A stretch of DNA of 64,000 bases from Oscillatoria sp. FACHB-1407 (GTDB taxonomy: Bacteria > Cyanobacteriota > Cyanobacteriia > Elainellales > Elainellaceae): NCBI RefSeq assembly GCF_014697545.1, contig NZ_JACJSA010000028.1, positions 1 to 64,000 on the forward strand. Direction: 5' to 3'. Positions within the stretch are counted from its first letter, which is position 1. Every line of letters begins with the position of its first letter. The position numbers and the translations under genes were made by a program. Shown here piece by piece: positions 1-64,000 of this stretch. The notes beneath the pieces are model-generated. The model did not search any database. It worked only from the letters and a program-made list of their open reading frames with translations, and was not told the DNA's origin.

Positions 1-98
1 TGGACCCACTCTCATCCATCCCGAACTGAGGTGTGAAACGCTGTTGCGGCAAAGATAGTTGGAGGGTAGCCTCCCGCAAAAATAGCTCAGTGCCAGGG
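1..98 (+). rRNA. rrf: 5S ribosomal RNA, 3' part (5' end outside the window)
   Basis: The first ~98 bases read as the body and 3' end of a bacterial 5S rRNA. Seen: the conserved loop region CATCCCGAACTGAGGTGTGAAA at about 17-38 and the 3' end TGCCAGG at 91-97, which would pair with the missing 5' strand. About 20 bases of the 5' end lie to the left. A strong terminator follows at once, so this is the end of an rRNA operon read rightwards. The exact 3' end is estimated. Confidence 0.93.
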
Positions 99-108
99 TA
101 AATATGGA

Positions 109-138
109 ACCTCCTCTCTAATCAGAGAGGAGGTTTTT
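109..138 (+). terminator. Rho-independent terminator of the rRNA operon
   Basis: An 11-bp perfect stem (109-119 with 124-134), a 4-base loop and a T run at 134-138, starting about 11 bases after the 5S 3' end. Confidence 0.92.
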
Positions 139-283
139 GTTTGCAAATTTGTTTATAAGCTAGTGTCTTTGGTTTTGCAGTGATTCAAGAATATGTTTGA
201 TTTTTCTTTTTTGAGGGAACTTTAGAGAAGTAGAGCGTCACAGTTATTTCTGCTCGACAAGTACACCTAAACAGAGTACATCT

Positions 284-691
284 ATGGCTAGTGCAGGTTT
301 GAACAAATGGATCGTCAGTGGCAATTTAGCAGCTGATGCTGAGATTAAAACAGTTGATTTGCGGGATGGGGAAAAGGCGCAAGTTGCCAAAGCAACTCTG
401 TATGTTCGCAAACCTCGGAATCGAAAAGAGTCGTTCACAGTATCTTTAAGTATTTGGGAAAGTTCCGCTGCGTGGCGGAAGCTGCCCTACTTGAAGAAAG
501 GGTCCTTGATCATTTGTACAGGCAGTGTAGAGCCTAGTCCTTATATTTCCAGTAACGGCAATGCCCCGAAAGCTGGTTTACAGATGTCTGTACTAGACGT
601 AGATTTGGATACCATTCGTAATGGTGATGAGGAGGATTCTAATCAAAGTAATTCTGAGTTTGAGATGTCGCAGGAATCAGTTCCCGCTTAA
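284..691 (+). CDS. Single-stranded DNA-binding (SSB-like, OB-fold) protein
   Basis: Predicted 135-residue OB-fold protein of the SSB superfamily, which coats single-stranded DNA in replication, repair and recombination. Seen: an N-terminal GNLAADAEIK segment like the SSB GNLGxDPEVR motif, alternating beta-strand pattern to about residue 108, and an acidic, Ser/Asn/Glu-rich tail from about residue 113. The tail lacks the DIPF end through which classic SSB recruits partners, so it is probably an accessory cyanobacterial paralogue rather than the main replicative SSB. ATG start; no strong Shine-Dalgarno. It stands alone between the rRNA operon and a convergent minus-strand cluster. The family is fairly secure; the exact role is inferred. 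Confidence 0.75.
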   Translation: MASAGLNKWIVSGNLAADAEIKTVDLRDGEKAQVAKATLYVRKPRNRKESFTVSLSIWESSAAWRKLPYLKKGSLIICTGSVEPSPYISSNGNAPKAGLQMSVLDVDLDTIRNGDEEDSNQSNSEFEMSQESVPA

Positions 692-765
692 GAATTATTT
701 ACTGGTTCCGAGGTGGTCACTCAATCTAGAAATTTTGCAACGGACTTAGGGATCTTTACTGAAAG

Positions 766-795
766 GGGGCACTTGGCTTAATCAAGTACCCCTTT
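766..795 (+). terminator. Probable terminator of the SSB-like gene
   Basis: A 10-bp stem with one mismatch (766-775 with 783-792), a 7-base loop and a short T tail, 75 bases after the SSB stop codon. The tail is short, so strength is uncertain. Confidence 0.55.
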
Positions 796-806
796 GTGTA
801 ATGTTG

Positions 807-833
807 AGGTTTTGAAAGCCTCTTTCAAAACCT
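807..833. repeat. 12-bp inverted repeat between convergent genes
   Basis: AGGTTTTGAAAG (807-818) and its exact complement (822-833) with a 3-base loop, 18 bases beyond the stop of the minus-strand gene ending at 851. No U run follows on either strand. It may act as an mRNA end-protecting hairpin or a weak terminator. Confidence 0.5.
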
Positions 834-850
834 ATTAGGGTTGTGAGGGA

Positions 851-2038
851 TTATGGGTTGGCAAAGGTATTAATCTCCCCACCGCCGCGAGAATAAGGTG
901 CAGTAAACGGTGCAGGTTCGGGATCAGGGGCTTCGTATTGGGGTTGTGCTTGTCTAGGGTTTGTACTGGACGGAAGATTGTAAGGATTAACGAGGTTACC
1001 TTGATTAATTCCATAGGATGGAGTTTGCATTGTCGATCGCCCTGATCCAGTTTGAGGTAACGCAGGTGGTACTAGTTGAGGAGCAGACGGTAACCCAGGT
1101 AAGGTTTGAGTTTGACCTGTGTTGTTATAGGCGTTACTAGGTGCACTTGAGGGCGTGGTGCGTAATACAGGTGGGAGGGTGTAACCAGTAGTGCCTATGG
1201 GAGGCGAAGTTTGTAATGAGGTTGAAGGGAGTAATCTACTGGGAACCGGTTGTCCAGGTTGTAATCGTCCGTCCAAGGCAGACTGATTGCTGGCAGTTTG
1301 AGACAACGGATTGTTTTGCCGTGTGGACTGGGCATTCGTCGTGTTTAGCGATCGCTCTAAGGGGCTGCTGTTAGCCCCATTGTTGGCACGAGAATTATAT
1401 TGCTGTATGGCTGAACGTAACGGACTTTGAGCTGACTGTGTTGAGTTACCTAATAAGTCAAAGCCTGGAGCAAAACCTGAATTTAAGCTGCTATTTGCGA
1501 CAGGAGAGCTGTTATTGCTGCGACCAATACCCGGTAGGTTGAGGTCAAACAATTGAGTATTTTGAGGAGTAGCCGCAAAAGGGTTGCGCCGATTAGCTGT
1601 AGATGGTGTTTCAGCAGTCGTTGAAGGTCTTAGTGTGCTCGTAACCGTTGGGGTTTGTTGCTCATCAGGATTGGGAGCAGCTTGAGATGGATCTACATCC
1701 GTAGCATTAGGTTGTTCTGTTGGCGAGGGGGTGTTGAGTGCTAAATCGTTAATTAAAACAGGCAGACTATCAATATCAACTCCAATTGCGCTGTCTTCTT
1801 GAGATGGAAATGCTCCATATTGCTCAGAATCTGGCAAATTGTCTAAGCTTGCAACCCCAGATGTAGAGGTGTAGTTTTCATCAGACATGAACCACTCTGG
1901 ATGCTTCCAGTATTCTGAAAACAGGATAACTGCCAACAGCATTGCTGCTGCTGATCCCCAAACCATTGGTCGCTTCAAAATCCGTAGTCTTCCCCGGAGA
2001 TACCGGAGTGAATTAGGCAGTTTGTGTGACAGTGGCAT
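851..2038 (-). CDS. Hypothetical single-pass membrane protein with a long disordered domain
   Basis: I do not recognise a family. The 395-residue protein starts at ATG 2038 with a basic stretch (residues 1-24), then one hydrophobic segment at about 25-44 (VWGSAAAMLLAVILFSEYW), giving an N-in, C-out topology. The remaining 350 residues are low in hydrophobicity and rich in Ser, Asn, Gln, Pro and Thr, with repeated NP, SP and QP patterns, so the periplasmic part is probably disordered. It lies 215 bp downstream of the lptF/G-like gene on the same strand, at the end of the lpt cluster. A role in the envelope is suggested by position only. Confidence 0.7.
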   Translation of the reverse strand: MPLSHKLPNSLRYLRGRLRILKRPMVWGSAAAMLLAVILFSEYWKHPEWFMSDENYTSTSGVASLDNLPDSEQYGAFPSQEDSAIGVDIDSLPVLINDLALNTPSPTEQPNATDVDPSQAAPNPDEQQTPTVTSTLRPSTTAETPSTANRRNPFAATPQNTQLFDLNLPGIGRSNNSSPVANSSLNSGFAPGFDLLGNSTQSAQSPLRSAIQQYNSRANNGANSSPLERSLNTTNAQSTRQNNPLSQTASNQSALDGRLQPGQPVPSRLLPSTSLQTSPPIGTTGYTLPPVLRTTPSSAPSNAYNNTGQTQTLPGLPSAPQLVPPALPQTGSGRSTMQTPSYGINQGNLVNPYNLPSSTNPRQAQPQYEAPDPEPAPFTAPYSRGGGEINTFANP

Positions 2039-2252
2039 TGTTAGAGGTAGTTGTTTTAGGGTTGATGGTAGTTAGCAGTATATTGGTTCAATCCTAATAG
2101 TTATTTTAAGCAATGTCCTTTGTTCTTTAAGAATCCGTAAAACGGAAAAAGTTTCCGTTTCAGACAGAAGCGGTATTTTATTGCCCCTCATATGCTGCTT
2201 GGTGAGGTGAATTAGGTTTGTGGCTGAACTACCAATCGATGCAATTTTAGAG

Positions 2253-3437
2253 TTATTTTGCTGATCGGATTAGTAGAGCGATACCAGCGGCTAGACCAAA
2301 TAGGTTAGGTAACCAAGCTCCCAAAAACGGGGATATATTGCCAGTTTGAGCGATCGCCCCACTGACGACAACTGACAGATAGTAGGTGAAGATGATGAGG
2401 ACACTGATTGCGAAGCTTGTGGCTCTGCCTGTGCGTTGTAATCTCATTCCCAAGGCTGCCCCTACCAAACCATAGGCAATACAAACAAAGGGAAGGGCAT
2501 ACTTCTGTTGAATGCGAACTCGCAATTCCCGAATTTTAGGTTCATTTCCTCCGCTCTCGATCAGGTTTAGATACTCCAAGGACTGAGCAATATTCATCTC
2601 ATCGTAGTCGCGTTGACGAGAAGCCAAATCAAGGGGTTCTCTGGGTAGTTTCAATTGTTGCTGCTGAAACTTGACGATATTGCGGAACGAACCGTCAGCA
2701 GATACGACATAAATGGTGCCGTCAAAGAAATCCCAAGTGTTCTGTTCTCCATTCCATAGGGCTGAACGAGCACTGACGATTTGATTTAGCCCTTCCTGAG
2801 AAAAATCGAGGATCGTTAATCCCTGCATTTGTTCGCCATCAAACTCTCTGGCGTAGAACAAGCGTGATAGAACTTGCTCATCTTCGCCATCGGGTTGTTC
2901 TACAGTTTGAAACTCTTGATAGAGAATATTTTGTTCCTGAAACGAAGGATTTTCCTCATTGAGAGCTTCTTGAAGCGTAACGGTTGCTTCGTAGTTAGCG
3001 GCGGGAACGAGCAGTTCATGGAAAGCAAAGGTTAAGCCAGTCACAAAGATACAGAGTACCAGTGCTGGAGCCACCATGCGATAAGTACTAACCCCACAGC
3101 CACGCATTGCAACAAGTTCGCTATCGCTAGAGAACCGACCATAGGTCATCAAGGTTGCCAGCAGGATGGACATGGGAAATGAGTAGACGATGAACTGAGG
3201 CATTTTGAGCAGCAATACCTTGAAGGCGATCGCCAAGGGTAGTCCTGACTCTGTGACCCGTCGAATGAGCTCGAACAAGCTGTCTACTGATACACCCAGC
3301 GACGTGAACATGCCTACGCCAAACAGAAATGGCAAGATTAACTCCGCCACGATATAGCGATCCATGACAGACAGTTGAGGCAGCCAGTACCAAAGATTGA
3401 ATTGGGGGCTAGGAGATTTTGAAAAACCGATGGTCAT
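2253..3437 (-). CDS. LptF/LptG-family permease (YjgP/YjgQ)
   Basis: Predicted inner-membrane permease of the Lpt exporter, which extracts lipopolysaccharide from the inner membrane using LptB ATPase. The 394-residue length fits the family. Seen: the N-terminal signature MDRYIVAELILPFLFGVG (about residues 25-42), transmembrane segments at about 32-55, 75-100 and 115-140, a large polar beta-rich periplasmic domain (about 145-300), and three closing membrane helices (about 312-390). Cyanobacteria usually have one such permease serving as both F and G, so I leave the symbol open. It begins 26 bp after lptB on the same strand, suggesting one transcript. ATG start at 3437 without a clear ribosome site. 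Confidence 0.9.
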   Translation of the reverse strand: MTIGFSKSPSPQFNLWYWLPQLSVMDRYIVAELILPFLFGVGMFTSLGVSVDSLFELIRRVTESGLPLAIAFKVLLLKMPQFIVYSFPMSILLATLMTYGRFSSDSELVAMRGCGVSTYRMVAPALVLCIFVTGLTFAFHELLVPAANYEATVTLQEALNEENPSFQEQNILYQEFQTVEQPDGEDEQVLSRLFYAREFDGEQMQGLTILDFSQEGLNQIVSARSALWNGEQNTWDFFDGTIYVVSADGSFRNIVKFQQQQLKLPREPLDLASRQRDYDEMNIAQSLEYLNLIESGGNEPKIRELRVRIQQKYALPFVCIAYGLVGAALGMRLQRTGRATSFAISVLIIFTYYLSVVVSGAIAQTGNISPFLGAWLPNLFGLAAGIALLIRSAK

Positions 3438-3463
3438 AAAGACTGTGAGGGTGCAGGAGACGA

Positions 3464-4192
3464 TCAGGGTTGAAAGCTGTCGCCTAAGTAGTATTGCCGG
3501 ACTAAAGGGTTGCCATACAATTCTTCAGCACTACCGGATGCCAGGATTTGTCCATCTCGCATGATGTAAGCCCGATCGGTAATGGCTAGCGTTTCACGAA
3601 CGTTGTGATCGGTGATGAGAATACCCATGTAGCGATCGCGCAGTTTAGCGATGATGCTTTGAATCTCGGCTACAGCGATAGGGTCAACTCCGGCAAAGGG
3701 TTCGTCTAGGAGTAAAAACTTAGGTCCTTCACGTCCTGCGGCTAAGGCTCTAGCCAATTCAGTGCGACGGCGTTCGCCACCGGAGACTTTGACTCCTGAA
3801 GTAGATGCAATGCGTTCTAGACGAAACTCTTTGAGAAGATGATGCAGGCGATCGCGGTGTTCATGGCGGGGAATATCAGTCTGTTGCATCACCAACAGAA
3901 TATTATCTCGTACACTCAGATTTCTAAAAATGCTAGGTTCTTGAGCCAGGTAGCCAATCCCTAAACGGGCGCGTTTTGAGATAGGCAACGCTGTAATATC
4001 CAAATCATTGAGCCAAACCCGTCCATAATCTGGTTTTTCTAAGCCAGTTGCAATGTAAAAAGTTGTAGTTTTGCCTGCTCCGTTTGGTCCTAACAGCCCA
4101 ACGACCTCGCCTCTAGCGACAGAGAGGTTAACGCGGTTCACAACAACGCGCCGACCATAGGACTTATGGATATTCTCCAGAACAATCTTCAA
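3464..4192 (-). CDS. lptB: LPS export ABC transporter ATP-binding protein LptB
   Basis: Cytoplasmic ATPase that powers lipopolysaccharide export. In 242 residues all ABC motifs are visible: Walker A GPNGAGKT at 35-42, Q-loop LAQEP at about 82-86, signature VSGGERRR at 136-143, Walker B FLLLDEP at 159-165 with the D-loop just after, and the H-loop His at 196. The ERRR variant after the signature and the DITALP segment are typical of LptB rather than other ABC ATPases. The start appears to be TTG at 4192, since no ATG lies nearby, with GAGAG eight bases upstream. It lies between the lptA-like gene and the permease in the same direction. Confidence 0.92.
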   Translation of the reverse strand: MKIVLENIHKSYGRRVVVNRVNLSVARGEVVGLLGPNGAGKTTTFYIATGLEKPDYGRVWLNDLDITALPISKRARLGIGYLAQEPSIFRNLSVRDNILLVMQQTDIPRHEHRDRLHHLLKEFRLERIASTSGVKVSGGERRRTELARALAAGREGPKFLLLDEPFAGVDPIAVAEIQSIIAKLRDRYMGILITDHNVRETLAITDRAYIMRDGQILASGSAEELYGNPLVRQYYLGDSFQP

Positions 4193-4442
4193 AGGCTTAC
4201 TCTCGGTGATCCCAGCGTGATAAAAGATGGTTTAGATTTTATCAGAGGGAGTCGCATCTCGTTAGACCTGAATAGCTTAGAAAAAATAGAAGAGAGCAGA
4301 GAGTCAGGAATGATTTGGGCAATCATCACCCAACATCGATCTCTAAGCACCCTCTTCTGGCTCTAGCTTATGGTGATGCGATCGGGTACTCAACCCAGCA
4401 TCCAGAGAGACTGGGCTCGAAACCTGACTTCCCCGGTAACGG

Positions 4443-5036
4443 CTAAGGTGATGTGGGTGGACTGATGGGAGTCTTAAATTCTGGTTTAGGGTTAAAGTCT
4501 GAACTGGGTTGGGGAGAGGCTTCAGGAGCTTCGGAGGGGATTGTTGTCGTCACCGCTGCTGTAGGGCTTGGAGCGATCGGTGGATTTGGATCAGGCACAA
4601 TGTAAATTGCCTCAACCTGTTGTTCACCATCAGGCACAGCTACAAACCGCCCTTCATCAATCAAATAAGTGACGGTTTCCCCGCGTAAACTGTTGCCATT
4701 CTGTAGAACATAGACATTGCCACTTAAGACAATGCGACGTTCACGGCTGTAGTATTGCGCTTGTACCGAGGTCGCCTGAATCTGTCGAGCAGGGTAGTTG
4801 ATCTGTACATTGCCACGCGCCGTGATGACTCCAGTGACCGCGTTTGCTTCTTGAATATCAGAGCGTAGCGTCAAGGCTTGGTTAGCACTGGTTGGGGCTT
4901 GGGCGATCGCCGTATGAGTGGGCATTGGAGAGGAGATTGCTCCTGCTACGACAGCGGTTGCAACCAGCATCTGTTTTAGGGATAAGTAGGATTTGATAGG
5001 CTTGGGCGATCGTACGTTAAGTCCCATAAGCTCCAC
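4443..5036 (-). CDS. LptA/OstA-family periplasmic protein
   Basis: Predicted periplasmic LptA-like protein that would bridge lipopolysaccharide across the periplasm. The 197-residue sequence has an N-terminal membrane/signal segment (about 25-45, VATAVVAGAISS), then the OstA beta-jellyroll repeats: TARGNVQINYPARQIQATSVQAQY and LSGNVYVLQNGNSLRGETVTYL. A Pro/Ser/Thr-rich tail follows from about residue 150. The start is either GTG 5036 or ATG 5027; a GGAG lies only three bases before the ATG, so the start is uncertain. It heads an apparent lptA-lptB-lptF/G run, 210 bp after purB. No LptC is seen here. Confidence 0.82.
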   Translation of the reverse strand: MELMGLNVRSPKPIKSYLSLKQMLVATAVVAGAISSPMPTHTAIAQAPTSANQALTLRSDIQEANAVTGVITARGNVQINYPARQIQATSVQAQYYSRERRIVLSGNVYVLQNGNSLRGETVTYLIDEGRFVAVPDGEQQVEAIYIVPDPNPPIAPSPTAAVTTTIPSEAPEASPQPSSDFNPKPEFKTPISPPTSP

Positions 5037-5246
5037 TGTTTTAAGAATTAAGTATTGGTTTATGACTATCGATGGTGATGAGTGTCCCCCTACTTTATCC
5101 CAAGCTTAAGTTGAGGAACACCAAATAGAGGGATACGTGAGGGTTGTATACATAAATATCCTCTAAGATCATCACGCTAGATAGTATCAAAAGTTCCAGG
5201 AAATCAGCATAGATTTTAGGTTCTGCTGTTTCAAGCTGGGCACCTA

Positions 5247-6563
5247 TTAGATGTTGAGCCGTTGGTAAATGACATCCAGATGTTTGAGATGGTGTTGTGG
5301 GTTAAAACACTCCTCGATCTCTGTGGGAGAGAGATGGGCTGTGACTCGTGGATCTTGAGTAATCAGCGTGTGGAAATCTCCAGTGGGGGTGTTCCACGCC
5401 GTGTGAGCGCAGGATTGGACAACTGCATAGGCATCTTCCCGGCTCATGCCTTTGTCAACGAGGGCTAAGAGCACCCGTTGACTAAACACTACTCCTCCAT
5501 AGCGATTCATGTTGCGTTCCATGTTTTCCGGGTAGACGAGCAGGTTTTTCACCAAGTCGGTCGTCTCCGCAAGCATATAATGGGTCAGGATGCAGGCATC
5601 GGGGAACATGACCCGTTCAACGGAGCTATGAGAAATATCGCGTTCGTGCCACAGGGCGATATTTTCTAAAGCGGCGATCGCATGTCCTCGAATGATACGT
5701 GCCAGACCTGTCAACCGTTCTGAGCGGATGGGGTTGCGCTTGTGGGGCATGGCAGAGGAACCCTTCTGCCCCTTCGCAAAGAACTCCTCGACTTCTAAAA
5801 CATCAGTGCGTTGCAGGTTGCGGATTTCAACGGCAAACCGTTCGATCGACGCAGCAAGGAGAGCCAGTGCCTGGATGTATTCCGCATGGCGATCGCGGGA
5901 GATGACCTGAGTCGAAGCGGTATCGGGTTCTAGTCCCAGATTTTGACAGGCGATTGCTTCAATGCGGGGATCAATGTTGGCGTAGGTGCCAACGGCTCCA
6001 GAGATTTTTCCAACCGCAATGGTGTTGTGTAACCGACAGAGGCGATCGCGATGGCGCAAAACCTCGGCTAACCAACCTGCCAGCTTAAAGCCAAAGGTGA
6101 TCGGTTCGGCATGAATTCCGTGCGATCGCCCGATCATTACCGTGTCGCGGTGTTGCTGTGCTTGATAGCGAATTGCCTGAGTCAGTGCCTCTAGCTGTTC
6201 CAGGATGACGTCTAGACTGGCAATCAGTTGCAGTGCCAATGCGGTATCGAGCACATCGGAGCTAGTTAATCCCAAGTGAATGTAACGTCCCGCATCGCCA
6301 ACGTACTCATTAACGTTTGTTAGGAACGCGATCATGTCATGGCGAACCTCTTTTTCAATCTCCAGCACCCGCTGGGGATCAAAGTTCGCTTTGGCTTTAA
6401 TTTCTTCGACTGCCTCGTGAGGAATGTAGCCCAATTCTGCCTGCGCCTCACAAACGGCAATCTCGACCTGCAACCAGGTTTTTAACTTATAGGTTTCTGT
6501 CCACAATTCGCCCATTTCGGGCAAGGTATACCGCTCAATCAAGGCTCGTGCCGCAAAATACAA
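5247..6563 (-). CDS. purB: Adenylosuccinate lyase
   Basis: Catalyses two fumarate-releasing steps of purine synthesis: SAICAR to AICAR and adenylosuccinate to AMP. Seen: the fumarase/aspartase superfamily signature SSAMPHKRNP at 269-278, the TSSD motif at 100-103 and the active-site HGIHAEP at 148-154. Length of about 431-438 residues is normal. No ATG lies near the 5' end. TTG at 6563 opens the longest frame, but TTG at 6542 gives MIERYTLPEMG, the usual N-terminus of this family, and is my preferred start. Neither has a good Shine-Dalgarno. TTGTACAAT just upstream may be promoter sequence. Confidence 0.95.
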   Translation of the reverse strand: MYFAARALIERYTLPEMGELWTETYKLKTWLQVEIAVCEAQAELGYIPHEAVEEIKAKANFDPQRVLEIEKEVRHDMIAFLTNVNEYVGDAGRYIHLGLTSSDVLDTALALQLIASLDVILEQLEALTQAIRYQAQQHRDTVMIGRSHGIHAEPITFGFKLAGWLAEVLRHRDRLCRLHNTIAVGKISGAVGTYANIDPRIEAIACQNLGLEPDTASTQVISRDRHAEYIQALALLAASIERFAVEIRNLQRTDVLEVEEFFAKGQKGSSAMPHKRNPIRSERLTGLARIIRGHAIAALENIALWHERDISHSSVERVMFPDACILTHYMLAETTDLVKNLLVYPENMERNMNRYGGVVFSQRVLLALVDKGMSREDAYAVVQSCAHTAWNTPTGDFHTLITQDPRVTAHLSPTEIEECFNPQHHLKHLDVIYQRLNI

Positions 6564-6608
6564 CCGTTAATTGTACAACTTAGAGCACGGGTCAGTCTGT
6601 AGAAACGG

Positions 6609-6765
6609 GGCAATCGTTAGTGGTCAATTGTTAATGGTCAGTGGTCAATCGTTAGTGGTCAATCGTTAATGGTCAGTGGTCAATCGTTAGTGGTCAATCG
6701 TTAGTGGTCAATCGTTAATGGTCAATCGTTAATGGTCAATAGTCAGTGTCGATAGTCAATCGTTA
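6609..6765. repeat. Heptanucleotide tandem repeat array (STRR type), first array
   Basis: About 21-22 consecutive 7-base units of the form (G/C)GT(C/T)A(A/G)T, for example GGTCAAT and CGTTAGT, nearly all in phase. Short tandemly repeated heptamers are known from filamentous cyanobacteria. The array sits just upstream of purB. Confidence 0.9.
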
Positions 6766-6949
6766 ATGATGCATGGGCAATTGAGAGGTTTAGATCCCCG
6801 GTTTCTCGCGGAGGCTTCTCAAAGCGATCTGATTCACCTCCTGGAAACTGGGGAATTTGGGAAAAGTCCCACATAGGGCAGTGGGCTTAACAGTCCTCAT
6901 CAGTGCTCATGGTCAAGATCTGAGGTCAATCAACGCTTAACCATGAACG
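6766..6949. other. Spacer between two heptamer arrays with an imperfect hairpin
   Basis: No gene is seen. CCCCGGTTT (about 6796-6804) and AAACTGGGG (about 6845-6853) can pair imperfectly, flanking a GC-rich stretch. It resembles other short intergenic repeats of cyanobacteria. No ribosome site or convincing reading frame is present. Confidence 0.5.
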
Positions 6950-7022
6950 ATCAACTATTGACTATTGACTATCAACTATTGACCATTGACTATCAACCAT
7001 TGACGATTGACTATCAACCATT
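6950..7022. repeat. Heptanucleotide tandem repeat array, second array in opposite orientation
   Basis: About ten in-phase 7-base units of the form TTGACTA / TTGACCA / TCAACCA. They are the reverse complement of the unit type in the array at 6609-6765, so the two arrays face each other. It ends 11 bases before the carB stop codon. Confidence 0.9.
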
Positions 7023-7032
7023 CCCTACTGCC

Positions 7033-10000
7033 TCAACTCATGTAGTCCTGGATAGCTTTGACATCCAGGGGTTGAGATTGGAGGGCACGAATGGCAGCGG
7101 CGGTTGCTTTTGCTCCGGCGATCGTGGTGATCGTGGGAATTTTGTAGGCAAGAGCGGTACGTCGGAGGATGCGATCGTCGATTTGAGCCGCCTCCCCGAT
7201 TGGAGTGTTAAGAATCAGTTGGACTTTTTGGTTTTTGATGGAGTCCATGATGTTGGGGCGACCCTCGTGCAGTTTGAGCACTAGATCAACCTCTAAATCA
7301 TTACTTCGCAACACTTGCCGGGTGCCTTCGGTGGCGACGACATCCAGACCTAGTTCAATCAGATCTCGAACTACGGGGACGGACGCATCTTTGTTGCGAT
7401 CGTTCATGGACACAAACACAGTGCCTTTGAGGGGTAGCCTTTGAGAGGCTGCTAGTTCTGCTTTGGCAAAGGCTTTGCCAAAATCGGTATCGATCCCCAT
7501 TACTTCACCTGTGGAGCGCATTTCGGGTCCCAAAATGGTGTCGGTTCCCGCAAATTTCTCAAAAGGCAGAACGGCTTCTTTAACGGCAATGTGTTTGGGA
7601 ATGATTTCCTGAGTGTAGTTCAATGATTGCAGTGTTTCACCTGCCATGACCCGCACTGCCATTTTTGCCAGGGGAACGCCGATCGCCTTGGAGACAAAGG
7701 GCACAGTCCGGGAGGCACGGGGGTTTGCTTCCAGGATGTAGACTTGATCGCCCTGGACGGCAAACTGAATGTTCATCAGCCCCACAACCTTGAGGGCTTG
7801 CGCCAGTTGAATTGTCCAGTTGCGAATGATGTCGAGCACTTCAGTTGCAAGGGTAATCGCTGGAATGGAGCAAGCGGAGTCCCCAGAGTGAATGCCAGCC
7901 TGTTCGATGTGCTCCATAATGCCGCCGATCACAACCTGTCCCGTCTGGTCAGCGATCGCATCCACATCGACTTCGATCGCGTTCTCCAGGAACTTGTCGA
8001 TCAGGATGGGATGGTCGGGTTCGACCTGCACGGCATAGGTCATGTACCGTTCCAAATCAGCATCTGAGTAAACGATCTCCATGGCGCGTCCACCCAACAC
8101 ATAGCTGGGGCGAACGACAACGGGGTAATTGATGTTTTGGGCAATCTTGAGTGCCTCTTCAAAGCTGCGGGCGATGCCATTGGGAGGTTGGCGGATGTCG
8201 AGTTCCCGCAGGATCTTTTCAAACCGCTCCCGATCTTCAGCAATGTCGATGGAGTCGGGTGACGTGCCCCAAATTTGAGGAATGGAGCTAGCACCCTGGC
8301 TCTTAAGCTGTTCCAGATAACTCTGTAGAGGAACGGCTAACTTGAGAGGCGTTTGTCCTCCAAACTGGATGATGATGCCTTCGGGGTGCTCTGCCTCCAG
8401 GATGTTGAGGACATCCTCTTTGGTGAGGGGCTCAAAGTAGAGGCGATCGCTTGTGTCGTAGTCAGTTGAAACCGTCTCCGGATTGGAGTTGACCATGATC
8501 GTCTCAAAGCCGCGATCGCGCAGAGCATAGGAGGCGTGACAACAGCAGTAGTCAAACTCAATGCCCTGACCGATCCGGTTGGGACCACTGCCCAGGATCA
8601 TGATCTTGCGCTTTTCAGAGGGCAAGACTTCTGATTCCGTTGCGACGGAGGGTTGAGCACTAGAGCTAGCGTCAGAACTGGTCTCAAAACACTCAAAGCT
8701 GCTCTCGTAGGTGGAGTAGTAGTAGGGAGTGAACGCCTCAAACTCCGCTGCACAGGTATCGACGGTTTTGTACACCGGGATGACCGCATGTTGCTGACGA
8801 TAGGCGCGTACCTCATCCTCAGTGGTTTTGGTTGCATAGGCGATTTGGCGATCGCTAAAGCCCTGTTGCTTAATCGCAAACAACTGTTCGCGGGTGAGCT
8901 TGGTCAACTGCGATCGCTTCAAAAACTTCTCAGTCTCGACCAACTCAGCCAGCTTGTCCAGAAACCACAGGTCGATGCTGGTCAGTTCATACACCTCTTC
9001 AACGCTCATCCCCATCTGTAAGGCATGGCGGACGGTAAAGATCCGTTCCGGATTGGGTGTGCGTAAGCCTGCCCGAATCTGCTCCAAGCTGGGCAACTTT
9101 TCGGAGCGATCGCATCCCCATCCGGCGCGTCCTGTTTCGAGCGATCGCAAAGCCTTCTGGAACGACTCCTGGAACGTCCGCCCGATTGCCATTGCCTCCC
9201 CAACCGACTTCATCTGAGTCGTCAGGACGGGACTGGAGCCAGGGAATTTTTCAAAGGCGAAACGAGGAATCTTAGTAACTACGTAGTCAATGGTCGGTTC
9301 AAAACTGGCGGGCGTCTTCTTGGTGATGTCGTTGGGAATTTCATCCAGCGTATAGCCGACCGCTAACTTAGCTGCCATTTTGGCGATCGGGAAGCCTGTC
9401 GCCTTGGAAGCCAACGCTGAACTACGAGATACCCGTGGGTTCATCTCAATGACAATCACCTGACCCGTCAATGGATTGACAGCAAATTGAATGTTGGAGC
9501 CACCTGTCTCAACCCCAATCTCGCGAATGATTTTGATGGAGGCATCCCGTAGCCGCTGATATTCCTTGTCGGTCAGCGTTTGGGCAGGGGCAACCGTGAT
9601 CGAATCTCCGGTGTGAATGCCCATTGGGTCGAGGTTTTCAATGGAACAGATGATGACGACGTTATCGGCGAGATCGCGCATCACCTCTAATTCGTACTCT
9701 TTCCAACCCAGGAGCGACTGCTCGATCAGAATTTGAGAAACTGGGCTGGCATCCAGACCTGACTGAGCAATCTCTTCAAATTCCTCCTGGTTGTAGGCAA
9801 TACCGCCACCAGTGCCGCCTAAGGTAAAAGCAGGACGGATGATCAGGGGGTAAGTGCCGATATCCTGGGCGATCGCCTTTGCCTCCGCCATATTTTCGGC
9901 TAACCCAGAGGGGCACACATCAACACCAATGCGCTGCATCGCCTCTTTAAATAGCTTGCGGTCTTCTGCCATCTCAATTGCAGGCAGCTTTGCGCCGATC

Positions 10001-10344
10001 AACTCTACGCCATACCGTTCCAATACCCCAGTTTTAGCCAGCGTCACGGCTAAGTTGAGGGCAGTCTGTCCGCCCATCGTTGGCAACAAAGCATCCGGTC
10101 GCTCTTTGGCGATGACCTTCTCTACAAGCTCTGGGGTGAGTGGCTCAATGTAGGTGCGATCGGCAATTTCAGGGTCGGTCATGATGGTGGCGGGGTTGGA
10201 GTTGACCAACACCACTTCATAACCCTCATCCCGTAATGCTTTACAGGCTTGAGTTCCTGAATAGTCGAATTCGCAGGCTTGCCCAATCACGATTGGTCCA
10301 GAACCAATCAGCAGAATTTTTTCAATATCGGTGCGGCGAGGCAT
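7033..10344 (-). CDS. carB: Carbamoyl-phosphate synthase large chain
   Basis: Makes carbamoyl phosphate for arginine and pyrimidines from bicarbonate, ammonia delivered by CarA, and two ATP. The 1103 residues show the internal duplication of the family: an N-terminal carboxyphosphate half opening with [20 protein letters not shown], a second half opening with [20 protein letters not shown] near residue 580, each with an ATP-grasp domain ([16 protein letters not shown] and [14 protein letters not shown]), and a C-terminal MGS-like regulatory domain (about 960-1100). ATG start at 10344. carA is not in the window. Downstream lies only the repeat array, so it appears monocistronic. Confidence 0.97.
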
Positions 10345-10443
10345 AAAGCAGTGCCCAAGTCAAAATGCATAAATCCCAATCATTTTAGAGGCTTTCCTGG
10401 AAAATTAATGTGTGTTATTGCACCCAAGTTTTAAGGTTTTGTG

Positions 10444-10797
10444 TTAACGATTTGATAATGCAATTAACAAACTGACCAGAATCAGCCCAGTGAGGAACAG
10501 CCAACCTGCGTTGCGCTGTGCCCATAATCTAAAAGAATCGCGGGGTTTGGCAGGAGGAGATCCTAAAATCGGTTGCGAACGATCGTGATAGAGTGTGCAT
10601 TCCTTAGCAAAGGGACGTTGCGGAAAATTGCACGTATCATCCTCGTGATAAGTACAGGTTGAACACAGCGACTCCTTCCCTGTGGCTCGATATAACGTGA
10701 TGCCGGGATGTCCATGAGCTTTTAACGTAGTGCGACAGTAGGGACAGGCGATCGCTTGAGTGTCAACGGGCTGATGACAACGAGGACATTCCAGCAT
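10444..10797 (-). CDS. Zinc-ribbon protein with C-terminal membrane anchor
   Basis: Function unknown. The 117-residue protein has a double CxxC zinc ribbon at the N-terminus (CPRC at 4-7, CPYC at 18-21), a second cysteine cluster (CSTC at about 45-48, then single Cys at about 56 and 67), a Pro-rich linker and one transmembrane helix at about 97-115 (GWLFLTGLILVSLLIALS). It therefore looks like a tail-anchored cytoplasmic metal-binding domain. It starts 100 bp upstream of carB on the same strand, but no link to carbamoyl phosphate synthesis is known to me. Confidence 0.75.
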   Translation of the reverse strand: MLECPRCHQPVDTQAIACPYCRTTLKAHGHPGITLYRATGKESLCSTCTYHEDDTCNFPQRPFAKECTLYHDRSQPILGSPPAKPRDSFRLWAQRNAGWLFLTGLILVSLLIALSNR

Positions 10798-11000
10798 CAG
10801 GGATGATTGATAGTTTTCTCCTTGATCCTAGCCGATCGCCTCCACAAAACTTGAAGAATTATTAACCGCAATCTCAACGTCAGCCTGGACTAAATCTCTG
10901 ACGAATCACATTGACAGACTTTGCCTGATCTCACGCCGAGTTTGCTGTTGCAACCGCTAAAGTCCTTGCTTCAAACTTGGGTTAACGACTGCCCCTGATT
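10798..11000. other. Intergenic stretch, nothing identified
   Basis: Spacer between the zinc-ribbon gene and the MITE-like repeat. It contains no convincing frame, tRNA or terminator. Confidence 0.5.
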
Positions 11001-11170
11001 AACGTCAGTTCGGTTGAAGAGCCCGGCGAATGAATTCGCGGCTACTAGAGCGAAGTCCGCCGACGCGGACTCCGGAAAAGGCAGGATTTGACGAACCAAC
11101 ACAGGTCGGTTTTGTTCCGATAGCGGCGGTTTTAACCGCCGCTATCCTGATCCCGAATTCCCGTTAACTA
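11001..11170. mobile_element. MITE-like repeat, copy A
   Basis: A 170-bp non-coding element closely similar over its whole length to 16601-16769. The left end AACGTCAGTTCGG and the reverse complement of the right end (TTAACGGGAATTCGG) form an imperfect terminal inverted repeat (12 of 15 matches if the preceding TT is included). Internal palindromes are GAATGAATTC, GTCCGCC..GGCGGAC-type arms at 11055-11070, and GCGGCGGTTTTAACCGCCGC at 11123-11142. It carries no transposase. No clear target duplication is visible. Confidence 0.75.
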
Positions 11171-11175
11171 GAAAG

Positions 11176-11484
11176 TTATGGCTGAAGAAACGTCTGCACT
11201 TGGTATCGTTTTGACTCTAGCAATTGGTACGTGTCCCCCATTTCCTGTGAGAATATTTCCTCTGTTTTTTGCAAATCCTCTGGGGGGATCGATTGCCACT
11301 TCTCAAAACTTGCCCAATGTATGACGACGACGACTTCAGTTGGATCGTCAGAGTTAAGCCAAACTTCTTTCCTCAAGAAACCTGAAGTTTTTGCCAGAAC
11401 AGGTGTCCAAATATCCGAATCTAACCGAACAAACTGCTCTCGTAATTCAGAAGCGACTGTAAACCTTAAAAACTCAACAACCAC
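11176..11484 (-). CDS. TIGR03792-like conserved protein (ABM-type ferredoxin-like fold)
   Basis: A 102-residue protein matching my memory of the cyanobacterial TIGR03792 family, related to small antibiotic-biosynthesis-monooxygenase-like dimeric alpha/beta barrels. Seen: VEFLRFTVASELREQFVRLD at the N-terminus, the WTPVLAKTSGFLRKEVW segment and a VVVVIHWASFEKW strand-helix, which fit that fold. No catalytic residue is identifiable and the function is unknown. It stops six bases from the edge of MITE-like copy A, so that element lies directly at its 3' end and could supply its transcript end. Confidence 0.7.
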   Translation of the reverse strand: MVVEFLRFTVASELREQFVRLDSDIWTPVLAKTSGFLRKEVWLNSDDPTEVVVVIHWASFEKWQSIPPEDLQKTEEIFSQEMGDTYQLLESKRYQVQTFLQP

Positions 11485-11676
11485 GCCAAAACCCTCAATT
11501 CCATGCCTGAATCAATTTAAATTTCATTGCTTTTTGACCTCTTTTATTCCTTATTCTGAACGCTAGTTGCCCTGCAAGATTTGCCACAATAGAACGGTAG
11601 ACAAAACGCAATCAGCTTTGTCGTGCGATAGATCCCCATCCCATCGTAATTTTTAGTGAAAGTATAGGACCCTAAC

Positions 11677-12000
11677 ATGGATAGTAATAATCTACTCAAA
11701 CAACTACTGATGATTGGTGTTGGCACTACATCATTAGTCGCTGATAAGCTGCGTCAAGTCAGTGATGAATGGGTGAAGGACGGCAAGTTGGATGCCGAGC
11801 AAGCCAACAGCTTTGTGAATGATCTGATGCAGCAGATGAAGTCTGAACAGAGCAACTTGGAGACTCAAATGCAGCGTCAACTCCGCAACGTCCTGCAAGA
11901 TTTGGGTGTGCCCCGGCAAAATGAGATGGACGAATTACGGGGACGACTCGATCGATTGGAGCGTCAAGTCCGCGATCTAGAAAATAAGCTCTGGCGTTAA
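11677..12000 (+). CDS. Phasin-family-like coiled-coil protein
   Basis: A 107-residue, mostly helical protein. The N-terminal part (LLKQLLMIGVGTTSLVADKLRQVSDEWVKDGKLD) resembles PhaF-like or phasin-superfamily proteins that bind polyhydroxyalkanoate granules or act as small scaffold proteins. The end (about 80-107, DELRGRLDRLERQVRDLENKLW) has clear heptads of a coiled coil. Homologues are widespread in cyanobacteria, including strains without PHB, so a granule role is not proven. ATG at 11677. No phaCE genes are nearby. Confidence 0.7.
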   Translation: MDSNNLLKQLLMIGVGTTSLVADKLRQVSDEWVKDGKLDAEQANSFVNDLMQQMKSEQSNLETQMQRQLRNVLQDLGVPRQNEMDELRGRLDRLERQVRDLENKLWR

Positions 12001-12170
12001 AACCATCAATAGAAACGGTTAACTGGAAATTGTTAACAAGCTGCGTCGCGATCGCACCCAAATACTCACTTGGTATTAGACTGAAATCGATCCATATCAA
12101 CGCCGAGGCTTTAGGATCAGAGCGGTTGTCCTAAAACCAATCGTTACCGAGCTAAACCCGGTTTTATTTC

Positions 12171-12177
12171 AGGAGGT
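12171..12177 (+). promoter_or_regulatory. Strong ribosome binding site that fixes a TTG start
   Basis: AGGAGGT ends six bases before TTG 12184. It supports TTG as the start of the FKBP gene, since no ATG or GTG is placed as well. Confidence 0.8.
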
Positions 12178-12183
12178 CAGATT

Positions 12184-12735
12184 TTGCGGGAAATCTTAAT
12201 TAGCGTTGGAGTCATGCTAGTTTGTGTAGTGCTGGTGGTGATTGCTCAGGTGCTACCCCAACCAGAGGCGATCGCAGCGAACAAACAAACCCCCGTTGCT
12301 ACGCTTTCAACTCCTGCCGCCGAACAAATTGCTCAAGGACCTGAATCCTCTACTTCAACCCCAACTGTGATTAACTCTGAAAATTCTGAAAATATTGTCA
12401 CAACTGAGTCAGGCTTACAATACATCGATCTGGTCGAAGGTACGGGTGCTACGCCTCAACGCGGTCAGACTGTCATTGTGCACTACACCGGGACTCTGGA
12501 AGATGGCACCAAATTCGATAGTTCTCGCGATCGCAACGCGCCTTTCTCCTTTCCGTTGGGGACAGGACGGGTGATTCGTGGTTGGGATGAAGGCATCAGC
12601 ACTATGAAGGTGGGAGGTCGTCGCCAGTTGATCATCCCTCCCGATTTGGGTTACGGCGCACGCGGTGCAGGTGGAGTCATTCCTCCAAACGCTACTCTAA
12701 TCTTTGATGTTGAGTTGCTTAGAATCAACGGATAA
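12184..12735 (+). CDS. FKBP-type peptidyl-prolyl cis-trans isomerase, exported or membrane-anchored
   Basis: Catalyses proline isomerisation during folding of exported proteins. The 183-residue protein has an N-terminal signal anchor (about 3-22, [20 protein letters not shown]), a Thr/Ser/Pro linker to about residue 70, and a full FKBP domain (about 75-182). Family landmarks are [47 protein letters not shown] and [14 protein letters not shown]. The start is TTG at 12184 behind a near-perfect Shine-Dalgarno. Expected location is the periplasm or thylakoid lumen. The substrate is unknown. Confidence 0.93.
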
Positions 12736-12833
12736 CCCCGGTTGAATAATCTACATTGAGATTGTGTTTAGAGATTAGGTGTGCCCTATCTCTATTTCAG
12801 TTTTCACAACACAACATAGCATTGAGCGGATAG

Positions 12834-12871
12834 AACTCGTTTTTAACAGTGATGTTAGAAACGAGTTTTTT
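12834..12871 (+). terminator. Probable Rho-independent terminator downstream of the FKBP gene
   Basis: AACTCGTTT (12834-12842) pairs with AAACGAGTT (12859-12867) and a T run continues to 12871. It is about 100 bases after the FKBP stop. The A/T-rich outer arms also allow a weaker signal on the other strand. Confidence 0.75.
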
Positions 12872-13269
12872 GATGCCAGGTCAGGTTTACGCCTGCGGCT
12901 AAGGTTTCAACGCCCAAAACTCCTATCCTGATTTGCTTTCAACCTTTAACCTGGCAGCCTTTAAAGGGGCGATCGCTTTGCTGCTCAGGAGGGAACTATC
13001 TCCATACCGTCCCGTCTTCTTGGAGAGCTAATGGAAAATAAGGCAAACGCAAACAACGTCAGGGTTTAGTGTCTTTGCGAAATTTCCTAGTTGGATGATT
13101 TTAGCTGTTTGAACAAAAACCGTCTTCAGGTATATTGTCCAAGTCTTTAAAGAAAGCTTAAATTTGGTTAATCAAATCTTCTTGCTCAGCAAGTGTATTT
13201 CATGGCTCCAGGCATTTCTTCAAATCAGGGCAAAATCCTCCCGTTCAGCCCGAACTAGGTATAGCATCC
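12872..13269. other. Intergenic region, no gene seen
   Basis: About 400 bases with no supported frame, tRNA or repeat. It must contain the promoter of the BON-like gene at 13270, but I cannot place a convincing -35/-10 pair. Confidence 0.5.
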
Positions 13270-13620
13270 ATGAATGACTCCACTCCAACCTTTATTTTTA
13301 CTACCATTCCCCCTGAACGTGTCGGGCTACGTGGCGAGTATGATTACAACGGGCTGGCAAAAAGGGTCCGTCTAGCACTTGAACACCAGTTTGCCCCAGA
13401 GCAAATCGAAAATTTGCAGATAGGTCAAAGGGGTGCCGTTGTGCTTCTTAAAGGAGAAGTTCACAATCGACACTTGTTAAACGAACTAGTGACCGTTGCA
13501 ATCAAAATCGATGGTGCTGTTGGCGTTGAAGTCAATGGCGTTAGTATTTACGAAGCACCTCAGTCTTACACCTGGCAACAGGACAGTGACCTGGAAATGT
13601 TCTCCTCTTACGCCTACTGA
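13270..13620 (+). CDS. BON-domain-like conserved protein
   Basis: A 116-residue protein without signal peptide. The central part (about 26-95: LAKRVRLALEH, IENLQIGQRGAVVLLKGEVHNRHLLNELVTVAIKIDGAVGVEVNGV) follows the alpha-beta-beta pattern of a BON domain, in which a helix precedes a strand of the form VxLxGxV and a closing strand after a GV turn. BON domains are usually linked to membrane or polymer binding. The exact function is unknown. ATG at 13270. It converges on yajQ with a 35-bp gap. Confidence 0.65.
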   Translation: MNDSTPTFIFTTIPPERVGLRGEYDYNGLAKRVRLALEHQFAPEQIENLQIGQRGAVVLLKGEVHNRHLLNELVTVAIKIDGAVGVEVNGVSIYEAPQSYTWQQDSDLEMFSSYAY

Positions 13621-13655
13621 CTTCACCCTCAGTCTTTAATCAAAACGGCACCTGC

Positions 13656-14147
13656 TTAACGGTAGTTAACGAATTGCAGAGCTACTGGAAAATCTTCCTG
13701 CTTCAATCGCTGAATGATGGCTTGCAAGTCATCTTTTGACTTAGCGGAGACTCGTACAGCATCACCCTGAATCGATGCTTGTACCTTCTTGAACTCATCT
13801 CGAATCATCTTGGAGATTTGTTTGGCTAGATCGGCAGCAATCCCTTTGCGGAGTTTAATTTCTTGACGCACTCGATTGCCGCTAGCAGATTCAATCTTGC
13901 CATAGTCAAAAATCTTCAGTGAGAGATTCCGTTTAGCGGCTTTTGTGTTTAATACGGTGTGAACTGCATCCAGAGTAAACTCACTGTCGGTGTTGATGAC
14001 GATCGCCTCATCCCCTAACTCCACAGTTGTTTTGGTATCCTTCAGGTCATAGCGGCTTTTGATCTCACGCACCGTTTGGTCGATGGCGTTGACCAGTTCT
14101 TGGCGGTCAAAGTCGCTGACGATATCAAATGAGAAAGTCTCAGCCAT
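13656..14147 (-). CDS. YajQ-family nucleotide-binding protein
   Basis: Soluble 163-residue protein of the YajQ (UPF0234) family. Members bind nucleotides, and in some bacteria cyclic di-GMP. Seen: the hallmark N-terminus [20 protein letters not shown], the ERKSRYDLK-like segment [16 protein letters not shown], and the C-terminal [24 protein letters not shown]. The open frame extends upstream to 14225, but homologues start at the ATG used here, giving [11 protein letters not shown]. Role in this organism not determinable; cyclic di-GMP binding is known only for some relatives. Confidence 0.9.
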
Positions 14148-14293
14148 GAGTAGTGTCAAGAATAAACGGGATAGTGGTACGGGTGTAATAATTTTTGTGG
14201 GTTGGGGATTATTTCCAAACGCCACAAAAATATGACTTGTATAAACGTGATTCTATGAGTATAAAAATCTTCGCTCAAAAGAGTTTGAGCGAT

Positions 14294-14716
14294 TTAAGAA
14301 TTGATATGGATCAGGCTCAGTGCGATTAGGGTCGCTGTGCTCACAGAGCCGATGCCAAACATCAGCGATCGCCCCAATGGAATGTTGAGGATATAGAAGA
14401 CTGAGAACAAGAATCGAGCAATCAGATGGGCGATCGCGGCTCCCGTAATCAAGGTTCCTCCAGTTTGCGTGACATACGCCATCAAAGCAGCAGGAGCAAA
14501 CAGGGTAAATGCCTCAAAGGAATTTTGGTGTGCCCACGTTGCCCGTTGAGCATAAGGAGGCAACTTATCAAACAACGCACGGGGAGCAGCCATGTCATAA
14601 CCCACTTGAACCCGTCCGATGACTACCAGGAGAAAGGGTAGGTAGATCAAAACTGCGGCGATGGCGATCGCATACAACAACGTAACCGATGACGGTAATT
14701 GCTCTAAAAAAGCCAT
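14294..14716 (-). CDS. MAPEG-family membrane protein
   Basis: A 140-residue integral membrane protein with four predicted helices (about 10-32, 62-82, 86-106, 115-138). Seen: the MAPEG-like motif of AxRATWAHQNSFEAFTLFAPAALMA (about 52-78) with the basic residue, Asn and Glu of that family. MAPEG proteins include microsomal glutathione transferases and leukotriene synthases; bacterial members are mostly uncharacterised. ATG start at 14716, and the stop is 68 bp before the upstream end of yajQ in the same direction. Confidence 0.85.
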   Translation of the reverse strand: MAFLEQLPSSVTLLYAIAIAAVLIYLPFLLVVIGRVQVGYDMAAPRALFDKLPPYAQRATWAHQNSFEAFTLFAPAALMAYVTQTGGTLITGAAIAHLIARFLFSVFYILNIPLGRSLMFGIGSVSTATLIALSLIHINS

Positions 14717-14733
14717 ACCGAGAGGATCAAGGG

Positions 14734-15324
14734 TTAATCAAAATAGAACAACGTAACTAGCTTGCGCTGCTCCTCTGCATCCTTACAGGTTTTGAGCAGG
14801 GTATGGCTGTCATGAAACGCAAAACAGACCAACTGCTGACAGCGAGAGACAATTTCTTGATTACAGACGGCACTTGCTTCTGCTAACGAGAGATGATCAT
14901 TCGCAGGGTTCTCAACCAGATGCATTACCTGTTCCAACTGCTCACGCGATTCCCTCGGTTGCCGTTCCAGGCTCTGAGGCAAAATGACAGTCAATAGATT
15001 AGGATCAGCCCGCATTGCCCCACGAATGGCAGCAGAATTTGTACCCGTTGCGCCAGATGTCAAGAGTCGATTACCAGCTAGAACCAGAGCATAACTCATT
15101 AACTCAATCAAATGCTGATGAGTAATGGGTACGTGACGCGACCCCAACACCGCAATTCGCTTCGACCCAGTCTGTTGGATCGTCGCTAATTCCTGCAAAA
15201 AATCATCTACCTTAGGTAGATCTATGGATTGACTCAAAGACACGACCAGCCTAAACAACCCAGATATTGTAGCAGGTGTAAAGGAACAGATCGCAGACTG
15301 AATTGAGAAATTTCGGGAGAACAA
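14734..15324 (-). CDS. DprA/LOG-like Rossmann protein (cyanobacterial DNA recombination-mediator A type)
   Basis: The core (about residues 50-196) has a Rossmann pattern: RIAVLGSRHVPITHQHLIELMSYAL, LLTSGATGTNSAAIRGAMRA and LTVILPQSLERQPRESREQL, resembling the nucleotide-binding fold shared by DprA and LOG proteins. Cyanobacterial homologues are often named DNA recombination-mediator protein A, but this is much shorter than a true DprA and lacks a winged-helix domain, so a role in transformation is unproven. The frame opens at TTG 15324, but GTG or TTG codons just before SQSIDLPKVDDF (about residues 28-31) are likelier starts. It ends 17 bp before the MAPEG gene, so the two may be co-transcribed. 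Confidence 0.72.
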   Translation of the reverse strand: MFSRNFSIQSAICSFTPATISGLFRLVVSLSQSIDLPKVDDFLQELATIQQTGSKRIAVLGSRHVPITHQHLIELMSYALVLAGNRLLTSGATGTNSAAIRGAMRADPNLLTVILPQSLERQPRESREQLEQVMHLVENPANDHLSLAEASAVCNQEIVSRCQQLVCFAFHDSHTLLKTCKDAEEQRKLVTLFYFD

Positions 15325-15366
15325 GCGTTGTTAAACGCTTTACATGACGTCACCACACCACATCTA

Positions 15367-16095
15367 TCAAAGCGGATTTGAAGGCATATCTCTCATAAAC
15401 ATCAAGGTGCTTTCAGCAAAATGACCTGATGAAGCAGGTGTTTTACCAGTGGAAGGTGTAGATGGAGGGCGATCGCCCCTCTGAGGCACAGCACTTTGGA
15501 TTTCGTCGATTTGACTCATTAATTCTGGAGATACCTCGTCCAAGGTGCGATTTGCAAAACAACCAAAGAAACTAAACGTTAAACTGCCTAAACGGATTTG
15601 ATCTCCATCTTGTAAAGGGGCTACATGTCGGATTAATTCCCCATTAACAAAAGAACCATTGCTGCTGTTTAAATCAATTAATTGAAACCCCTGATTACCG
15701 CAATATTGAATAGCTGCATGACAACGAGACAAACGTTTGTCTGGAATCGAGATCATAACCCGACGAGAATCACGCCCAATCGTCCAGGTAAATTGAGGTT
15801 GTACAAGAGCTTGTGTATGCCCATTAGACAAATTAGTAACAAGATAAACCTGGTCATTAGAAACCACACCTTGAATGTAGGGTAATGCTTTACTTGAGAA
15901 AGCTTTGTGCCCCGAATTCTCTAAATTCAAAATCTCATCCAACAGTTCTCGCCGTTGTTCGTAAAGCTTCAAAAACAATTGATAAAGCCCTAATCGACGA
16001 TTTAACTCTGGGTTTGCAACTGTATCTAGTGATTCTAATGAGTCGAATGGATCGGAACTAAAAAAAGAGTTTGACCCTAACATATCAAATTCCAC
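15367..16095 (-). CDS. FHA-domain protein
   Basis: Predicted phosphothreonine-binding signalling or scaffold protein of 242 residues. An N-terminal helical region (about 30-65) precedes a forkhead-associated domain at about 100-180. Its conserved residues are visible: IGRD at 106-109, SRCHA at 123-127 and NSSNGSFVNG at 143-152. A Ser/Pro/Thr-rich linker and short tail follow. There is no membrane segment. The start may be GTG 16095 or ATG 16083 (MLGSNSFF). No kinase gene is adjacent, so the partner is unknown. Confidence 0.9.
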   Translation of the reverse strand: MEFDMLGSNSFFSSDPFDSLESLDTVANPELNRRLGLYQLFLKLYEQRRELLDEILNLENSGHKAFSSKALPYIQGVVSNDQVYLVTNLSNGHTQALVQPQFTWTIGRDSRRVMISIPDKRLSRCHAAIQYCGNQGFQLIDLNSSNGSFVNGELIRHVAPLQDGDQIRLGSLTFSFFGCFANRTLDEVSPELMSQIDEIQSAVPQRGDRPPSTPSTGKTPASSGHFAESTLMFMRDMPSNPL

Positions 16096-16200
16096 AATTT
16101 ACAAACGGCGAATATCTATGAATATCTATACTGATCAGACAAGTTGCATTTTCAATGTAGGGGGCGTCAAGGTATGTTCTCGTCCATGTACCTATTTCTG

Positions 16201-16386
16201 AACACGCATCAGCGTCCATTTGGGTTAAGCCCCTGGCAAATCAATTTGTGGTTACCAGAGCCAAATCTGCCTGCGCAGACTATGAAAAATCAAGGGTTTT
16301 ACCAAGCCGATGCAGGTCGTTTTACTCCTATAGCGGTGGTTCCTACCGCCAAGATCCTGCTCCCGAACTCAGGTTCATCAGGTTAA
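16201..16386. mobile_element. Diverged MITE-like repeat, copy C
   Basis: Aligns along its length with copies A and B but with many differences. Examples: GTTAAGCCCCTGGCAAATCAATTTGTGG corresponds to the GGCGAATGAATTCGCGG arm, CTGCCTGCGCAGAC to CCGCCGGTGCGGAC, and CCGATGCAGGTCGTTTT to CCGACACAGGTCGGTTTT. It ends in CCCGAACTCAGGTT, a variant of the terminal repeat. Any short frame across it is repeat-derived. It is probably an old copy. Confidence 0.6.
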
Positions 16387-16600
16387 TTCGACAAACACTT
16401 AACTTCTAACATTTCTGCGATTCACCCTGTACTCTAGCTTAGAGTTCCCTATACTGAAGCAGAAACCGCACGAATACGGGAGTTAACGTGGAACAATTCT
16501 CAGTGCTACGGAGTCTAACCTTTAGGAGACGTACTGTCTCCCCTGGGGGGTTGGGGGGCTAACCCCTTGGGTAAAAGTCTCATAGCACCTTCTCGTAACG

Positions 16601-16769
16601 AACGTCAGTTCGGTTTAAGAGCCCGGCGAATGAATTCGCGGCTACTAGAGCGAAGTCCGCCGGTGCGGACTACGGAAAATTAAGGTTTGACGAACCGACA
16701 CAGGTCGGTTTTGCTCTTATTTCGGCGGTTTTAACCGCCGAAATCCTTATTCCGAATTCACGTTAACTA
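16601..16769. mobile_element. MITE-like repeat, copy B
   Basis: A 169-bp element nearly matching copy A base for base across its ends. AACGTCAGTTCGG starts it; the reverse complement of its right end, AACGTGAATTCGG, matches that at 11 of 13 positions. It carries the internal palindrome CGGCGGTTTTAACCGCCG. It is non-coding and lies between the FHA gene and the rpoC2 terminator, only a few bases from the latter. Confidence 0.75.
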
Positions 16770-16774
16770 ATAAG

Positions 16775-16816
16775 AAAAATCCTCTTGAACTGGATTTGAG
16801 TTCAAGAGGATTTTTT
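16775..16816 (-). terminator. Terminator of the rpoBC1C2 operon
   Basis: A near-perfect long stem, AAAAATCCTCTTGAACT (16775-16791) with its complement around 16799-16816, and a T-rich tail reading leftwards. It lies about 30 bases after the rpoC2 stop. T runs on both sides would let it work in either direction. Confidence 0.88.
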
Positions 16817-16847
16817 AACGATGAGAGATGACTAGGCAATAACGACT

Positions 16848-19800
16848 TTATTCATCGTCATCGTCAATATCGTCTTCAAAATCGTCATCATCATCAATGA
16901 TGGGCGAATAAGAATCATCGTCATCATCATTAGAGAAGTTACCGTAACTAGCTCGACTAAAGTCTGTGGTAGGACGAGTAAAGTCTCCTCCATCTCGACG
17001 CAAGGAATCAGGTGGCGGGAAGACGTCAAAACCGCCCTCTAGTTCATAGGTACGAGCGGTGCGATCATCAAGGACAACATCCTTCAGATCGACATCATCG
17101 TCGTATAGACCTGCTTCGTAGCTGAGATCAATATCGATGTTGCTGGGTTCTTCGTAGGCATTAAAGCCTGTCCCCGCCGGAATCAAACGACCGATGATGA
17201 CATTCTCTTTGAGACCACGCAACCAGTCAGACTTACCTTCGATCGCTGCCTCCGTAAGAACCCGTGTCGTCTCCTGGAAACTAGCCGCTGAGATAAAGCT
17301 GTCTGTGTTCAGCGATGCTTTGGTAATCCCCAACAAGACAGGTGTATAGTCAGCAGGTGCGCCTCCGGTAATCGACATGGCTCCATTCACCTGTTCGACC
17401 TGATAGAGTTCAACCAACTCACCAGGCAACATAGTCGTGTCACCACCATCGTCCACACGAGCTTTTGACGTCATCTGACGCACAATCACTTCAATGTGCT
17501 TGTCGGAGATCTCAATGCCTTGAGATTGGTAAACAGACTGAACCTCGTTGACCAGGAAGGTTTGTACGGCTTGCAAGCTCTTGAGAGCTGCTTCATGAGT
17601 ACCAAGGGTTTCTCGGTATGTTTTGTAGAAAACCTCCAGGATCTCATGAGGATTGGCTGGACCATCAGTTAAAGGCTCTCCAACGCCGACTTCTTGGCCA
17701 TCTAACACCAACACGTTTTGTCCAGGACCGAGAGGATACTCTGTGACGACGCCATCGTTTTCGATCACCTTGACTTCGACAGACTCGTCATCCCCATAAA
17801 CTACCTGTGCTGTGCCGGGTCTTGCCGCGAGGATACAAGCCTCTTTGGGTTTGCGGGCTTCGAGTAGTTCTTCAATCCGGGGTAGACCCTGGATGATGTC
17901 TCCAGTTTTGGTGCGCTCGAACACGAGCAATACCAGGTTGTCACCCCGTTGTACCAAGTCTCCATCGTTGATATGAAGAACCGCCCCTGCCGATACACGA
18001 TAAGGTCGGGCAATTCGCAGAACAACTTCAGTGTCTGTTATGTCTACAACTTGACCGGACTCATCTGTTATGGTTCCGGGAGCAATCTCGGTTCCTGCGA
18101 CCAGCAGATCACCGACTTTTACTCTGGCAGTTTGCCCATTTAATGGGTAGGTGAGGCGATCGATGTCGCGCACAACCAGCAACCGTCGAACGGCTTCCAC
18201 TCCCTCACGGATACCTCGAATTTCACCAGCTTCTTTACACTGAATTTCGGTGCGAGCAACAACCGCGCCAGCTGCAATTTGATCGCCATCTTTGACAAGA
18301 AGGCGGGTGTTTGTGCTGCCTTGAGTTTGGTCAGCTGCTACGTCCCGACGAATGACCAGTGATTCAAGAATAACCAACTGTAACCGCAGGGTTTCTGGGT
18401 CAATTTCATCTGGAATCAATTCGATGTCAGCAGCAAGTTGGGGCGCATCTTCATCGATTTCGAGAACGAGTTGGGTACGGACGAGTTCCAGCCCCTCGAC
18501 TGATTTGACGCGATCGCCATCTTTGTGGCGTAACCGTTGCACCGCTCTGAGCTTGATAGAACGACCTGATTCCTCCTGGCTCGACTCTTGAGTCGGAATT
18601 GACGGTTCATCAGGAACTGAGAACTCGGTCACAGGGCGCAGCAGAAGAGCAGGTCCTTCGGGGGTTTCGACGTACTCAACATAACGCAGGTCGGTTGCAG
18701 TGATTCCCGGTAGAACTTCCTGACCGGGGTTAACGATCGTGCCGTCCTTGCCAATAACTGCATCGGGATTGTCGATCATGTGCAGATCGCCAGGTTTGAT
18801 GACAATCTCACGGAGAATGTCGTTCTTTTGAGTGACTTCGACAACTCCATTGCTTTGACAGAAGATGTCTTTAACTACTTCTGTGCCTGCTTCAACATAT
18901 TGACCGTCCTCAACGATCAGCAGTGAGATGTCCTTATTCACCTCATGAGACTCCTCAGGAATCCACAGAATTGTGCCTCCCTGAATCACCTCATAGCCTT
19001 CCTTTGCCTTACCGCGTTTGGCAACCTCGATGCCAGAGTATTTGATGATGCCTCCGGTTTGAGTGCGGTAGCGATCGTCAATCAACTCAGCAACGACTTG
19101 TCCATTAGTAACTTTGGTTCCTGGGGTCGCGATCAAAGAGAAACGCTGATTGCTCTGAGTTTCAATGAAGTAGTGTTCGCGCCCTTGATAGCTCTCGGCA
19201 TAGACTCGTGCTTGCCCCAGAGTGACAGAGGCGGTGATGATTTCAACTTCACGCCCGCCTTTGCCTTCAGTTTCTTGAGGAATTCGGACAGTACCACCAT
19301 GTTCTGTAACTAACTTGGTTTCTGCCAGAATGCTGTTGCTCTCAACGCGATCGCCATTTTTAATAACAGGCTCTGCGCCGGGGAGCAGGTTATATACTTC
19401 ACCTGACAGAATCCAGATCAAGCCACCCCGTTGAGCGATCCGAGTCGTGTTGCCTTGACGGTCTTTCTTCTCTTCAGGAGCAAGGTCAGAGAATTTCACT
19501 TCTCCAGCCAGGTCAGACGCTACGTCTTTGGTTGCTTTCTCAGTAATCTTCCGAACACGGCCTGTCGCGGGCATTTCGACCAGCATCTGTCCTGATTTGA
19601 CCGTTTTACCATCCTGAGCAAACAGAATGGAACCGGGAGGAACGGATACGGATTCCTTCTTGCCTCCCGCTTCGACCGTCACGTCAACGGTTACTTCTAC
19701 AATCAGGGCGTCTTCCCCGTGACGAGTTCGGAAGGGGCGAGAACGGAATTGCTTGGGTTTCAACTGCACGACACCATCAAACGGGGCACGCACCTGAGGT

Positions 19801-20876
19801 ACGAGCTCACCCGTAAAGGTTCCCCCGGTGTGGAACGTCCGCATGGTCAACTGCGTTCCGGGTTCACCAATCGACTGAGCTGCAATGATACCCACAGCCT
19901 CACCCAGGTCAACCATAGTGGCATGAGCTAAGCTCCAGCCATAGCAGTGTTGACATACAGAACGAGTCGCCTCACAGGTCAGGGGCGATCGCACGATAAC
20001 CTCTTCAATCTTCGCTTTGCCAATCTTTTGAGCCACTTCATCTGAAATAGCTTCGTTGCGGGCAACCATCACCTCTCCTGTTTGAGGGTGAACAATATCA
20101 CGCGCCGCAACTCGACCCAGTAGACGGTCTTTGAGGGGAATGAGCACTCGCTCACCGTCCGTCATTGCTCGAACTGGGATGCCTCGGTCTGTGCCGCAAT
20201 CGAGTTCACGAATAATGACATCCTGAGATACGTCAACTAAACGTCGGGTTAAGTAACCAGAGTCGGCTGTACGAAGTGCGGTATCTACCAGACCTTTACG
20301 GGCACCATACGACGAAATGATGTACTCGGTGACAGTTAATCCTTCCCGGAAGTTAGTCTTAATCGGTAAGTCAATGATTTCCCCCTGTGGGTCAGCCATC
20401 AACCCTCGCATCCCTACCAACTGGCGTACCTGTGAGATGTTCCCCCGTGCTCCAGAGGTTGACATCATGTAAACCGAGTTGAGTGGGTTGTTTGCCTGGA
20501 AGAAGCGCAAAACTTCATCTTTGAGTTCTTCACTCGTTCCATTCCAGGTATCAATTACTTTTTGGAAGCGTTCTACTTCAGTAATTTCGCCACGAGTGTA
20601 GCGAGTTTCAGTCGTGCGGATTTCTTCTTCAGCCGCTTCCAACAAGTCGCGTTTGCTGGGAGGCACCTGTAAGTCATCGATACTAATGGAGACTCCAGCA
20701 CGAGTTGCAAAACGGAAGCCTAAATCCTTTAGCTCGTCTGCCATTTGAGCAGTCCGTGCTGTTCCATAATTTGTAAACGCCCAAGCAATCAGGTTACGGA
20801 GTTGCTTTTTGCCAATCACCTGATTACGAAAAACAAACGCCTGCTCAGGCTGTTGATTTGATTGCTGCTCTGTCAT
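16848..20876 (-). CDS. rpoC2: RNA polymerase subunit beta-prime (RpoC2, C-terminal half)
   Basis: Cyanobacterial RNA polymerase splits beta-prime in two; this is the C-terminal part with the trigger loop. Seen: the N-terminal region to [18 protein letters not shown], zinc-site cysteines CGTD...[17 protein letters not shown], and the trigger-loop region [24 protein letters not shown]. These are followed by the very long SI3 insertion of tandem SBHM beta modules (about residues 345-980), then the conserved C-terminal part ([24 protein letters not shown]). ATG 20876 gives [11 protein letters not shown] and 1342 residues, as usual; the open frame extends a little upstream. The last 27 residues are strongly acidic (18 Asp/Glu). 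Last gene of the rpo operon, followed by a strong terminator. Confidence 0.97.
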
Positions 20877-20981
20877 GTTGTTAGTCTGCCCTCTTTCGTG
20901 TTGTGCGGTCACGAGTGCTGCGTGGAGGCGATGAACAATCCAGCAAACCTGGATACGTTCATCGCTTTGTCATGATTTGTC

Positions 20982-23051
20982 TTAGCCCACTAAGGCATTT
21001 TGAATGGCTTTGTTGTAGATCACGCGACCAGGGGTCGTGCGGATGTATTGGGAGATGGGGTTACCGTTATTGTCTTCACGTACCAAGCGCATTGGTCTAC
21101 CACTTTTAGCTCCGAGATACACCTTGGTCACTTCAACCGAGTTAGAAGCGGGTGCTTGAGGGCGGATCGGTCGAAGCACAACCTGAGATTCAGTAATCTG
21201 AACAACCTGACCCATCTCAGAAACAACGATGCCGGGAGCAATCTCGGTGTTGGGAGTAACAACATCACCTCGACTGACAACGGGATCATCTTCCTGGAGA
21301 GCAATGGTAAACAAATCGGTGTCATGGACGTAGAGCGGTTCTGCTTCTGGCTCATCGTGTTCAATTTGCCCGTTGAACCGTACCCAGACATAGGCATGAA
21401 GGCTCACTTTTCCTGATTCGTAAGCGGCGATCGCATCGTCCATGCTAACGAAGAACTTGCTCTCTCCGTTTTGAGGAGTAGGGTTGTGCGCAGTCAAGTA
21501 ATAACAGCCCAATACCATGTCCTGGCTTGGGGTAACAATCGGTCTACCCGTTGCAGGGGAGAGGATGTTATTGGATGCCAGCATCAGCAACCGGGCTTCT
21601 GCTTGAGCTTCCAAGGACAACGGAACGTGAACCGCCATCTGGTCACCATCAAAGTCAGCGTTAAACGCAGGGCAAACCAATGGGTGCAATTGGATCGCTC
21701 GTCCTTCTACCAGAATGGGTTCAAAGGCTTGAATCCCCAAACGGTGTAGGGTTGGAGCACGGTTCAGCAACACAGGGTGTCCGTCAATCACTTCCTCCAA
21801 CACGTCCCAAACACTGGGATCATTGCGTTGAATCAGTTTTTTCGCTGCTTTGATATTGTTGACTAACCCTTGACGAATCAAACGATGAATCACAAAAGGC
21901 TGAAACAGTTCGATCGCCATCTCTTTGGGCAAACCGCACTGGTGAATCTTGAGTTTTGGACCCACCACGATCACAGAACGTCCAGAGTAGTCAACCCGTT
22001 TACCCAACAGGTTCTGACGAAAACGCCCCTGCTTCCCTTCGATAATGTCAGAGAGCGACTTCAGAGGACGGTTATTCGCTCCAACGACAGTTCGACCGCG
22101 ACGACCGTTATCAATCAGTGCGTCTACCGCTTCCTGCAACATCCGCTTCTCGTTACGGACGATAATTTCCGGTGCCAAGATTTCCTGCAATCGTGCAAGT
22201 CGGTTGTTCCGGTTGATCACCCGACGATACAAATCGTTCAAGTCAGACGTAGCAAAACGACCCCCATCCAACTGCACCATTGGGCGCAGATCAGGTGGAA
22301 TGACTGGGATCACCGACAGCACCATCCACTCTGGCTTAGACTGGGTTGCAATAAAGTTATCAATTACCCGCAATCGCTTAATCAGCTTTGCCCGTTTTTG
22401 CCCTTTTGCAGTGGCAATTTCCTCACGCAATTGCTCGGCTTCTTTCTCCAGATCTAAATCTTGCAGCAGGCGTTGCAGTGCTTCAGCCCCGATCCCAACC
22501 TCAACTCCAGTAAGTTGAGAGTCTTCGCTATAGAGCTGATCTTCAATTTCAATCCATTGGTCTTCTGTCAGCAGTTGCTTATAAGTAAGATTGTCTGCGT
22601 TACCGGGATTGAGAACTACGTAGGCGTTGAAATAGACAATCTGCTCAACATCCCGCAGTGGCATGTCTAACAAAATCGCCATGTAGCTGGGGATGCCTTT
22701 GAGATACCAAACATGAGCCACAGGAGCCGCTAGCTTAATGTAGCCCATCCGGTGCCGACGAACCCGTGACTCAGTTACCTCAACTCCACAGCGTTCGCAA
22801 ACAATACCCCGGTGCCGAACTCGCTTGTATTTGCCGCAGTGACACTCCCAATCCTTGGCAGGTCCAAAAATTCGCTCACAGAACAAACCATCCATCTCCG
22901 GTTTTAACGTCCGGTAGTTGATGGTTTCTGGTTTCGTGACTTCACCCACGACCATACCATTGGGTAGGGTTCGTTCACCCCATTGGCGAATCCGCTCTGG
23001 AGATGCCAGTCCAATCTTGACGTAGTCAAATCGCTGTTCTAGCTTCGGCAT
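20982..23051 (-). CDS. rpoC1: RNA polymerase subunit gamma (RpoC1, N-terminal half of beta-prime) with an unusual C-terminal insertion
   Basis: Carries the catalytic centre: NADFDGDQ at about 464-471, whose three Asp bind the active-site Mg. The N-terminal zinc site CxC...CxxC lies at about 70-88 (CHC, CERC). ATG 23051 has AAGGAAG seven bases upstream, giving 689 residues; the preceding GTG is less likely. Cyanobacterial RpoC1 proteins I recall are about 620-635 long. The excess sits between about residues 576 and 650, just before the conserved end [18 protein letters not shown]. It includes [13 protein letters not shown] and GQVVQIT, which resemble a segment of SI3 in RpoC2. The frame is intact and conserved sequence resumes after it, so it is not a frameshift. 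Confidence 0.97.
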
Positions 23052-23150
23052 CACTATTCTTCCTTCATTGTGTGTGGCAGTTTAAGAGCGATTTAGATGG
23101 GCTGTTAGTTTTAAGCGTGTCATCCAACAGCCCGATCTAGCGTGAATCAG

Positions 23151-26100
23151 TTATTCCTCAACCTCTTCCATCTCTTCACGCGAGATAGATTCATAGGTCG
23201 GACGAGATGGAGTACGGCGAGCACTCACATCTGCCATCAAGTCAACCTCAACATCTCGGCTAGTGCCGTCATCTTTGGTTTCTAACTTGTGGGCAGCAAT
23301 GTCTAAACAGAGAGACTGGAGTTCTCGCATCAATACCTTGAAGGATTCTGGTGTGCCTGGTCGAGGAATGGCTTTGCCCTTGACAATCGCATTGAGAGCC
23401 TCATTACGCCCTTGCATATCGTCTGACTTCACCGTCAACAACTCTTGGAGAATGTAGGCAGCACCAAACGCTTCCAGTGCCCACACTTCCATCTCACCGA
23501 ATCGCTGACCTCCTTGCTGTGCTTTACCACCCAATGGCTGTTGAGTCACCAGGGAGTAAGGACCAGTCGAGCGAGCGTGAATTTTATCGTCCACCAGGTG
23601 AACCAGCTTCAGCATGTAGGCTTTACCCACAGTGATGGGGCGATCGAACGGTTCTCCAGTGCGACCATCAAACACCTGGATTTTGCCAGGATGATCGGGA
23701 TTAAAGACCCATTCTTTGCCATCTATCTCACTGGCTTGCATTAGCTTGCCATGTGTCGTGATACGAGATGACTCTTCCCCATACATTTCATCAAAGGGGG
23801 TCATCTTGAAGCGCACGCCAAGGTTCTCACCTGCCCATCCTAAAAGGCATTCAAATACCTGACCGACGTTCATCCGGGAAGGAACCCCGAGTGGGTTAAG
23901 GACAATGTCAACGGGTGAACCATCGGGCAAGTAAGGCATGTCTTCGATCGGCAGAATCCTGGAAATGATGCCCTTGTTGCCGTGACGACCCGCCATTTTG
24001 TCACCGACTTGGATTTTCCGTTTTTGAGCAACGTAAACCCGAACTACCATATTCGCGCCGGGTGGGAGTTCATCGCCTTGTTCACGAGTGAACACCCGCA
24101 CGTCAACGACCCGCCCTTTTTCACCATTGGGTACACGCAACGAGTTGTCTCGTACGTCTCTTGCCTTTTCACCAAAGATGGCACGCAGCAGCTTTTCTTC
24201 AGGGGGCTGATCAGATTCCCCTTTAGGCGTTACCTTACCGACTAGAATGTCGCCTGACTCGACCCAGGCACCAATGCGGATAATGCCAGTTTCATCGAGT
24301 TGTCGTAGTGCGTCTTCCCCAACGTTAGGAATTTCACGGGTGATTTCTTCAGGACCCAGTTTGGTTTGGCGTGCCTCAATCTCGTATTTTTCGACGTGAA
24401 TCGAAGTGTAAACGTCGTCGTAGACCAGACGTTCGCTGATGAGAATAGCGTCTTCGTAGTTGTAGCCTTCCCAAGGCATGTAAACAACGGTGACGTTTTG
24501 TCCCAGCGCGATTTCGCCCCCTTCTGTGGCGGAACCGTCTGCCATGATTTGACCTGCAACAACGCGATCGCCCACAAACACAATTGGACGTTGGTTCAAG
24601 CAAGTATCCTGGTTGGAACGTTGATACTTCTGAAGGAAGTATTCGTGTTCCTTACCACCATCATCTCGAACGCGAATGCGATCGGCATCAACATAGGTCA
24701 CTTCACCATTAGTGCGGGTAACGATGACCATTCCGGAGTCGCGAGCAGCCTGTGCCTCCAGACCCGTACCTACTAATGGACGCTCTGGACGCAATAGAGG
24801 AACTGCCTGACGTTGCATGTTGGAACCCATCAGCGCACGGTTTGCGTCGTCATGTTCCAGGAAAGGAATGAGTGAAGTTGCAACCGAAATAATCTGAACT
24901 GGGGAAACCAATACATAGTCCACCTCGTCAGGTGTGGTGTTGGTAAATTCCTGGCGATAACGCACGGGCACCTGTTCACCCAAGATATAGCCATTTTCAT
25001 CGGTGGGAATATCACCTGGAGCAACTCGGAAATCATCTTCCTCATCTGCGGTCATGTAGGTGGGAGGACGATCCTTAATGACTCGTCCGTTCTCAACTGG
25101 GTAGAACGGCGTTTCAATAAAGCCATAGGTGTTGACCCGGGCATGAGTTGCTAACGAACCAATCAGTCCTGCGTTTGGACCTTCGGGAGTTTCAATCGGG
25201 CAAATGCGTCCGTAGTGAGAAGGGTGAATGTCACGAACCGCGAAACCTGCCCGCTCTCTAGTCAAACCACCAGGACCCAAAGCACTGAGACGACGCTTGT
25301 GAGTTAACTCAGCGAGAGGATTAGTTTGATCCATGAACTGAGACAACTGGGATGAGCCAAAGAATTCTTTGATAGCGGCTACCAGAGGTTTGGGGTTAAC
25401 TAACGAAGCCGGAGTTAAAGAATCTGCATCCGAAACCGTCATCCGTTCCCGAATGATTCTTTCTAAGCGGTTCAAACCAACCCGCACCTGGTTTTGCAAC
25501 AACTCCCCCACTGAACGAACTCGACGGTTGCCCAAATGGTCGATGTCATCGACGATACCGATATCAAACTCTAGATTAATCAGGTAATCGATCGCGGCCA
25601 AAATGTCCTGTGGCGTCAACACCCGAGTCGCCTCTGGAACTGTCAAACGCAATTTTTTATTGAGTTTGTAGCGTCCAACTCGACCCAAATCATATCGCTT
25701 GGGATCAAAGAAACGAGAGTCTAGTAACTGTTGTCCTCCAGAAACGGTTGGTGGTTCACCGGGACGCAGCTTGCGATACAACTCCATCAGAGCTTCTTCT
25801 TCGCTGAACTGCCCTTCCTTCTCAATGGTCTTCTGGAAGTACTCAGGGTGACGTAGGGCATCGAAGATTTCCCCATCGCTCAGACCGAGTGCCTTCAGCA
25901 GAACCTGGGCAGACAGCTTCCGGGTTTTGTCGATCCGCACCCAAACTAAATCGTTTTTGTCTGTCTCAAACTTCAACCAGGCACCCCGGTTGGGGATCAA
26001 GCTAGCGTTGTAGGTGCGCCGACCGTTTTTGTCAGTTTCAGCTTTGTAGTAAACTCCAGGGCTCCGAACAATTTGGTTAACGATAACCCGTTCTGCCCCG

Positions 26101-26450
26101 TTGATGATGAAGGTTCCGCGATCCGTCATGAGGGGAAGATCGCCGATAAAGACCTCTTGTTCTTTAATTTCACCCGTTTCTTTATTGATTAAACGGGTTG
26201 GCACGTACATCTGAACGGCATAGGTACTATCCCGTCGCTTGGCTTCATCTACATCATACTTTGGACGTTTCAGCTTGTAATCTTTACCGAGGAAATGGAG
26301 TTCCAGCTTCCCGGTATAGTCAGTAATAGGGGAAAAGCTATCTAATTCTTCGATCAACCCCTCTTCGAGGAACCAACGGAAGCTAGAGCGTTGAATTTCG
26401 ACCAGGTCTGGTAGGGTAAAGTTAATTGAGGCTTGGGTTAGATTAGTCAT
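23151..26450 (-). CDS. rpoB: RNA polymerase subunit beta
   Basis: The beta subunit forms one jaw of the polymerase and the rifampicin pocket. ATG 26450 gives [20 protein letters not shown], the usual cyanobacterial start, with GAGGAG just upstream; the open frame continues further 5' without support. The 1099-residue length is typical. Seen: the Rif region [31 protein letters not shown], the [20 protein letters not shown] segment, [12 protein letters not shown] near the active centre, and the C-terminal [21 protein letters not shown]. First gene of rpoB-rpoC1-rpoC2; intergenic gaps of 99 and 105 bp fit one operon. Confidence 0.98.
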
Positions 26451-26863
26451 GCGTCTCCTCGAACGACTCAAGCTCAGGGAAGTCCCCGACGCTACAGCAT
26501 CTTGATAGAAGTACCAACGAAAAAAGTCAGACCTCACATTGAGGACTGAAAATCACCAAACTATGTCTGGCAAGGATATAGAAATAAAGTGATGGGAGGG
26601 CTGCAATGGAGCAAATTAACGGATGTGCGTATAATCAATCGAACGGGCTGATGGGCTTTGGGAGCGAATGCACCTATTCTTAGCTGGAAAGTTGGAGCAT
26701 TAAGGGCAATCGGGACGAATTAACCAAGGACTAGCAACATTAACACAGATTTTTACTACTAAGTTCAGATAGTCTACATTTTCTAACATTATGGCGCAAG
26801 AGCACCCTACTGTGTTATTCTCACCTCGCCAGAAAGCGAATTAATTTAGGTGAAGTTCAATTT
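26451..26863. other. Leader region upstream of rpoB
   Basis: Holds 413 bases between tatD and rpoB with no supported gene. The GAGGAG ribosome site is at about 26455-26460. The rest probably contains the rpoB promoter and untranslated leader, but I cannot place a clear -10/-35 pair on the minus strand. Confidence 0.5.
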
Positions 26864-27688
26864 TCAGGAACGAATGAAGGCGAGAGATTGAGGCGAGCTG
26901 GTTTGAGGAAGGGATAGGCGGAATAAATCGCAGGCATTGGCAGTTGTTTGAGTGGCGATCGCCTCAAGGGAGGTGCTTCTCAATCGAGCGACCTGTTCTG
27001 CTACGTAGCGAACATAGGCGGGTTGATTGCGTCGTTCGCCTCGTTTAGGAACGGGAGCTAAAAATGGGCAATCTGTTTCAATGAGCAGGCGATCGCCAGG
27101 AACTATCCGGGCAGACTCTTGAACCTGGACAGCATTTTTAAATGTGACGATGCCACTAAAGCTGATATAGAAACCTAACTCTAGAAACCATTGGGTTTCT
27201 TCCGGAGTTCCACTCCAGCAATGCATCACTCCCCGGACTGCTCCCTGCTCCTTCCAAAAAGATCGGAGCAACTCAGCCATCTCCGCAGCAGCATCGCGAC
27301 AGTGAATAATCACAGGCAAATCTAGCTGTTGTGCGATTGCCAATTGTGTGACAAACGCCGCTCGCTGCTGCTCCTGATTGTCGGCTTTGTAGAAATCTAG
27401 CCCTGTTTCCCCAATAGCAACGACCTGGGGGTCAGATTGAGCCAAAGCTAGAATCTCATCAGCCATCATCTCAGTCCACTGGTCTGCATCTAGCGGGTGC
27501 AGACCAACGGCGAAGGAGATTTCTGGGAATTGCTGGGCGATCGCTTGAATCGCTTGAAACTCCCTGGGTTCGACGCAGGAGTGAACGAGTCTCACAACCC
27601 CGGCTTCACGCCACCGTTGAGCTACCTCTGCCAGATCAGGCTGAAAGCTCTCAAAATTGAGATGAACGTGAGTGTCAATGAGTTGCAT
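26864..27688 (-). CDS. tatD: TatD-family metal-dependent deoxyribonuclease
   Basis: A TIM-barrel metallo-hydrolase of 274 residues; family members act as 3'-5' exonucleases or DNases. Metal ligands visible: HVH (His7 and His9) in [10 protein letters not shown], the Glu of [10 protein letters not shown], the His of VIIHCRDA and of VMHCWSG, and the Asp of ETDCPFLAP. The frame opens upstream at 27757, but the ATG used here matches family N-termini. It lies between rpsT and rpoB, an order conserved in cyanobacteria as I recall. Precise substrate unknown. Confidence 0.93.
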
Positions 27689-27771
27689 GACGACCAGATG
27701 GCAGGAGTATCCTTGAGAATTCGCTTGAAGGACTTGAATGGCAGCCTGGAATCCCAATCAGTACGAGAATC

Positions 27772-28077
27772 CTAGGATTCTGCTGAAGCAGATGCAGTTT
27801 GCCGTTTCAAAGCTTTCATCAGACGTGATTTTTTACGGGCTCCGTTGTTACGATGTAGCACCCCGCGCTTAACAGCTTTGTCAATCTTGCTGTAAGCCGC
27901 TGACAATCGTTGCTGAACCTCTACCAGAGATTCAGGGGTGGGATTTGCCGCATGATCAGCAATAGCAGTCAAATATCGCTTAGTTAAGGTCTTAACAGCT
28001 GACTTGTAGGACTTATTGCGAAGACGGTTGCGCTCTGTAATCTGGACGCGTTTGATCGCCGACTTAATATTTGCCAC
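27772..28077 (-). CDS. rpsT: 30S ribosomal protein S20
   Basis: Binds 16S rRNA in the lower part of the 30S subunit. The 101-residue sequence shows [34 protein letters not shown] and the C-terminal [16 protein letters not shown], both diagnostic. The start codon is GTG at 28077. It is the first gene of the run into tatD, rpoB, rpoC1 and rpoC2. Confidence 0.97.
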
Positions 28078-28312
28078 GGTTAATCTCTAGGGTATCTCTG
28101 CAAAAAATGCGAATAGCGACCTACTATTCTAGCGAATGATTTGACAGAAAGACTAGTGAAATTTAAGGAACTATCTGTTGTCATAATACTAAATCCTCTA
28201 AAAATCCAGGTTAAGCTAGATAGATACAGGTTAATTTGGCGATCCCAATCGCTGGATGTGACAAACCTGGTTTCTCAACAGCTACTCTTCAATTAGCATT
28301 TCTTAACTTAAT

Positions 28313-29632
28313 GTGGCGATGCTGCGAATCATTAATCAGCGATCTGAGGCACTAACTGAACTGCGGCGGATCTGCGATCGCACCCACGATGAGCAGGTCG
28401 TTCACAAAGAGGCGACCGTTCAGCAAGTGCTCCAGGATGTCAGACGCAAAGGGGATCGTGCAGTTTTGCACTATACCGAAGAATTTGACCAACAGATTCT
28501 CAAGCCAGAGGATTTGAGGGTTAGCGGGTCAGAGTTAGACGCGGCATATCAGCAGGTTTCTAAAGAACTGCTAGATGCTATTCGGCTAGCCTGCCAAAAA
28601 ATTGAGGATTTCCATCGGCAACGGGTGCCCAAAAGCTGGGTGCAATTTGGGGATCATGAGGTGGTATTGGGCAAGCGATACACTCCAGTGGATCGAGCAG
28701 GGCTTTACATCCCGGGTGGAAAAGCGGCGTATCCCAGTACGGTATTGATGAATGCGATTCCAGCGAAGGTGGCAAAAGTGCCCCGGATCATCATTACTAC
28801 ACCTCCTGGAGCCGACAAGACGGTGAACCCAGCTGTTTTAGTAGCCGCTCAAGAGGCTGGAGTGCATGAGATTTACCGAGTTGGAGGTGCGCAGGCGATC
28901 GCGGCTCTAGCCTATGGCACCGAAACTATTCCCAAAGTGGATGTGATTACGGGACCAGGCAACATTTATGTCACCTTAGCCAAAAAGCTTGTCTATGGAA
29001 CGGTGGGCATTGATTCTTTGGCAGGTCCGTCAGAAGTTCTGATTATTGCTGATGCGACGGCTAACCCTGTTCATGTTGCCGCTGATCTACTGGCTCAAGC
29101 AGAACATGACCCGATGGCAGCAGCCATCTTGCTGACCACGGATGCTGGATTGGCTCAACAGGTGGTGTCAGAGGTAGAACGTCAACTGGTTAACCATCCG
29201 CGTAACTTATTGACGGAAAAGGCGATCGCCCACTACGGCTTAATCGTTGTTGTCGAGTCTCTAGAGGCGGCCGCTGAGCTGTCTAATGAATTTGCCCCAG
29301 AGCACTTGGAGCTTGAAGTCGAAGATCCTTGGGCACTGTTAGAACATATCCGTCATGCAGGGGCAATCTTCCTGGGCTCATCTACTCCTGAAGCGGTAGG
29401 AGATTATTTGGCTGGTCCCAATCACACGCTGCCGACCTCTGGTTCAGCACGGTATGCTTCTGCCTTGGGAGTAGAAACGTTTATGAAATACTCCAGCCTG
29501 ATTCAATATTCACCCAATGCGCTTCAGCAGGTGGCTAGTGCGATCGAAACGCTAACCAAAGCCGAAGGATTACCTTCACATGGTGATTCAGTACGCTTCC
29601 GAGTGCGGGGCAACTCAGAGCAAGAGACTTAG
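28313..29632 (+). CDS. hisD: Histidinol dehydrogenase
   Basis: Final enzyme of histidine synthesis: oxidises L-histidinol to histidine in two NAD-dependent steps with a zinc ion. The 437-439 residue length is right. Seen: GLYIPGGKAAYPSTVLMNAIPAKVA, the signature region VDVITGPGNIYVTLAKKLVYG...DSLAGPSEVLIIAD, QAEHDPMAAAILLTTD with the metal-binding Gln/His, and EFAPEHLELEVEDP. GTG 28313 opens the frame, but ATG 28319 (MLRIINQRSEA) is more usual; neither has a clear ribosome site. It diverges from rpsT. Confidence 0.96.
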   Translation: MAMLRIINQRSEALTELRRICDRTHDEQVVHKEATVQQVLQDVRRKGDRAVLHYTEEFDQQILKPEDLRVSGSELDAAYQQVSKELLDAIRLACQKIEDFHRQRVPKSWVQFGDHEVVLGKRYTPVDRAGLYIPGGKAAYPSTVLMNAIPAKVAKVPRIIITTPPGADKTVNPAVLVAAQEAGVHEIYRVGGAQAIAALAYGTETIPKVDVITGPGNIYVTLAKKLVYGTVGIDSLAGPSEVLIIADATANPVHVAADLLAQAEHDPMAAAILLTTDAGLAQQVVSEVERQLVNHPRNLLTEKAIAHYGLIVVVESLEAAAELSNEFAPEHLELEVEDPWALLEHIRHAGAIFLGSSTPEAVGDYLAGPNHTLPTSGSARYASALGVETFMKYSSLIQYSPNALQQVASAIETLTKAEGLPSHGDSVRFRVRGNSEQET

Positions 29633-29891
29633 AAACGAGGGTATTGCTATCCTGAGTTTGGGCTCAGGATCTTGGCAGTTGAAACCGTGGCATCAAGGTA
29701 AAACCAGTGGTCCCTGGTTCTTCAGAAGTCTGTAGAGGGCGTTCGGCAAAGCTCAGCCGATCCGCAGAGTTATAGCTGCACCTAACCTGGTTGGGACAAG
29801 GGGCTTAAACCTCTTGTTTATCCCTCTTTAATCACTTTGGATGGAGAGTATTTTTCTGCAAGCCTTCTAGCTTCTATCTAGGAATATACTC
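29633..29891. other. Intergenic region downstream of hisD
   Basis: No gene is seen. A weak dyad (AGTTTGGGCTCAGGATC around 29654-29671) might end the hisD transcript, but there is no clean hairpin with a T run. Confidence 0.4.
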
Positions 29892-29937
29892 ACGGAGGCT
29901 CTGCCCCAACCGTTGCTTTAGGAGGCAGAGCCTCCGT
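29892..29937. repeat. Perfect 14-bp inverted repeat, cyanobacterial hairpin-repeat type
   Basis: ACGGAGGCTCTGCC (29892-29905) and its exact complement (29924-29937) with an 18-base loop. It is followed by a shorter dyad, TCCAAGC..GCTTGGA, at about 29946-29961. The GGCAGAGCCTCC type is a dispersed intergenic repeat in several cyanobacteria as I recall. No T run, so probably not a simple terminator. Confidence 0.75.
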
Positions 29938-30110
29938 CACTCCATTTCCAAGCAGGAGCTTGGAAACGAGGTTTGTATGAGATTTGTTTACGAAGAGAGT
30001 GACAGAAGAGGGTTATCGTGGTCTTTGAATTCTTCTAACAATGGTGGCTACGGCTATAGCTCCTGTGCTGCAAACTGATTTGTCAGGTGCTTGACTCAAA
30101 TGGATGGTTG

Positions 30111-30524
30111 CTAGCTAATTTTTGTTGGTTGAGGCTGGGACTGATTCTTCAGGAACTCTCGCAACCTCATCAAGCTCAAGGTTTGTCCCAAATTAAGGGG
30201 AAGGACAGAGACACCCTCTAAGCAGGACTGTATCCAACCTTCCCCCCAACTCCAGCGATGGCATCCATCAATTCCCTGGCTCATGAGTAAACATAGCCCA
30301 TTCGGTGTGATCTTCTGAACTTGATGGCGAACAGCGATTGGACCTAAGCGGCTGGTAAATATGGTTCCTTCCTGAAGCTGGTCAGGCAAGCCCGCCGGAA
30401 ACTGTTGTGGAAACATCCACTGTTGAAACTGAGCTGAGCATAACAAACTGTCTCGAATTACTGTCTCAGTAGCTTCGACTTCAATGCGGAGATGACTTTG
30501 TTGAAAGGTGCCTAGCATGAGCAC
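30111..30524 (-). CDS. Conserved hypothetical protein, possibly SRPBCC-like
   Basis: I do not recognise it with certainty. The 137-residue protein has no signal or membrane segment. Its opening (FQQSHLRIEVEATETVIRDSLLCSAQFQQWMFPQQF) and the alternation of strands (GTIFTSRLGPIAVRHQVQKI, GLCLLMSQGIDGCHRWSWGEGWIQSCLEGVSVLP) with a final helix resemble the START/SRPBCC lipid- or ligand-binding fold. This is a weak assignment. Start is GTG 30524 or ATG 30518. It begins 21 bp after clpS on the same strand, so the two are probably co-transcribed. Confidence 0.65.
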   Translation of the reverse strand: MLMLGTFQQSHLRIEVEATETVIRDSLLCSAQFQQWMFPQQFPAGLPDQLQEGTIFTSRLGPIAVRHQVQKITPNGLCLLMSQGIDGCHRWSWGEGWIQSCLEGVSVLPLNLGQTLSLMRLREFLKNQSQPQPTKIS

Positions 30525-30545
30525 TGATGGTAGCGTGATGAGCAG

Positions 30546-30827
30546 TTATTCGTCAGGCTCAATCGTACTCATTAGACCTTGAGCCTTGAGGGATTCACTA
30601 TAGAACTCTGCATGTTCTTGAGCACAGACAATGACTAATGCAATCCCGTTGGTATGAGCTTCCATCATGATGTTGACAGCCTGGGGTTGCGTCAAACTTG
30701 TTACAGTTTTTAGCAAAACCATGACGACATACTCCATCGAGTTGTAGTCATCATTGTGCAGGAGCACCTTGTATCGGGGTGCGTGTTTGCGAATAGTTGA
30801 CTGCTGTTGAATCGTTTCGACTGCCAC
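30546..30827 (-). CDS. clpS: ATP-dependent Clp protease adaptor ClpS
   Basis: Adaptor that brings N-degron substrates to ClpC/ClpA. Seen: the substrate-pocket motif YKVLLHNDDYNSMEYVVMVLL and the conserved helix SLTQPQAVNIMMEAHTNGIALVIVCAQEHAEFYSE. The frame extends to TTG 30854, but GTG 30827 (MAVETIQQQ) has GGAGAGG about 11 bases upstream and gives 93 residues with the N-terminus expected for the family. Cyanobacteria often carry two ClpS paralogues; this looks like the standard one. Confidence 0.93.
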   Translation of the reverse strand: MAVETIQQQSTIRKHAPRYKVLLHNDDYNSMEYVVMVLLKTVTSLTQPQAVNIMMEAHTNGIALVIVCAQEHAEFYSESLKAQGLMSTIEPDE

Positions 30828-30999
30828 TAGTCCAACCCTCTCCGAAGACGACAATCAGCGTTTGCGTATTTCCTTAAACATTTATAACATTTTAGAGCTA
30901 ATTCAACTATTGCTACCCATTCCTGTGGGCTGACCTTCAAGACAGTTCAGTATGATCAGGGTAAGAAGCAATTGATCGAATTGATGTTTTTCATCGCTT

Positions 31000-31401
31000 G
31001 TGAAAATGGAGCTACATCCAAGCTTTGACCCATCTGAAATTGTTTGTATTGAATTTGAAGAGACATCCCTCTACTCGGAGATCATTCAAGTTATTCCGAG
31101 TCGTCGCCTATGCTGGGTGCGACCCATCGTGTTGCGGGTGATGCCATTAATGAGTGAGATGTCAACTGCAACCCCATCAGATGCCCCAATCTTATACGAC
31201 TTACGTCAAGGTGCTGATTTACTCTGCCCTAGCTCCTTATTTCGGGCGGCGTTAGATACTGAAGTGATTCCGCTGCTAGTTGAGTTAGGTGAGTCCAAGT
31301 TGCAACTAGAGACTGACCCTGTTGCACGTCGGCAGTTGCAAACCTTTGTTTATCGACTTTGGCAGGCACACCCACAGATCTTTCAGGAGACGAATCCCTG
31401 A
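31000..31401 (+). CDS. Conserved cyanobacterial hypothetical protein
   Basis: Function unknown. A soluble 131-133 residue protein starting at GTG 31000 or ATG 31006. Seen: a strand-rich first half (IVCIEFEETSLYSEIIQVIPSRRLCWVRPIVL) and a helical end (ALDTEVIPLLVELGESKLQLETDPVARRQLQTFVYRLWQAHP). It has no motif, signal or membrane segment I can name. It is divergent from clpS. Coding is supported by normal codon use and length, not by recognised homology. Confidence 0.65.
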   Translation: MKMELHPSFDPSEIVCIEFEETSLYSEIIQVIPSRRLCWVRPIVLRVMPLMSEMSTATPSDAPILYDLRQGADLLCPSSLFRAALDTEVIPLLVELGESKLQLETDPVARRQLQTFVYRLWQAHPQIFQETNP

Positions 31402-31727
31402 TGGAATCATGCTTATTTTGTGGCTTGCCCTGGAGTTGAGTTTGGGACTCTAAGTATTGGTTGAACTGGTGGTGAGTGTAGTTCTGGTGAGATTAAAGCC
31501 AGTCGTTGAGAAGGCTGAAACAGTTTCGTAAGATTGCTGAGTAGCAGTCATCAAGACGGTAAAGGAACTTGATCTTAAAAGTTGAGATACACCTAAGTTT
31601 GGGATATACCGAGGGAATTTGAAGTGTTGAGGCGATCGCCCTGATGTTTGTCTATAAAGATCTGTGGCTTAAGATGACTGCTAAGCAACGAGAAAAGCTT
31701 AATCAGACTAGGAAAGGCTAAATCAGA
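31402..31727. other. Intergenic region with a short direct repeat
   Basis: No gene is supported. Two near-identical 18-base direct repeats (AAAAGCTTAATCAGACTA at 31693-31710 and AAAGGCTAAATCAGACTA at 31713-31730) sit side by side at the right end, the second running into the stop codon of the next minus-strand gene. Confidence 0.55.
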
Positions 31728-31922
31728 CTATGGGTTAGGTACGAGACGGACACGACCAGCATCCATTTCTGACATCAATAGCTCCAACGCTTCATAGTCA
31801 ACATCTGAAATGTAACCCAGTCGAGTGAGTTCATAGTTGATCTCATTCTCAATATCAGGCGTCAACTGTTTAATTTGGAGAGCCTTCTCTACAAGTTTAC
31901 GAATGACACAGGTAGTTTTCAT
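31728..31922 (-). CDS. Small conserved-looking protein, 64 residues
   Basis: Function unknown. Soluble and helical: VIRKLVEKALQIKQLTPDIENEINYELTRLGYISDVDYEALELLMSEMDAGRV. The pattern of hydrophobic residues and acidic surface is protein-like, and similar 60-70 residue proteins exist in cyanobacteria as I recall. ATG 31922 with GGTACTGG upstream, no strong ribosome site. Stands alone. Possibly a small regulatory or adaptor protein, but there is no direct evidence. Confidence 0.6.
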   Translation of the reverse strand: MKTTCVIRKLVEKALQIKQLTPDIENEINYELTRLGYISDVDYEALELLMSEMDAGRVRLVPNP

Positions 31923-32481
31923 AACCAGTACCTTTAGCAGGCGAGTGAGGAGTGTTCTTCAGTACGCATTCTCTGCTGGATATTTAATCGAGGAAGTGAT
32001 CCGAAAGGTGAGACACAGGTGATTACAATCACAGCTTAATTAGTGGAAGCGTTGCATCAAGGGATGGGGCGTCTCGACATTTCTCCAGGATCATGTCTCT
32101 TCTATCTGTTCTAATAACGCTCAAGGACAGCTTCAGGAAACCACCTAGAGGTGGAAAGGATTCATCTGAGGGTGAAGATTAACAATGCGAATGGAGCAAA
32201 ATGTAACCAAATGAAAGTTTGCTTCAAGGATTGCTTTATCTGATCTTCACAAAAAGATATAGGTATGATCCTCAGGGCAAACGTTAAAAAGCTTGAAGAA
32301 TCGTATTCTCGTACACTTTTCTGGGGAAATCCTTACTGAAAACTTTAAATAAAAGGGGTTGACAGATAAAGTTTTGACGAAATTAGTCGAAGTCTCTAGT
32401 CTGTCCGAAAAAGTACGGTTATTCTCGGAATCATCTTAAGAGCGATTCACCAGTTGCTAGTAGATTTGTAGGATTCGGACG
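31923..32481. other. Intergenic region upstream of the STAS gene, nothing firm
   Basis: About 560 bases without a supported gene, tRNA or clear hairpin. The right part must hold the STAS-gene promoter; TTGACA at about 32360-32365 is a possible -35 box but I see no good -10 at standard spacing. Confidence 0.45.
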
Positions 32482-32817
32482 ATGCAAAACGTTCTCTCTC
32501 ACTCCCAAATGGCGATTATTCAGCCTTGCGGTCATCTCAATGCAGCTAACGCAGAGGACTTTCAGCAGGAGTTGACAGCATCCGTATCTTCCAATCAGTG
32601 CTCTGTCCTATTGGTGGATATGAGCGAAGTTGAGTCTTTAGATAGTGCAGGTTTAGTGGCTCTAGTGTCAGCACTTTCGTTAGCTCAGCGACTTGGAAAG
32701 CGGTTCGGTCTTTGTGGTATTTCTGCATCCAGTCGGATTATTTTTGAGTTGACTCAGCTTGATAGAGTATTCGAAATTTTTGACGATCGCTCAGCGTTTG
32801 AGGTGGCGATCGCTTAA
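32482..32817 (+). CDS. STAS-domain anti-sigma factor antagonist-like protein
   Basis: A 111-residue stand-alone STAS domain of the SpoIIAA/RsbV type. Such proteins switch partner proteins by phosphorylation of a conserved Ser. Seen: VDMSEVESLDSAGLVALVSALSLA with the phosphorylatable Ser at position 55, and the GKRFGLCGISASSRIIFELTQLDRVFEIFDD end. No anti-sigma kinase or phosphatase gene is adjacent, so the pathway is unknown. ATG 32482. It ends 62 bp before the radical SAM gene in the same direction. Confidence 0.9.
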   Translation: MQNVLSHSQMAIIQPCGHLNAANAEDFQQELTASVSSNQCSVLLVDMSEVESLDSAGLVALVSALSLAQRLGKRFGLCGISASSRIIFELTQLDRVFEIFDDRSAFEVAIA

Positions 32818-32879
32818 TCGCAATACAGCGTAGATAGCAAGCCGCAGCGAGATGGGTAAGCATTCGGTATAGTGGATCA

Positions 32880-35597
32880 GTGAAACCTGACCAATCGTCG
32901 AAGGTATCCATTGCTGTGGCTTCTATTAATTCGTTGCTGACATCTGATATTGCCCGCCCTGCTCGTTACCTGGGTAATGAGTTAGGTGCGGTTCATAAGC
33001 CCTGGCAAGATGCTGTGGTGCGGTGGGTGCTGACGTATCCTGAGGTCTATGAGGTCGGCGCATCTAACCTGGGGCATATCATTTTATATAGCATTCTGAA
33101 TGCTCAGCCTCGGCAGTTGTGCGATCGCGCCTATTTACCCGCACCGGATCTGGCAACTCGATTGCGAGAAACCCAGACGCCTTTGTTTGCGGTAGAGTCG
33201 AGGCGATCGCTACCCGACTTTGATATCTTGGGTTTCAGTCTTAGCTACGAGCTAGGGGCGACCAATATTCTTGAGATGCTGGATTTAGCAGGAATTCCCC
33301 TGACCTGGCAAGAGCGTAACCAACCAGGTACCTGGAATGCTGAGCAAGGCAGCTATCCCATCATCTTTGCGGGGGGGCAAACGGCAACTTCAAACCCCGA
33401 ACCCTACGCCGATTTCTTTGACTTCATTGCCCTGGGCGATGGTGAAGAACTGTTGCCTGAGATTGGGCTGGTTTTAGAAGAGGGTAAAGCAGCAGGGCTG
33501 AGTCGTGAGGAATTGTTACTCGATCTGGCTCAGGTTCCCGGAGTTTATGTCCCTCGGTTCTACGATATGAACCCCGATGGGTCAGTGCAGCGCAATCGAG
33601 CAGATGTGCCTGCACGAGTGTTGCGTCGAGTGGCAACCCCAATTCCAGCTTATTCCATTGGTTTAGTGCCTTATGTAGAAACGGTGCACGATCGCCTGAC
33701 GATTGAGATTCGTCGGGGTTGTACACGGGGCTGCCGCTTTTGCCAACCGGGAATGTTGACCCGTCCGGCACGAGATGTGGAGCCAGATCACGTCGTAGAG
33801 GCGATCGAGCAGGGGATGCGAGCCACGGGATATAACGAGTTTTCGTTGTTATCGCTGAGTTGCTCCGATTACCTGGCGTTGCCTGCGGTCGGGATGGAGA
33901 TTAAGAATCGGCTCCAGAATGACAATATTTCGTTGAGTTTGCCGAGCCAACGAGTCGATCGCTTTGACGAAAATATTGCCCATATCATCGGTGGCACTCG
34001 TCAGGGCGGTATTACCTTTGCGCCAGAAGCGGGAACGCAGCGTTTGCGCGATATCGTCAACAAAGGGCTGACCAACGAGGAATTGTTGCGGGGGGTCAAA
34101 ACCGCCTACGAGCAGGGGTGGGATAAAGTCAAACTTTACTTCATGATCGGCTTGCCTGGTGAGACGGATGTGGATGTAGTGGGTATTGCTGAAACCATTC
34201 GCTGGTTACAACAGGAATGTTATATCCCCGGTCGCAAACGTATCAGTTTTAACGTCACCATTTCTAACTTCACACCCAAACCTCATACGCCCTTCCAGTG
34301 GCATTCTGTCTCGACCGTTGAATTTGAACGCAAACAGGAGTTGTTGCGACGCGAGTTTCGTGGCATTCGTGGACTGAAGGCAAACTTTACGGATGTGCGG
34401 ATTTCAGCCATGGAAGACTTTGTGGGACGGGGCGATCGCCGTCTAGCGGCGGTTGTGCGTCGTGCCTGGGAGTTGGGTGCAGGCATGGATTCCTGGTGGG
34501 AAAGCCTCGATCGTGCCTTTGCCGCATGGACTGGGGCAATTGAGGAATCTGGACTGACCTGGAAATATCGCCAGATTGAAAACGGCGAATGGAATGTCTT
34601 TGGCTCCTCAGCATCTCACACCAGTACAGACGCGATTAATCGTGTCTCTGCTTTGGATGCTCCACTTCCCTGGGACCACCTCGACACCGGGATTGAAAAA
34701 GATTGGCTCAAACAAGACCTGCAACGGGCATTAGAAGCAGCGATCGTCCCAGATTGTTCCTTTGAAGGCTGCTCTCACTGTGGTGTTTGTGGTCCTGATT
34801 TTGGGCACAACATTGTGATTCCACCACCTCCCATTCCGGTCTTTGCCGGAGAGTTTGTACCCAATCAACAACGGGTGCAACGGTTGCGGGTGTGGCATGG
34901 GAAACAGGGCGACATGGCACTGGTGAGTCATTTAGACCTGGTGCGGTTGTTTGAGCGGGCTGTGCGGCGTGCGGCGTTGCCAATCGCCTTTACTGGAGGG
35001 TTTCATCCCAATCCACGCATCTCTCCTGCGAGTGCTCTGTCGCTGGGCACGACGAGTTCTGGTGAGATTGTAGATTTTGAGCTGACCGAAGTGATGGATG
35101 TGGCGGAGTTTCACGAGCGATTAGCGGCTCAACTTCCTCCAGACATGCCGATTTATCAGGTAAAGGCGATCGCGGTTGATACTCCCTCAGCGACGCAACT
35201 GCTCGATCGCGCTGACTATGCGATCGCCCTTAGCTCGGTCTTAGATGAATCTGAGTTGGCTCCGACAGAGGCGGACTGGCAAACCTGGATTGATGCTGTG
35301 AATGCCGTTGAGACGATTGAGTGGGAGCAAACCAGCAAGTCTGGGAAAAAACGGATGGTAAATTTGCGCGATCGCCTATTTATGTTGGAGCGGCTCAACC
35401 CGGCTCAAACACCGGAGAAGTTGGCACTCCTGGAGACTACAACACCTACCGTCACCCTGCATTACATTGGCAGTTGTCGCAACGATGGCACACTGCTGCG
35501 CCCAGAACATCTGGTTTACATGCTGGAGTACGTGTCTCAACGGCAATTTCAGCTGCGACACAGCCATCGCAATCAACTGATCTTAGAGACACCATAG
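32880..35597 (+). CDS. B12-binding-type radical SAM protein fused to a DUF2344/TIGR03936 domain
   Basis: A 905-residue protein of the TIGR03960-type radical SAM family with a C-terminal DUF2344 (TIGR03936) domain. Seen: an N-terminal Rossmann part (about 30-200), the radical SAM Fe-S motif CTRGCRFC with Cys281, Cys285 and Cys288, and a second cysteine cluster C626, C631, C634, C637 in SFEGCSHCGVCGPD. DUF2344 runs from about residue 660, beginning RLRVWHGKQGDMALVSHLDLVRLFERAVRRA. The two parts occur as separate or fused genes in other bacteria. Substrate is unknown; genomic linkage to rne suggests an RNA-related role, but this is inference. GTG start at 32880. Confidence 0.88.
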   Translation: MKPDQSSKVSIAVASINSLLTSDIARPARYLGNELGAVHKPWQDAVVRWVLTYPEVYEVGASNLGHIILYSILNAQPRQLCDRAYLPAPDLATRLRETQTPLFAVESRRSLPDFDILGFSLSYELGATNILEMLDLAGIPLTWQERNQPGTWNAEQGSYPIIFAGGQTATSNPEPYADFFDFIALGDGEELLPEIGLVLEEGKAAGLSREELLLDLAQVPGVYVPRFYDMNPDGSVQRNRADVPARVLRRVATPIPAYSIGLVPYVETVHDRLTIEIRRGCTRGCRFCQPGMLTRPARDVEPDHVVEAIEQGMRATGYNEFSLLSLSCSDYLALPAVGMEIKNRLQNDNISLSLPSQRVDRFDENIAHIIGGTRQGGITFAPEAGTQRLRDIVNKGLTNEELLRGVKTAYEQGWDKVKLYFMIGLPGETDVDVVGIAETIRWLQQECYIPGRKRISFNVTISNFTPKPHTPFQWHSVSTVEFERKQELLRREFRGIRGLKANFTDVRISAMEDFVGRGDRRLAAVVRRAWELGAGMDSWWESLDRAFAAWTGAIEESGLTWKYRQIENGEWNVFGSSASHTSTDAINRVSALDAPLPWDHLDTGIEKDWLKQDLQRALEAAIVPDCSFEGCSHCGVCGPDFGHNIVIPPPPIPVFAGEFVPNQQRVQRLRVWHGKQGDMALVSHLDLVRLFERAVRRAALPIAFTGGFHPNPRISPASALSLGTTSSGEIVDFELTEVMDVAEFHERLAAQLPPDMPIYQVKAIAVDTPSATQLLDRADYAIALSSVLDESELAPTEADWQTWIDAVNAVETIEWEQTSKSGKKRMVNLRDRLFMLERLNPAQTPEKLALLETTTPTVTLHYIGSCRNDGTLLRPEHLVYMLEYVSQRQFQLRHSHRNQLILETP

Positions 35598-35761
35598 ACC
35601 TGTCTAATGGTTCATCCCTACCCAACCCACCAAACATTAAGATATGGTGGAAGAGAATGATGGAAATGAGGGTGATTCTCCCCAAAACGTTGGTTCCTGC
35701 ACTTTTGACGAGCATTTTTCACGAATCGTTCATTTTTAATAGCGGATTCGTCACTGCACGC

Positions 35762-35767
35762 TATAAT
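35762..35767 (+). promoter_or_regulatory. Candidate -10 element upstream of rne
   Basis: TATAAT, the only perfect -10 hexamer on this strand in the gap before rne. No good -35 box lies 17 bases upstream. If used, the leader would be about 357 bases long. Confidence 0.35.
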
Positions 35768-36130
35768 GCTTGACTAATAGAAGCTGTTGCAGATCAGAAA
35801 CCCAAGCGGTTGCCAGTGGTTCAATCGGTAATGAGAGTGGGGTCGGTCGTGTCTGTAACACTTTAGGTTTCCATCTTGGTTTAGTTGGGTGCCTAGTTCT
35901 TAGGGATTCAGGTATCTTTCCAAGACTTGTTTGATGGACGGTTGCTTAATCGTTCGTCACTGCGTTCAGCCGATTTGGCTTGCTGAACGATGTGGCATTT
36001 ACTAGGTTGGAGCAGCTTCATCGCCTCCCCGTATGTCAGAATTTTTCGCTCGCTTTTCAGTCTTAACTTTCCACAGAATGGCACCCATCGAGCTTGTGCC
36101 CCCTGTGCAGCTAATTTTTGAGGAAATTGA
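35768..36130 (+). promoter_or_regulatory. Putative long 5' leader of rne
   Basis: No gene is supported in this stretch. It contains an 8-bp hairpin, CGTTCAGC (35963-35970) with GCTGAACG (35982-35989), U-rich runs (AATTTTTCG at about 36038, CTAATTTTTG at 36111-36120), and the ribosome site GAGGAA at 36120-36125 just before ATG 36131. RNase E messages in bacteria are often autoregulated through long leaders cut by RNase E at AU-rich sites; here that is inference. Confidence 0.5.
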
Positions 36131-38140
36131 ATGTCGAAGCAAATCATTATTGCAGAACAACATCGAATTGCTGCTGTTTTTTCAGAAGATCAAATTCAAG
36201 AATTAATTGTCGCAACTGGCAGTCACCAGGTTGGCGACATTTACTTAGGAGTTGTCGAAAACGTACTACCTGGGATTGATGCAGCATTTGTAAATTTGGG
36301 TGACACCGAGCGCAACGGATTTATTCACGTTACTGATTTAGGTCCACTCCGGCTCAAACGTGCCGCAGGCTCCATCACAGAATTGTTGGAACCCCAACAA
36401 AAAGTGTTGGTGCAGGTGATGAAGGAACCAACGGGAAACAAAGGACCTCGCCTAACCGGAAATGTGAGTCTTCCCGGTCGTTATCTGGTGTTGATGCCCT
36501 CAGGTCGTGGGGTAAACCTTTCCCGTCGCATTCGCAACGAAAATGAACGCAACCGCTTGCGGGCGTTGGCTGTTTTAATCAAGCCTGCGGGTATGGGGTT
36601 ACTCGTCCGTACAGAGGCTGAAGGAATGGCAGAAGAAGCCATTATGGAGGATTTGGAATCGCTACAAAAACAGTGGGACAACATCCGGCAAGAAGCCTTG
36701 ACGACTCGTGCCCCCAGTTTGCTCAATCGAGATGATGACTTTATTCAACGGGTGCTGCGAGATGTCTACAGTGCGGATGTGAATCGTATTGTGGTTGATT
36801 CCCACACTGGAATGAAGCGTGTCAAGCAACACTTGATGAACTGGAGTGGTGGGCGATCGCCCCAAGGCGTGTTGATTGATCATCACCGCGATCGTGTCTC
36901 GATCTTAGAGTACTTCCGAGTCAATGCGGCTATTCGTGAAGCACTCAAGCCCAGAGTAGATCTGCCCTCCGGTGGTTACATTATTATTGAACGCACTGAA
37001 GCGTTGACGGTCATCGACGTGAACTCTGGTTCTTTTACCCGCTCCGCCACAGCCCGTGAAACGGTGCTGTGGACAAACTGTGAAGCGGCTCTGGAAATTG
37101 CTCGTCAATTGCGTCTACGCAATATAGCAGGGGTAATCATTGTCGATTTCATCGATATGGATTCTCGGCGCGACCAATTGCAAGTGTTGGAACAATTTAA
37201 TAAAGCCCTGCGAGCCGACAAAGCCCGTCCTCAAATCGCGCAATTAACTGAGTTGGGATTAGTCGAACTCACTCGCAAACGTCAGGGACAGAACATTTAC
37301 GAATTGTTTGGACGTCCTTGCACAACTTGTGGCGGGCTAGGTCATTTAGTTCACCTGCCAGGAGAAACGGAAAGACTTTCAGAGCCTATAGAAGCAACGG
37401 TCACTCGCTCGATTCCTCAGCCCCAACCTCGCTTAGCCCAGTTTCAAGAGACTTGGGAGAGTGGCAGTGGTAATGATGATTTTGATTCTGAACCGGGTTC
37501 AGATCTGCAAGAACTGTCACTCATGAATCACCCGAACTACCAGGAACGGGGCGGTCGTAATGACAACCGTCGCCGCCGTCGGAGTCGAGGTCGAATTGGT
37601 GAACCAGTTCCTAAAATTAATGGCCTGAAACCAGAACTAGATACCGAGAGTGATGGATTTACACCAGAGGAACCCTTCACCATTCCTGCTCCAACCCTGG
37701 CACCCAAAGAAGGGCGACTTGAAAAATCAGACCGTAACCGTCCGCCACGAGGACGTGAAAAACAACCTCCTGAGCCTCCTCAAATCATCAACGTCGAAAT
37801 GACGCCTGATGAGCAGGAGGTTTATGCATTGATGGGCATTTCTCCTCTGATTTTGACAACGGAGTCAGTGAAAGATCCAAAATCTGTGGTTGTTAAAGTA
37901 GCTTTGCCTGGAGAAGGTCCAAAGCTAGGTAATGGCTCAGTTGTGACGGTCATTCCATCCGATGTTGAAACGGCTACTGAGGAGGTAGAGACAGTTGAGC
38001 AACCAATACCGGAGACAGTAGCTGCATCTGCGGTTGAAGACCTGCCTTCTATGACTCCTGACCTGGAGGCAGAAGCTGAAGATGGGGGGGCTAACCGTCG
38101 CCGTCGTCGCCGCCGTTCCTCTGTCTCGTCTGACGATTAA
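36131..38140 (+). CDS. rne: Ribonuclease E/G family endoribonuclease
   Basis: Cleaves AU-rich single-stranded RNA in mRNA decay and rRNA processing. The 669-residue form is the short cyanobacterial type. Seen: an S1 domain (about 35-125, GDIYLGVVENVLPGIDAAFVNLG), the catalytic metal-binding Asp296 (VIDVNSGS) and Asp339 (VDFIDMDSRRD), and the zinc link CTTC (Cys397 and Cys400). These have the same spacing as Asp303, Asp346 and Cys404 in E. coli. A disordered, charged C-terminal region follows (about 425-650) and ends in seven Arg then SSVSSDD (656-669), matching the short basic tail reported in cyanobacteria to bind PNPase. Followed 2 bp later by rnhB. Confidence 0.96.
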   Translation: MSKQIIIAEQHRIAAVFSEDQIQELIVATGSHQVGDIYLGVVENVLPGIDAAFVNLGDTERNGFIHVTDLGPLRLKRAAGSITELLEPQQKVLVQVMKEPTGNKGPRLTGNVSLPGRYLVLMPSGRGVNLSRRIRNENERNRLRALAVLIKPAGMGLLVRTEAEGMAEEAIMEDLESLQKQWDNIRQEALTTRAPSLLNRDDDFIQRVLRDVYSADVNRIVVDSHTGMKRVKQHLMNWSGGRSPQGVLIDHHRDRVSILEYFRVNAAIREALKPRVDLPSGGYIIIERTEALTVIDVNSGSFTRSATARETVLWTNCEAALEIARQLRLRNIAGVIIVDFIDMDSRRDQLQVLEQFNKALRADKARPQIAQLTELGLVELTRKRQGQNIYELFGRPCTTCGGLGHLVHLPGETERLSEPIEATVTRSIPQPQPRLAQFQETWESGSGNDDFDSEPGSDLQELSLMNHPNYQERGGRNDNRRRRRSRGRIGEPVPKINGLKPELDTESDGFTPEEPFTIPAPTLAPKEGRLEKSDRNRPPRGREKQPPEPPQIINVEMTPDEQEVYALMGISPLILTTESVKDPKSVVVKVALPGEGPKLGNGSVVTVIPSDVETATEEVETVEQPIPETVAASAVEDLPSMTPDLEAEAEDGGANRRRRRRRSSVSSDD

Positions 38141-38142
38141 CT

Positions 38143-38826
38143 GTGGTTCCTCAGCAGCTAAGTTTATTAGAGGCTAGCCAATTACCATCAGCATCTATTG
38201 TGGCGGGTGTTGATGAGGTTGGTCGAGGTGCCTTATTTGGTCCAGTTGTTGCGGCAGCTGTAATCTTGCCCAGTGGTGCAACTACAGATTTAATTGCGGC
38301 AGGTGTGACGGACAGTAAGCAACTGACTGCCATGCAACGAGTGGCGTTAGTGAGTGTAATTCGGGCGATCGCGCTGGATTGTAAAATTGGGGTGGCGTCG
38401 GTTCGTGAGATCGATCGGCTCAACATCCTACAGGCGTCTCTGCTGGCGATGCGACGATCGATTTTGCGATTAGATCCTGCTCCGGAGTTATGCTTGATTG
38501 ATGGTAATCAACGGGTTCCTCACCTGCCTATGCCCCAACAGACCATCATTAAGGGTGATCAACATTCTGTGGCGATCGCCGCTGCCAGCATTATTGCTAA
38601 AGTATGGCGAGATGAACTGATGACCCGTCTTGCTAAGCGATATCCAGGTTACGACTTAGACACAAATAAGGGGTACGGCACTGTAAAACATCGACAAGTG
38701 TTACACCAACTTGGAGTAACGCTCTACCATCGTCGCTCTTTTAGTCCCTGCCGTTTGCCCGGAAACGATACTAATCAATCTGTTTCAGATGCTAAGCAGT
38801 TAGATAATGGGGCTGTTTGTGGGTAG
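38143..38826 (+). CDS. rnhB: Ribonuclease HII
   Basis: Removes RNA from RNA-DNA hybrids and misincorporated ribonucleotides. Seen: the catalytic AGVDEVGRGALFGPVVAAAVIL (Asp and Glu of DEVGRG), CLIDGN with a metal-binding Asp, and ASIIAKVWRDELM with the last acidic ligand. Length 227. GTG 38143 starts two bases after the rne stop, so translation is very likely coupled; rne-rnhB is a conserved cyanobacterial pair. Its last 27 bases overlap the convergent DUF1997 gene. Confidence 0.95.
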   Translation: MVPQQLSLLEASQLPSASIVAGVDEVGRGALFGPVVAAAVILPSGATTDLIAAGVTDSKQLTAMQRVALVSVIRAIALDCKIGVASVREIDRLNILQASLLAMRRSILRLDPAPELCLIDGNQRVPHLPMPQQTIIKGDQHSVAIAAASIIAKVWRDELMTRLAKRYPGYDLDTNKGYGTVKHRQVLHQLGVTLYHRRSFSPCRLPGNDTNQSVSDAKQLDNGAVCG

Positions 38827-39384
38827 CATGGGCGATCGCTCCTCTTCCGCAGAAACCGTTTGAGCAACCCACTTACGATAATCCACCAACAATTGGTGCA
38901 TCAATCGTTGCTTAATCGTTAGCAAAACACTACGCAGTAACCCATTTCCAGTGGCTTCCAGGATGGGTTTTGGAGTCATCATAAAAGCTGGAGGCAAGTC
39001 AACCTGAACTTCTAAATCGGCTCTTCCGCACAAATGGGTTGTATGGTTGATTACCACTGGATTAAGTTTGCCCACTAAGTTCAACTTAAACCGTTGATTG
39101 ATATACTCAATTCCACGAATCTCACACCCAATCGATTCTAAGTGAATGGTGCCATTTGCCTCCGACCGCACACGCATGTCTACTACAGGTTGTAAGCTCA
39201 ACATCATGAAGCTAAGAGGACGCATTTTGAGACGAAAACTGTCAGCACTCAACTGCTCCATACGGCTTGGGTCAACCAATGCTCGAATTAGCCGCTGAGG
39301 TTGACGGAGATAATGTTGAATGGGAATAGGTTGCTCCGGTACAACCAATTCAACCGATTGGGACGCAGTAAAGCGAATTGACAT
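38800..39384 (-). CDS. DUF1997-family protein
   Basis: A 194-residue soluble protein of the DUF1997 family, found in cyanobacteria and plastids, function unknown. Seen: the central SFRLKMRPLSFMMLSLQPVVDMRV segment, which is characteristic, a beta-rich middle resembling a START/SRPBCC-type fold, and the ALLTIKQRLMHQLLVDYRKW-like end. ATG 39384. It overlaps the 3' end of rnhB by 27 bp in tail-to-tail orientation, so both stop codons lie inside the other gene. Confidence 0.88.
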   Translation of the reverse strand: MSIRFTASQSVELVVPEQPIPIQHYLRQPQRLIRALVDPSRMEQLSADSFRLKMRPLSFMMLSLQPVVDMRVRSEANGTIHLESIGCEIRGIEYINQRFKLNLVGKLNPVVINHTTHLCGRADLEVQVDLPPAFMMTPKPILEATGNGLLRSVLLTIKQRLMHQLLVDYRKWVAQTVSAEEERSPMLPTNSPII

Positions 39385-39588
39385 GGGATGATTGGGGGGA
39401 GGCTAAATGTGAATGGTTGAGAACTACCCTTAATTAAATTTTACAATTTTTCCAAGAAAACAACCTTGTTCTTAGGAAGTATACGTGTTTGCAAGGAACC
39501 TTTCTGATTATGCTTAACCAAATGTTGTAATTTCTCAATAATTCTGCTGACTCCTTCACTCAAGTTATTAGGATTTCATTCCACTTCT

Positions 39589-40431
39589 ATGTCTCTAGCG
39601 ATCGCTTATTTAGGACCCTCCGGAACGTACTCAGAAATGGCTGCCCTTGCTTACAGTCAGGTTCTTCAATCACGGGGAATTGAATCTCACCTTTACCCTT
39701 GTCCCACCATTGCTCATTCCTTAAGAGCGATCGCCTCTCAACAAACTCAAGTTGCTGTTGTCCCAGTTGAAAATTCCATCGAAGGGAGTGTCACTGTAAC
39801 GCTTGACACTTTATGGCAATTGGATGAGTTACGAATTCAACAGGCATTAGTATTGCCGATTTCCCATGCCTTGTTATCCTATGCCAAAGGGTTAGACGCA
39901 CTTCGAACGGTCTACTCACACCCCCAAGCATTGGCACAGTGTCAAGTTTGGCTTGAAACATCCCTGCCAAATGCCCAGGTGATTCCCACCCACTCGACTA
40001 CGGAGGCGTTGCAATATTTAGAACAGGATGAAACGGTAGCGGCGATCGCTTCTCAACGGGCGGCGCAGCTTTATCATTTGCCGACACTAGTGCACCCAAT
40101 CAATGATCATCCGGATAATTGCACTCGGTTCTGGGCACTCAGTTTAGAATCTTCTCCGGGCGGTAGTCACTCTTCACTGGCATTTAGCCTTCCAGCCAAC
40201 CTTCCCGGTTCTTTGGCAAAAGTGCTTCAAATTTTTGCTCAACGAGATATCAATCTAAGTCGGATTGAGTCACGCCCAACTAAGCGATCGCTCGGTGAAT
40301 ATCTCTTCTTCACTGATATCGAGGCAGATGTAAAAGCTCCCCTGGTGCAAGCTGCGTTAGAGGAGCTACGGCAATATACAGAAACCTTAAAGATATTTGG
40401 CAGCTATACCATTCTGCCGGTCAATGCCTAA
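39589..40431 (+). CDS. pheA: Prephenate dehydratase
   Basis: Converts prephenate to phenylpyruvate in phenylalanine synthesis. The 280-residue monofunctional form has a PDT domain (about 3-185, IAYLGPSGTYSEMAALAYSQ; VPVENSIEGSVTVTLDTLW; NCTRFWALS with the conserved TRF motif) and a C-terminal ACT regulatory domain (about 200-275) with the ESRP motif (SRIESRPTK) that binds phenylalanine. No chorismate mutase domain is attached. Feedback inhibition by Phe is expected from the family. ATG 39589. It converges on the LON-domain gene with a 3-bp gap. Confidence 0.95.
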   Translation: MSLAIAYLGPSGTYSEMAALAYSQVLQSRGIESHLYPCPTIAHSLRAIASQQTQVAVVPVENSIEGSVTVTLDTLWQLDELRIQQALVLPISHALLSYAKGLDALRTVYSHPQALAQCQVWLETSLPNAQVIPTHSTTEALQYLEQDETVAAIASQRAAQLYHLPTLVHPINDHPDNCTRFWALSLESSPGGSHSSLAFSLPANLPGSLAKVLQIFAQRDINLSRIESRPTKRSLGEYLFFTDIEADVKAPLVQAALEELRQYTETLKIFGSYTILPVNA

Positions 40432-40434
40432 GAA

Positions 40435-41091
40435 TTATTCTCCTTGAAATGCATCTTTAAGAACGGTGCGGGCTGCCAAATGATTGCGAGTTGAGGTCAA
40501 AATCTCTGCTTCCCGCTCTAAACGAGCAGCCGTATCCTGCATCTCTAACAATGATTGCTGCTCTTGAGCAACTCCATACAGGTTACTAGCTACCCAATAT
40601 GAAAGCTCGATTGGAGACTCTGGAATGTCATCTGGTAACTCAATTTCTTGACCAGTCAACTTAGCTGACAACCGCACTACGTCTCTCAGCAGTTGATCAA
40701 CTTCAATAGATAGGGTTTTAACGTCCCGTTCAGTTGGATGATCCTCAATCCACTCAACCAAACCAACATAATAAGGCTTCTCACGAACGTAGTCTAAAAC
40801 TCGAAATCGCTGTTGCCCTAGCGTCATGATTTTTAGACGATCATCAGGCAGGCGTTGGCAATGGATAATTTCAGCGCAGCAACCGACATTTGCGACTTTC
40901 CCCTCAACTGGATCAACCATCAATACCCCAAAGCGGCGATCGCTTTGAAGGATGGTGTTCATCATGATTCGATACCGAAATTCAAAGATATGGAGGGGAA
41001 GTCGCCTGTCAGGAAATAGCACTACCTCAGGCAATGGAAACAGGGGAAGCTCTCGAACAGCAACAGATGAAAAGGTCATCGTAATTGTCAT
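40435..41091 (-). CDS. LON N-terminal (substrate-binding) domain protein
   Basis: A 218-residue stand-alone LON N-domain without the ATPase or protease parts of Lon. Seen: RELPLFPLPEVVLFPDRRLPLHIFEFRYRIMM, GVLMVD, GCCAEIIHCQRLPDDRLKIMTLGQQRFRVLDY, and a helical end with DTAARLEREAEIL. Such proteins may bind or present substrates; in cyanobacteria the function is unknown. The start is ATG 41091 or 41079 (MTFSSVAVREL). It follows rpsJ by 149 bp on the same strand, so it may share the str operon transcript. Confidence 0.9.
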   Translation of the reverse strand: MTITMTFSSVAVRELPLFPLPEVVLFPDRRLPLHIFEFRYRIMMNTILQSDRRFGVLMVDPVEGKVANVGCCAEIIHCQRLPDDRLKIMTLGQQRFRVLDYVREKPYYVGLVEWIEDHPTERDVKTLSIEVDQLLRDVVRLSAKLTGQEIELPDDIPESPIELSYWVASNLYGVAQEQQSLLEMQDTAARLEREAEILTSTRNHLAARTVLKDAFQGE

Positions 41092-41240
41092 CCCAATTAG
41101 GGAGCCTTCAAGCGGAACACAAATGCAACTCTTGCAACTTTGCGGTGACTACCGACTGGTAGCTCAAAGTTTTCAACTGCTGAATGTCACTAACCCTTAG
41201 TTTATCGCATTGTTTTGGTCTATCGGCAGCGATTAGAGAG

Positions 41241-41558
41241 TTATAGCTTGACCTCAATATCAACCCCTGCGGGCAAGTCAAGTTTCATCAAAGCATCAAT
41301 GGTTTTAGAGGAAGGCTGATAAATATCAATGATGCGGCGATGAGTACGAGTCTCAAAGTGCTCCCGTGAATCTTTGTCAACGTGGGGCGATCGCAGAACG
41401 CAATAAATACGCCGTTTAGTGGGAAGGGGAATGGGACCAATTGCAGTCGCGTTCGTCCGGTTAGCTGTATCTACGATCTTTTCGCAAGATGTGTCTAGCA
41501 GACGGCGGTCAAATGCTTTCAAGCGAATCCGAATCTTTTGTTGTTGAATAGTTGCCAT
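41241..41558 (-). CDS. rpsJ: 30S ribosomal protein S10
   Basis: Component of the 30S head and, in some bacteria, partner of NusB. In 105 residues: [61 protein letters not shown] and the end [19 protein letters not shown] are unmistakable. ATG 41558 with GAGG about nine bases upstream. In cyanobacteria rpsJ closes the str operon after tuf, as seen here, rather than opening the S10 operon. Confidence 0.97.
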
Positions 41559-41789
41559 TAAACGTACCTCTATGACCCGATTAAATTGTCTAGGTTCAAT
41601 TGTGAGATGGGGAATTACAAAAGCTTTTCTAGTCTACCTTGGCAGATAGGGGTATGACCCAAAGCACGTTGTGTAAACCCCGAAACAGTTGCAATTTGTT
41701 ACTGATTAAGGATACCAGTCTCAGAATAATCAGCAGCCAACCCAACAGTTGACTGCTGACTATAGAAACTCAATCAACAAGAACCGAAG

Positions 41790-43019
41790 TTACTTGAGAA
41801 TCTTAGAAACAACACCCGCACCGATGGTGCGACCGCCTTCACGGATTGCGAAGCGCATTCCCTGCTCAATCGCGATCGCGTTGATTAATTCAACGGTCAT
41901 CTTAATGCGGTCACCCGGCATCACCATTTCGGCTGCGCTACCATCATCTGCGGTGAAAGACGCAATGGTGCCAGTTACGTCGGTTGTCCGAACATAGAAC
42001 TGAGGCTTGTATCCAGGGAAGAAGGGAGTCTTACGACCGCCTTCTTTCTCAGTCAGAATGTACACTTCACCCTCAAATTGAGTATGAGGAGTGATAGAAC
42101 CGGGCTTAGCGATTACCATGCCCCGTTCGATGTCAGTCTTCTGAATCCCCCGGAGAAGCAGACCTGCGTTATCGCCTGCCATCCCTTCTTCCAAGCTCTT
42201 CTTGAACATCTCAATCCCAGTAACCTTAGTTTTCTGGGTGTCACGAATGCCAACCAATTCTACATCGTCACCGAGTTTGACCTTACCACGCTCAATCCGA
42301 CCTGTAGCAACGGTACCCCGACCTGTGATAGAGAAAACGTCTTCAACTGCCATCAAGAAGGGCTTGTCTACATCCCGCTCAGGAGTAGGGATGAAGGAGT
42401 CAACTGCTTCCATCAACTCGTAGATCTTGTCAACCCACTCATTATCGCCCTTAGCCGTCTTAGGATTCTTGATCATGGCTTCCAATGCCATCAACCCTGA
42501 ACCGCGAATGATTGGAATATCATCACCAGGGAACTCATAATCACTCAAAAGCTCGCGCAATTCGAGTTCTACCAGTTCTAACAATTCTTCGTCATCAACC
42601 TGGTCGATCTTGTTCAGGAAAACGACGATGCTAGGTACACCTACCTGCTTTGCCAACAAGATATGCTCTTTGGTTTGAGGCATCGCACCATCTGTTGCAG
42701 CAACCACGAGGATAGCACCATCCATCTGTGCTGCCCCTGTGATCATGTTTTTCACATAGTCAGCGTGTCCTGGACAGTCTACGTGAGCATAGTGGCGGTT
42801 CTCAGTCTCATATTCGACGTGAGCCGTATTGATTGTGATACCCCGTGCTTTTTCTTCAGGAGCAGCATCAATCTCATCATACTTTCTTGCCTGAGCTTGA
42901 CCCAGTGCTGCCAGAGTCATTGTGATTGCAGCAGTCAGAGTCGTCTTGCCATGGTCAACGTGACCAATGGTACCAATGTTGACGTGGGGTTTGGTTCTTT
43001 CAAATTTTGCGCGTGCCAT
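41790..43019 (-). CDS. tuf: Translation elongation factor Tu
   Basis: GTPase that delivers aminoacyl-tRNA to the ribosome. The 409-residue length is the cyanobacterial/plastid form. Seen: G1 GHVDHGKT (19-26), switch [46 protein letters not shown], and the C-terminal barrel ending [17 protein letters not shown] 43019. It starts 24 bp after fusA. Confidence 0.99.
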
Positions 43020-43043
43020 GAATCTATGTGTCCCTTTTTCTGA

Positions 43044-45122
43044 TTATGCGTTCCCTTTACTCTTAGCAATGATCGTTTCAGCCACGTTGCGAGGTACTTC
43101 CTCGTAATGGCTAAACTCCATTGAGAATATGCCACGACCTTGGGTCTTAGACCGAATATCAGTAGCATATCCGAACATCTCCGCTAGAGGCACCTTTGAA
43201 GTAACCTTAGCAATGCCATCCGTAGAATCCATTCCTTCGATCTGTCCTCTACGGGAGTTGAGATCTCCCATGACATCCCCTAGAAATCCTTCTGGAACTT
43301 CTACTTCAACCTTCATCATCGGTTCTAGCAGAACTGGGGAAGCCTTCATCACAGCTTCTTTGATTGCCATTGAACCTGCAATCTTGAAAGCCATTTCAGA
43401 AGAGTCAACGTCGTGATATGAGCCGTCTACCAATGTCACCTTAACATCAATGACCGGGTATCCTGCCATGATGCCAGATTCACAAGCTTCCTTCATGCCC
43501 TGCTCTGCGGGAGGAATGTATTCTTTTGGAATCACACCCCCAACAATTTTAGAGACAAACTCGAAACCTGTTCCAGGTTCACCGGGTTCTAGCTCAATGA
43601 CCACATGCCCATATTGACCCTTACCACCGCTCTGGCGGACAAATTTGCCCTCCTGTCGAACAGACTTACGAATCGTTTCTCGGTAAGCTACCTGTGGCGC
43701 ACCCACATTCGCCTCAACCTTAAACTCTCGTAACATTCGATCGACCAGGATTTCCAGGTGTAGTTCACCCATTCCCGCAATCACCGTCTGGTTGGTTTCT
43801 GGGTCAATGCTGACACGAAAAGTAGGATCTTCTTCGGATAGAGCTTTCAATGCTTTCGAGAGCTTATCCATGTCCTGTTTAGTTTTCGGCTCAACTGCGA
43901 CCGAAATAACAGGTTCTGGAATGAAGAGAGATTCCAAAATAACTGGAGCAGATTCATCACAGAGCGTGTCACCCGTGAGAGTATCTGCCAACCCTGGAAT
44001 TGCTCCCAAATCTCCTGCCCGGAGTTCATCTACGTCGATGCGCTCATCCGCTTTTAATACGATGAGGCGAGAAACCCTTTCCTTCTTATTTTTAGAGGAG
44101 TTAAGAACATAGCTGCCTTTCTTCAAGACGCCAGAGTAGACGCGAATGAAGGTCAAACGACCAACGAACTTGTCAGCCATGATCTTGAATGCCAACGCTG
44201 ACAAAGGCTCATCGTCACTAGCAGATCGCTCAACGGTGTTTCCATCTGGAAGTGCACCTTGAATAGCAGGGACATCAATGGGAGCAGGTAAATAATCAAT
44301 GACTGCGTCCAGTAATAGTTGAACTCCCTTGTTCTTAAAGGCAGAGCCACACAACATAGGAACAATTGTTCCACTGATGGTTCCTTTACGAAGAGCTGTA
44401 ACAATCTCGTCTTGAGTTAACTCCTCGCCTTCGAGATATTTCTCAGTTAGGGCATCATCTGTTTCTGCAACAGACTCAATCAACTTCAGGCGAAACTCTT
44501 CGACCTGATCTTTGACCTCATCTGGGATATCAGCCTCCTGGATATCTGTGCCGATGTCGTTGGTATAGATGTATGCCTTCATCCGTACCAGGTCAACGAT
44601 GCCTTTGAAGGTGTCTTCGCTACCAATGGGGATTTGAATAGGAACAGCATTAGCACGGAGGCGATCGACAACTTGCTCGTAAACGCGCAAAAAGTTTGCG
44701 CCTACTCGATCCATCTTGTTGACGAAAGCAATGCGAGGTACCTTGTAACGGTTAGCTTGTCGCCATACAGTTTCTGATTGGGGTTGAACTCCACCGACTG
44801 AATCGAACACAGCGATCACACCGTCCAAGACCCTCATGGATCGCTCAACTTCAATTGTGAAGTCAACGTGACCAGGGGTATCAATAATGTTGATCTGGTG
44901 GTTCTTCCAACTTGTGCTGATAGCAGCAGCCGTGATGGTGATTCCCCGTTCACGCTCCTGATCCATCCAGTCAGTTACTGTGTTTCCGTCATGAACCTCA
45001 CCAATCTTATGGACCACGCCAGAGTAGAATAAGATGCGCTCAGTCGTTGTTGTCTTGCCTGCGTCAATATGTGCAGCAATTCCAATGTTTCTTACTCGTT
45101 CAAGTGGGATGGTGCGTGCCAC
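43044..45122 (-). CDS. fusA: Translation elongation factor G
   Basis: GTPase for ribosome translocation. Seen: [19 protein letters not shown] (G1), [12 protein letters not shown] (switch 1), [23 protein letters not shown] (G3), [11 protein letters not shown] (G4), and the EF-G domains IV-V ([23 protein letters not shown]). The frame opens at TTG 45128, but GTG 45122 ([14 protein letters not shown]) has AAGGAG exactly six bases upstream and fits the family, giving 692 residues; the TTG would sit against the ribosome site. It lies between rpsG and tuf. Confidence 0.98.
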
Positions 45123-45208
45123 AGCCAACTCCTTACGTTGCCGCTGATACTTATGCTGACGACTCTATTAAGATTTTATACTTTTGTGCAGCTAAGTTGC
45201 AGAGAGTC

Positions 45209-45679
45209 TTAATACCGATAGTGAGCAAAGGCCTTATTGGCTTCTGCCATTCTGTGAGTTTCCTCACGTTTCCGAATGGTGCTCCCTGTTTCGTTAGCAG
45301 CATCCATGAGCTCATTGGCAAGCTTACCTGCCATAGTACGTCCGGTGCGGGAACGAGAAAACTGAACCAGCCAACGGAGTGCTAAGGCAGTACCACGATC
45401 GGTTCTAACTTCCATAGGAACCTGGTAAGTTGCTCCACCAACCCGTCGAGCTTTAACCTCAACAAGTGGAGTTGCATTACGAACTGCTTTCTCAAACGTC
45501 TCTAGGGGCTCTGCTCCTGTACGCTCTTGAATAATTTTGAATGCATCATAGATGATGCCGTAAGCAATTGATTTTTTACCCGATCGCATCAATCGCCGCA
45601 CCATCATACTAACGAGGCGGCTATTGTAGGTGGGGTCGGGTGGAACCGGGCGTTTTTGAATAACTGTACGACGAGACAT
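45209..45679 (-). CDS. rpsG: 30S ribosomal protein S7
   Basis: Primary 16S rRNA binder organising the 30S head. The 156-residue sequence has [47 protein letters not shown] and the C-terminal AFAHYRY. ATG 45679. Second gene of the str operon; 86 bp before fusA. In E. coli S7 represses this operon; whether it does so here cannot be seen. Confidence 0.98.
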
Positions 45680-45901
45680 AACAAAACCGTGAAAAGTAAT
45701 TTTACTCAGGGATAGTGAATACGTGACCGCAACCCGATAGTTTGAGGTGAGATGAAAAACCTCACTAAACGAAGCTGACTATCTAAGTTGATGCGTAACC
45801 AGGAATCAAAGTAGCGACGAGCTTTAGTTGAAGCCTCACAATCTCCGACAATGACCGAAATGTTGTTGACGTAAGACGGTTTGTGAGAGAACAGCAGGCT
45901 C

Positions 45902-46288
45902 TTACTTAGCGGCGGCTGCCTTAGGTCGCTTAGCACCATATTTGGAACGACCTTGCTTACGGTCTTTGACCCCAGCTGTATCCAGAGTGCCGCGAATGAT
46001 GTGATAGCGAACGCCAGGTAAATCTTTGACCCGACCGCCCCGAATCATAACCACTGAATGTTCTTGCAGGTTGTGCCCAATACCCGGAATGTATGCTGTT
46101 ACCTCAAAACCAGAGGTCAAACGGACCCTGGCGACCTTCCGAAGTGCAGAGTTAGGCTTTTTGGGGGTGGTAGTGTAGACTCTGGTACACACACCACGCC
46201 GTTGAGGACAGCTCTTTAAAGCTGGTGATTTGGTCTTTTTGCGTGCCTTGCGGCGTTCGTCACGGATGAGTTGCTGAATAGTGGGCAT
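45902..46288 (-). CDS. rpsL: 30S ribosomal protein S12
   Basis: Decoding-centre protein, target of streptomycin-resistance mutations. The 128-residue sequence has [24 protein letters not shown], the decoding loop [20 protein letters not shown] with Lys at the classical resistance site, and [19 protein letters not shown] 46288. First gene of the str operon. The 222-bp gap to rpsG is longer than usual and contains no supported gene. Confidence 0.98.
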
Positions 46289-46389
46289 GATCTAGCGGAG
46301 GATTACCTCTTAACGGGTCTAACTTTTCACAGTCTCTAACTATACCGATTTTACCGATTGCTTGTCAATTTGGCTTTAAAGTCGTAATT

Positions 46390-46731
46390 TTATTGTTCGG
46401 CAGTTGCATGAGCCGCTACAAAAGAATTACCACAATCGCAACTGTGGGCGGCATTGGGGTTATGAAATCGGAACCCACCTCCCATTAAATCTTCTGAGTA
46501 ATCGATCGTAATCCCCTTGAGGTGGACCAGGCTTTCGGGGTCAACGATGAGCTGTATCCCCTCATACTGATAAGCGTGTTCCAAAGCGGTTGTGCTTTCG
46601 CCAAATTCAAGGGAGTAGTGCAAATCAGCACATCCCCCTGGCTTAACTGCTAATCGAACTGAGTTGGCATTGGGATGACGTGATTTCAAACGATTTAGCT
46701 CATGAATAGCTGCATGGCTCAGATGAATCAT
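46390..46731 (-). CDS. A-type iron-sulfur carrier (HesB/IscA/SufA family)
   Basis: Scaffold or carrier for Fe-S cluster transfer. In 113 residues the three conserved cysteines are visible in context: KPGGCADLHY and, near the end, SCDCGNSF (Cys-x-Cys). The SEDLMGGGFRFHNPNA segment is typical. The ATG used gives MIHLSHAAIHEL; the frame extends to GTG 46752. It lies 102 bp upstream of rpsL on the same strand. Which cyanobacterial paralogue it is (SufA, IscA or a HesB type) cannot be decided from sequence alone. Confidence 0.88.
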   Translation of the reverse strand: MIHLSHAAIHELNRLKSRHPNANSVRLAVKPGGCADLHYSLEFGESTTALEHAYQYEGIQLIVDPESLVHLKGITIDYSEDLMGGGFRFHNPNAAHSCDCGNSFVAAHATAEQ

Positions 46732-46819
46732 GATGGGAAAGAGCAGCATCACGCAATCGACCCATTGATTTTACTGCTAAGTAGGGGCGATCGCCGCAAG
46801 CTTTCACAAAAAACAAGAC

Positions 46820-46845
46820 GGGATCATAGCCTAAGCTATGATCCC
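46820..46845 (-). terminator. Probable terminator of the cupin gene
   Basis: A perfect 11-bp stem, GGGATCATAGC with its complement, and a 4-base loop. Reading leftwards the sequence continues CGTCTTGTTTTTTG, a U-rich tail four bases from the stem. It lies 67 bp after the cupin stop. Confidence 0.75.
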
Positions 46846-46912
46846 ACTGATTGATAACTCTTGTAACGACCTTTGGAGTGAACCGGGAAAAGCTAGAAGC
46901 AGGAGTCGCTAT

Positions 46913-47323
46913 TTAAGCTTTGGTGCGAGCGTAGTCGTCCTGGAAGCGGACGATATCATCTTCTCCGAGGTACTCACCGTTCTGAACTTCAATGAGAACC
47001 AGGTTAATGACACCAGGGTTTTCGAGACGGTGGGTTGTGCAGGGAGGTACGTAAGTGGACTGGTTGCTGAACAGCAGCGTTTCTTGATCGCCACACACAA
47101 CTTTGGCAGTACCAGAAACAACGATCCAGTGCTCACTGCGGTGGTGATGCATTTGCAGGCTAAGGCGATGACCTGGCTTAACCTCAATCCGTTTGATTTT
47201 GTATCCCCGTCCCTCTTCTAAAACCGTAAACGATCCCCAGGGTCGCAGTTCAGTTGCGGCGACTCCTTTGATACCTGGCAGACTAGACACAGTAGGCTGG
47301 GCGAGTTCTTGAGTCTGAGCCAT
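46913..47323 (-). CDS. Cupin protein (C-terminal domain type of mannose-6-phosphate isomerase type II)
   Basis: A 136-residue single cupin. Seen: RPWGSFTVLEEGRGYKIKRIEVKPGHRLSLQMHHHRSEHWIVVSGTAKV, carrying the metal-binding His cluster and the PG turn, and STYVPPCTTHRLENPG with the last His. This domain is the isomerase part of bifunctional GDP-mannose pyrophosphorylase/isomerase enzymes; here it stands alone, so mannose-6-phosphate isomerase activity is possible, not shown. ATG 47323 has AAAGGAGA eight bases upstream. It has its own terminator. Confidence 0.88.
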   Translation of the reverse strand: MAQTQELAQPTVSSLPGIKGVAATELRPWGSFTVLEEGRGYKIKRIEVKPGHRLSLQMHHHRSEHWIVVSGTAKVVCGDQETLLFSNQSTYVPPCTTHRLENPGVINLVLIEVQNGEYLGEDDIVRFQDDYARTKA

Positions 47324-47604
47324 GACACTATCTCCTTTGATGGTTGGCTAGAGATTGGAAGGATGATTTAGGTTAAGTCAGTTTAGCTAAAGCGGGATGA
47401 GTAGATAAACTCCTAAAAGGGTTGGATTCTCTTTGGGAAACCGAAAGTAAACATAACAGAAATGTTCTGGGTTCCGGTATATACCTGCTCCAAAACGGGG
47501 TGATTTATATGGATTCTTCACCGGAGTCTTGAGAGCTTCAAGAGAGCTTCATTTTCAGCCTTTTGACCTAGTAGAAATACTCATCAGAGCAGTTCTGAGG
47601 GGAA

Positions 47605-49470
47605 TTAGAAGTTGGGCTGAATGAAAATCCCGATGCCATTGTGGACGCGGGCGACGGTTCGGGGAGAGCGATTAATCAACGTGCCTCCCAGATAGAGACT
47701 GGTGGAACTGCCCCCATCCAGATTGAGAGCATCGATCGCCCCCATGCGTGAGACAATTTCAGCCGTCTCTGAAAGAGTGGGACCACTACCGTTAACGCGA
47801 TTTTGGATCGCCAGTAGCATTAGTTTACCCTCTGGCATTTTGGCGATGACACTGCGAACGGCGGCTTGTTGGATGAAAGCGTCAGTGAACTGTTCTGCTT
47901 GAGGATTTAGCACAATTTGGCGATCGCGAATTAAGAGAGGGCCAGCCCCGACGATTTGTGGATATTGGTTAAAAGCAGCGGGGCTGAGGACAGTGGAGAG
48001 TTGCAGAGTCGTGCCCACTGGTAGAGCCGCCAGGGCTGTGTTGAAGGAGCGCACAACCAATAGGTAGCCATTGGTGGGAATGGGAACCGTGGTTTGTCCT
48101 TGAGTCGTGCTGGTTTGTTGGCGAACGACCTGATTATTTTGAACCGTGAGAATCGTTTCGTTATCAATAATGTTGGTGTAGCTTGTACCCCAATCGGTTG
48201 TATAGCGGGCAATTCCGGCTCTAACGTAGCCCGTGTTAAAAAGGCTGATGGGGTATTGTTGTCCGGTTGAGGTCGATAGAGTCTCTCGGAAGTCGAGTCG
48301 GTCGATTGCTACTGTTCCTGTGTCACTCCAGGCGATCGCCCCTCGGTTAAGAATTGGGCCTGAAATCCAGCGGTTATCTCGGCGCAATGCCCCCAGAGGC
48401 AACTGATTATTGCGGTTAAAGAAGCCCCCGTTAATCGCCGCTGCGACTTGAGACTGTTGGGCAATTCTGATCAGAGGAGCCGTGCCAACGGCACCAGCAG
48501 GGTTTGTCCAGACAGGTTTTATAGCCAACCCTTGTTGTTGGGGATCAATGAGTAGAGAGATAACTGGAAATTGGGCAGTTCTAATGGTGACGATTTGTTC
48601 TCTCCACCGCACGCCATTTGCCCAGAGGATGTCGCGTTCTCTCACAGCATCTCGAATGTCGATAATGAGCCGATTTGGGTTGGGCAAAGTCCATACTTGC
48701 GGGCGCAATCCAGCTGGAATGCCGATGCGAACCAGCGTCTGGTTGCCACTTGCTTGAATGTTTAAGCTAGTTAAACGATTACCTGCGGTAGGAATGAAGC
48801 TTTGTAGCAGCGCAGGACTGGCTTGAGCATCCAGGGTAATGACCAATTCCGAGGCTTCTTGCGTCACTTGCCAGGGCGTGGGCTGATCCAGATCGACAAC
48901 GATGCGATCGCCCCAGCTTTGTCGTCCCTGGCGAATCCCAACTACTTGGGTGGGAGGAGTTGCAATTTGTAGCGTCCCTCCGTTGGCTCGTACCTGCCAG
49001 TTAGCTTGTCGTGCAAGCTCTGTGATGTCTAGATAGCGATATTGGGCGGTGAGCCAGGTGGGTAAAACGAGGGGGAGCGATGCCGGGTCAGAGAACCACT
49101 GCACTGGCTGACGGGTTGCATTGGACGTGTTGAGGAGATCGACTCCCAGGGTTTGTAGCAGGGATATATCGCTAATGCCAATCGTTTGCTGTCGCTGGCT
49201 CCAGTTGCCGGGAAGCGATCGCCCGTTGAGGACAATCTGGTTGCCCTGCTGGGTGAGGGGTAAGGGTAAGGCACCTTGTGCCAGTGTGGGAACCCAGGAC
49301 TGCTGATGAAAAATAGCTTGAGAGGCGAGGGGGTTGGCATTACTTCTGGCAGAGATGACTAGATAGCCAGCGATCGCCAGACAAAGGGGTGCCAGCAGTG
49401 GTCTGAAGGGCTTCCCAAAACGGAGTTTGCGGAGGGAAGGATGCTGTTGTGAGGGATTTTTTTTAACCAA
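47605..49470 (-). CDS. Exported AMIN-domain and phosphodiester glycosidase (NAGPA) family protein
   Basis: A 621-residue envelope protein. Seen: an N-terminal basic signal segment (about 20-45, LLAPLCLAIAGYLVISARS), an AMIN-like peptidoglycan-binding region (about 175-275, IVVDLDQPTPWQVTQ...VRIGIPAGLRPQVWTLPNPNRLIIDI), then a NAGPA domain (about 290-620) with AAINGGFFNRN, NRGAIAWS and LNLDGGSSTSLYLGG. NAGPA domains hydrolyse GlcNAc-phosphodiester links in animals; bacterial members probably act on envelope glycans. Start is TTG 49470 with no good ribosome site, so a different start is possible. Function in this organism is inferred. Confidence 0.85.
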   Translation of the reverse strand: MVKKNPSQQHPSLRKLRFGKPFRPLLAPLCLAIAGYLVISARSNANPLASQAIFHQQSWVPTLAQGALPLPLTQQGNQIVLNGRSLPGNWSQRQQTIGISDISLLQTLGVDLLNTSNATRQPVQWFSDPASLPLVLPTWLTAQYRYLDITELARQANWQVRANGGTLQIATPPTQVVGIRQGRQSWGDRIVVDLDQPTPWQVTQEASELVITLDAQASPALLQSFIPTAGNRLTSLNIQASGNQTLVRIGIPAGLRPQVWTLPNPNRLIIDIRDAVRERDILWANGVRWREQIVTIRTAQFPVISLLIDPQQQGLAIKPVWTNPAGAVGTAPLIRIAQQSQVAAAINGGFFNRNNQLPLGALRRDNRWISGPILNRGAIAWSDTGTVAIDRLDFRETLSTSTGQQYPISLFNTGYVRAGIARYTTDWGTSYTNIIDNETILTVQNNQVVRQQTSTTQGQTTVPIPTNGYLLVVRSFNTALAALPVGTTLQLSTVLSPAAFNQYPQIVGAGPLLIRDRQIVLNPQAEQFTDAFIQQAAVRSVIAKMPEGKLMLLAIQNRVNGSGPTLSETAEIVSRMGAIDALNLDGGSSTSLYLGGTLINRSPRTVARVHNGIGIFIQPNF

Positions 49471-50194
49471 CGGTCTTGTGAGGAGTTTGGTAGTGTCTCT
49501 AACCCATCTCTTTCAAGTTATGGAAGTAGTTTGATGGGATTTGTATACAGAATCTCTCAAGTCTAAAAAGGTTGCCAATTGGGGTTCACAAATTGTTAAG
49601 ACGGGCGATCGCAGTTTCGCTACATTAAACATTGACTCACAGCACTAAACTTAAGCCGTTATGAAATAAATTTCATAACTTGTGTGAGAGAAACTGATAG
49701 ATCTAAACCCCAAAATTTAGTTTCATAATAGGTATGGTGAGGCTAAATACCGATCGGTCTAAGACACAAATTTTAGAAGTCTCTAGATGGTTATTTTGCC
49801 CCCGACCCCACGAGTTGTTTGATTTCTATTTCCATGAAGAGTTACTGGTATGAGGAACTGCTTGTACCAGGGATTGCAAAGATGTTCCACTTTTATTAAG
49901 ATTTGAACTCTAAATCTTAACGGTGGCGATGTAAGCGTTGTGAAACAGCTTCATGCTGCTTTAGGTGCGTCATCTAACAAATACCTCCCTCCAGGTCATC
50001 ATTACAGGCTTTTGTGCCATTGCAAGCAATGGTGCTGAAGTGTTGTCGGTTGAGTCACTTACACTCCTCTTTTGTCAAACTGTGATGTATTTGTCTCTTT
50101 ACCAACAGTTCCCCCTTCTACTGTGATTAATGACAGTGGTTGTTCGGCAATATGAAATTTTTGGGTTGTCCTCCGGCATTACAAGCGCAATTAG
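49471..50194. other. Long intergenic region upstream of gltB
   Basis: About 720 A/T-rich bases between two divergent genes, with no supported gene, tRNA or array. I looked for an NtcA box (GTA-N8-TAC), expected for a nitrogen gene, and found none that fits. Small dyads exist (ACCGATCGGT near 49750; CTGGTA..TACCAG at 49845-49870) without clear meaning. Confidence 0.45.
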
Positions 50195-53100
50195 GTGAAA
50201 CAAATTGATATGGGTGATACAAACGTGACTCAGTCTAGACTGATGGATCAGGGAGCAGTGGGATTCGCAGGACAGCCTTGGTTGGTAGAAGAGCGGGATG
50301 CCTGTGGTGTCGGCTTCATCGCTGACCAGCAAGGTCGCACTAGTCATATGCTGGTTGCGAAAGCACTCTCGGCTTTGACATGTTTGGAGCATCGAGGAGC
50401 CTGTAGTGCCGATCAGGATTCTGGAGATGGAGCCGGATTGATGACTGCCCTGCCCTGGGAATTGTTGGGCGAATGGTTGGCTGCTCAAGGCATTGAACGA
50501 CCTGCTCAGGCAGGGGTCGGAATGGTATTTTTGCCGCAATCCGAATCAGCGGCGGCGATCGCCCGTCAGCTCTTTAATCAGGCGATCGAAGCGGCTGGAT
50601 TAACTGTGTTGGGTTGGCGTGTGGTTCCCGTGAAGCCAGAAACATTGGGGATTCAGGCGCGGGAAAATTTGCCCCAAATTGAACAAGTTTTGGTGAAATC
50701 CGATGTGGTTAGCGGCGATGAACTGGAACGTCTGCTGTTTTTAGTGCGCAAACAGACGGAAAAGGCAGTAGCGATCGCCGCAGAAAATGCTTCTCCAGAC
50801 GAGGCGGAGCGACTCCGCGAATTTTATGTATGCTCCTTCTCTAGCCGCACGATTGTGTATAAGGGCATGGTGCGATCGGCAGTGCTGGGTGAATTTTATC
50901 TGGACTTGCAAAATCCGGCTTATCAAAGTGCTTTTGCGATTTATCACCGTCGTTTTAGTACCAACACGATGCCTCGCTGGTCGCTAGCCCAACCCATGCG
51001 GTTGTTGGGGCACAACGGCGAAATCAATACTTTGCTGGGTAATATCAACTGGATGATGGCACGGGAAGCGGATCTGGCTCATTCTTGCTGGGGCGATCGT
51101 CTGGCGGAACTGAAACCCATCGTCAATCCAGAACGGAGCGATTCTGCTAACCTGGATAACTCCTTTGAGTTATTGGTTCGCTCTGGTCGGACTCCATTGG
51201 AGTCAATCATGATCATGGTGCCAGAGGCTTATAAAAATCAGCCTGATCTGGCAGATTATCCGGAAGTCACTGATTTCTATGAATATTACAGCGGCATTCA
51301 GGAACCCTGGGATGGCCCTGCGTTGCTAGTTTTCAGTGATGGGAAAAAAGTCGGAGCGGCACTTGACCGAAACGGGTTGCGCCCTGCTCGCTACAGCATC
51401 ACTCAAGATGGGTTTGTTGTGGTGTCATCGGAGGCAGGGGTAGTTGACCTGCCCGAAGCGGAGATTGTGGAAAAAGGTCGTTTAGGACCGGGACAAACAA
51501 TTGCCGTTGACCTGGAGAGCCATGAAGTTCTGAAGAACTGGCAGATCAAACAGCGGGTTGCCAGTGCGCATCCCTATGGTGAATGGCTGCAACGAAATCG
51601 CGTTGATCTGGAACCCCAGCCCTTTCTGGAATCAAACCAGATGGATGCAGGGGCACTGCTGCGACATCAAATTGCCTTTGGTTACACCACCGAAGATGTC
51701 GAGATGATCATCCAGGAGATGGCAGCCCAAGGGGGTGAACCCACCTTCTGTATGGGGGACGATATTCCACTGGCAGTCTTGTCTGATAAACCACGCTTGC
51801 TCTACGACTACTTCAAGCAACGCTTCGCTCAGGTGACCAATCCACCGATTGACCCCCTGCGGGAAAAATTGGTGATGTCATTGACTATGCAATTGGGTGA
51901 ACGGGGCAATTTGCTGGAAACAGCACCCGAATCGGCTCGGTTGCTCAAGCTAGATTCTCCTGTGTTGAGCGAACCTGATTTGAATTGGATTCGCCAATCT
52001 GGGTTTGAAACGGCTACGCTCTCAACCTTGTTTGAGATTGCGGATGGTCCAGAGGGATTGCGACGTGCGGTGACGGCTCTGTGTCAGCAAGCAATGGCAG
52101 CCGTACGAACAGGCAAAAAGGTTCTTGTGTTGAGCGATCGCCTCAATCAAGCGGGTGAACCCACTGCCCTCAACGCAGGCTACAGTTACATTCCCCCATT
52201 GTTGGCGGTGGGCGCGGTGCATCATCACCTGATCCGTCAGGGACTCCGGATGAAAGCGTCTTTGGTGGTAGATACGGCACAATGCTGGAGCACGCATCAT
52301 GTTGCCTGTTTGATTGGTTATGGAGCTAGTGCGGTTTGCCCTTATCTGGCTTGGGAAACGGTGCGTCAATGGTGGTCTGATCCCAAGACTCAAAGCTTTA
52401 TGGAGCGGGGCAAGATTACCGCTACAACTCTCAGTGGAGCCCAGCGAAACTATCGCAAAGCGTTGGAATATGGATTGCTGAAGATTCTCTCGAAGATGGG
52501 CATCTCGTTGTTGTCGAGCTATCACGGGGCTCAAATCTTTGAGGCGATCGGGATTGGAGCAGACTTGTTGCATCTGGGCTTTACGGGGACTGCCTCGCGT
52601 TTGGGAGGACTCACCGTCACCGACCTGGCTCAAGAGGTGCTGACCTTCCACGGTCGAGCTTTTCCTGAGCTGACCAGTAAAAAACTTGAGAACTTTGGCT
52701 TCTTTAACTACAAGCCAGGGGGCGAATATCACATGAACAGCCCCGAAATGGCAAAGGCTCTGCACAAGGCGGTGGCGAGCAAGAGCTATGACCACTACGA
52801 AGTCTATATGAATCAGCTAGAGCACCGTCCAGTGACGGCTCTGCGAGATTTGCTGGACTTTCAGGGCGATCGCCCCGCTGTCCCAATTGAAGAAGTTGAA
52901 CCCGTCGAGGAGATTGTCAAACGGTTCTGCACCGGAGCCATGTCGTTGGGCTCTCTCTCTCGTGAGGCACACGAAACGCTGGCGATCGCAATGAATCGAC
53001 TGGGCGGTAAATCAAACTGCGGTGAGGGGGGTGAAGATCCGGTTCGCTACAAGGTGTTAGACGATGTGGATGCAACGGGTAGCTCGTCACTCTTCCCTCA

Positions 53101-54868
53101 TCTAAAGGGATTACGAAACGGAGATACTGCTAGTTCAGCGATCAAACAGGTCGCATCGGGTCGCTTTGGTGTGACTCCTGAATACCTGCTGAGTGCTCGG
53201 CAATTGGAAATCAAAATTGCTCAGGGAGCCAAGCCCGGTGAAGGGGGACAACTCCCAGGTAAAAAGGTCAGCCCCTACATTGCGATGTTGCGTCGCTCTA
53301 AACCTGGAGTGTCGTTGATTTCGCCGCCCCCGCATCATGACATCTACTCGATTGAAGACCTGTCGCAGCTGATCTTTGACCTGCATCAGATTAATCCTGT
53401 AGCGCAGGTATCGGTCAAGTTGGTCGCCGAGGTGGGGATTGGCACGATCGCCGCTGGGGTCGCCAAAGCCAATGCCGATATTATTCAAATTTCGGGTCAT
53501 GACGGGGGTACGGGTGCGTCTCCTCTCAGCTCGATTAAACATGCCGGAGTGCCCTGGGAGTTGGGGTTGACGGAGGTGCATCGCGTGCTGATAGAGAACC
53601 GCTTGCGCGATCGCGTTTTGTTGCGGGCTGATGGCGGACTCAAAACAGGATGGGATGTTGTAATGGCAGCTTTGATGGGGGCTGAGGAATATGGCTTTGG
53701 TTCTGTGTCGATGATTGCGGAAGGCTGCATCATGGCGCGGATCTGCCATACCAACAACTGTCCCGTTGGAGTCGCAACGCAGCAGGAGAAATTACGTCAA
53801 CGCTTTACCGGAACTCCAGAGCATGTCGTCAACTTCTTCTACTTTGTGGCAGAAGAGGTGCGATCGCTACTGGCGCGTCTGGGTTATCGCTCACTCCACG
53901 AGATTATCGGTCGGGCTGATCTGTTAAAAGTGCGCGATGTCAAGTTGACCAAAACGCAGTCGCTTAACCTGGACTGTCTGACTAAACTACCCGATACTCG
54001 TGAAGATCGCAGTTGGCTGAACCATGAAACGGTTCACTCCAACGGTCCTGTTTTAGATGACCAATTGCTCAGTGATCCTGAGATTCAAGCGGCAATTCAA
54101 CAACAGGGAACCGTGACTCATGCAGTGACCGTTGTGAACACCGATCGCACGGTGGGAGCAAGATTGGCTGGGGCGATCGCCAAGCAGTACGGCGATACTG
54201 GCTTTGAGGGACAAATCACGCTCAACTTCCAGGGCAGTGTGGGGCAGAGCTTTGGTGCCTTTAACCTGCCAGGGATGACCCTGAATTTAGAAGGGGAAGC
54301 GAACGATTACGTTGGCAAAGGGATGCACGGGGGTGAGATTGTCATCAAACCGTTGGCAACAGCTACTTACAACCCTGCTGAAAACGTCATTATCGGCAAC
54401 ACCTGTCTGTACGGAGCAACAGGAGGCTTCCTGTTTGCCAATGGTCACGCTGGAGAACGCTTTGCGGTTCGCAACTCAAAAGCTCAGGCGGTAATTGAGG
54501 GAACGGGTGATCACTGCTGCGAATACATGACGGGTGGCGTGATTGTGGTTTTAGGTCGAGCAGGACGTAACGTTGGCGCAGGGATGACGGGTGGCTTAGC
54601 GTACTTCTTGGATGAAGATGGCAGTTTCCCGGCTAAAGTCAACCCGGAAATTGTCAAGATTCAACGGGTCAGCACCCCTGCTGGAGAAGAGCAACTGAAA
54701 TCACTGATTGAGGCTCATTTAGAGCGTACAGGCAGCCTACGAGCACGGCAAATTCTAGAGAATTGGTCAACCTATCTGCCTCAGTTTTGGCAGGTGGTGC
54801 CGCCATCGGAGGCAAATAGCCCTGAAACTAGTGATGCCGAAGAAAAAGTCTTGACTCCTGCTCAGTAA
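50195..54868 (+). CDS. gltB: Glutamate synthase large chain, ferredoxin-dependent type
   Basis: Makes two glutamates from glutamine and 2-oxoglutarate, with ferredoxin as likely electron donor (also called glsF). The 1557-residue length fits Fd-GOGAT. Seen: an N-terminal class II glutaminase whose nucleophile Cys37 (ERDACGVGF) becomes the N-terminus after propeptide removal, a central domain, the FMN/synthase domain ([40 protein letters not shown]), the 3Fe-4S cysteines C1178, C1184 and C1189 in [12 protein letters not shown], and the C-terminal GXGXG beta-helix. No gltD lies nearby, which supports ferredoxin over NADPH. GTG start at 50195. Confidence 0.96.
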
Positions 54869-54894
54869 GCAAGTTGGGTTTAAGGCATGATTCA

Positions 54895-54931
54895 ACAAAT
54901 CCCCAGAATTCAAATTCTGGGGATTTGTTTT
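54895..54931 (+). terminator. Rho-independent terminator of gltB
   Basis: A 12-bp stem, AATCCCCAGAAT (54898-54909) with ATTCTGGGGATT (54914-54925), extended by weak outer pairs, with TTTT around 54927-54931. It lies 30 bases after the stop. Confidence 0.9.
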
Positions 54932-54996
54932 GATGGAGCTTTTAATAAAACAGCTTTGCTTTTAGCAGTAAGGATGTGATCAGCAGTTTATAAAAA

Positions 54997-55563
54997 CTAC
55001 TTGTCTTTGTTCTTCTCATCTTTTTTTAGCTCCTTTTCGATGAAAGAACTGGCTCTGTTCAAAACCTTGCCCAATTTATGCAGTTGCGTTTTATGCCCGC
55101 GTTCAGCATTGTTGGCAAAATTGTCGGTTTGTTCGCCCAATTGATTCAGCACTTCAACCAAATCTTCACCCTTTGTTTTGTTGCCAGTGAGCCACTTCTT
55201 CAGTTGCTTGAGGCTGTTACCAATTTCCTTCAACTCAGGCTCTTTGGACTTGTGCAAAATGTCGTACCACTCATCAATGAAGCCTGTTGCTTGATCAATA
55301 GCGATCGCCGTCAGGTCATTTCCATCAAAAGTTTCCAACAGCGCATTTAGTTCTTCGCCTTCATCAATGTCGTTGTGAGTCTCAGCATGGCCTTCTGCCT
55401 TGGCAGGTTTGCTCTTGGGCTGTTCCTCTTCGTGATGGTTTTCAGCTTTAGCAGATTTGTTCTTGTCTTCTTTGTGAGCAGGCTTACTATTTTTGTTAGT
55501 TGTCTCGTGTTGCTTTTCCTTATCCTCAACACTTTGCTTGCTCTTGGTTTCAGATTTAGCCAT
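54997..55563 (-). CDS. Highly charged hypothetical protein
   Basis: I recognise no family. The ATG used gives 188 residues starting MAKSETKSKQ; the frame extends upstream without support. The first 85 residues are almost only Lys, Glu, Asn, His, Ser and Ala (disordered). The rest (about 90-185) is helical: ELNALLETFDGNDLTAIAIDQATGFIDEWYDILHK, followed by LKEIGNSLKQLKKWL and LHKLGKVLNRASSFIEKELKKD. No signal or membrane segment. The composition suggests a nucleoid, scaffold or stress protein, but nothing specific. It stands between gltB and the acetyltransferase gene. Confidence 0.65.
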   Translation of the reverse strand: MAKSETKSKQSVEDKEKQHETTNKNSKPAHKEDKNKSAKAENHHEEEQPKSKPAKAEGHAETHNDIDEGEELNALLETFDGNDLTAIAIDQATGFIDEWYDILHKSKEPELKEIGNSLKQLKKWLTGNKTKGEDLVEVLNQLGEQTDNFANNAERGHKTQLHKLGKVLNRASSFIEKELKKDEKNKDK

Positions 55564-55691
55564 GGTTCCAATTCCGTTATTGATGACAGGTATGGAACTC
55601 AGCGTACAAACGACACACAATTCAATCCCTCATTCTCAGGCATTAACCTGGAAATCAATCAATTGAAAGAGGGCAAGAATAGCAAGCGAAT

Positions 55692-56864
55692 TTAGAAGAA
55701 ATCAGAGAGCCAGGGGGAGTGACTTTGGAACACATGGTCTGCTGTTGAAAGCGCAATTTCTGTTCCTTCTATTTGCCCCATTAATTTTAATTCGCGGGCT
55801 GTAAATAACCCACTGTAGAGTGAAGATAGTGAACGGATGTGGAGCTTTAAATCACCGTTTCCACCCTGTACAACTTCACTTTTACCATTTGCTACCGTCA
55901 AAACAAATCTGCCTGTATTTTCTGCAAATAAATCGTCTTGAATGTCTAAATGTAATTCAGCTTGCACATTGGCAGAATAACCTCTTTTTTCTAATGCTTT
56001 GCTAACGTCAATAATGCGCAGCATCCAGCGTTCTGCATTGACTAGACGAGCTGATTGTTCTGGTAGTAAGAGGGATAGAGGATCGGTCAGTGAACTGCGC
56101 CAACGGATGTTATCAATTTGAGAGCGATGGTCTGCCAAAAATGACCAGAAGCGTTGAATGGCTGCTGAAGTCAGCAATACCCAATCCTTAATGACCAGTC
56201 GGTTATCGTTATTAACCCTGACCTGATGAAAGATGATGTACCCTTCCAGGTGATTCAGATCTCCAAAGCCATAAGCACAGGCGATCGCCTCCTTGGGTTG
56301 CATATCAGTCAATTCTTGCCAAAGGAACGAGTGGCGTTCAACATGACCGCTATAGATCTGTGCCTTCTGGCGATATAACGGAGCTAACAGGTCAACAGTT
56401 GGGGTAATCGGGTGGATAGGCAACGAGCGATCGCTGGCTTGAATCGTTTGAGGTTCAATCTCCCAGACACAGAGTAACCCTCCCTGTTCATAGCCCGCTT
56501 TGCGGTAGAGTCGTTGTGTTGCGGGATAGAGCACGGACAACGGAATTCCTTGTTCCCGCAGTTCTCCCAAGGTCTTTTGCATCAGGGTGATTGCTGCTCC
56601 TGAACCACGAAACTCTGGGGCAACCCCAACCGCAGCAATGCCCGCCATCGGGACACATTGCCCGCCATACCACTGCCCCATCTGCAAAACGGCTAAGCCG
56701 CCTACAAGCTGATCTCCTTGACGAAGCACTCGAAAGTTTTGAGAACCAACCCGCTTCATATAAACAGACTCACCGGGGCTGTTGAAGCATTGGCTCAAGA
56801 GACGGGACAAATTCTCCTCTTCATGAGAGGAGTCAAGCGTTCCATAGGTGAATGAAGGATTCAT
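55692..56864 (-). CDS. GNAT-family acetyltransferase, Eis-like
   Basis: A 390-residue protein with the Eis three-part layout: N-terminal GNAT (about 1-145), second GNAT-like region (about 150-290) and a C-terminal SCP2-like domain (about 290-385). Seen: GGQCVPMAGIAAVGVAPEFRGSGAAITLMQKTL, which holds the acetyl-CoA binding V-x-x-R-G-x-G-A pattern, and YPATQRLYRKAGYE with the Eis Tyr. Eis proteins acetylate amines, including some aminoglycosides in mycobacteria; cyanobacterial substrates are unknown. ATG 56864 (MNPSFTYG) preferred over 56885. The upstream TATTATAG-like sequence may hold its promoter. Confidence 0.88.
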   Translation of the reverse strand: MNPSFTYGTLDSSHEEENLSRLLSQCFNSPGESVYMKRVGSQNFRVLRQGDQLVGGLAVLQMGQWYGGQCVPMAGIAAVGVAPEFRGSGAAITLMQKTLGELREQGIPLSVLYPATQRLYRKAGYEQGGLLCVWEIEPQTIQASDRSLPIHPITPTVDLLAPLYRQKAQIYSGHVERHSFLWQELTDMQPKEAIACAYGFGDLNHLEGYIIFHQVRVNNDNRLVIKDWVLLTSAAIQRFWSFLADHRSQIDNIRWRSSLTDPLSLLLPEQSARLVNAERWMLRIIDVSKALEKRGYSANVQAELHLDIQDDLFAENTGRFVLTVANGKSEVVQGGNGDLKLHIRSLSSLYSGLFTARELKLMGQIEGTEIALSTADHVFQSHSPWLSDFF

Positions 56865-56957
56865 AGCGATCGCGACCGATTGCACTACAAAAGGTATTAT
56901 AGTTTGTAGTATAACCTGTAGTATTGCAGAGGCGATCGCCTATTTTCAATTCGCGTT

Positions 56958-57941
56958 CTACACGCGCGCTGCCACCATTTTTTGCACTGCTTCGACGATT
57001 TGAGCAGGTTGCACAATGGTCAAATTCTCCAACATGCCATTGTAAGGGGTGGGAATATCTTGTGAAGCCAGTCGCAGCACAGGAGCATCTAATTCATCAA
57101 AGAGGCGATCGTTGATGGAAGCTGTCAACTCGGCTCCAATACCCCCCGACTTCATACATTCCTCTACAATGATGACCTTGTGAGTTTTACGGATAGAGGC
57201 TCCAATGGTTTCAAAATCAAGGGGCTTTAAAGAAATCAAGTCGATGATTTCTGGGTCATACCCTTCCTTTTCCAGGGTTTTAACCGCTTGTAAACAGTGG
57301 TGCCGCATCCGGGAATAGGTCAAGATGGTCACATCTGAACCCGTGCGAACCACTTCTGCTTTGTCGAGTGGCAATAAATATTCTTCTTCGGGTAAATCTT
57401 CTTTTAGGTTGTAGAGCAAAACGTGCTCAAAAAAGAGAATAGGGTTGTCATCCCGGATGGCAGATTTGAGCAAGCCTTTGGCATTGTAGGGGGTAGAACA
57501 CGCCACTAGCTTTAACCCAGGCACTCCCTGAAAGTAAGCTTCAAGTCGTTGGGAGTGTTCTGCACCGAGTTGTCGCCCGACTCCACCCGGACCTCGAATC
57601 ACGATGGGAATTTTGAAGTTGCCACCAGAGGTATAGCGCAACATCCCAGCGTTGTTCGCGATCTGGTTAAACGCCAACAACAGAAAGCCCATGTTCATCC
57701 CTTCCACAATCGGGCGCAGACCCGTCATTGCGGCTCCAACAGCCATCCCTGTAAAGCTGTTTTCAGCAATAGGAGTGTCAAGTAGTCGGAGGTCTCCGTA
57801 CTTCTTATATAAATCTTTTGTTGCTTTGTAAGAGCCGCCGTAGTGCCCTACATCTTCGCCCAAAACAAAGACGGAAGGATCTCGCGCCATCTCTTCGTCG
57901 ATCGCCTCACGCAGTGCGTTGTAGAGGAGGGTTTCTGCCAT
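56958..57941 (-). CDS. pdhB: Pyruvate dehydrogenase E1 component, beta subunit
   Basis: Partner of PdhA in thiamine-diphosphate-dependent decarboxylation of pyruvate. The 327-residue length is the cyanobacterial/plastid form. Seen: [42 protein letters not shown], the [32 protein letters not shown] core that binds cofactor, [29 protein letters not shown], and the C-terminal [15 protein letters not shown] region. ATG 57941. pdhA is not adjacent, which is normal in cyanobacteria. Confidence 0.97.
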
Positions 57942-58183
57942 TGGGTTAACTTCTGCTTAATAGTTCCAACCTAGAATTTTACCGTTTTATGAATAGGGAT
58001 GGTGAGATCAATAACGATAAACATGAAGGATAAAGGTTAAATATGGAGGATAAGAGATAAAAAGGGTGATCGGCGGTTACGAGGTAAGGGTCAACAAGAA
58101 AAGTGGCGACTGACCGTTGGTTTTGTCATCTCACGCACCGTTTACCAATCGTCTTTGATGCTTCCCCTCCACTCCTCGTATTA
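57942..58183. repeat. Intergenic region between argG and pdhB with short GGATAA-type repeats
   Basis: No gene is supported. From about 58021 to 58062 there are several GGATAA/GATAAAG-like units (ATGAAGGATAAAGG, GGAGGATAAGAGATAAAAAGG), similar in unit to the array after argG and in opposite orientation to the one at 58184-58240. Confidence 0.55.
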
Positions 58184-58240
58184 CCCTTTATCCTTTATCC
58201 CTCATCCTTTCCTTTATCCTTTATCCCTCATCCTTTCCTT
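58184..58240. repeat. Heptamer repeat array next to the argG stop codon
   Basis: Units CCTTTAT and CCCTCAT repeat in a mostly 7-base phase: two blocks of CCTTTAT-CCTTTAT-CCCTCAT separated by CCTTTC. The array ends two bases before the argG stop at 58242-58244, so it lies in the 3' end of the transcript. Confidence 0.85.
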
Positions 58241-58241
58241 G

Positions 58242-59444
58242 CTACCCTCTCAACTTTTCTGACCAGACCCGAGTGGGTAAGCCCCACACATAGATGAACC
58301 CTTCTGCGGCTTTGTGATCGAATTGATCTTCTGCGCCATAGGTTGCCAAATCAGGACTATAGAGAGAATTGGTAGATTTGCGCCCAACAATAGTAGCTGT
58401 CCCTTTAAACAGTTTGACGCGCACAATGCCTGAGACTCGCTCTTGAGTTTGCTGGACAAAGGCATCCAAAGCGGCTTTAAGAGGGCTATACCACAGTCCG
58501 TTGTAAACCAATTGGGAGTAAGTTTCTTCAATGCCGCGTTTGTAGTGGGTGACATCGGCAGTCAAGGTCAGGCTCTCTAAATCGCGGTGTGCTTGAATCA
58601 GAACCAACAAAGCAGGAGCTTCGTAGATTTCACGCGACTTAATACCAACCAGACGGTTTTCAACCATGTCGATGCGTCCGACCCCGTGTCGCCCGACAAC
58701 TTCATTGAGTTGGGTAATGAGGGTAACAGGGTCAAGGGCTGTGCCGTTGAGTGTGACAGGAATACCCCGGTCAAAGCTGATTTCGACATACTCTGGCTCG
58801 TTCGGGGTGTTGGCGATCGCCTGTGTCAGCGCGTAAATTTCCTCCAGTGGCTCCGTCCAGGGATCTTCTAGAGGACCTGCCTCAATGCTGCGTCCCAGCA
58901 AGTTGCGATCGATGCTGTAGGGTGAAGATTTCTTGACTGGAGACGGGATGCCATAGCGTTCTCCATAGGCGATCGTCTCTTCGCGGCTCATGCCCCATTC
59001 ACGAGCGGGGGCGAGTACTTTCAGACTTGGGTTAAGAGCAGCGATCGACACGTCAAATCGCACCTGGTCATTCCCTTTGCCTGTGCAGCCATGAGCTACG
59101 GCATCTGCCCCGTATTCGGCAGCCGCTTCGACTAGCAATTTGGCGATCAGGGGACGGGCTAAGGCGGTCGAGAGGGGATAGCGATTTTCGTAGAGAGCAT
59201 TCGCCTGAATTGCCGGAAATGCATAGTCTTTTACAAACTCTGCGGTGGCATCTGCAATTAAGGACTTTTCTGCTCCAGATTTCAAAGCTTTCTCACGAAT
59301 GGGTTCTAACTCATCCCCCTGACCTAAATCAGCGGCTAAGGTAATGACCTCTTTGACACCCCATTCGTGCTTGAGGTAAGGAATACACACGGAGGTATCA
59401 ACCCCACCCGAATATGCCAAAACGACTCGTTCAGCGCGCCCCAT
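58242..59444 (-). CDS. argG: Argininosuccinate synthase
   Basis: Joins citrulline and aspartate with ATP in arginine synthesis. Seen: the P-loop-like [19 protein letters not shown] at the N-terminus, [15 protein letters not shown], the [16 protein letters not shown] segment, and [18 protein letters not shown]. The ATG at 59444 ([13 protein letters not shown]) gives 400 residues, the normal size; ATG 59450 adds two residues. No strong ribosome site. It sits within heptamer and purine-rich repeats on both sides. carB, also needed for arginine, lies far away in this window. Confidence 0.97.
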
Positions 59445-59499
59445 GACCATTACTTTGTGAAACAACAAACCATTTATTATGGCGTCAATTGGTCACTAA

Positions 59500-59815
59500 A
59501 TTTTGTTCGGATAGGACATTATGGAGGAAAGAGAGAAGCGGGAAAAAAGAAGAGAGAAGAAGGAAGAGAGGAAGGTTGAACGATAAAGGATGAAGGATAA
59601 GAAGGAAGCGGGAAGAGGCACGATTTATCACGTCTGTACGAGGGGAAAGGAAGCGGGAAAAAAGAAGTAGAGAAGAAAGAGGAGAGAAAGGCTGAAGGAT
59701 AGAGGCGAGAAAGGCTGAAGGATAAAGGATAAAAGAGAAGAGGCGCGATTCATCGCGTCTGTAGGAATGGTAAGGGAAGACAGAAGAGGCGCGATTCATC
59801 GCGTCTGAATGATCA
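59500..59815. repeat. Purine-rich repeat tract with three palindromic units
   Basis: A 300-bp tract with strongly skewed A/G content, GGATAAA/GGATGAA heptamers (59575-59602 and 59686-59732), duplicated AAGCGGGAAAAAAGAAG blocks (about 59536-59552 and 59651-59667), and three copies of an imperfect palindrome, AGAGGCGCGATTCATCGCGTCT (about 59614-59637, 59739-59762, 59785-59807). Frames running through it are repeat-derived. This type of palindrome is common between genes in cyanobacteria. Confidence 0.8.
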
Positions 59816-59856
59816 AGGAGGGAAGGCGGCGATCGCTCTGTGAACAAATTAGGGCA

Positions 59857-59888
59857 TTAAAAAACACAGAGAGAACAACCTCTGTGTT
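59857..59888 (-). terminator. Terminator of the minus-strand gene at 59958-60332
   Basis: AACACAGAG (59863-59871) pairs with CTCTGTGTT (59880-59888), and reading leftwards the stem is followed by a run of T (AAAAAA on the plus strand, 59858-59864). It lies 70 bp after the stop. Confidence 0.85.
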
Positions 59889-59957
59889 AAATGCTGTGAT
59901 TTAGTTGTGATTTCACGTCTAGATTGACGACTACGCCAAAATTCAGGAGATGGAGAG

Positions 59958-60332
59958 TTAGTCGTCTAAGCGTAGGAGCTTACGATAAAAGCCTTGTGAG
60001 AAGTCAACCAACCGAGAACTTCTAAAGGTGTAAACGACATCAATTAAGAAATCGACAAACTCAAAGTTAGCCAGTGTCAGCTCGTAGCTGAGGTCTGCAT
60101 TGCCATCAAACTGCATTCGGCAGCGGGTCAAATCAGCGGGTAGAGAGGATACGCTCCAACTGGCGACAAAGGGAATGCTCTCTCCTCCCTCAATCTTGCG
60201 GGAGCCTTCAAGACTGCCTTTCTGGTAAAGGCTAATGGCTAGAGGTAGAGCATTGCGTTTACGACCCTGGTAATAAGGAGCATAAACGTTGACGTCACGA
60301 GGATTGGCGGGTTCAAGTTTCTCAAGACCCAT
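59958..60332 (-). CDS. Conserved cyanobacterial hypothetical protein
   Basis: Function unknown; I cannot name a family. A 124-residue soluble protein with a well-ordered look: ANPRDVNVYAPYYQGRKRNALPLAISLYQKG near the start, a beta-rich middle with IPFVASWSVSSLPADLTRCRMQFDG, and an end rich in aromatic and basic residues (FEFVDFLIDVVYTFRSSRLVDFSQGFYRKLLRLDD). No signal or membrane segment. ATG 60332 and its own terminator support a real gene. Confidence 0.75.
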   Translation of the reverse strand: MGLEKLEPANPRDVNVYAPYYQGRKRNALPLAISLYQKGSLEGSRKIEGGESIPFVASWSVSSLPADLTRCRMQFDGNADLSYELTLANFEFVDFLIDVVYTFRSSRLVDFSQGFYRKLLRLDD

Positions 60333-60502
60333 ATCAAACTTTCCTTGATTTCGCTGACGAAGGGTTGAAGTAGTAAACAGGACTAATGCCCAAGCAAAGC
60401 ATTATCTGCTTCATGAGGTATAGTATGCCCTGGAAGTTCAGTCTGGTAACAATTTTTTCGTTAATTTCTGCTTAAGATGCGATCGCTCAAAAAGGAGTTG
60501 AG

Positions 60503-60949
60503 CTAACGATTAAACACCTGGGAGGGATCGGGTGGGAGATTCGATGTACAGGAGCGGCAACGGCTAGCTGCGATCGGCACCATGGTTAAACAATAGGGGC
60601 ACTCTTTTTCGGTAGGGGATGGGGTTTCCTGTTCTCTGCGCTTCCAACTCCCAAGCACTCGAATTGCCACAAACAGCACTAAAGCAATGATGATGAAATC
60701 GATGATGGAGCCAAAGAATTCACCGATACGGATGCCAGGTCCAATGGTTGCTTCTCGCCAGTTGCCTTGAGGCACTAAGGGATTGATAAAGGGCATCACG
60801 ATATCTTCAACAAAGGAAGTGACAATCTTGCCGAAAGCAGCCCCAATAATGACGGCGATCGCCAATTCAACAACATTGCCCTTTAACGCAAACTCTCGAA
60901 AATCGTGAATGAAACCAGTTGTGGCCTGTCTTGTTCGTCTCACGGTCAT
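60503..60949 (-). CDS. mscL: Large-conductance mechanosensitive channel with C-terminal zinc ribbon
   Basis: Homopentameric emergency valve opened by membrane tension. Seen: FIHDFREFALKGNVVELAIAVIIGAAFGKIVTSFVEDIVMPFINPL, which is the TM1 pore helix and following turn, then TM2 (about 85-108, IIDFIIIALVLFVAIRVL). After this comes a CxxC...CxxC pair (CPYC, CRSC) near residues 116-137, a zinc ribbon in place of the bare cytoplasmic helix of E. coli MscL. ATG 60949 is preferred, with GGAG upstream, giving 148 residues; the frame extends to 60973. Confidence 0.95.
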   Translation of the reverse strand: MTVRRTRQATTGFIHDFREFALKGNVVELAIAVIIGAAFGKIVTSFVEDIVMPFINPLVPQGNWREATIGPGIRIGEFFGSIIDFIIIALVLFVAIRVLGSWKRREQETPSPTEKECPYCLTMVPIAASRCRSCTSNLPPDPSQVFNR

Positions 60950-61025
60950 AAATGATGCATCTCCTTGAAACAACAGGGAAATGGTAGTGTTTCAGATCTG
61001 TTGCTACTAACCCCCGGCTGTCGCC

Positions 61026-61046
61026 GTCCCCCTTACTAAGGGGGAC
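61026..61046. repeat. Short palindromic repeat (C5/G5 type)
   Basis: GTCCCCCTTA and its complement around a one-base centre (61026-61046). A similar imperfect unit, CCCCTCTTAAGGGGG, is at about 61160-61174. This C-run/G-run hairpin is a common intergenic repeat in cyanobacteria. The gap 60974-61262 holds no supported gene. Confidence 0.6.
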
Positions 61047-61262
61047 TACAGGGGGTCTTACAGAGGTTATCAACAGGTTTGGAACACCACCCAGGGAAAT
61101 GACCCAGAGTCCCAGCCTGTAGTGATATCTTGAAGCAAATTTTTGTCTAAAGAATTGTACCCCTCTTAAGGGGGAGTGTCATACCTAATTAGGCTGCAAT
61201 CCTTTCCTGGTATGAGGGCAGACCCAACCGCAAAGATGCTGCGTTTAGGTTAGTGTTGAGGC

Positions 61263-62495
61263 ATGAGTGGCAATTTGCGAGTTTTGGTAATTGGCGGGGG
61301 TGCGGGTGGCTTTTTTGGAGCGATCGCCTGTGCGGAGGCGCATCCTCATGCCCAGGTAACACTGTTAGAAGCGGGACGTGCTCCTCTAACAAAGGTGCGG
61401 ATTTCAGGAGGGGGACGGTGTAACGTGACCCATGCCTGTTTTGATCCGGCGACCTTGGTGCAGTTCTATCCGCGTGGTGGTAAAGCCTTGCGGGGGGCAT
61501 TTAGCCGATTTCAACCCAAGGACACCATTGCCTGGTTTCAACGTCGAGGCGTGACGTTAAAAACAGAGGCAGATGGGCGGATGTTTCCCGTGACCGATGA
61601 CTCTGCCACGATCGTTGAGTGTTTGACGAAAGCGGCTCAATCCGCAGGAGTCAGGATCAAAACGAATGCTTCTGTAGTAGCAATTCAGCGGGTTGGTACA
61701 GATTTTCTAGTGCAGTTGAAATCAGGGGACGTGATTGAGGGCGATCGCCTCCTGTTAGCAACGGGCAGTAACGCGCAGGGATATGAATTTGCCAGATCCT
61801 TGGGACATCGCATCGAACCGCCTGTGCCCTCGCTGTTTACCTTTAATATTGCCGATCCTCAGTTGCGAGAACTGGCAGGAGTGGCGGTGGAGTCCGTGCG
61901 AGCACAACTTTTGGTTCCCAATCAGAAACCGATTGAACAATCGGGGGCGTTGCTCATCACCCATTGGGGAATGAGTGGTCCAGCGATTTTGCGGTTATCC
62001 GCCTGGGGAGCACGAGTTTTGCACGACTGCCGTTATCAAGCCACTCTGCGGGTGAATTGGTTGCCGCAACTGTCGTTTGGTCAGGTGGAACAGGTGTTGA
62101 ACGATGCCAAAACTCAGGAAGGACGAAAGGCGATCGCTTCCTATTCTCCGGTATCTTTGCCCCGTCGGCTCTGGCAGTATTTGGTGGCTCGTTGTCAGAT
62201 GAATGAAGAACAACGGTGGGCAGATCTATCTAAGAAATCGTTGAACCAACTAGTGCAAGCCTTGACGCAAAGCCAGTATGCGATCGCGGGCAAAGGAGCA
62301 TTCAAAGAAGAGTTTGTCACCTGCGGTGGAGTTGTTCTTAAAGAAGTTGATTTCAAAACAATGGAGAGCCGTCTCTGTCCAGGCTTATATTTTGCTGGAG
62401 AAATCTTAGACATCGACGGCATTACTGGAGGCTTTAACTTTCAAAGTGCCTGGACAACGGGGTGGTTAGCCGGACACGCAATGGGAGAGGGATAA
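61263..62495 (+). CDS. NAD(P)/FAD-dependent oxidoreductase, BaiN/HI0933 family
   Basis: A 410-residue flavoprotein of the HI0933/YhiN/BaiN (RdsA-like) family. Seen: the N-terminal Rossmann FAD motif VLVIGGGAGGFFGAIACAE, the ISGGGRCNVTHACF motif diagnostic of the family, LLLATGSNAQG, and the C-terminal FAD-contact segment LYFAGEILDIDGITGGFNFQSAWTTGWLAG. Members reduce various substrates; none is proven for cyanobacteria. ATG 61263. It is divergent from mscL. Confidence 0.9.
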   Translation: MSGNLRVLVIGGGAGGFFGAIACAEAHPHAQVTLLEAGRAPLTKVRISGGGRCNVTHACFDPATLVQFYPRGGKALRGAFSRFQPKDTIAWFQRRGVTLKTEADGRMFPVTDDSATIVECLTKAAQSAGVRIKTNASVVAIQRVGTDFLVQLKSGDVIEGDRLLLATGSNAQGYEFARSLGHRIEPPVPSLFTFNIADPQLRELAGVAVESVRAQLLVPNQKPIEQSGALLITHWGMSGPAILRLSAWGARVLHDCRYQATLRVNWLPQLSFGQVEQVLNDAKTQEGRKAIASYSPVSLPRRLWQYLVARCQMNEEQRWADLSKKSLNQLVQALTQSQYAIAGKGAFKEEFVTCGGVVLKEVDFKTMESRLCPGLYFAGEILDIDGITGGFNFQSAWTTGWLAGHAMGEG

Positions 62496-62517
62496 AGGCA
62501 GAGGCAGAAGTTAGATA

Positions 62518-62580
62518 GGTTCGGTTTAAGCCTGGCGGATGAATTCGCGGCTATCAGAGCCAAGTCCGCCGACGCGGACT
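62518..62580. repeat. Left-end fragment of the MITE-like repeat, copy D
   Basis: Matches the first 60 or so bases of copies A and B: GGTTCGGTTTAAG, GGATGAATTCGCGGCTA, and AAGTCCGCCGACGCGGACT. The similarity stops after the GCGGACT arm, so the right half is absent or replaced. It lies just after the flavoprotein gene. Confidence 0.65.
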
Positions 62581-62731
62581 TTATAACCGTAGCCACATTC
62601 GATGGGGCAGAGGCAAGACCCAGATTCCTGGCAGAGACTAGGAACCGGGAAAGATTTAGGAGAGGTTTGGTAATCCCAAACTGTACAGAGTTCTATCGCG
62701 TTTGCAATTCAAATTAGTATGAATGGTTCTC

Positions 62732-62917
62732 TTATTCTGGTTTATTCAGTTCTTTTTTGAGATGTAGAACATAGGCAGCTACAGCTTTTCCAAATTTTTC
62801 CTCTGGGCTTTCTTCCTTTTTCTTTTCTTCTTTAGGGTTGAGTTTGTCCCCAATGCCAAAACAGATAATGCCTAAAAAGCCAGCGATCGCCAGGGTCAAG
62901 ATTAATGAGGGAATCAT
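62732..62917 (-). CDS. Small single-pass membrane protein
   Basis: Function unknown. ATG 62917 gives 61 residues with AGGTG about eight bases upstream (GTG 62926 also possible). One hydrophobic helix at about 2-22 (IPSLILTLAIAGFLGIICFGIG), then a Lys/Glu-rich stretch (NPKEEKKKEESPEEK) and a short amphipathic end (FGKAVAAYVLHLKKEL). The layout is that of small cyanobacterial membrane proteins that dock on larger complexes. No partner can be named. Confidence 0.6.
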   Translation of the reverse strand: MIPSLILTLAIAGFLGIICFGIGDKLNPKEEKKKEESPEEKFGKAVAAYVLHLKKELNKPE

Positions 62918-63164
62918 GGTATGCACCTAGATAGGTTGGGATGAGTAGCCGAGATCGCTACCGACAAATCAACAGAATTCAGAACATTAAGCCCTCCACC
63001 TTTCGATGGAGTGACTTGTCATATCAAGCGTGCCCAGCATGAATTAACCAAGCAGAGGTATATAGCCGTAGCCACATTGGATGCGGCGGAGGCGAGTCAG
63101 AAAGCCTTCCCAGAATCAGTGTTTGAACCATTGTTTTGGCTTAAGCTTTCTGACCAAAGTTATG
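62918..63164. other. Intergenic region upstream of the small membrane-protein gene
   Basis: No supported gene. It includes TATAGCCGTAGCCACATTGGATGCGGCGG (63061-63089), a near match to 62582-62608. A frame from 63011 to 63193 crosses this and a hairpin and is not credible. Confidence 0.5.
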
Positions 63165-63195
63165 TTTCACACTTTGTCGAATGCAAAGTGTGAAA
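63165..63195. repeat. Perfect 12-bp hairpin
   Basis: TTTCACACTTTG (63165-63176) and its exact complement (63184-63195), loop of 7 bases. No U run follows on either strand. Confidence 0.75.
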
Positions 63196-63228
63196 GGTTA
63201 AGTAGAAGCATCGATACACCCAAATTCT

Positions 63229-63258
63229 CCTGAAGTAGAATATCAGTACTACTTCAGG
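63229..63258. repeat. Perfect 10-bp hairpin
   Basis: CCTGAAGTAG (63229-63238) and its exact complement (63249-63258), loop of 10 bases, 34 bases right of the preceding hairpin. On the minus strand it lies about 90 bases after the amidase stop. Confidence 0.7.
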
Positions 63259-63344
63259 GGCATGTATAAAAGGATGTACGAGATGACCGAATTATGCAGC
63301 GATCGCTGCTGTGCCTGAATCAAGTCGCTTGATTTGCCAGAGAT

Positions 63345-64000
63345 TTATGACTGAGCGTTGTTAGCTCGAGCAGCCCGCAAAAGACTCAGAAACCGCTGAC
63401 TGTCAAAACTGCGGGGGTCACGTCGGTTACCGGAGCGATCGACTGCTCGATGGGTGGTCAAGCGGTTGTCTGGAACACCCGTCTGAGCCACAAGCCACGC
63501 CAACGATCGGTATTGAGCGGCAGTATAACCACTGTGACGTGCTCCATTGCCGCGTCCGTCTGGGGGAGATTCCAGGGATGTGTGATAGGCGAAGTTGTTC
63601 ACTGAGGGAGGCAAAACTGGGTCAAGCTTTACCGTTTCAACGCCGTTCTCTCCAACAAAAATTGAATTACCTGCTCCGTAAGCCCTCAATTCAGGGGGAA
63701 CTAAATAAACAATCGTGCCATCGCGTTTAATCAGGCTGTGGTAGCTGACCTGATCAAAATCACTGGCGTAAGCATTGCGGAAGGTATTGATGGCACTGCT
63801 GGCAGACCCTACCGTTTCATGGAGCACGACAATCGGGGCGTTGTTGACCGGATTGCCGTAGATATCGACCTCCATGCGGCGATCGTAGTTGGTGGGGTTG
63901 ACGGTGACTCGCTCTTGCCGAGGCACGAAGCTGTTGGGTGCGGGGGGAAGTGCCTCTTGACCACCGGGCATCCGACTAAAGGCACTTTGATTTGGCTCTG
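63345..64000 (-). CDS. N-acetylmuramoyl-L-alanine amidase (amidase_2 type), N-terminus outside the window
   Basis: Cleaves the amide bond between MurNAc and L-Ala in peptidoglycan. Seen: IVVLHETVGSASSAINTFR with the first zinc His, SYHSLIKRDGTIVYLVP with the substrate-side Tyr/His segment, and TTHRAVDRSGNRRDPRSFD with the second His and downstream Asp. The frame stays open to the right edge (EPNQSAFSR precedes the first Met at 63971), so the start and any signal peptide probably lie outside. About 218 residues are visible. Peptidoglycan hydrolysis or recycling is likely; the exact role is unknown. Confidence 0.9.
   Translation of the reverse strand, partial: EPNQSAFSRMPGGQEALPPAPNSFVPRQERVTVNPTNYDRRMEVDIYGNPVNNAPIVVLHETVGSASSAINTFRNAYASDFDQVSYHSLIKRDGTIVYLVPPELRAYGAGNSIFVGENGVETVKLDPVLPPSVNNFAYHTSLESPPDGRGNGARHSGYTAAQYRSLAWLVAQTGVPDNRLTTHRAVDRSGNRRDPRSFDSQRFLSLLRAARANNAQS

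Follow-up and report, generated by a model that had tools for sequence, protein, structure and literature searches.

The 64,000-nucleotide stretch of Oscillatoria sp. FACHB-1407 analysed here (the window; contig NZ_JACJSA010000028.1, positions 1 to 64,000) holds two closely matching non-coding elements, copies A and B, which raise the question of what moved them and where their hairpin-rich interiors come from. A sequence-only reading had placed them at 11001-11170 and 16601-16769, with imperfect inverted ends (about 12 of 15 and 11 of 13 matches) around internal palindromes. Both elements are real, but those limits take in flanking duplication: the alignment of their family (F1), together with the duplications, sets copy A at 11002-11164 (163 bp, plus strand) and copy B at 16602-16763 (162 bp, plus strand), and the TIRs, counted from ACGT inward, exist but are a bit weaker than read (9/15 in copy A, 11/15 in copy B). 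Copy A has IS982-type ends, ACGTCAGTTCGG.../...CCGAATTCCCGT, and its left flank TGATTA (10996-11001) is a decayed target duplication, 4/6 identical to the right flank TAACTA (11165-11170). Copy B lies between the target duplication TAACGA (16596-16601) and TAACTA (16764-16769), which agree at 5/6 bases, i.e., neither copy retains an intact duplication. Short, bounded by TIRs and devoid of a transposase gene, as MITEs are, the two copies differ at about one base in ten, have all four hairpins in common and lie 5.5% (A) and 7.4% (B) from the F1 consensus. A gap of 11 bp separates copy A from the stop codon of the minus-strand ORF that it follows (11176-11484, mechanically called), and copy B lies beyond a terminator-like hairpin, read by eye, downstream of rpoC2. 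The split rpoC genes, recognised by reading among the window ORFs, and the organisms that share the core of the element point to a cyanobacterial host. The window holds three further pieces of the family that the sequence-only reading did not list, namely an old, diverged copy at 16212-16374 (plus strand, flanks GCATCA/TCATCA, 26.5% from the consensus), a truncated copy at 62519-62580 (plus strand) made of the left end and hairpins P1 and P2 with another repeat next to it, and an old right-end remnant at 29651-29686 (minus strand, an inverted match) with hairpin P4 plus the right shell.

F1, with shared inverted ends ACGTSARTTCGG, numbers 46 near-intact copies (median 7.1% from the consensus) in 2.46 Mb of the 8.13-Mb, 66-contig genome, i.e., contig C1 whole, the first 400 kb each of C2, C3, C4 and C5, plus the window. 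These copies span ACGT to ACGT with point changes (ACGT at both ends in 24/46), so that the ends are consistent from copy to copy. Across the genome the TIR pattern has 334 matches as against 3 for the reversed pattern, and at least 40 near-full-length copies were found at 89-100% identity (40 of 333 first-look candidates were scored). Exact target duplications flank 18 of the 46 copies (6 bp in 6, 7 bp in 12; a further copy has 8 bp) compared with shuffled-flank means of 0.42 and 0.38 for the two lengths, together 0.8, and most read T....A, with T first and A last; in the relative G021, 6/9 F1 copies in the loci examined have exact duplications as well. Owing to the position of some F1 copies inside other genome repeats, joining their flanks over one duplication leads to unoccupied versions, i.e., paralogous empty sites within this one genome. 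Joined-flank queries were made for 48 distinct copies (the 55 duplication rows counted alternate pairings of one copy), and 18 of the 48 had a junction-spanning match: clean empty sites, judged by reading, exist for at least six copies (L004, L014, L019, L020, C5:64984 and C4:192802; for L020, e.g., the site at C1:334006-334125, 91% over 121 bases), three were ambiguous (C1:147948, C4:244894, L022), and nine were discounted as the copy itself, other F1 copies, low-complexity sequence, or repeats without a matching duplication (L028, L250). By its ends, duplications and empty sites, F1 is a genuine MITE family, and as a family it bears out the proposal of a transposase-less element moved in trans; in copies A and B the duplications are decayed, and joined-flank searches for paralogous sites in their own genome gave no empty site for either.

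Comparison of the termini with IS ends points to IS982. In G021, a 967-bp IS982 element (L306:1503-2469) is bounded by ACGTGAGTACGG/ACGTCAGTACGG and flanked by a TAGCTA duplication. Its 292-aa transposase passes the NCBIfam IS982 model (260.6 bits, cutoff 130), and the left and right ends of the element resemble the right and left ends of F1, respectively. A second relative, G048, has two IS982 elements with ACGTCAGTTCGG at one or both ends, 12 bases identical to F1, and with 7-bp duplications AATACTA and TTAGGTA. On this match of termini we take IS982 as the source of F1. An IS982 profile matches 25 of 60 genomes at E<=1e-10, G021 included, with 8 over the cut-off, while the Oscillatoria genome yields no IS982 transposase in a protein search at E<=1e-5 or a profile search at E<=1e-10, so the F1 family looks stranded there and is probably now immobile. 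No autonomous F1 element was seen in this genome among 100 of the 334 TIR matches, in 1.66 Mb, or with a masked pattern that gave 15 matches; eight of those loci were read and seven are F1 loci, some with odd interiors holding other nested repeats. F1 resembles an IS982-family MITE in having the ends of the G021 and G048 elements and, like them, 6-7 bp duplications, but differs in that its interior is a REP pair and not an IS deletion remnant, and in that no IS982 was found in the genome.

The internal palindromes had been correctly recognised and resolve into four hairpins, P1 to P4, within a core that occupies 11025-11140 of copy A (plus strand) and has relatives in other shells and beside a Y1 tnpA. 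P1 (11026-11039, GCGAATGAATTCGC) is followed by GGCTAC, which contains the GTAG tag on the other strand; P2 (11054-11071) is AGTCCGC-CGAC-GCGGACT; P3 (11094-11111, AACCAACACAGGTCGGTT), placed by reading, has a broken pair in copy A; and P4 (11125-11140) is GGCGGTTTTAACCGCC, all on the plus strand. In copy B, P3 (16693-16710, plus strand) reads AACCGACACAGGTCGGTT, and its stem is the same as that of AACCGACCTGCGTCGGTT beside the tnpA on contig C8. The layout is that of a unit P1-CTA-P2 with P3 and P4 as its inverted partner, an inverted pair of palindromic units as in a REPIN, and the interior is an inverted pair of two-hairpin REP units, not an IS remnant. The tag is CTAC/GTAG at P1 in the consensus, and at P4 ATAG is commoner than GTAG. 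Pairing was counted in 45 cores of F1 and F3 (see below), drawn from 51 aligned cores after six truncated, inserted or chimeric-end ones were dropped; the 51 were taken from 88 core matches at a query coverage of at least 85%, with F2 excluded. Standard pairs fill 89.9% of pair cells, as against 30-45% in slid controls, and changes on both sides occur at 15/35 pairs vs 8.3 when shuffled. No hairpin-free F1 shell was found in 1.66 Mb. Two 63-bp F1 forms (C1:335370-335432, C5:388764-388826) retain just one hairpin inside the shell, which looks like the outcome of a core collapse between P1 and P4. At C1:443294-443560 and C4:317858-318121 another repeat element with TATAGCC-like ends sits in the P4 loop, and L239, L240, L243 and L245 have nested inserts too.

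The same core, GGCGAAT to ACCGCC, is also found between other ends; what could not be seen in the sequence-only reading is that the interior is a REP/Y1-transposase module in its own right, common to other MITE families. The F2 shell has GGGTGCATCT ends and a 9-bp duplication (at most one mismatch in 2/4 copies), and the F3 shell has CTGAYTGMCTGACAAA ends, likewise with a 9-bp duplication (at most one mismatch in 5/6); its CTGA start and duplication length are reminiscent of IS10/IS50-type IS4 elements. In Nostoc FACHB-110 and FACHB-130 the shell around the core is F4, which has YTCACATCTTGCACC ends and, in 28/30 cases, a 4-bp duplication (shuffled 1.87). No source IS of F2, F3 or F4 was found in the stretches examined. 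A MITE shell is recognisable at one end or both in 78 of the 88 core matches in 1.66 Mb, by a test whose pass rate in random flanks is 0.6-3.6% per pattern; ten are shell-less by this test, three of which resemble decayed F2 by eye. Inspection by eye showed further shells in Spirirestis and in Trichocoleus and others; at one Spirirestis locus (L204) the REP pair is enclosed by GGGAGCATCCCAA...TTGGGATGCTCCC, with the 8-bp duplication GCCTCAAC. Kamptonema and Cylindrospermum have tandem pairs with no shell. At three loci, in Microcoleus, Oscillatoriales and Tychonema (L168, L164, L188), tandem GGCGAATGGAATTCGGGTGAATG repeats adjoin a REP match, apparently at one conserved locus. Against plasmid sequences, a Nostoc core matches four Nostoc records, with at least 80% of the query covered in three, and copy B gives one partial Nostoc match only. 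A 118-bp element of Nostoc FACHB-110 (L262:1501-1618) has F4-like shell ends with the REP core absent, and gave no match in the plasmid search.

Chimeras, identified by eye at C1:131266-131459, C5:173119 and C5:310928, combine one family's shell with another's interior or set two different shells round one hairpin; the first, e.g., has an F3 shell round an F1 interior whose P3 stem is of the F1 type. Their existence suggests that core and shell recombine.

On contig C8 of the same genome, a Y1 tnpA is flanked by the same units, with AGTC/AACC hairpins, three on each side. At E<=1e-15 the gene matches the genome once, and the other five Y1 matches there (L125-L129) have no core match. Its nearest ortholog, in G021 (73% identity), also adjoins a pair. 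Searching public genomes with the unit pattern alone gave 106 stretches, six of which have a Y1 homolog 40-106 bp from the match (55-59% identity; the one at L222 has an internal stop codon). The unit pattern also occurs in a Thermoflexia (Chloroflexota) MAG contig (L197), where transfer, chance or contamination are all possible. More distant Y1 genes have hairpins with AGTC/GACT and AACC/GGTT feet on other stems. Hairpins of this format accompany 7/9 tnpA loci found by protein, compared with 0/84 and 16/519 background 900-bp windows, a suggestive and non-blind count, as the format was defined after some loci had been inspected; the two remaining loci (L274, L278) have no hairpins of the format. 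Fifteen tnpA loci were counted in all, and the six found via the REP pattern are positive (6/6), as expected from how they were found. The P3 stem is CCGAC in 44/46 F1 cores of the Oscillatoria genome (2 ties) and CCCGC in 9/9 of G021, in each case as beside the local tnpA. However, the P3 stem of F2 (3/4) and F3 (5/6) in the Oscillatoria genome is CCCGC, vs CCGAC beside the resident tnpA, which counts against simple tracking of that gene.

The 135-aa Y1 protein has the motifs DHVH, WQ and YIQHQADHH, which by eye agree with those given in the 2018 survey (PMC6006769) for TnpA-Y1 subclass 1.2 (DH[IV]H, WQ, Y---Q--HH). It passes the NCBIfam IS200/IS605 model (75.6 bits, cutoff 55) and falls below the REP-transposase model for canonical RAYTs, NF047646 (31.4 bits, cutoff 80). 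In that survey, subclass 1.2 stands near IS200, is low-copy and mostly cyanobacterial and Bacteroidetes, and is entered as 'no' under REP. Low copy number and cyanobacterial host fit the present gene as well as the motifs do, but whereas the subclass appears there as REP-less, here REP-like units lie on either side.

Might a role at the 3' ends of genes, as a structured RNA or a terminator, have preserved the core, with transposition secondary? The conserved pairing with many one-sided G-U changes, and the position of copies A and B just downstream of ORFs, would suit such a role. However, the window has no Rfam match at the gathering score, the genome has no HEARO match, and recognition of hairpins by a Y1 enzyme accounts for the same pairing, and we hold an RNA or terminator function to be unlikely. 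We give slightly less credence still to F1 being an ordinary IS982 MITE that inherited its interior once, with F2-F4 merely sharing ancient MITE interiors and the hairpins beside tnpA being stray debris with no link to Y1. The F1 and F3 cores are alignable and F2 is similar to both, as ancient shared interiors would be, and on C8 an F1-like stretch with 4 mismatches, near chance but conceivably a decayed end, overlaps the tnpA stop codon. Yet no F1, F2 or F3 end with up to 3 mismatches lies outside the gene there (one 3-mismatch F2 stretch is within the coding sequence), and hairpins of the same format on other stems stand beside distant tnpA genes (37-40% identity) of G004, G028 and, at one locus, G030, genomes in which F1 has no match at E<=1e-6, so that the format follows the gene. 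We regard an IscB omega-RNA (HEARO) or a comparable RNA-guided element as a negligible prospect: such elements occur in cyanobacteria and are of a size similar to copies A and B, but covariance models found no match in the window (gathering score) or the genome (E<=1), and the IS982 ends and duplications largely refute the identity, while the lack of an IscB N-terminal domain in the genome carries little weight given that the same search matched no control genome. No Rfam identity was retained either, another Rfam search having returned five matches, all below gathering scores.

REP pairs in palindromes or MITEs are already known. GTAG REPs are described in cyanobacteria, with Anabaena variabilis GTAG-15 dimers lying within long palindromes (PMC3733652), QMITE2 carries a GTAG REP (PMC10969869), an Anabaena has MITEs of unknown source (PMC3542288), and Y1 enzymes recognise REPs (PMC8266576). 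REPIN/BIME systems with GTAG-tagged REPs and their Y1 gene (REPtrons; PMC3733652, PMC8266576; see also PMC3116915) share with ours the inverted pair of hairpin units, units beside a low-copy Y1 gene and, at P1, a GTAG-type tag; what sets the present system apart is the second hairpin in each unit, the subclass-1.2 motifs of the Y1 protein and the presence of a shell end at 78/88 cores. GTAG-15, compared by description only, is likewise a REP dimer in a palindromic shell in a cyanobacterium, but the available description gives one shell of other sequence and mentions no duplications, whereas here unrelated shells have duplications of 4, 6-7 and 9 bp (PMC3733652). QMITE2 of Coxiella burnetii is, like F1, a MITE carrying a REP, in its case a GTAG REP, but appears in the accessible text as a single family whose REP is described as an IS1111 target (PMC10969869). 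A literature search that covered few subscription journals gave no REP pair in several unrelated shells and no REPs for subclass 1.2.

We consider it highly probable that a REP pair forms the interior of copies A and B, themselves non-autonomous MITEs of the IS982 type, that the Y1 enzyme is the likely partner of the core, and that core and shell have been combined repeatedly. An IS982 transposase would have recognised the F1 ends in trans and duplicated 6-7 bp of target, a mobilisation that belongs to history rather than observation, because no such transposase was found in the genome. The core appears to be the substrate type of HUH/Y1 single-strand transposases, and the 135-aa protein with subclass-1.2 motifs, beside whose gene the units lie, may well be the enzyme acting on it. 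The presence of the REP pair in at least two other MITE shells here, plus those of Nostoc and relatives, would reflect repeated core-shell combination, whether REP units entered MITE centres by the action of Y1, palindromic cores recombined with each other, or both happened; the chimeras speak for recombination, and entry by Y1 would be a candidate route. A wider reading, to which we give an even chance, is that subclass 1.2, an orphan among Y1 enzymes, is a REP transposase that has two-hairpin REPs of its own, and that its REP pair is a standard cyanobacterial passenger and the interior of many unrelated MITEs including F1, a single-stranded and a double-stranded system thereby spreading one DNA. 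Taken as a whole, the analysis explains a repeat found in many cyanobacterial genomes, assigns its outer ends here to IS982, proposes for an orphan subclass of HUH enzymes a substrate open to in vitro testing, and offers a route by which MITEs could acquire an interior and swap ends. If it is right, transposases besides the REP enzyme itself can drive how many REPs a genome has.

Two other repeats were seen in the window. Downstream of a carB-like ORF (7033-10344), positions 6573-7033 hold long arrays of 7/14/21-bp units, GGTCAATCGTTAATGGTCAGT with its inverse ATCAACCATTGACTATTGACT, and a 46-nt repeat (AAGAGGCGCGATTCATCGCGTCTG) occurs three times at 59606-59822.
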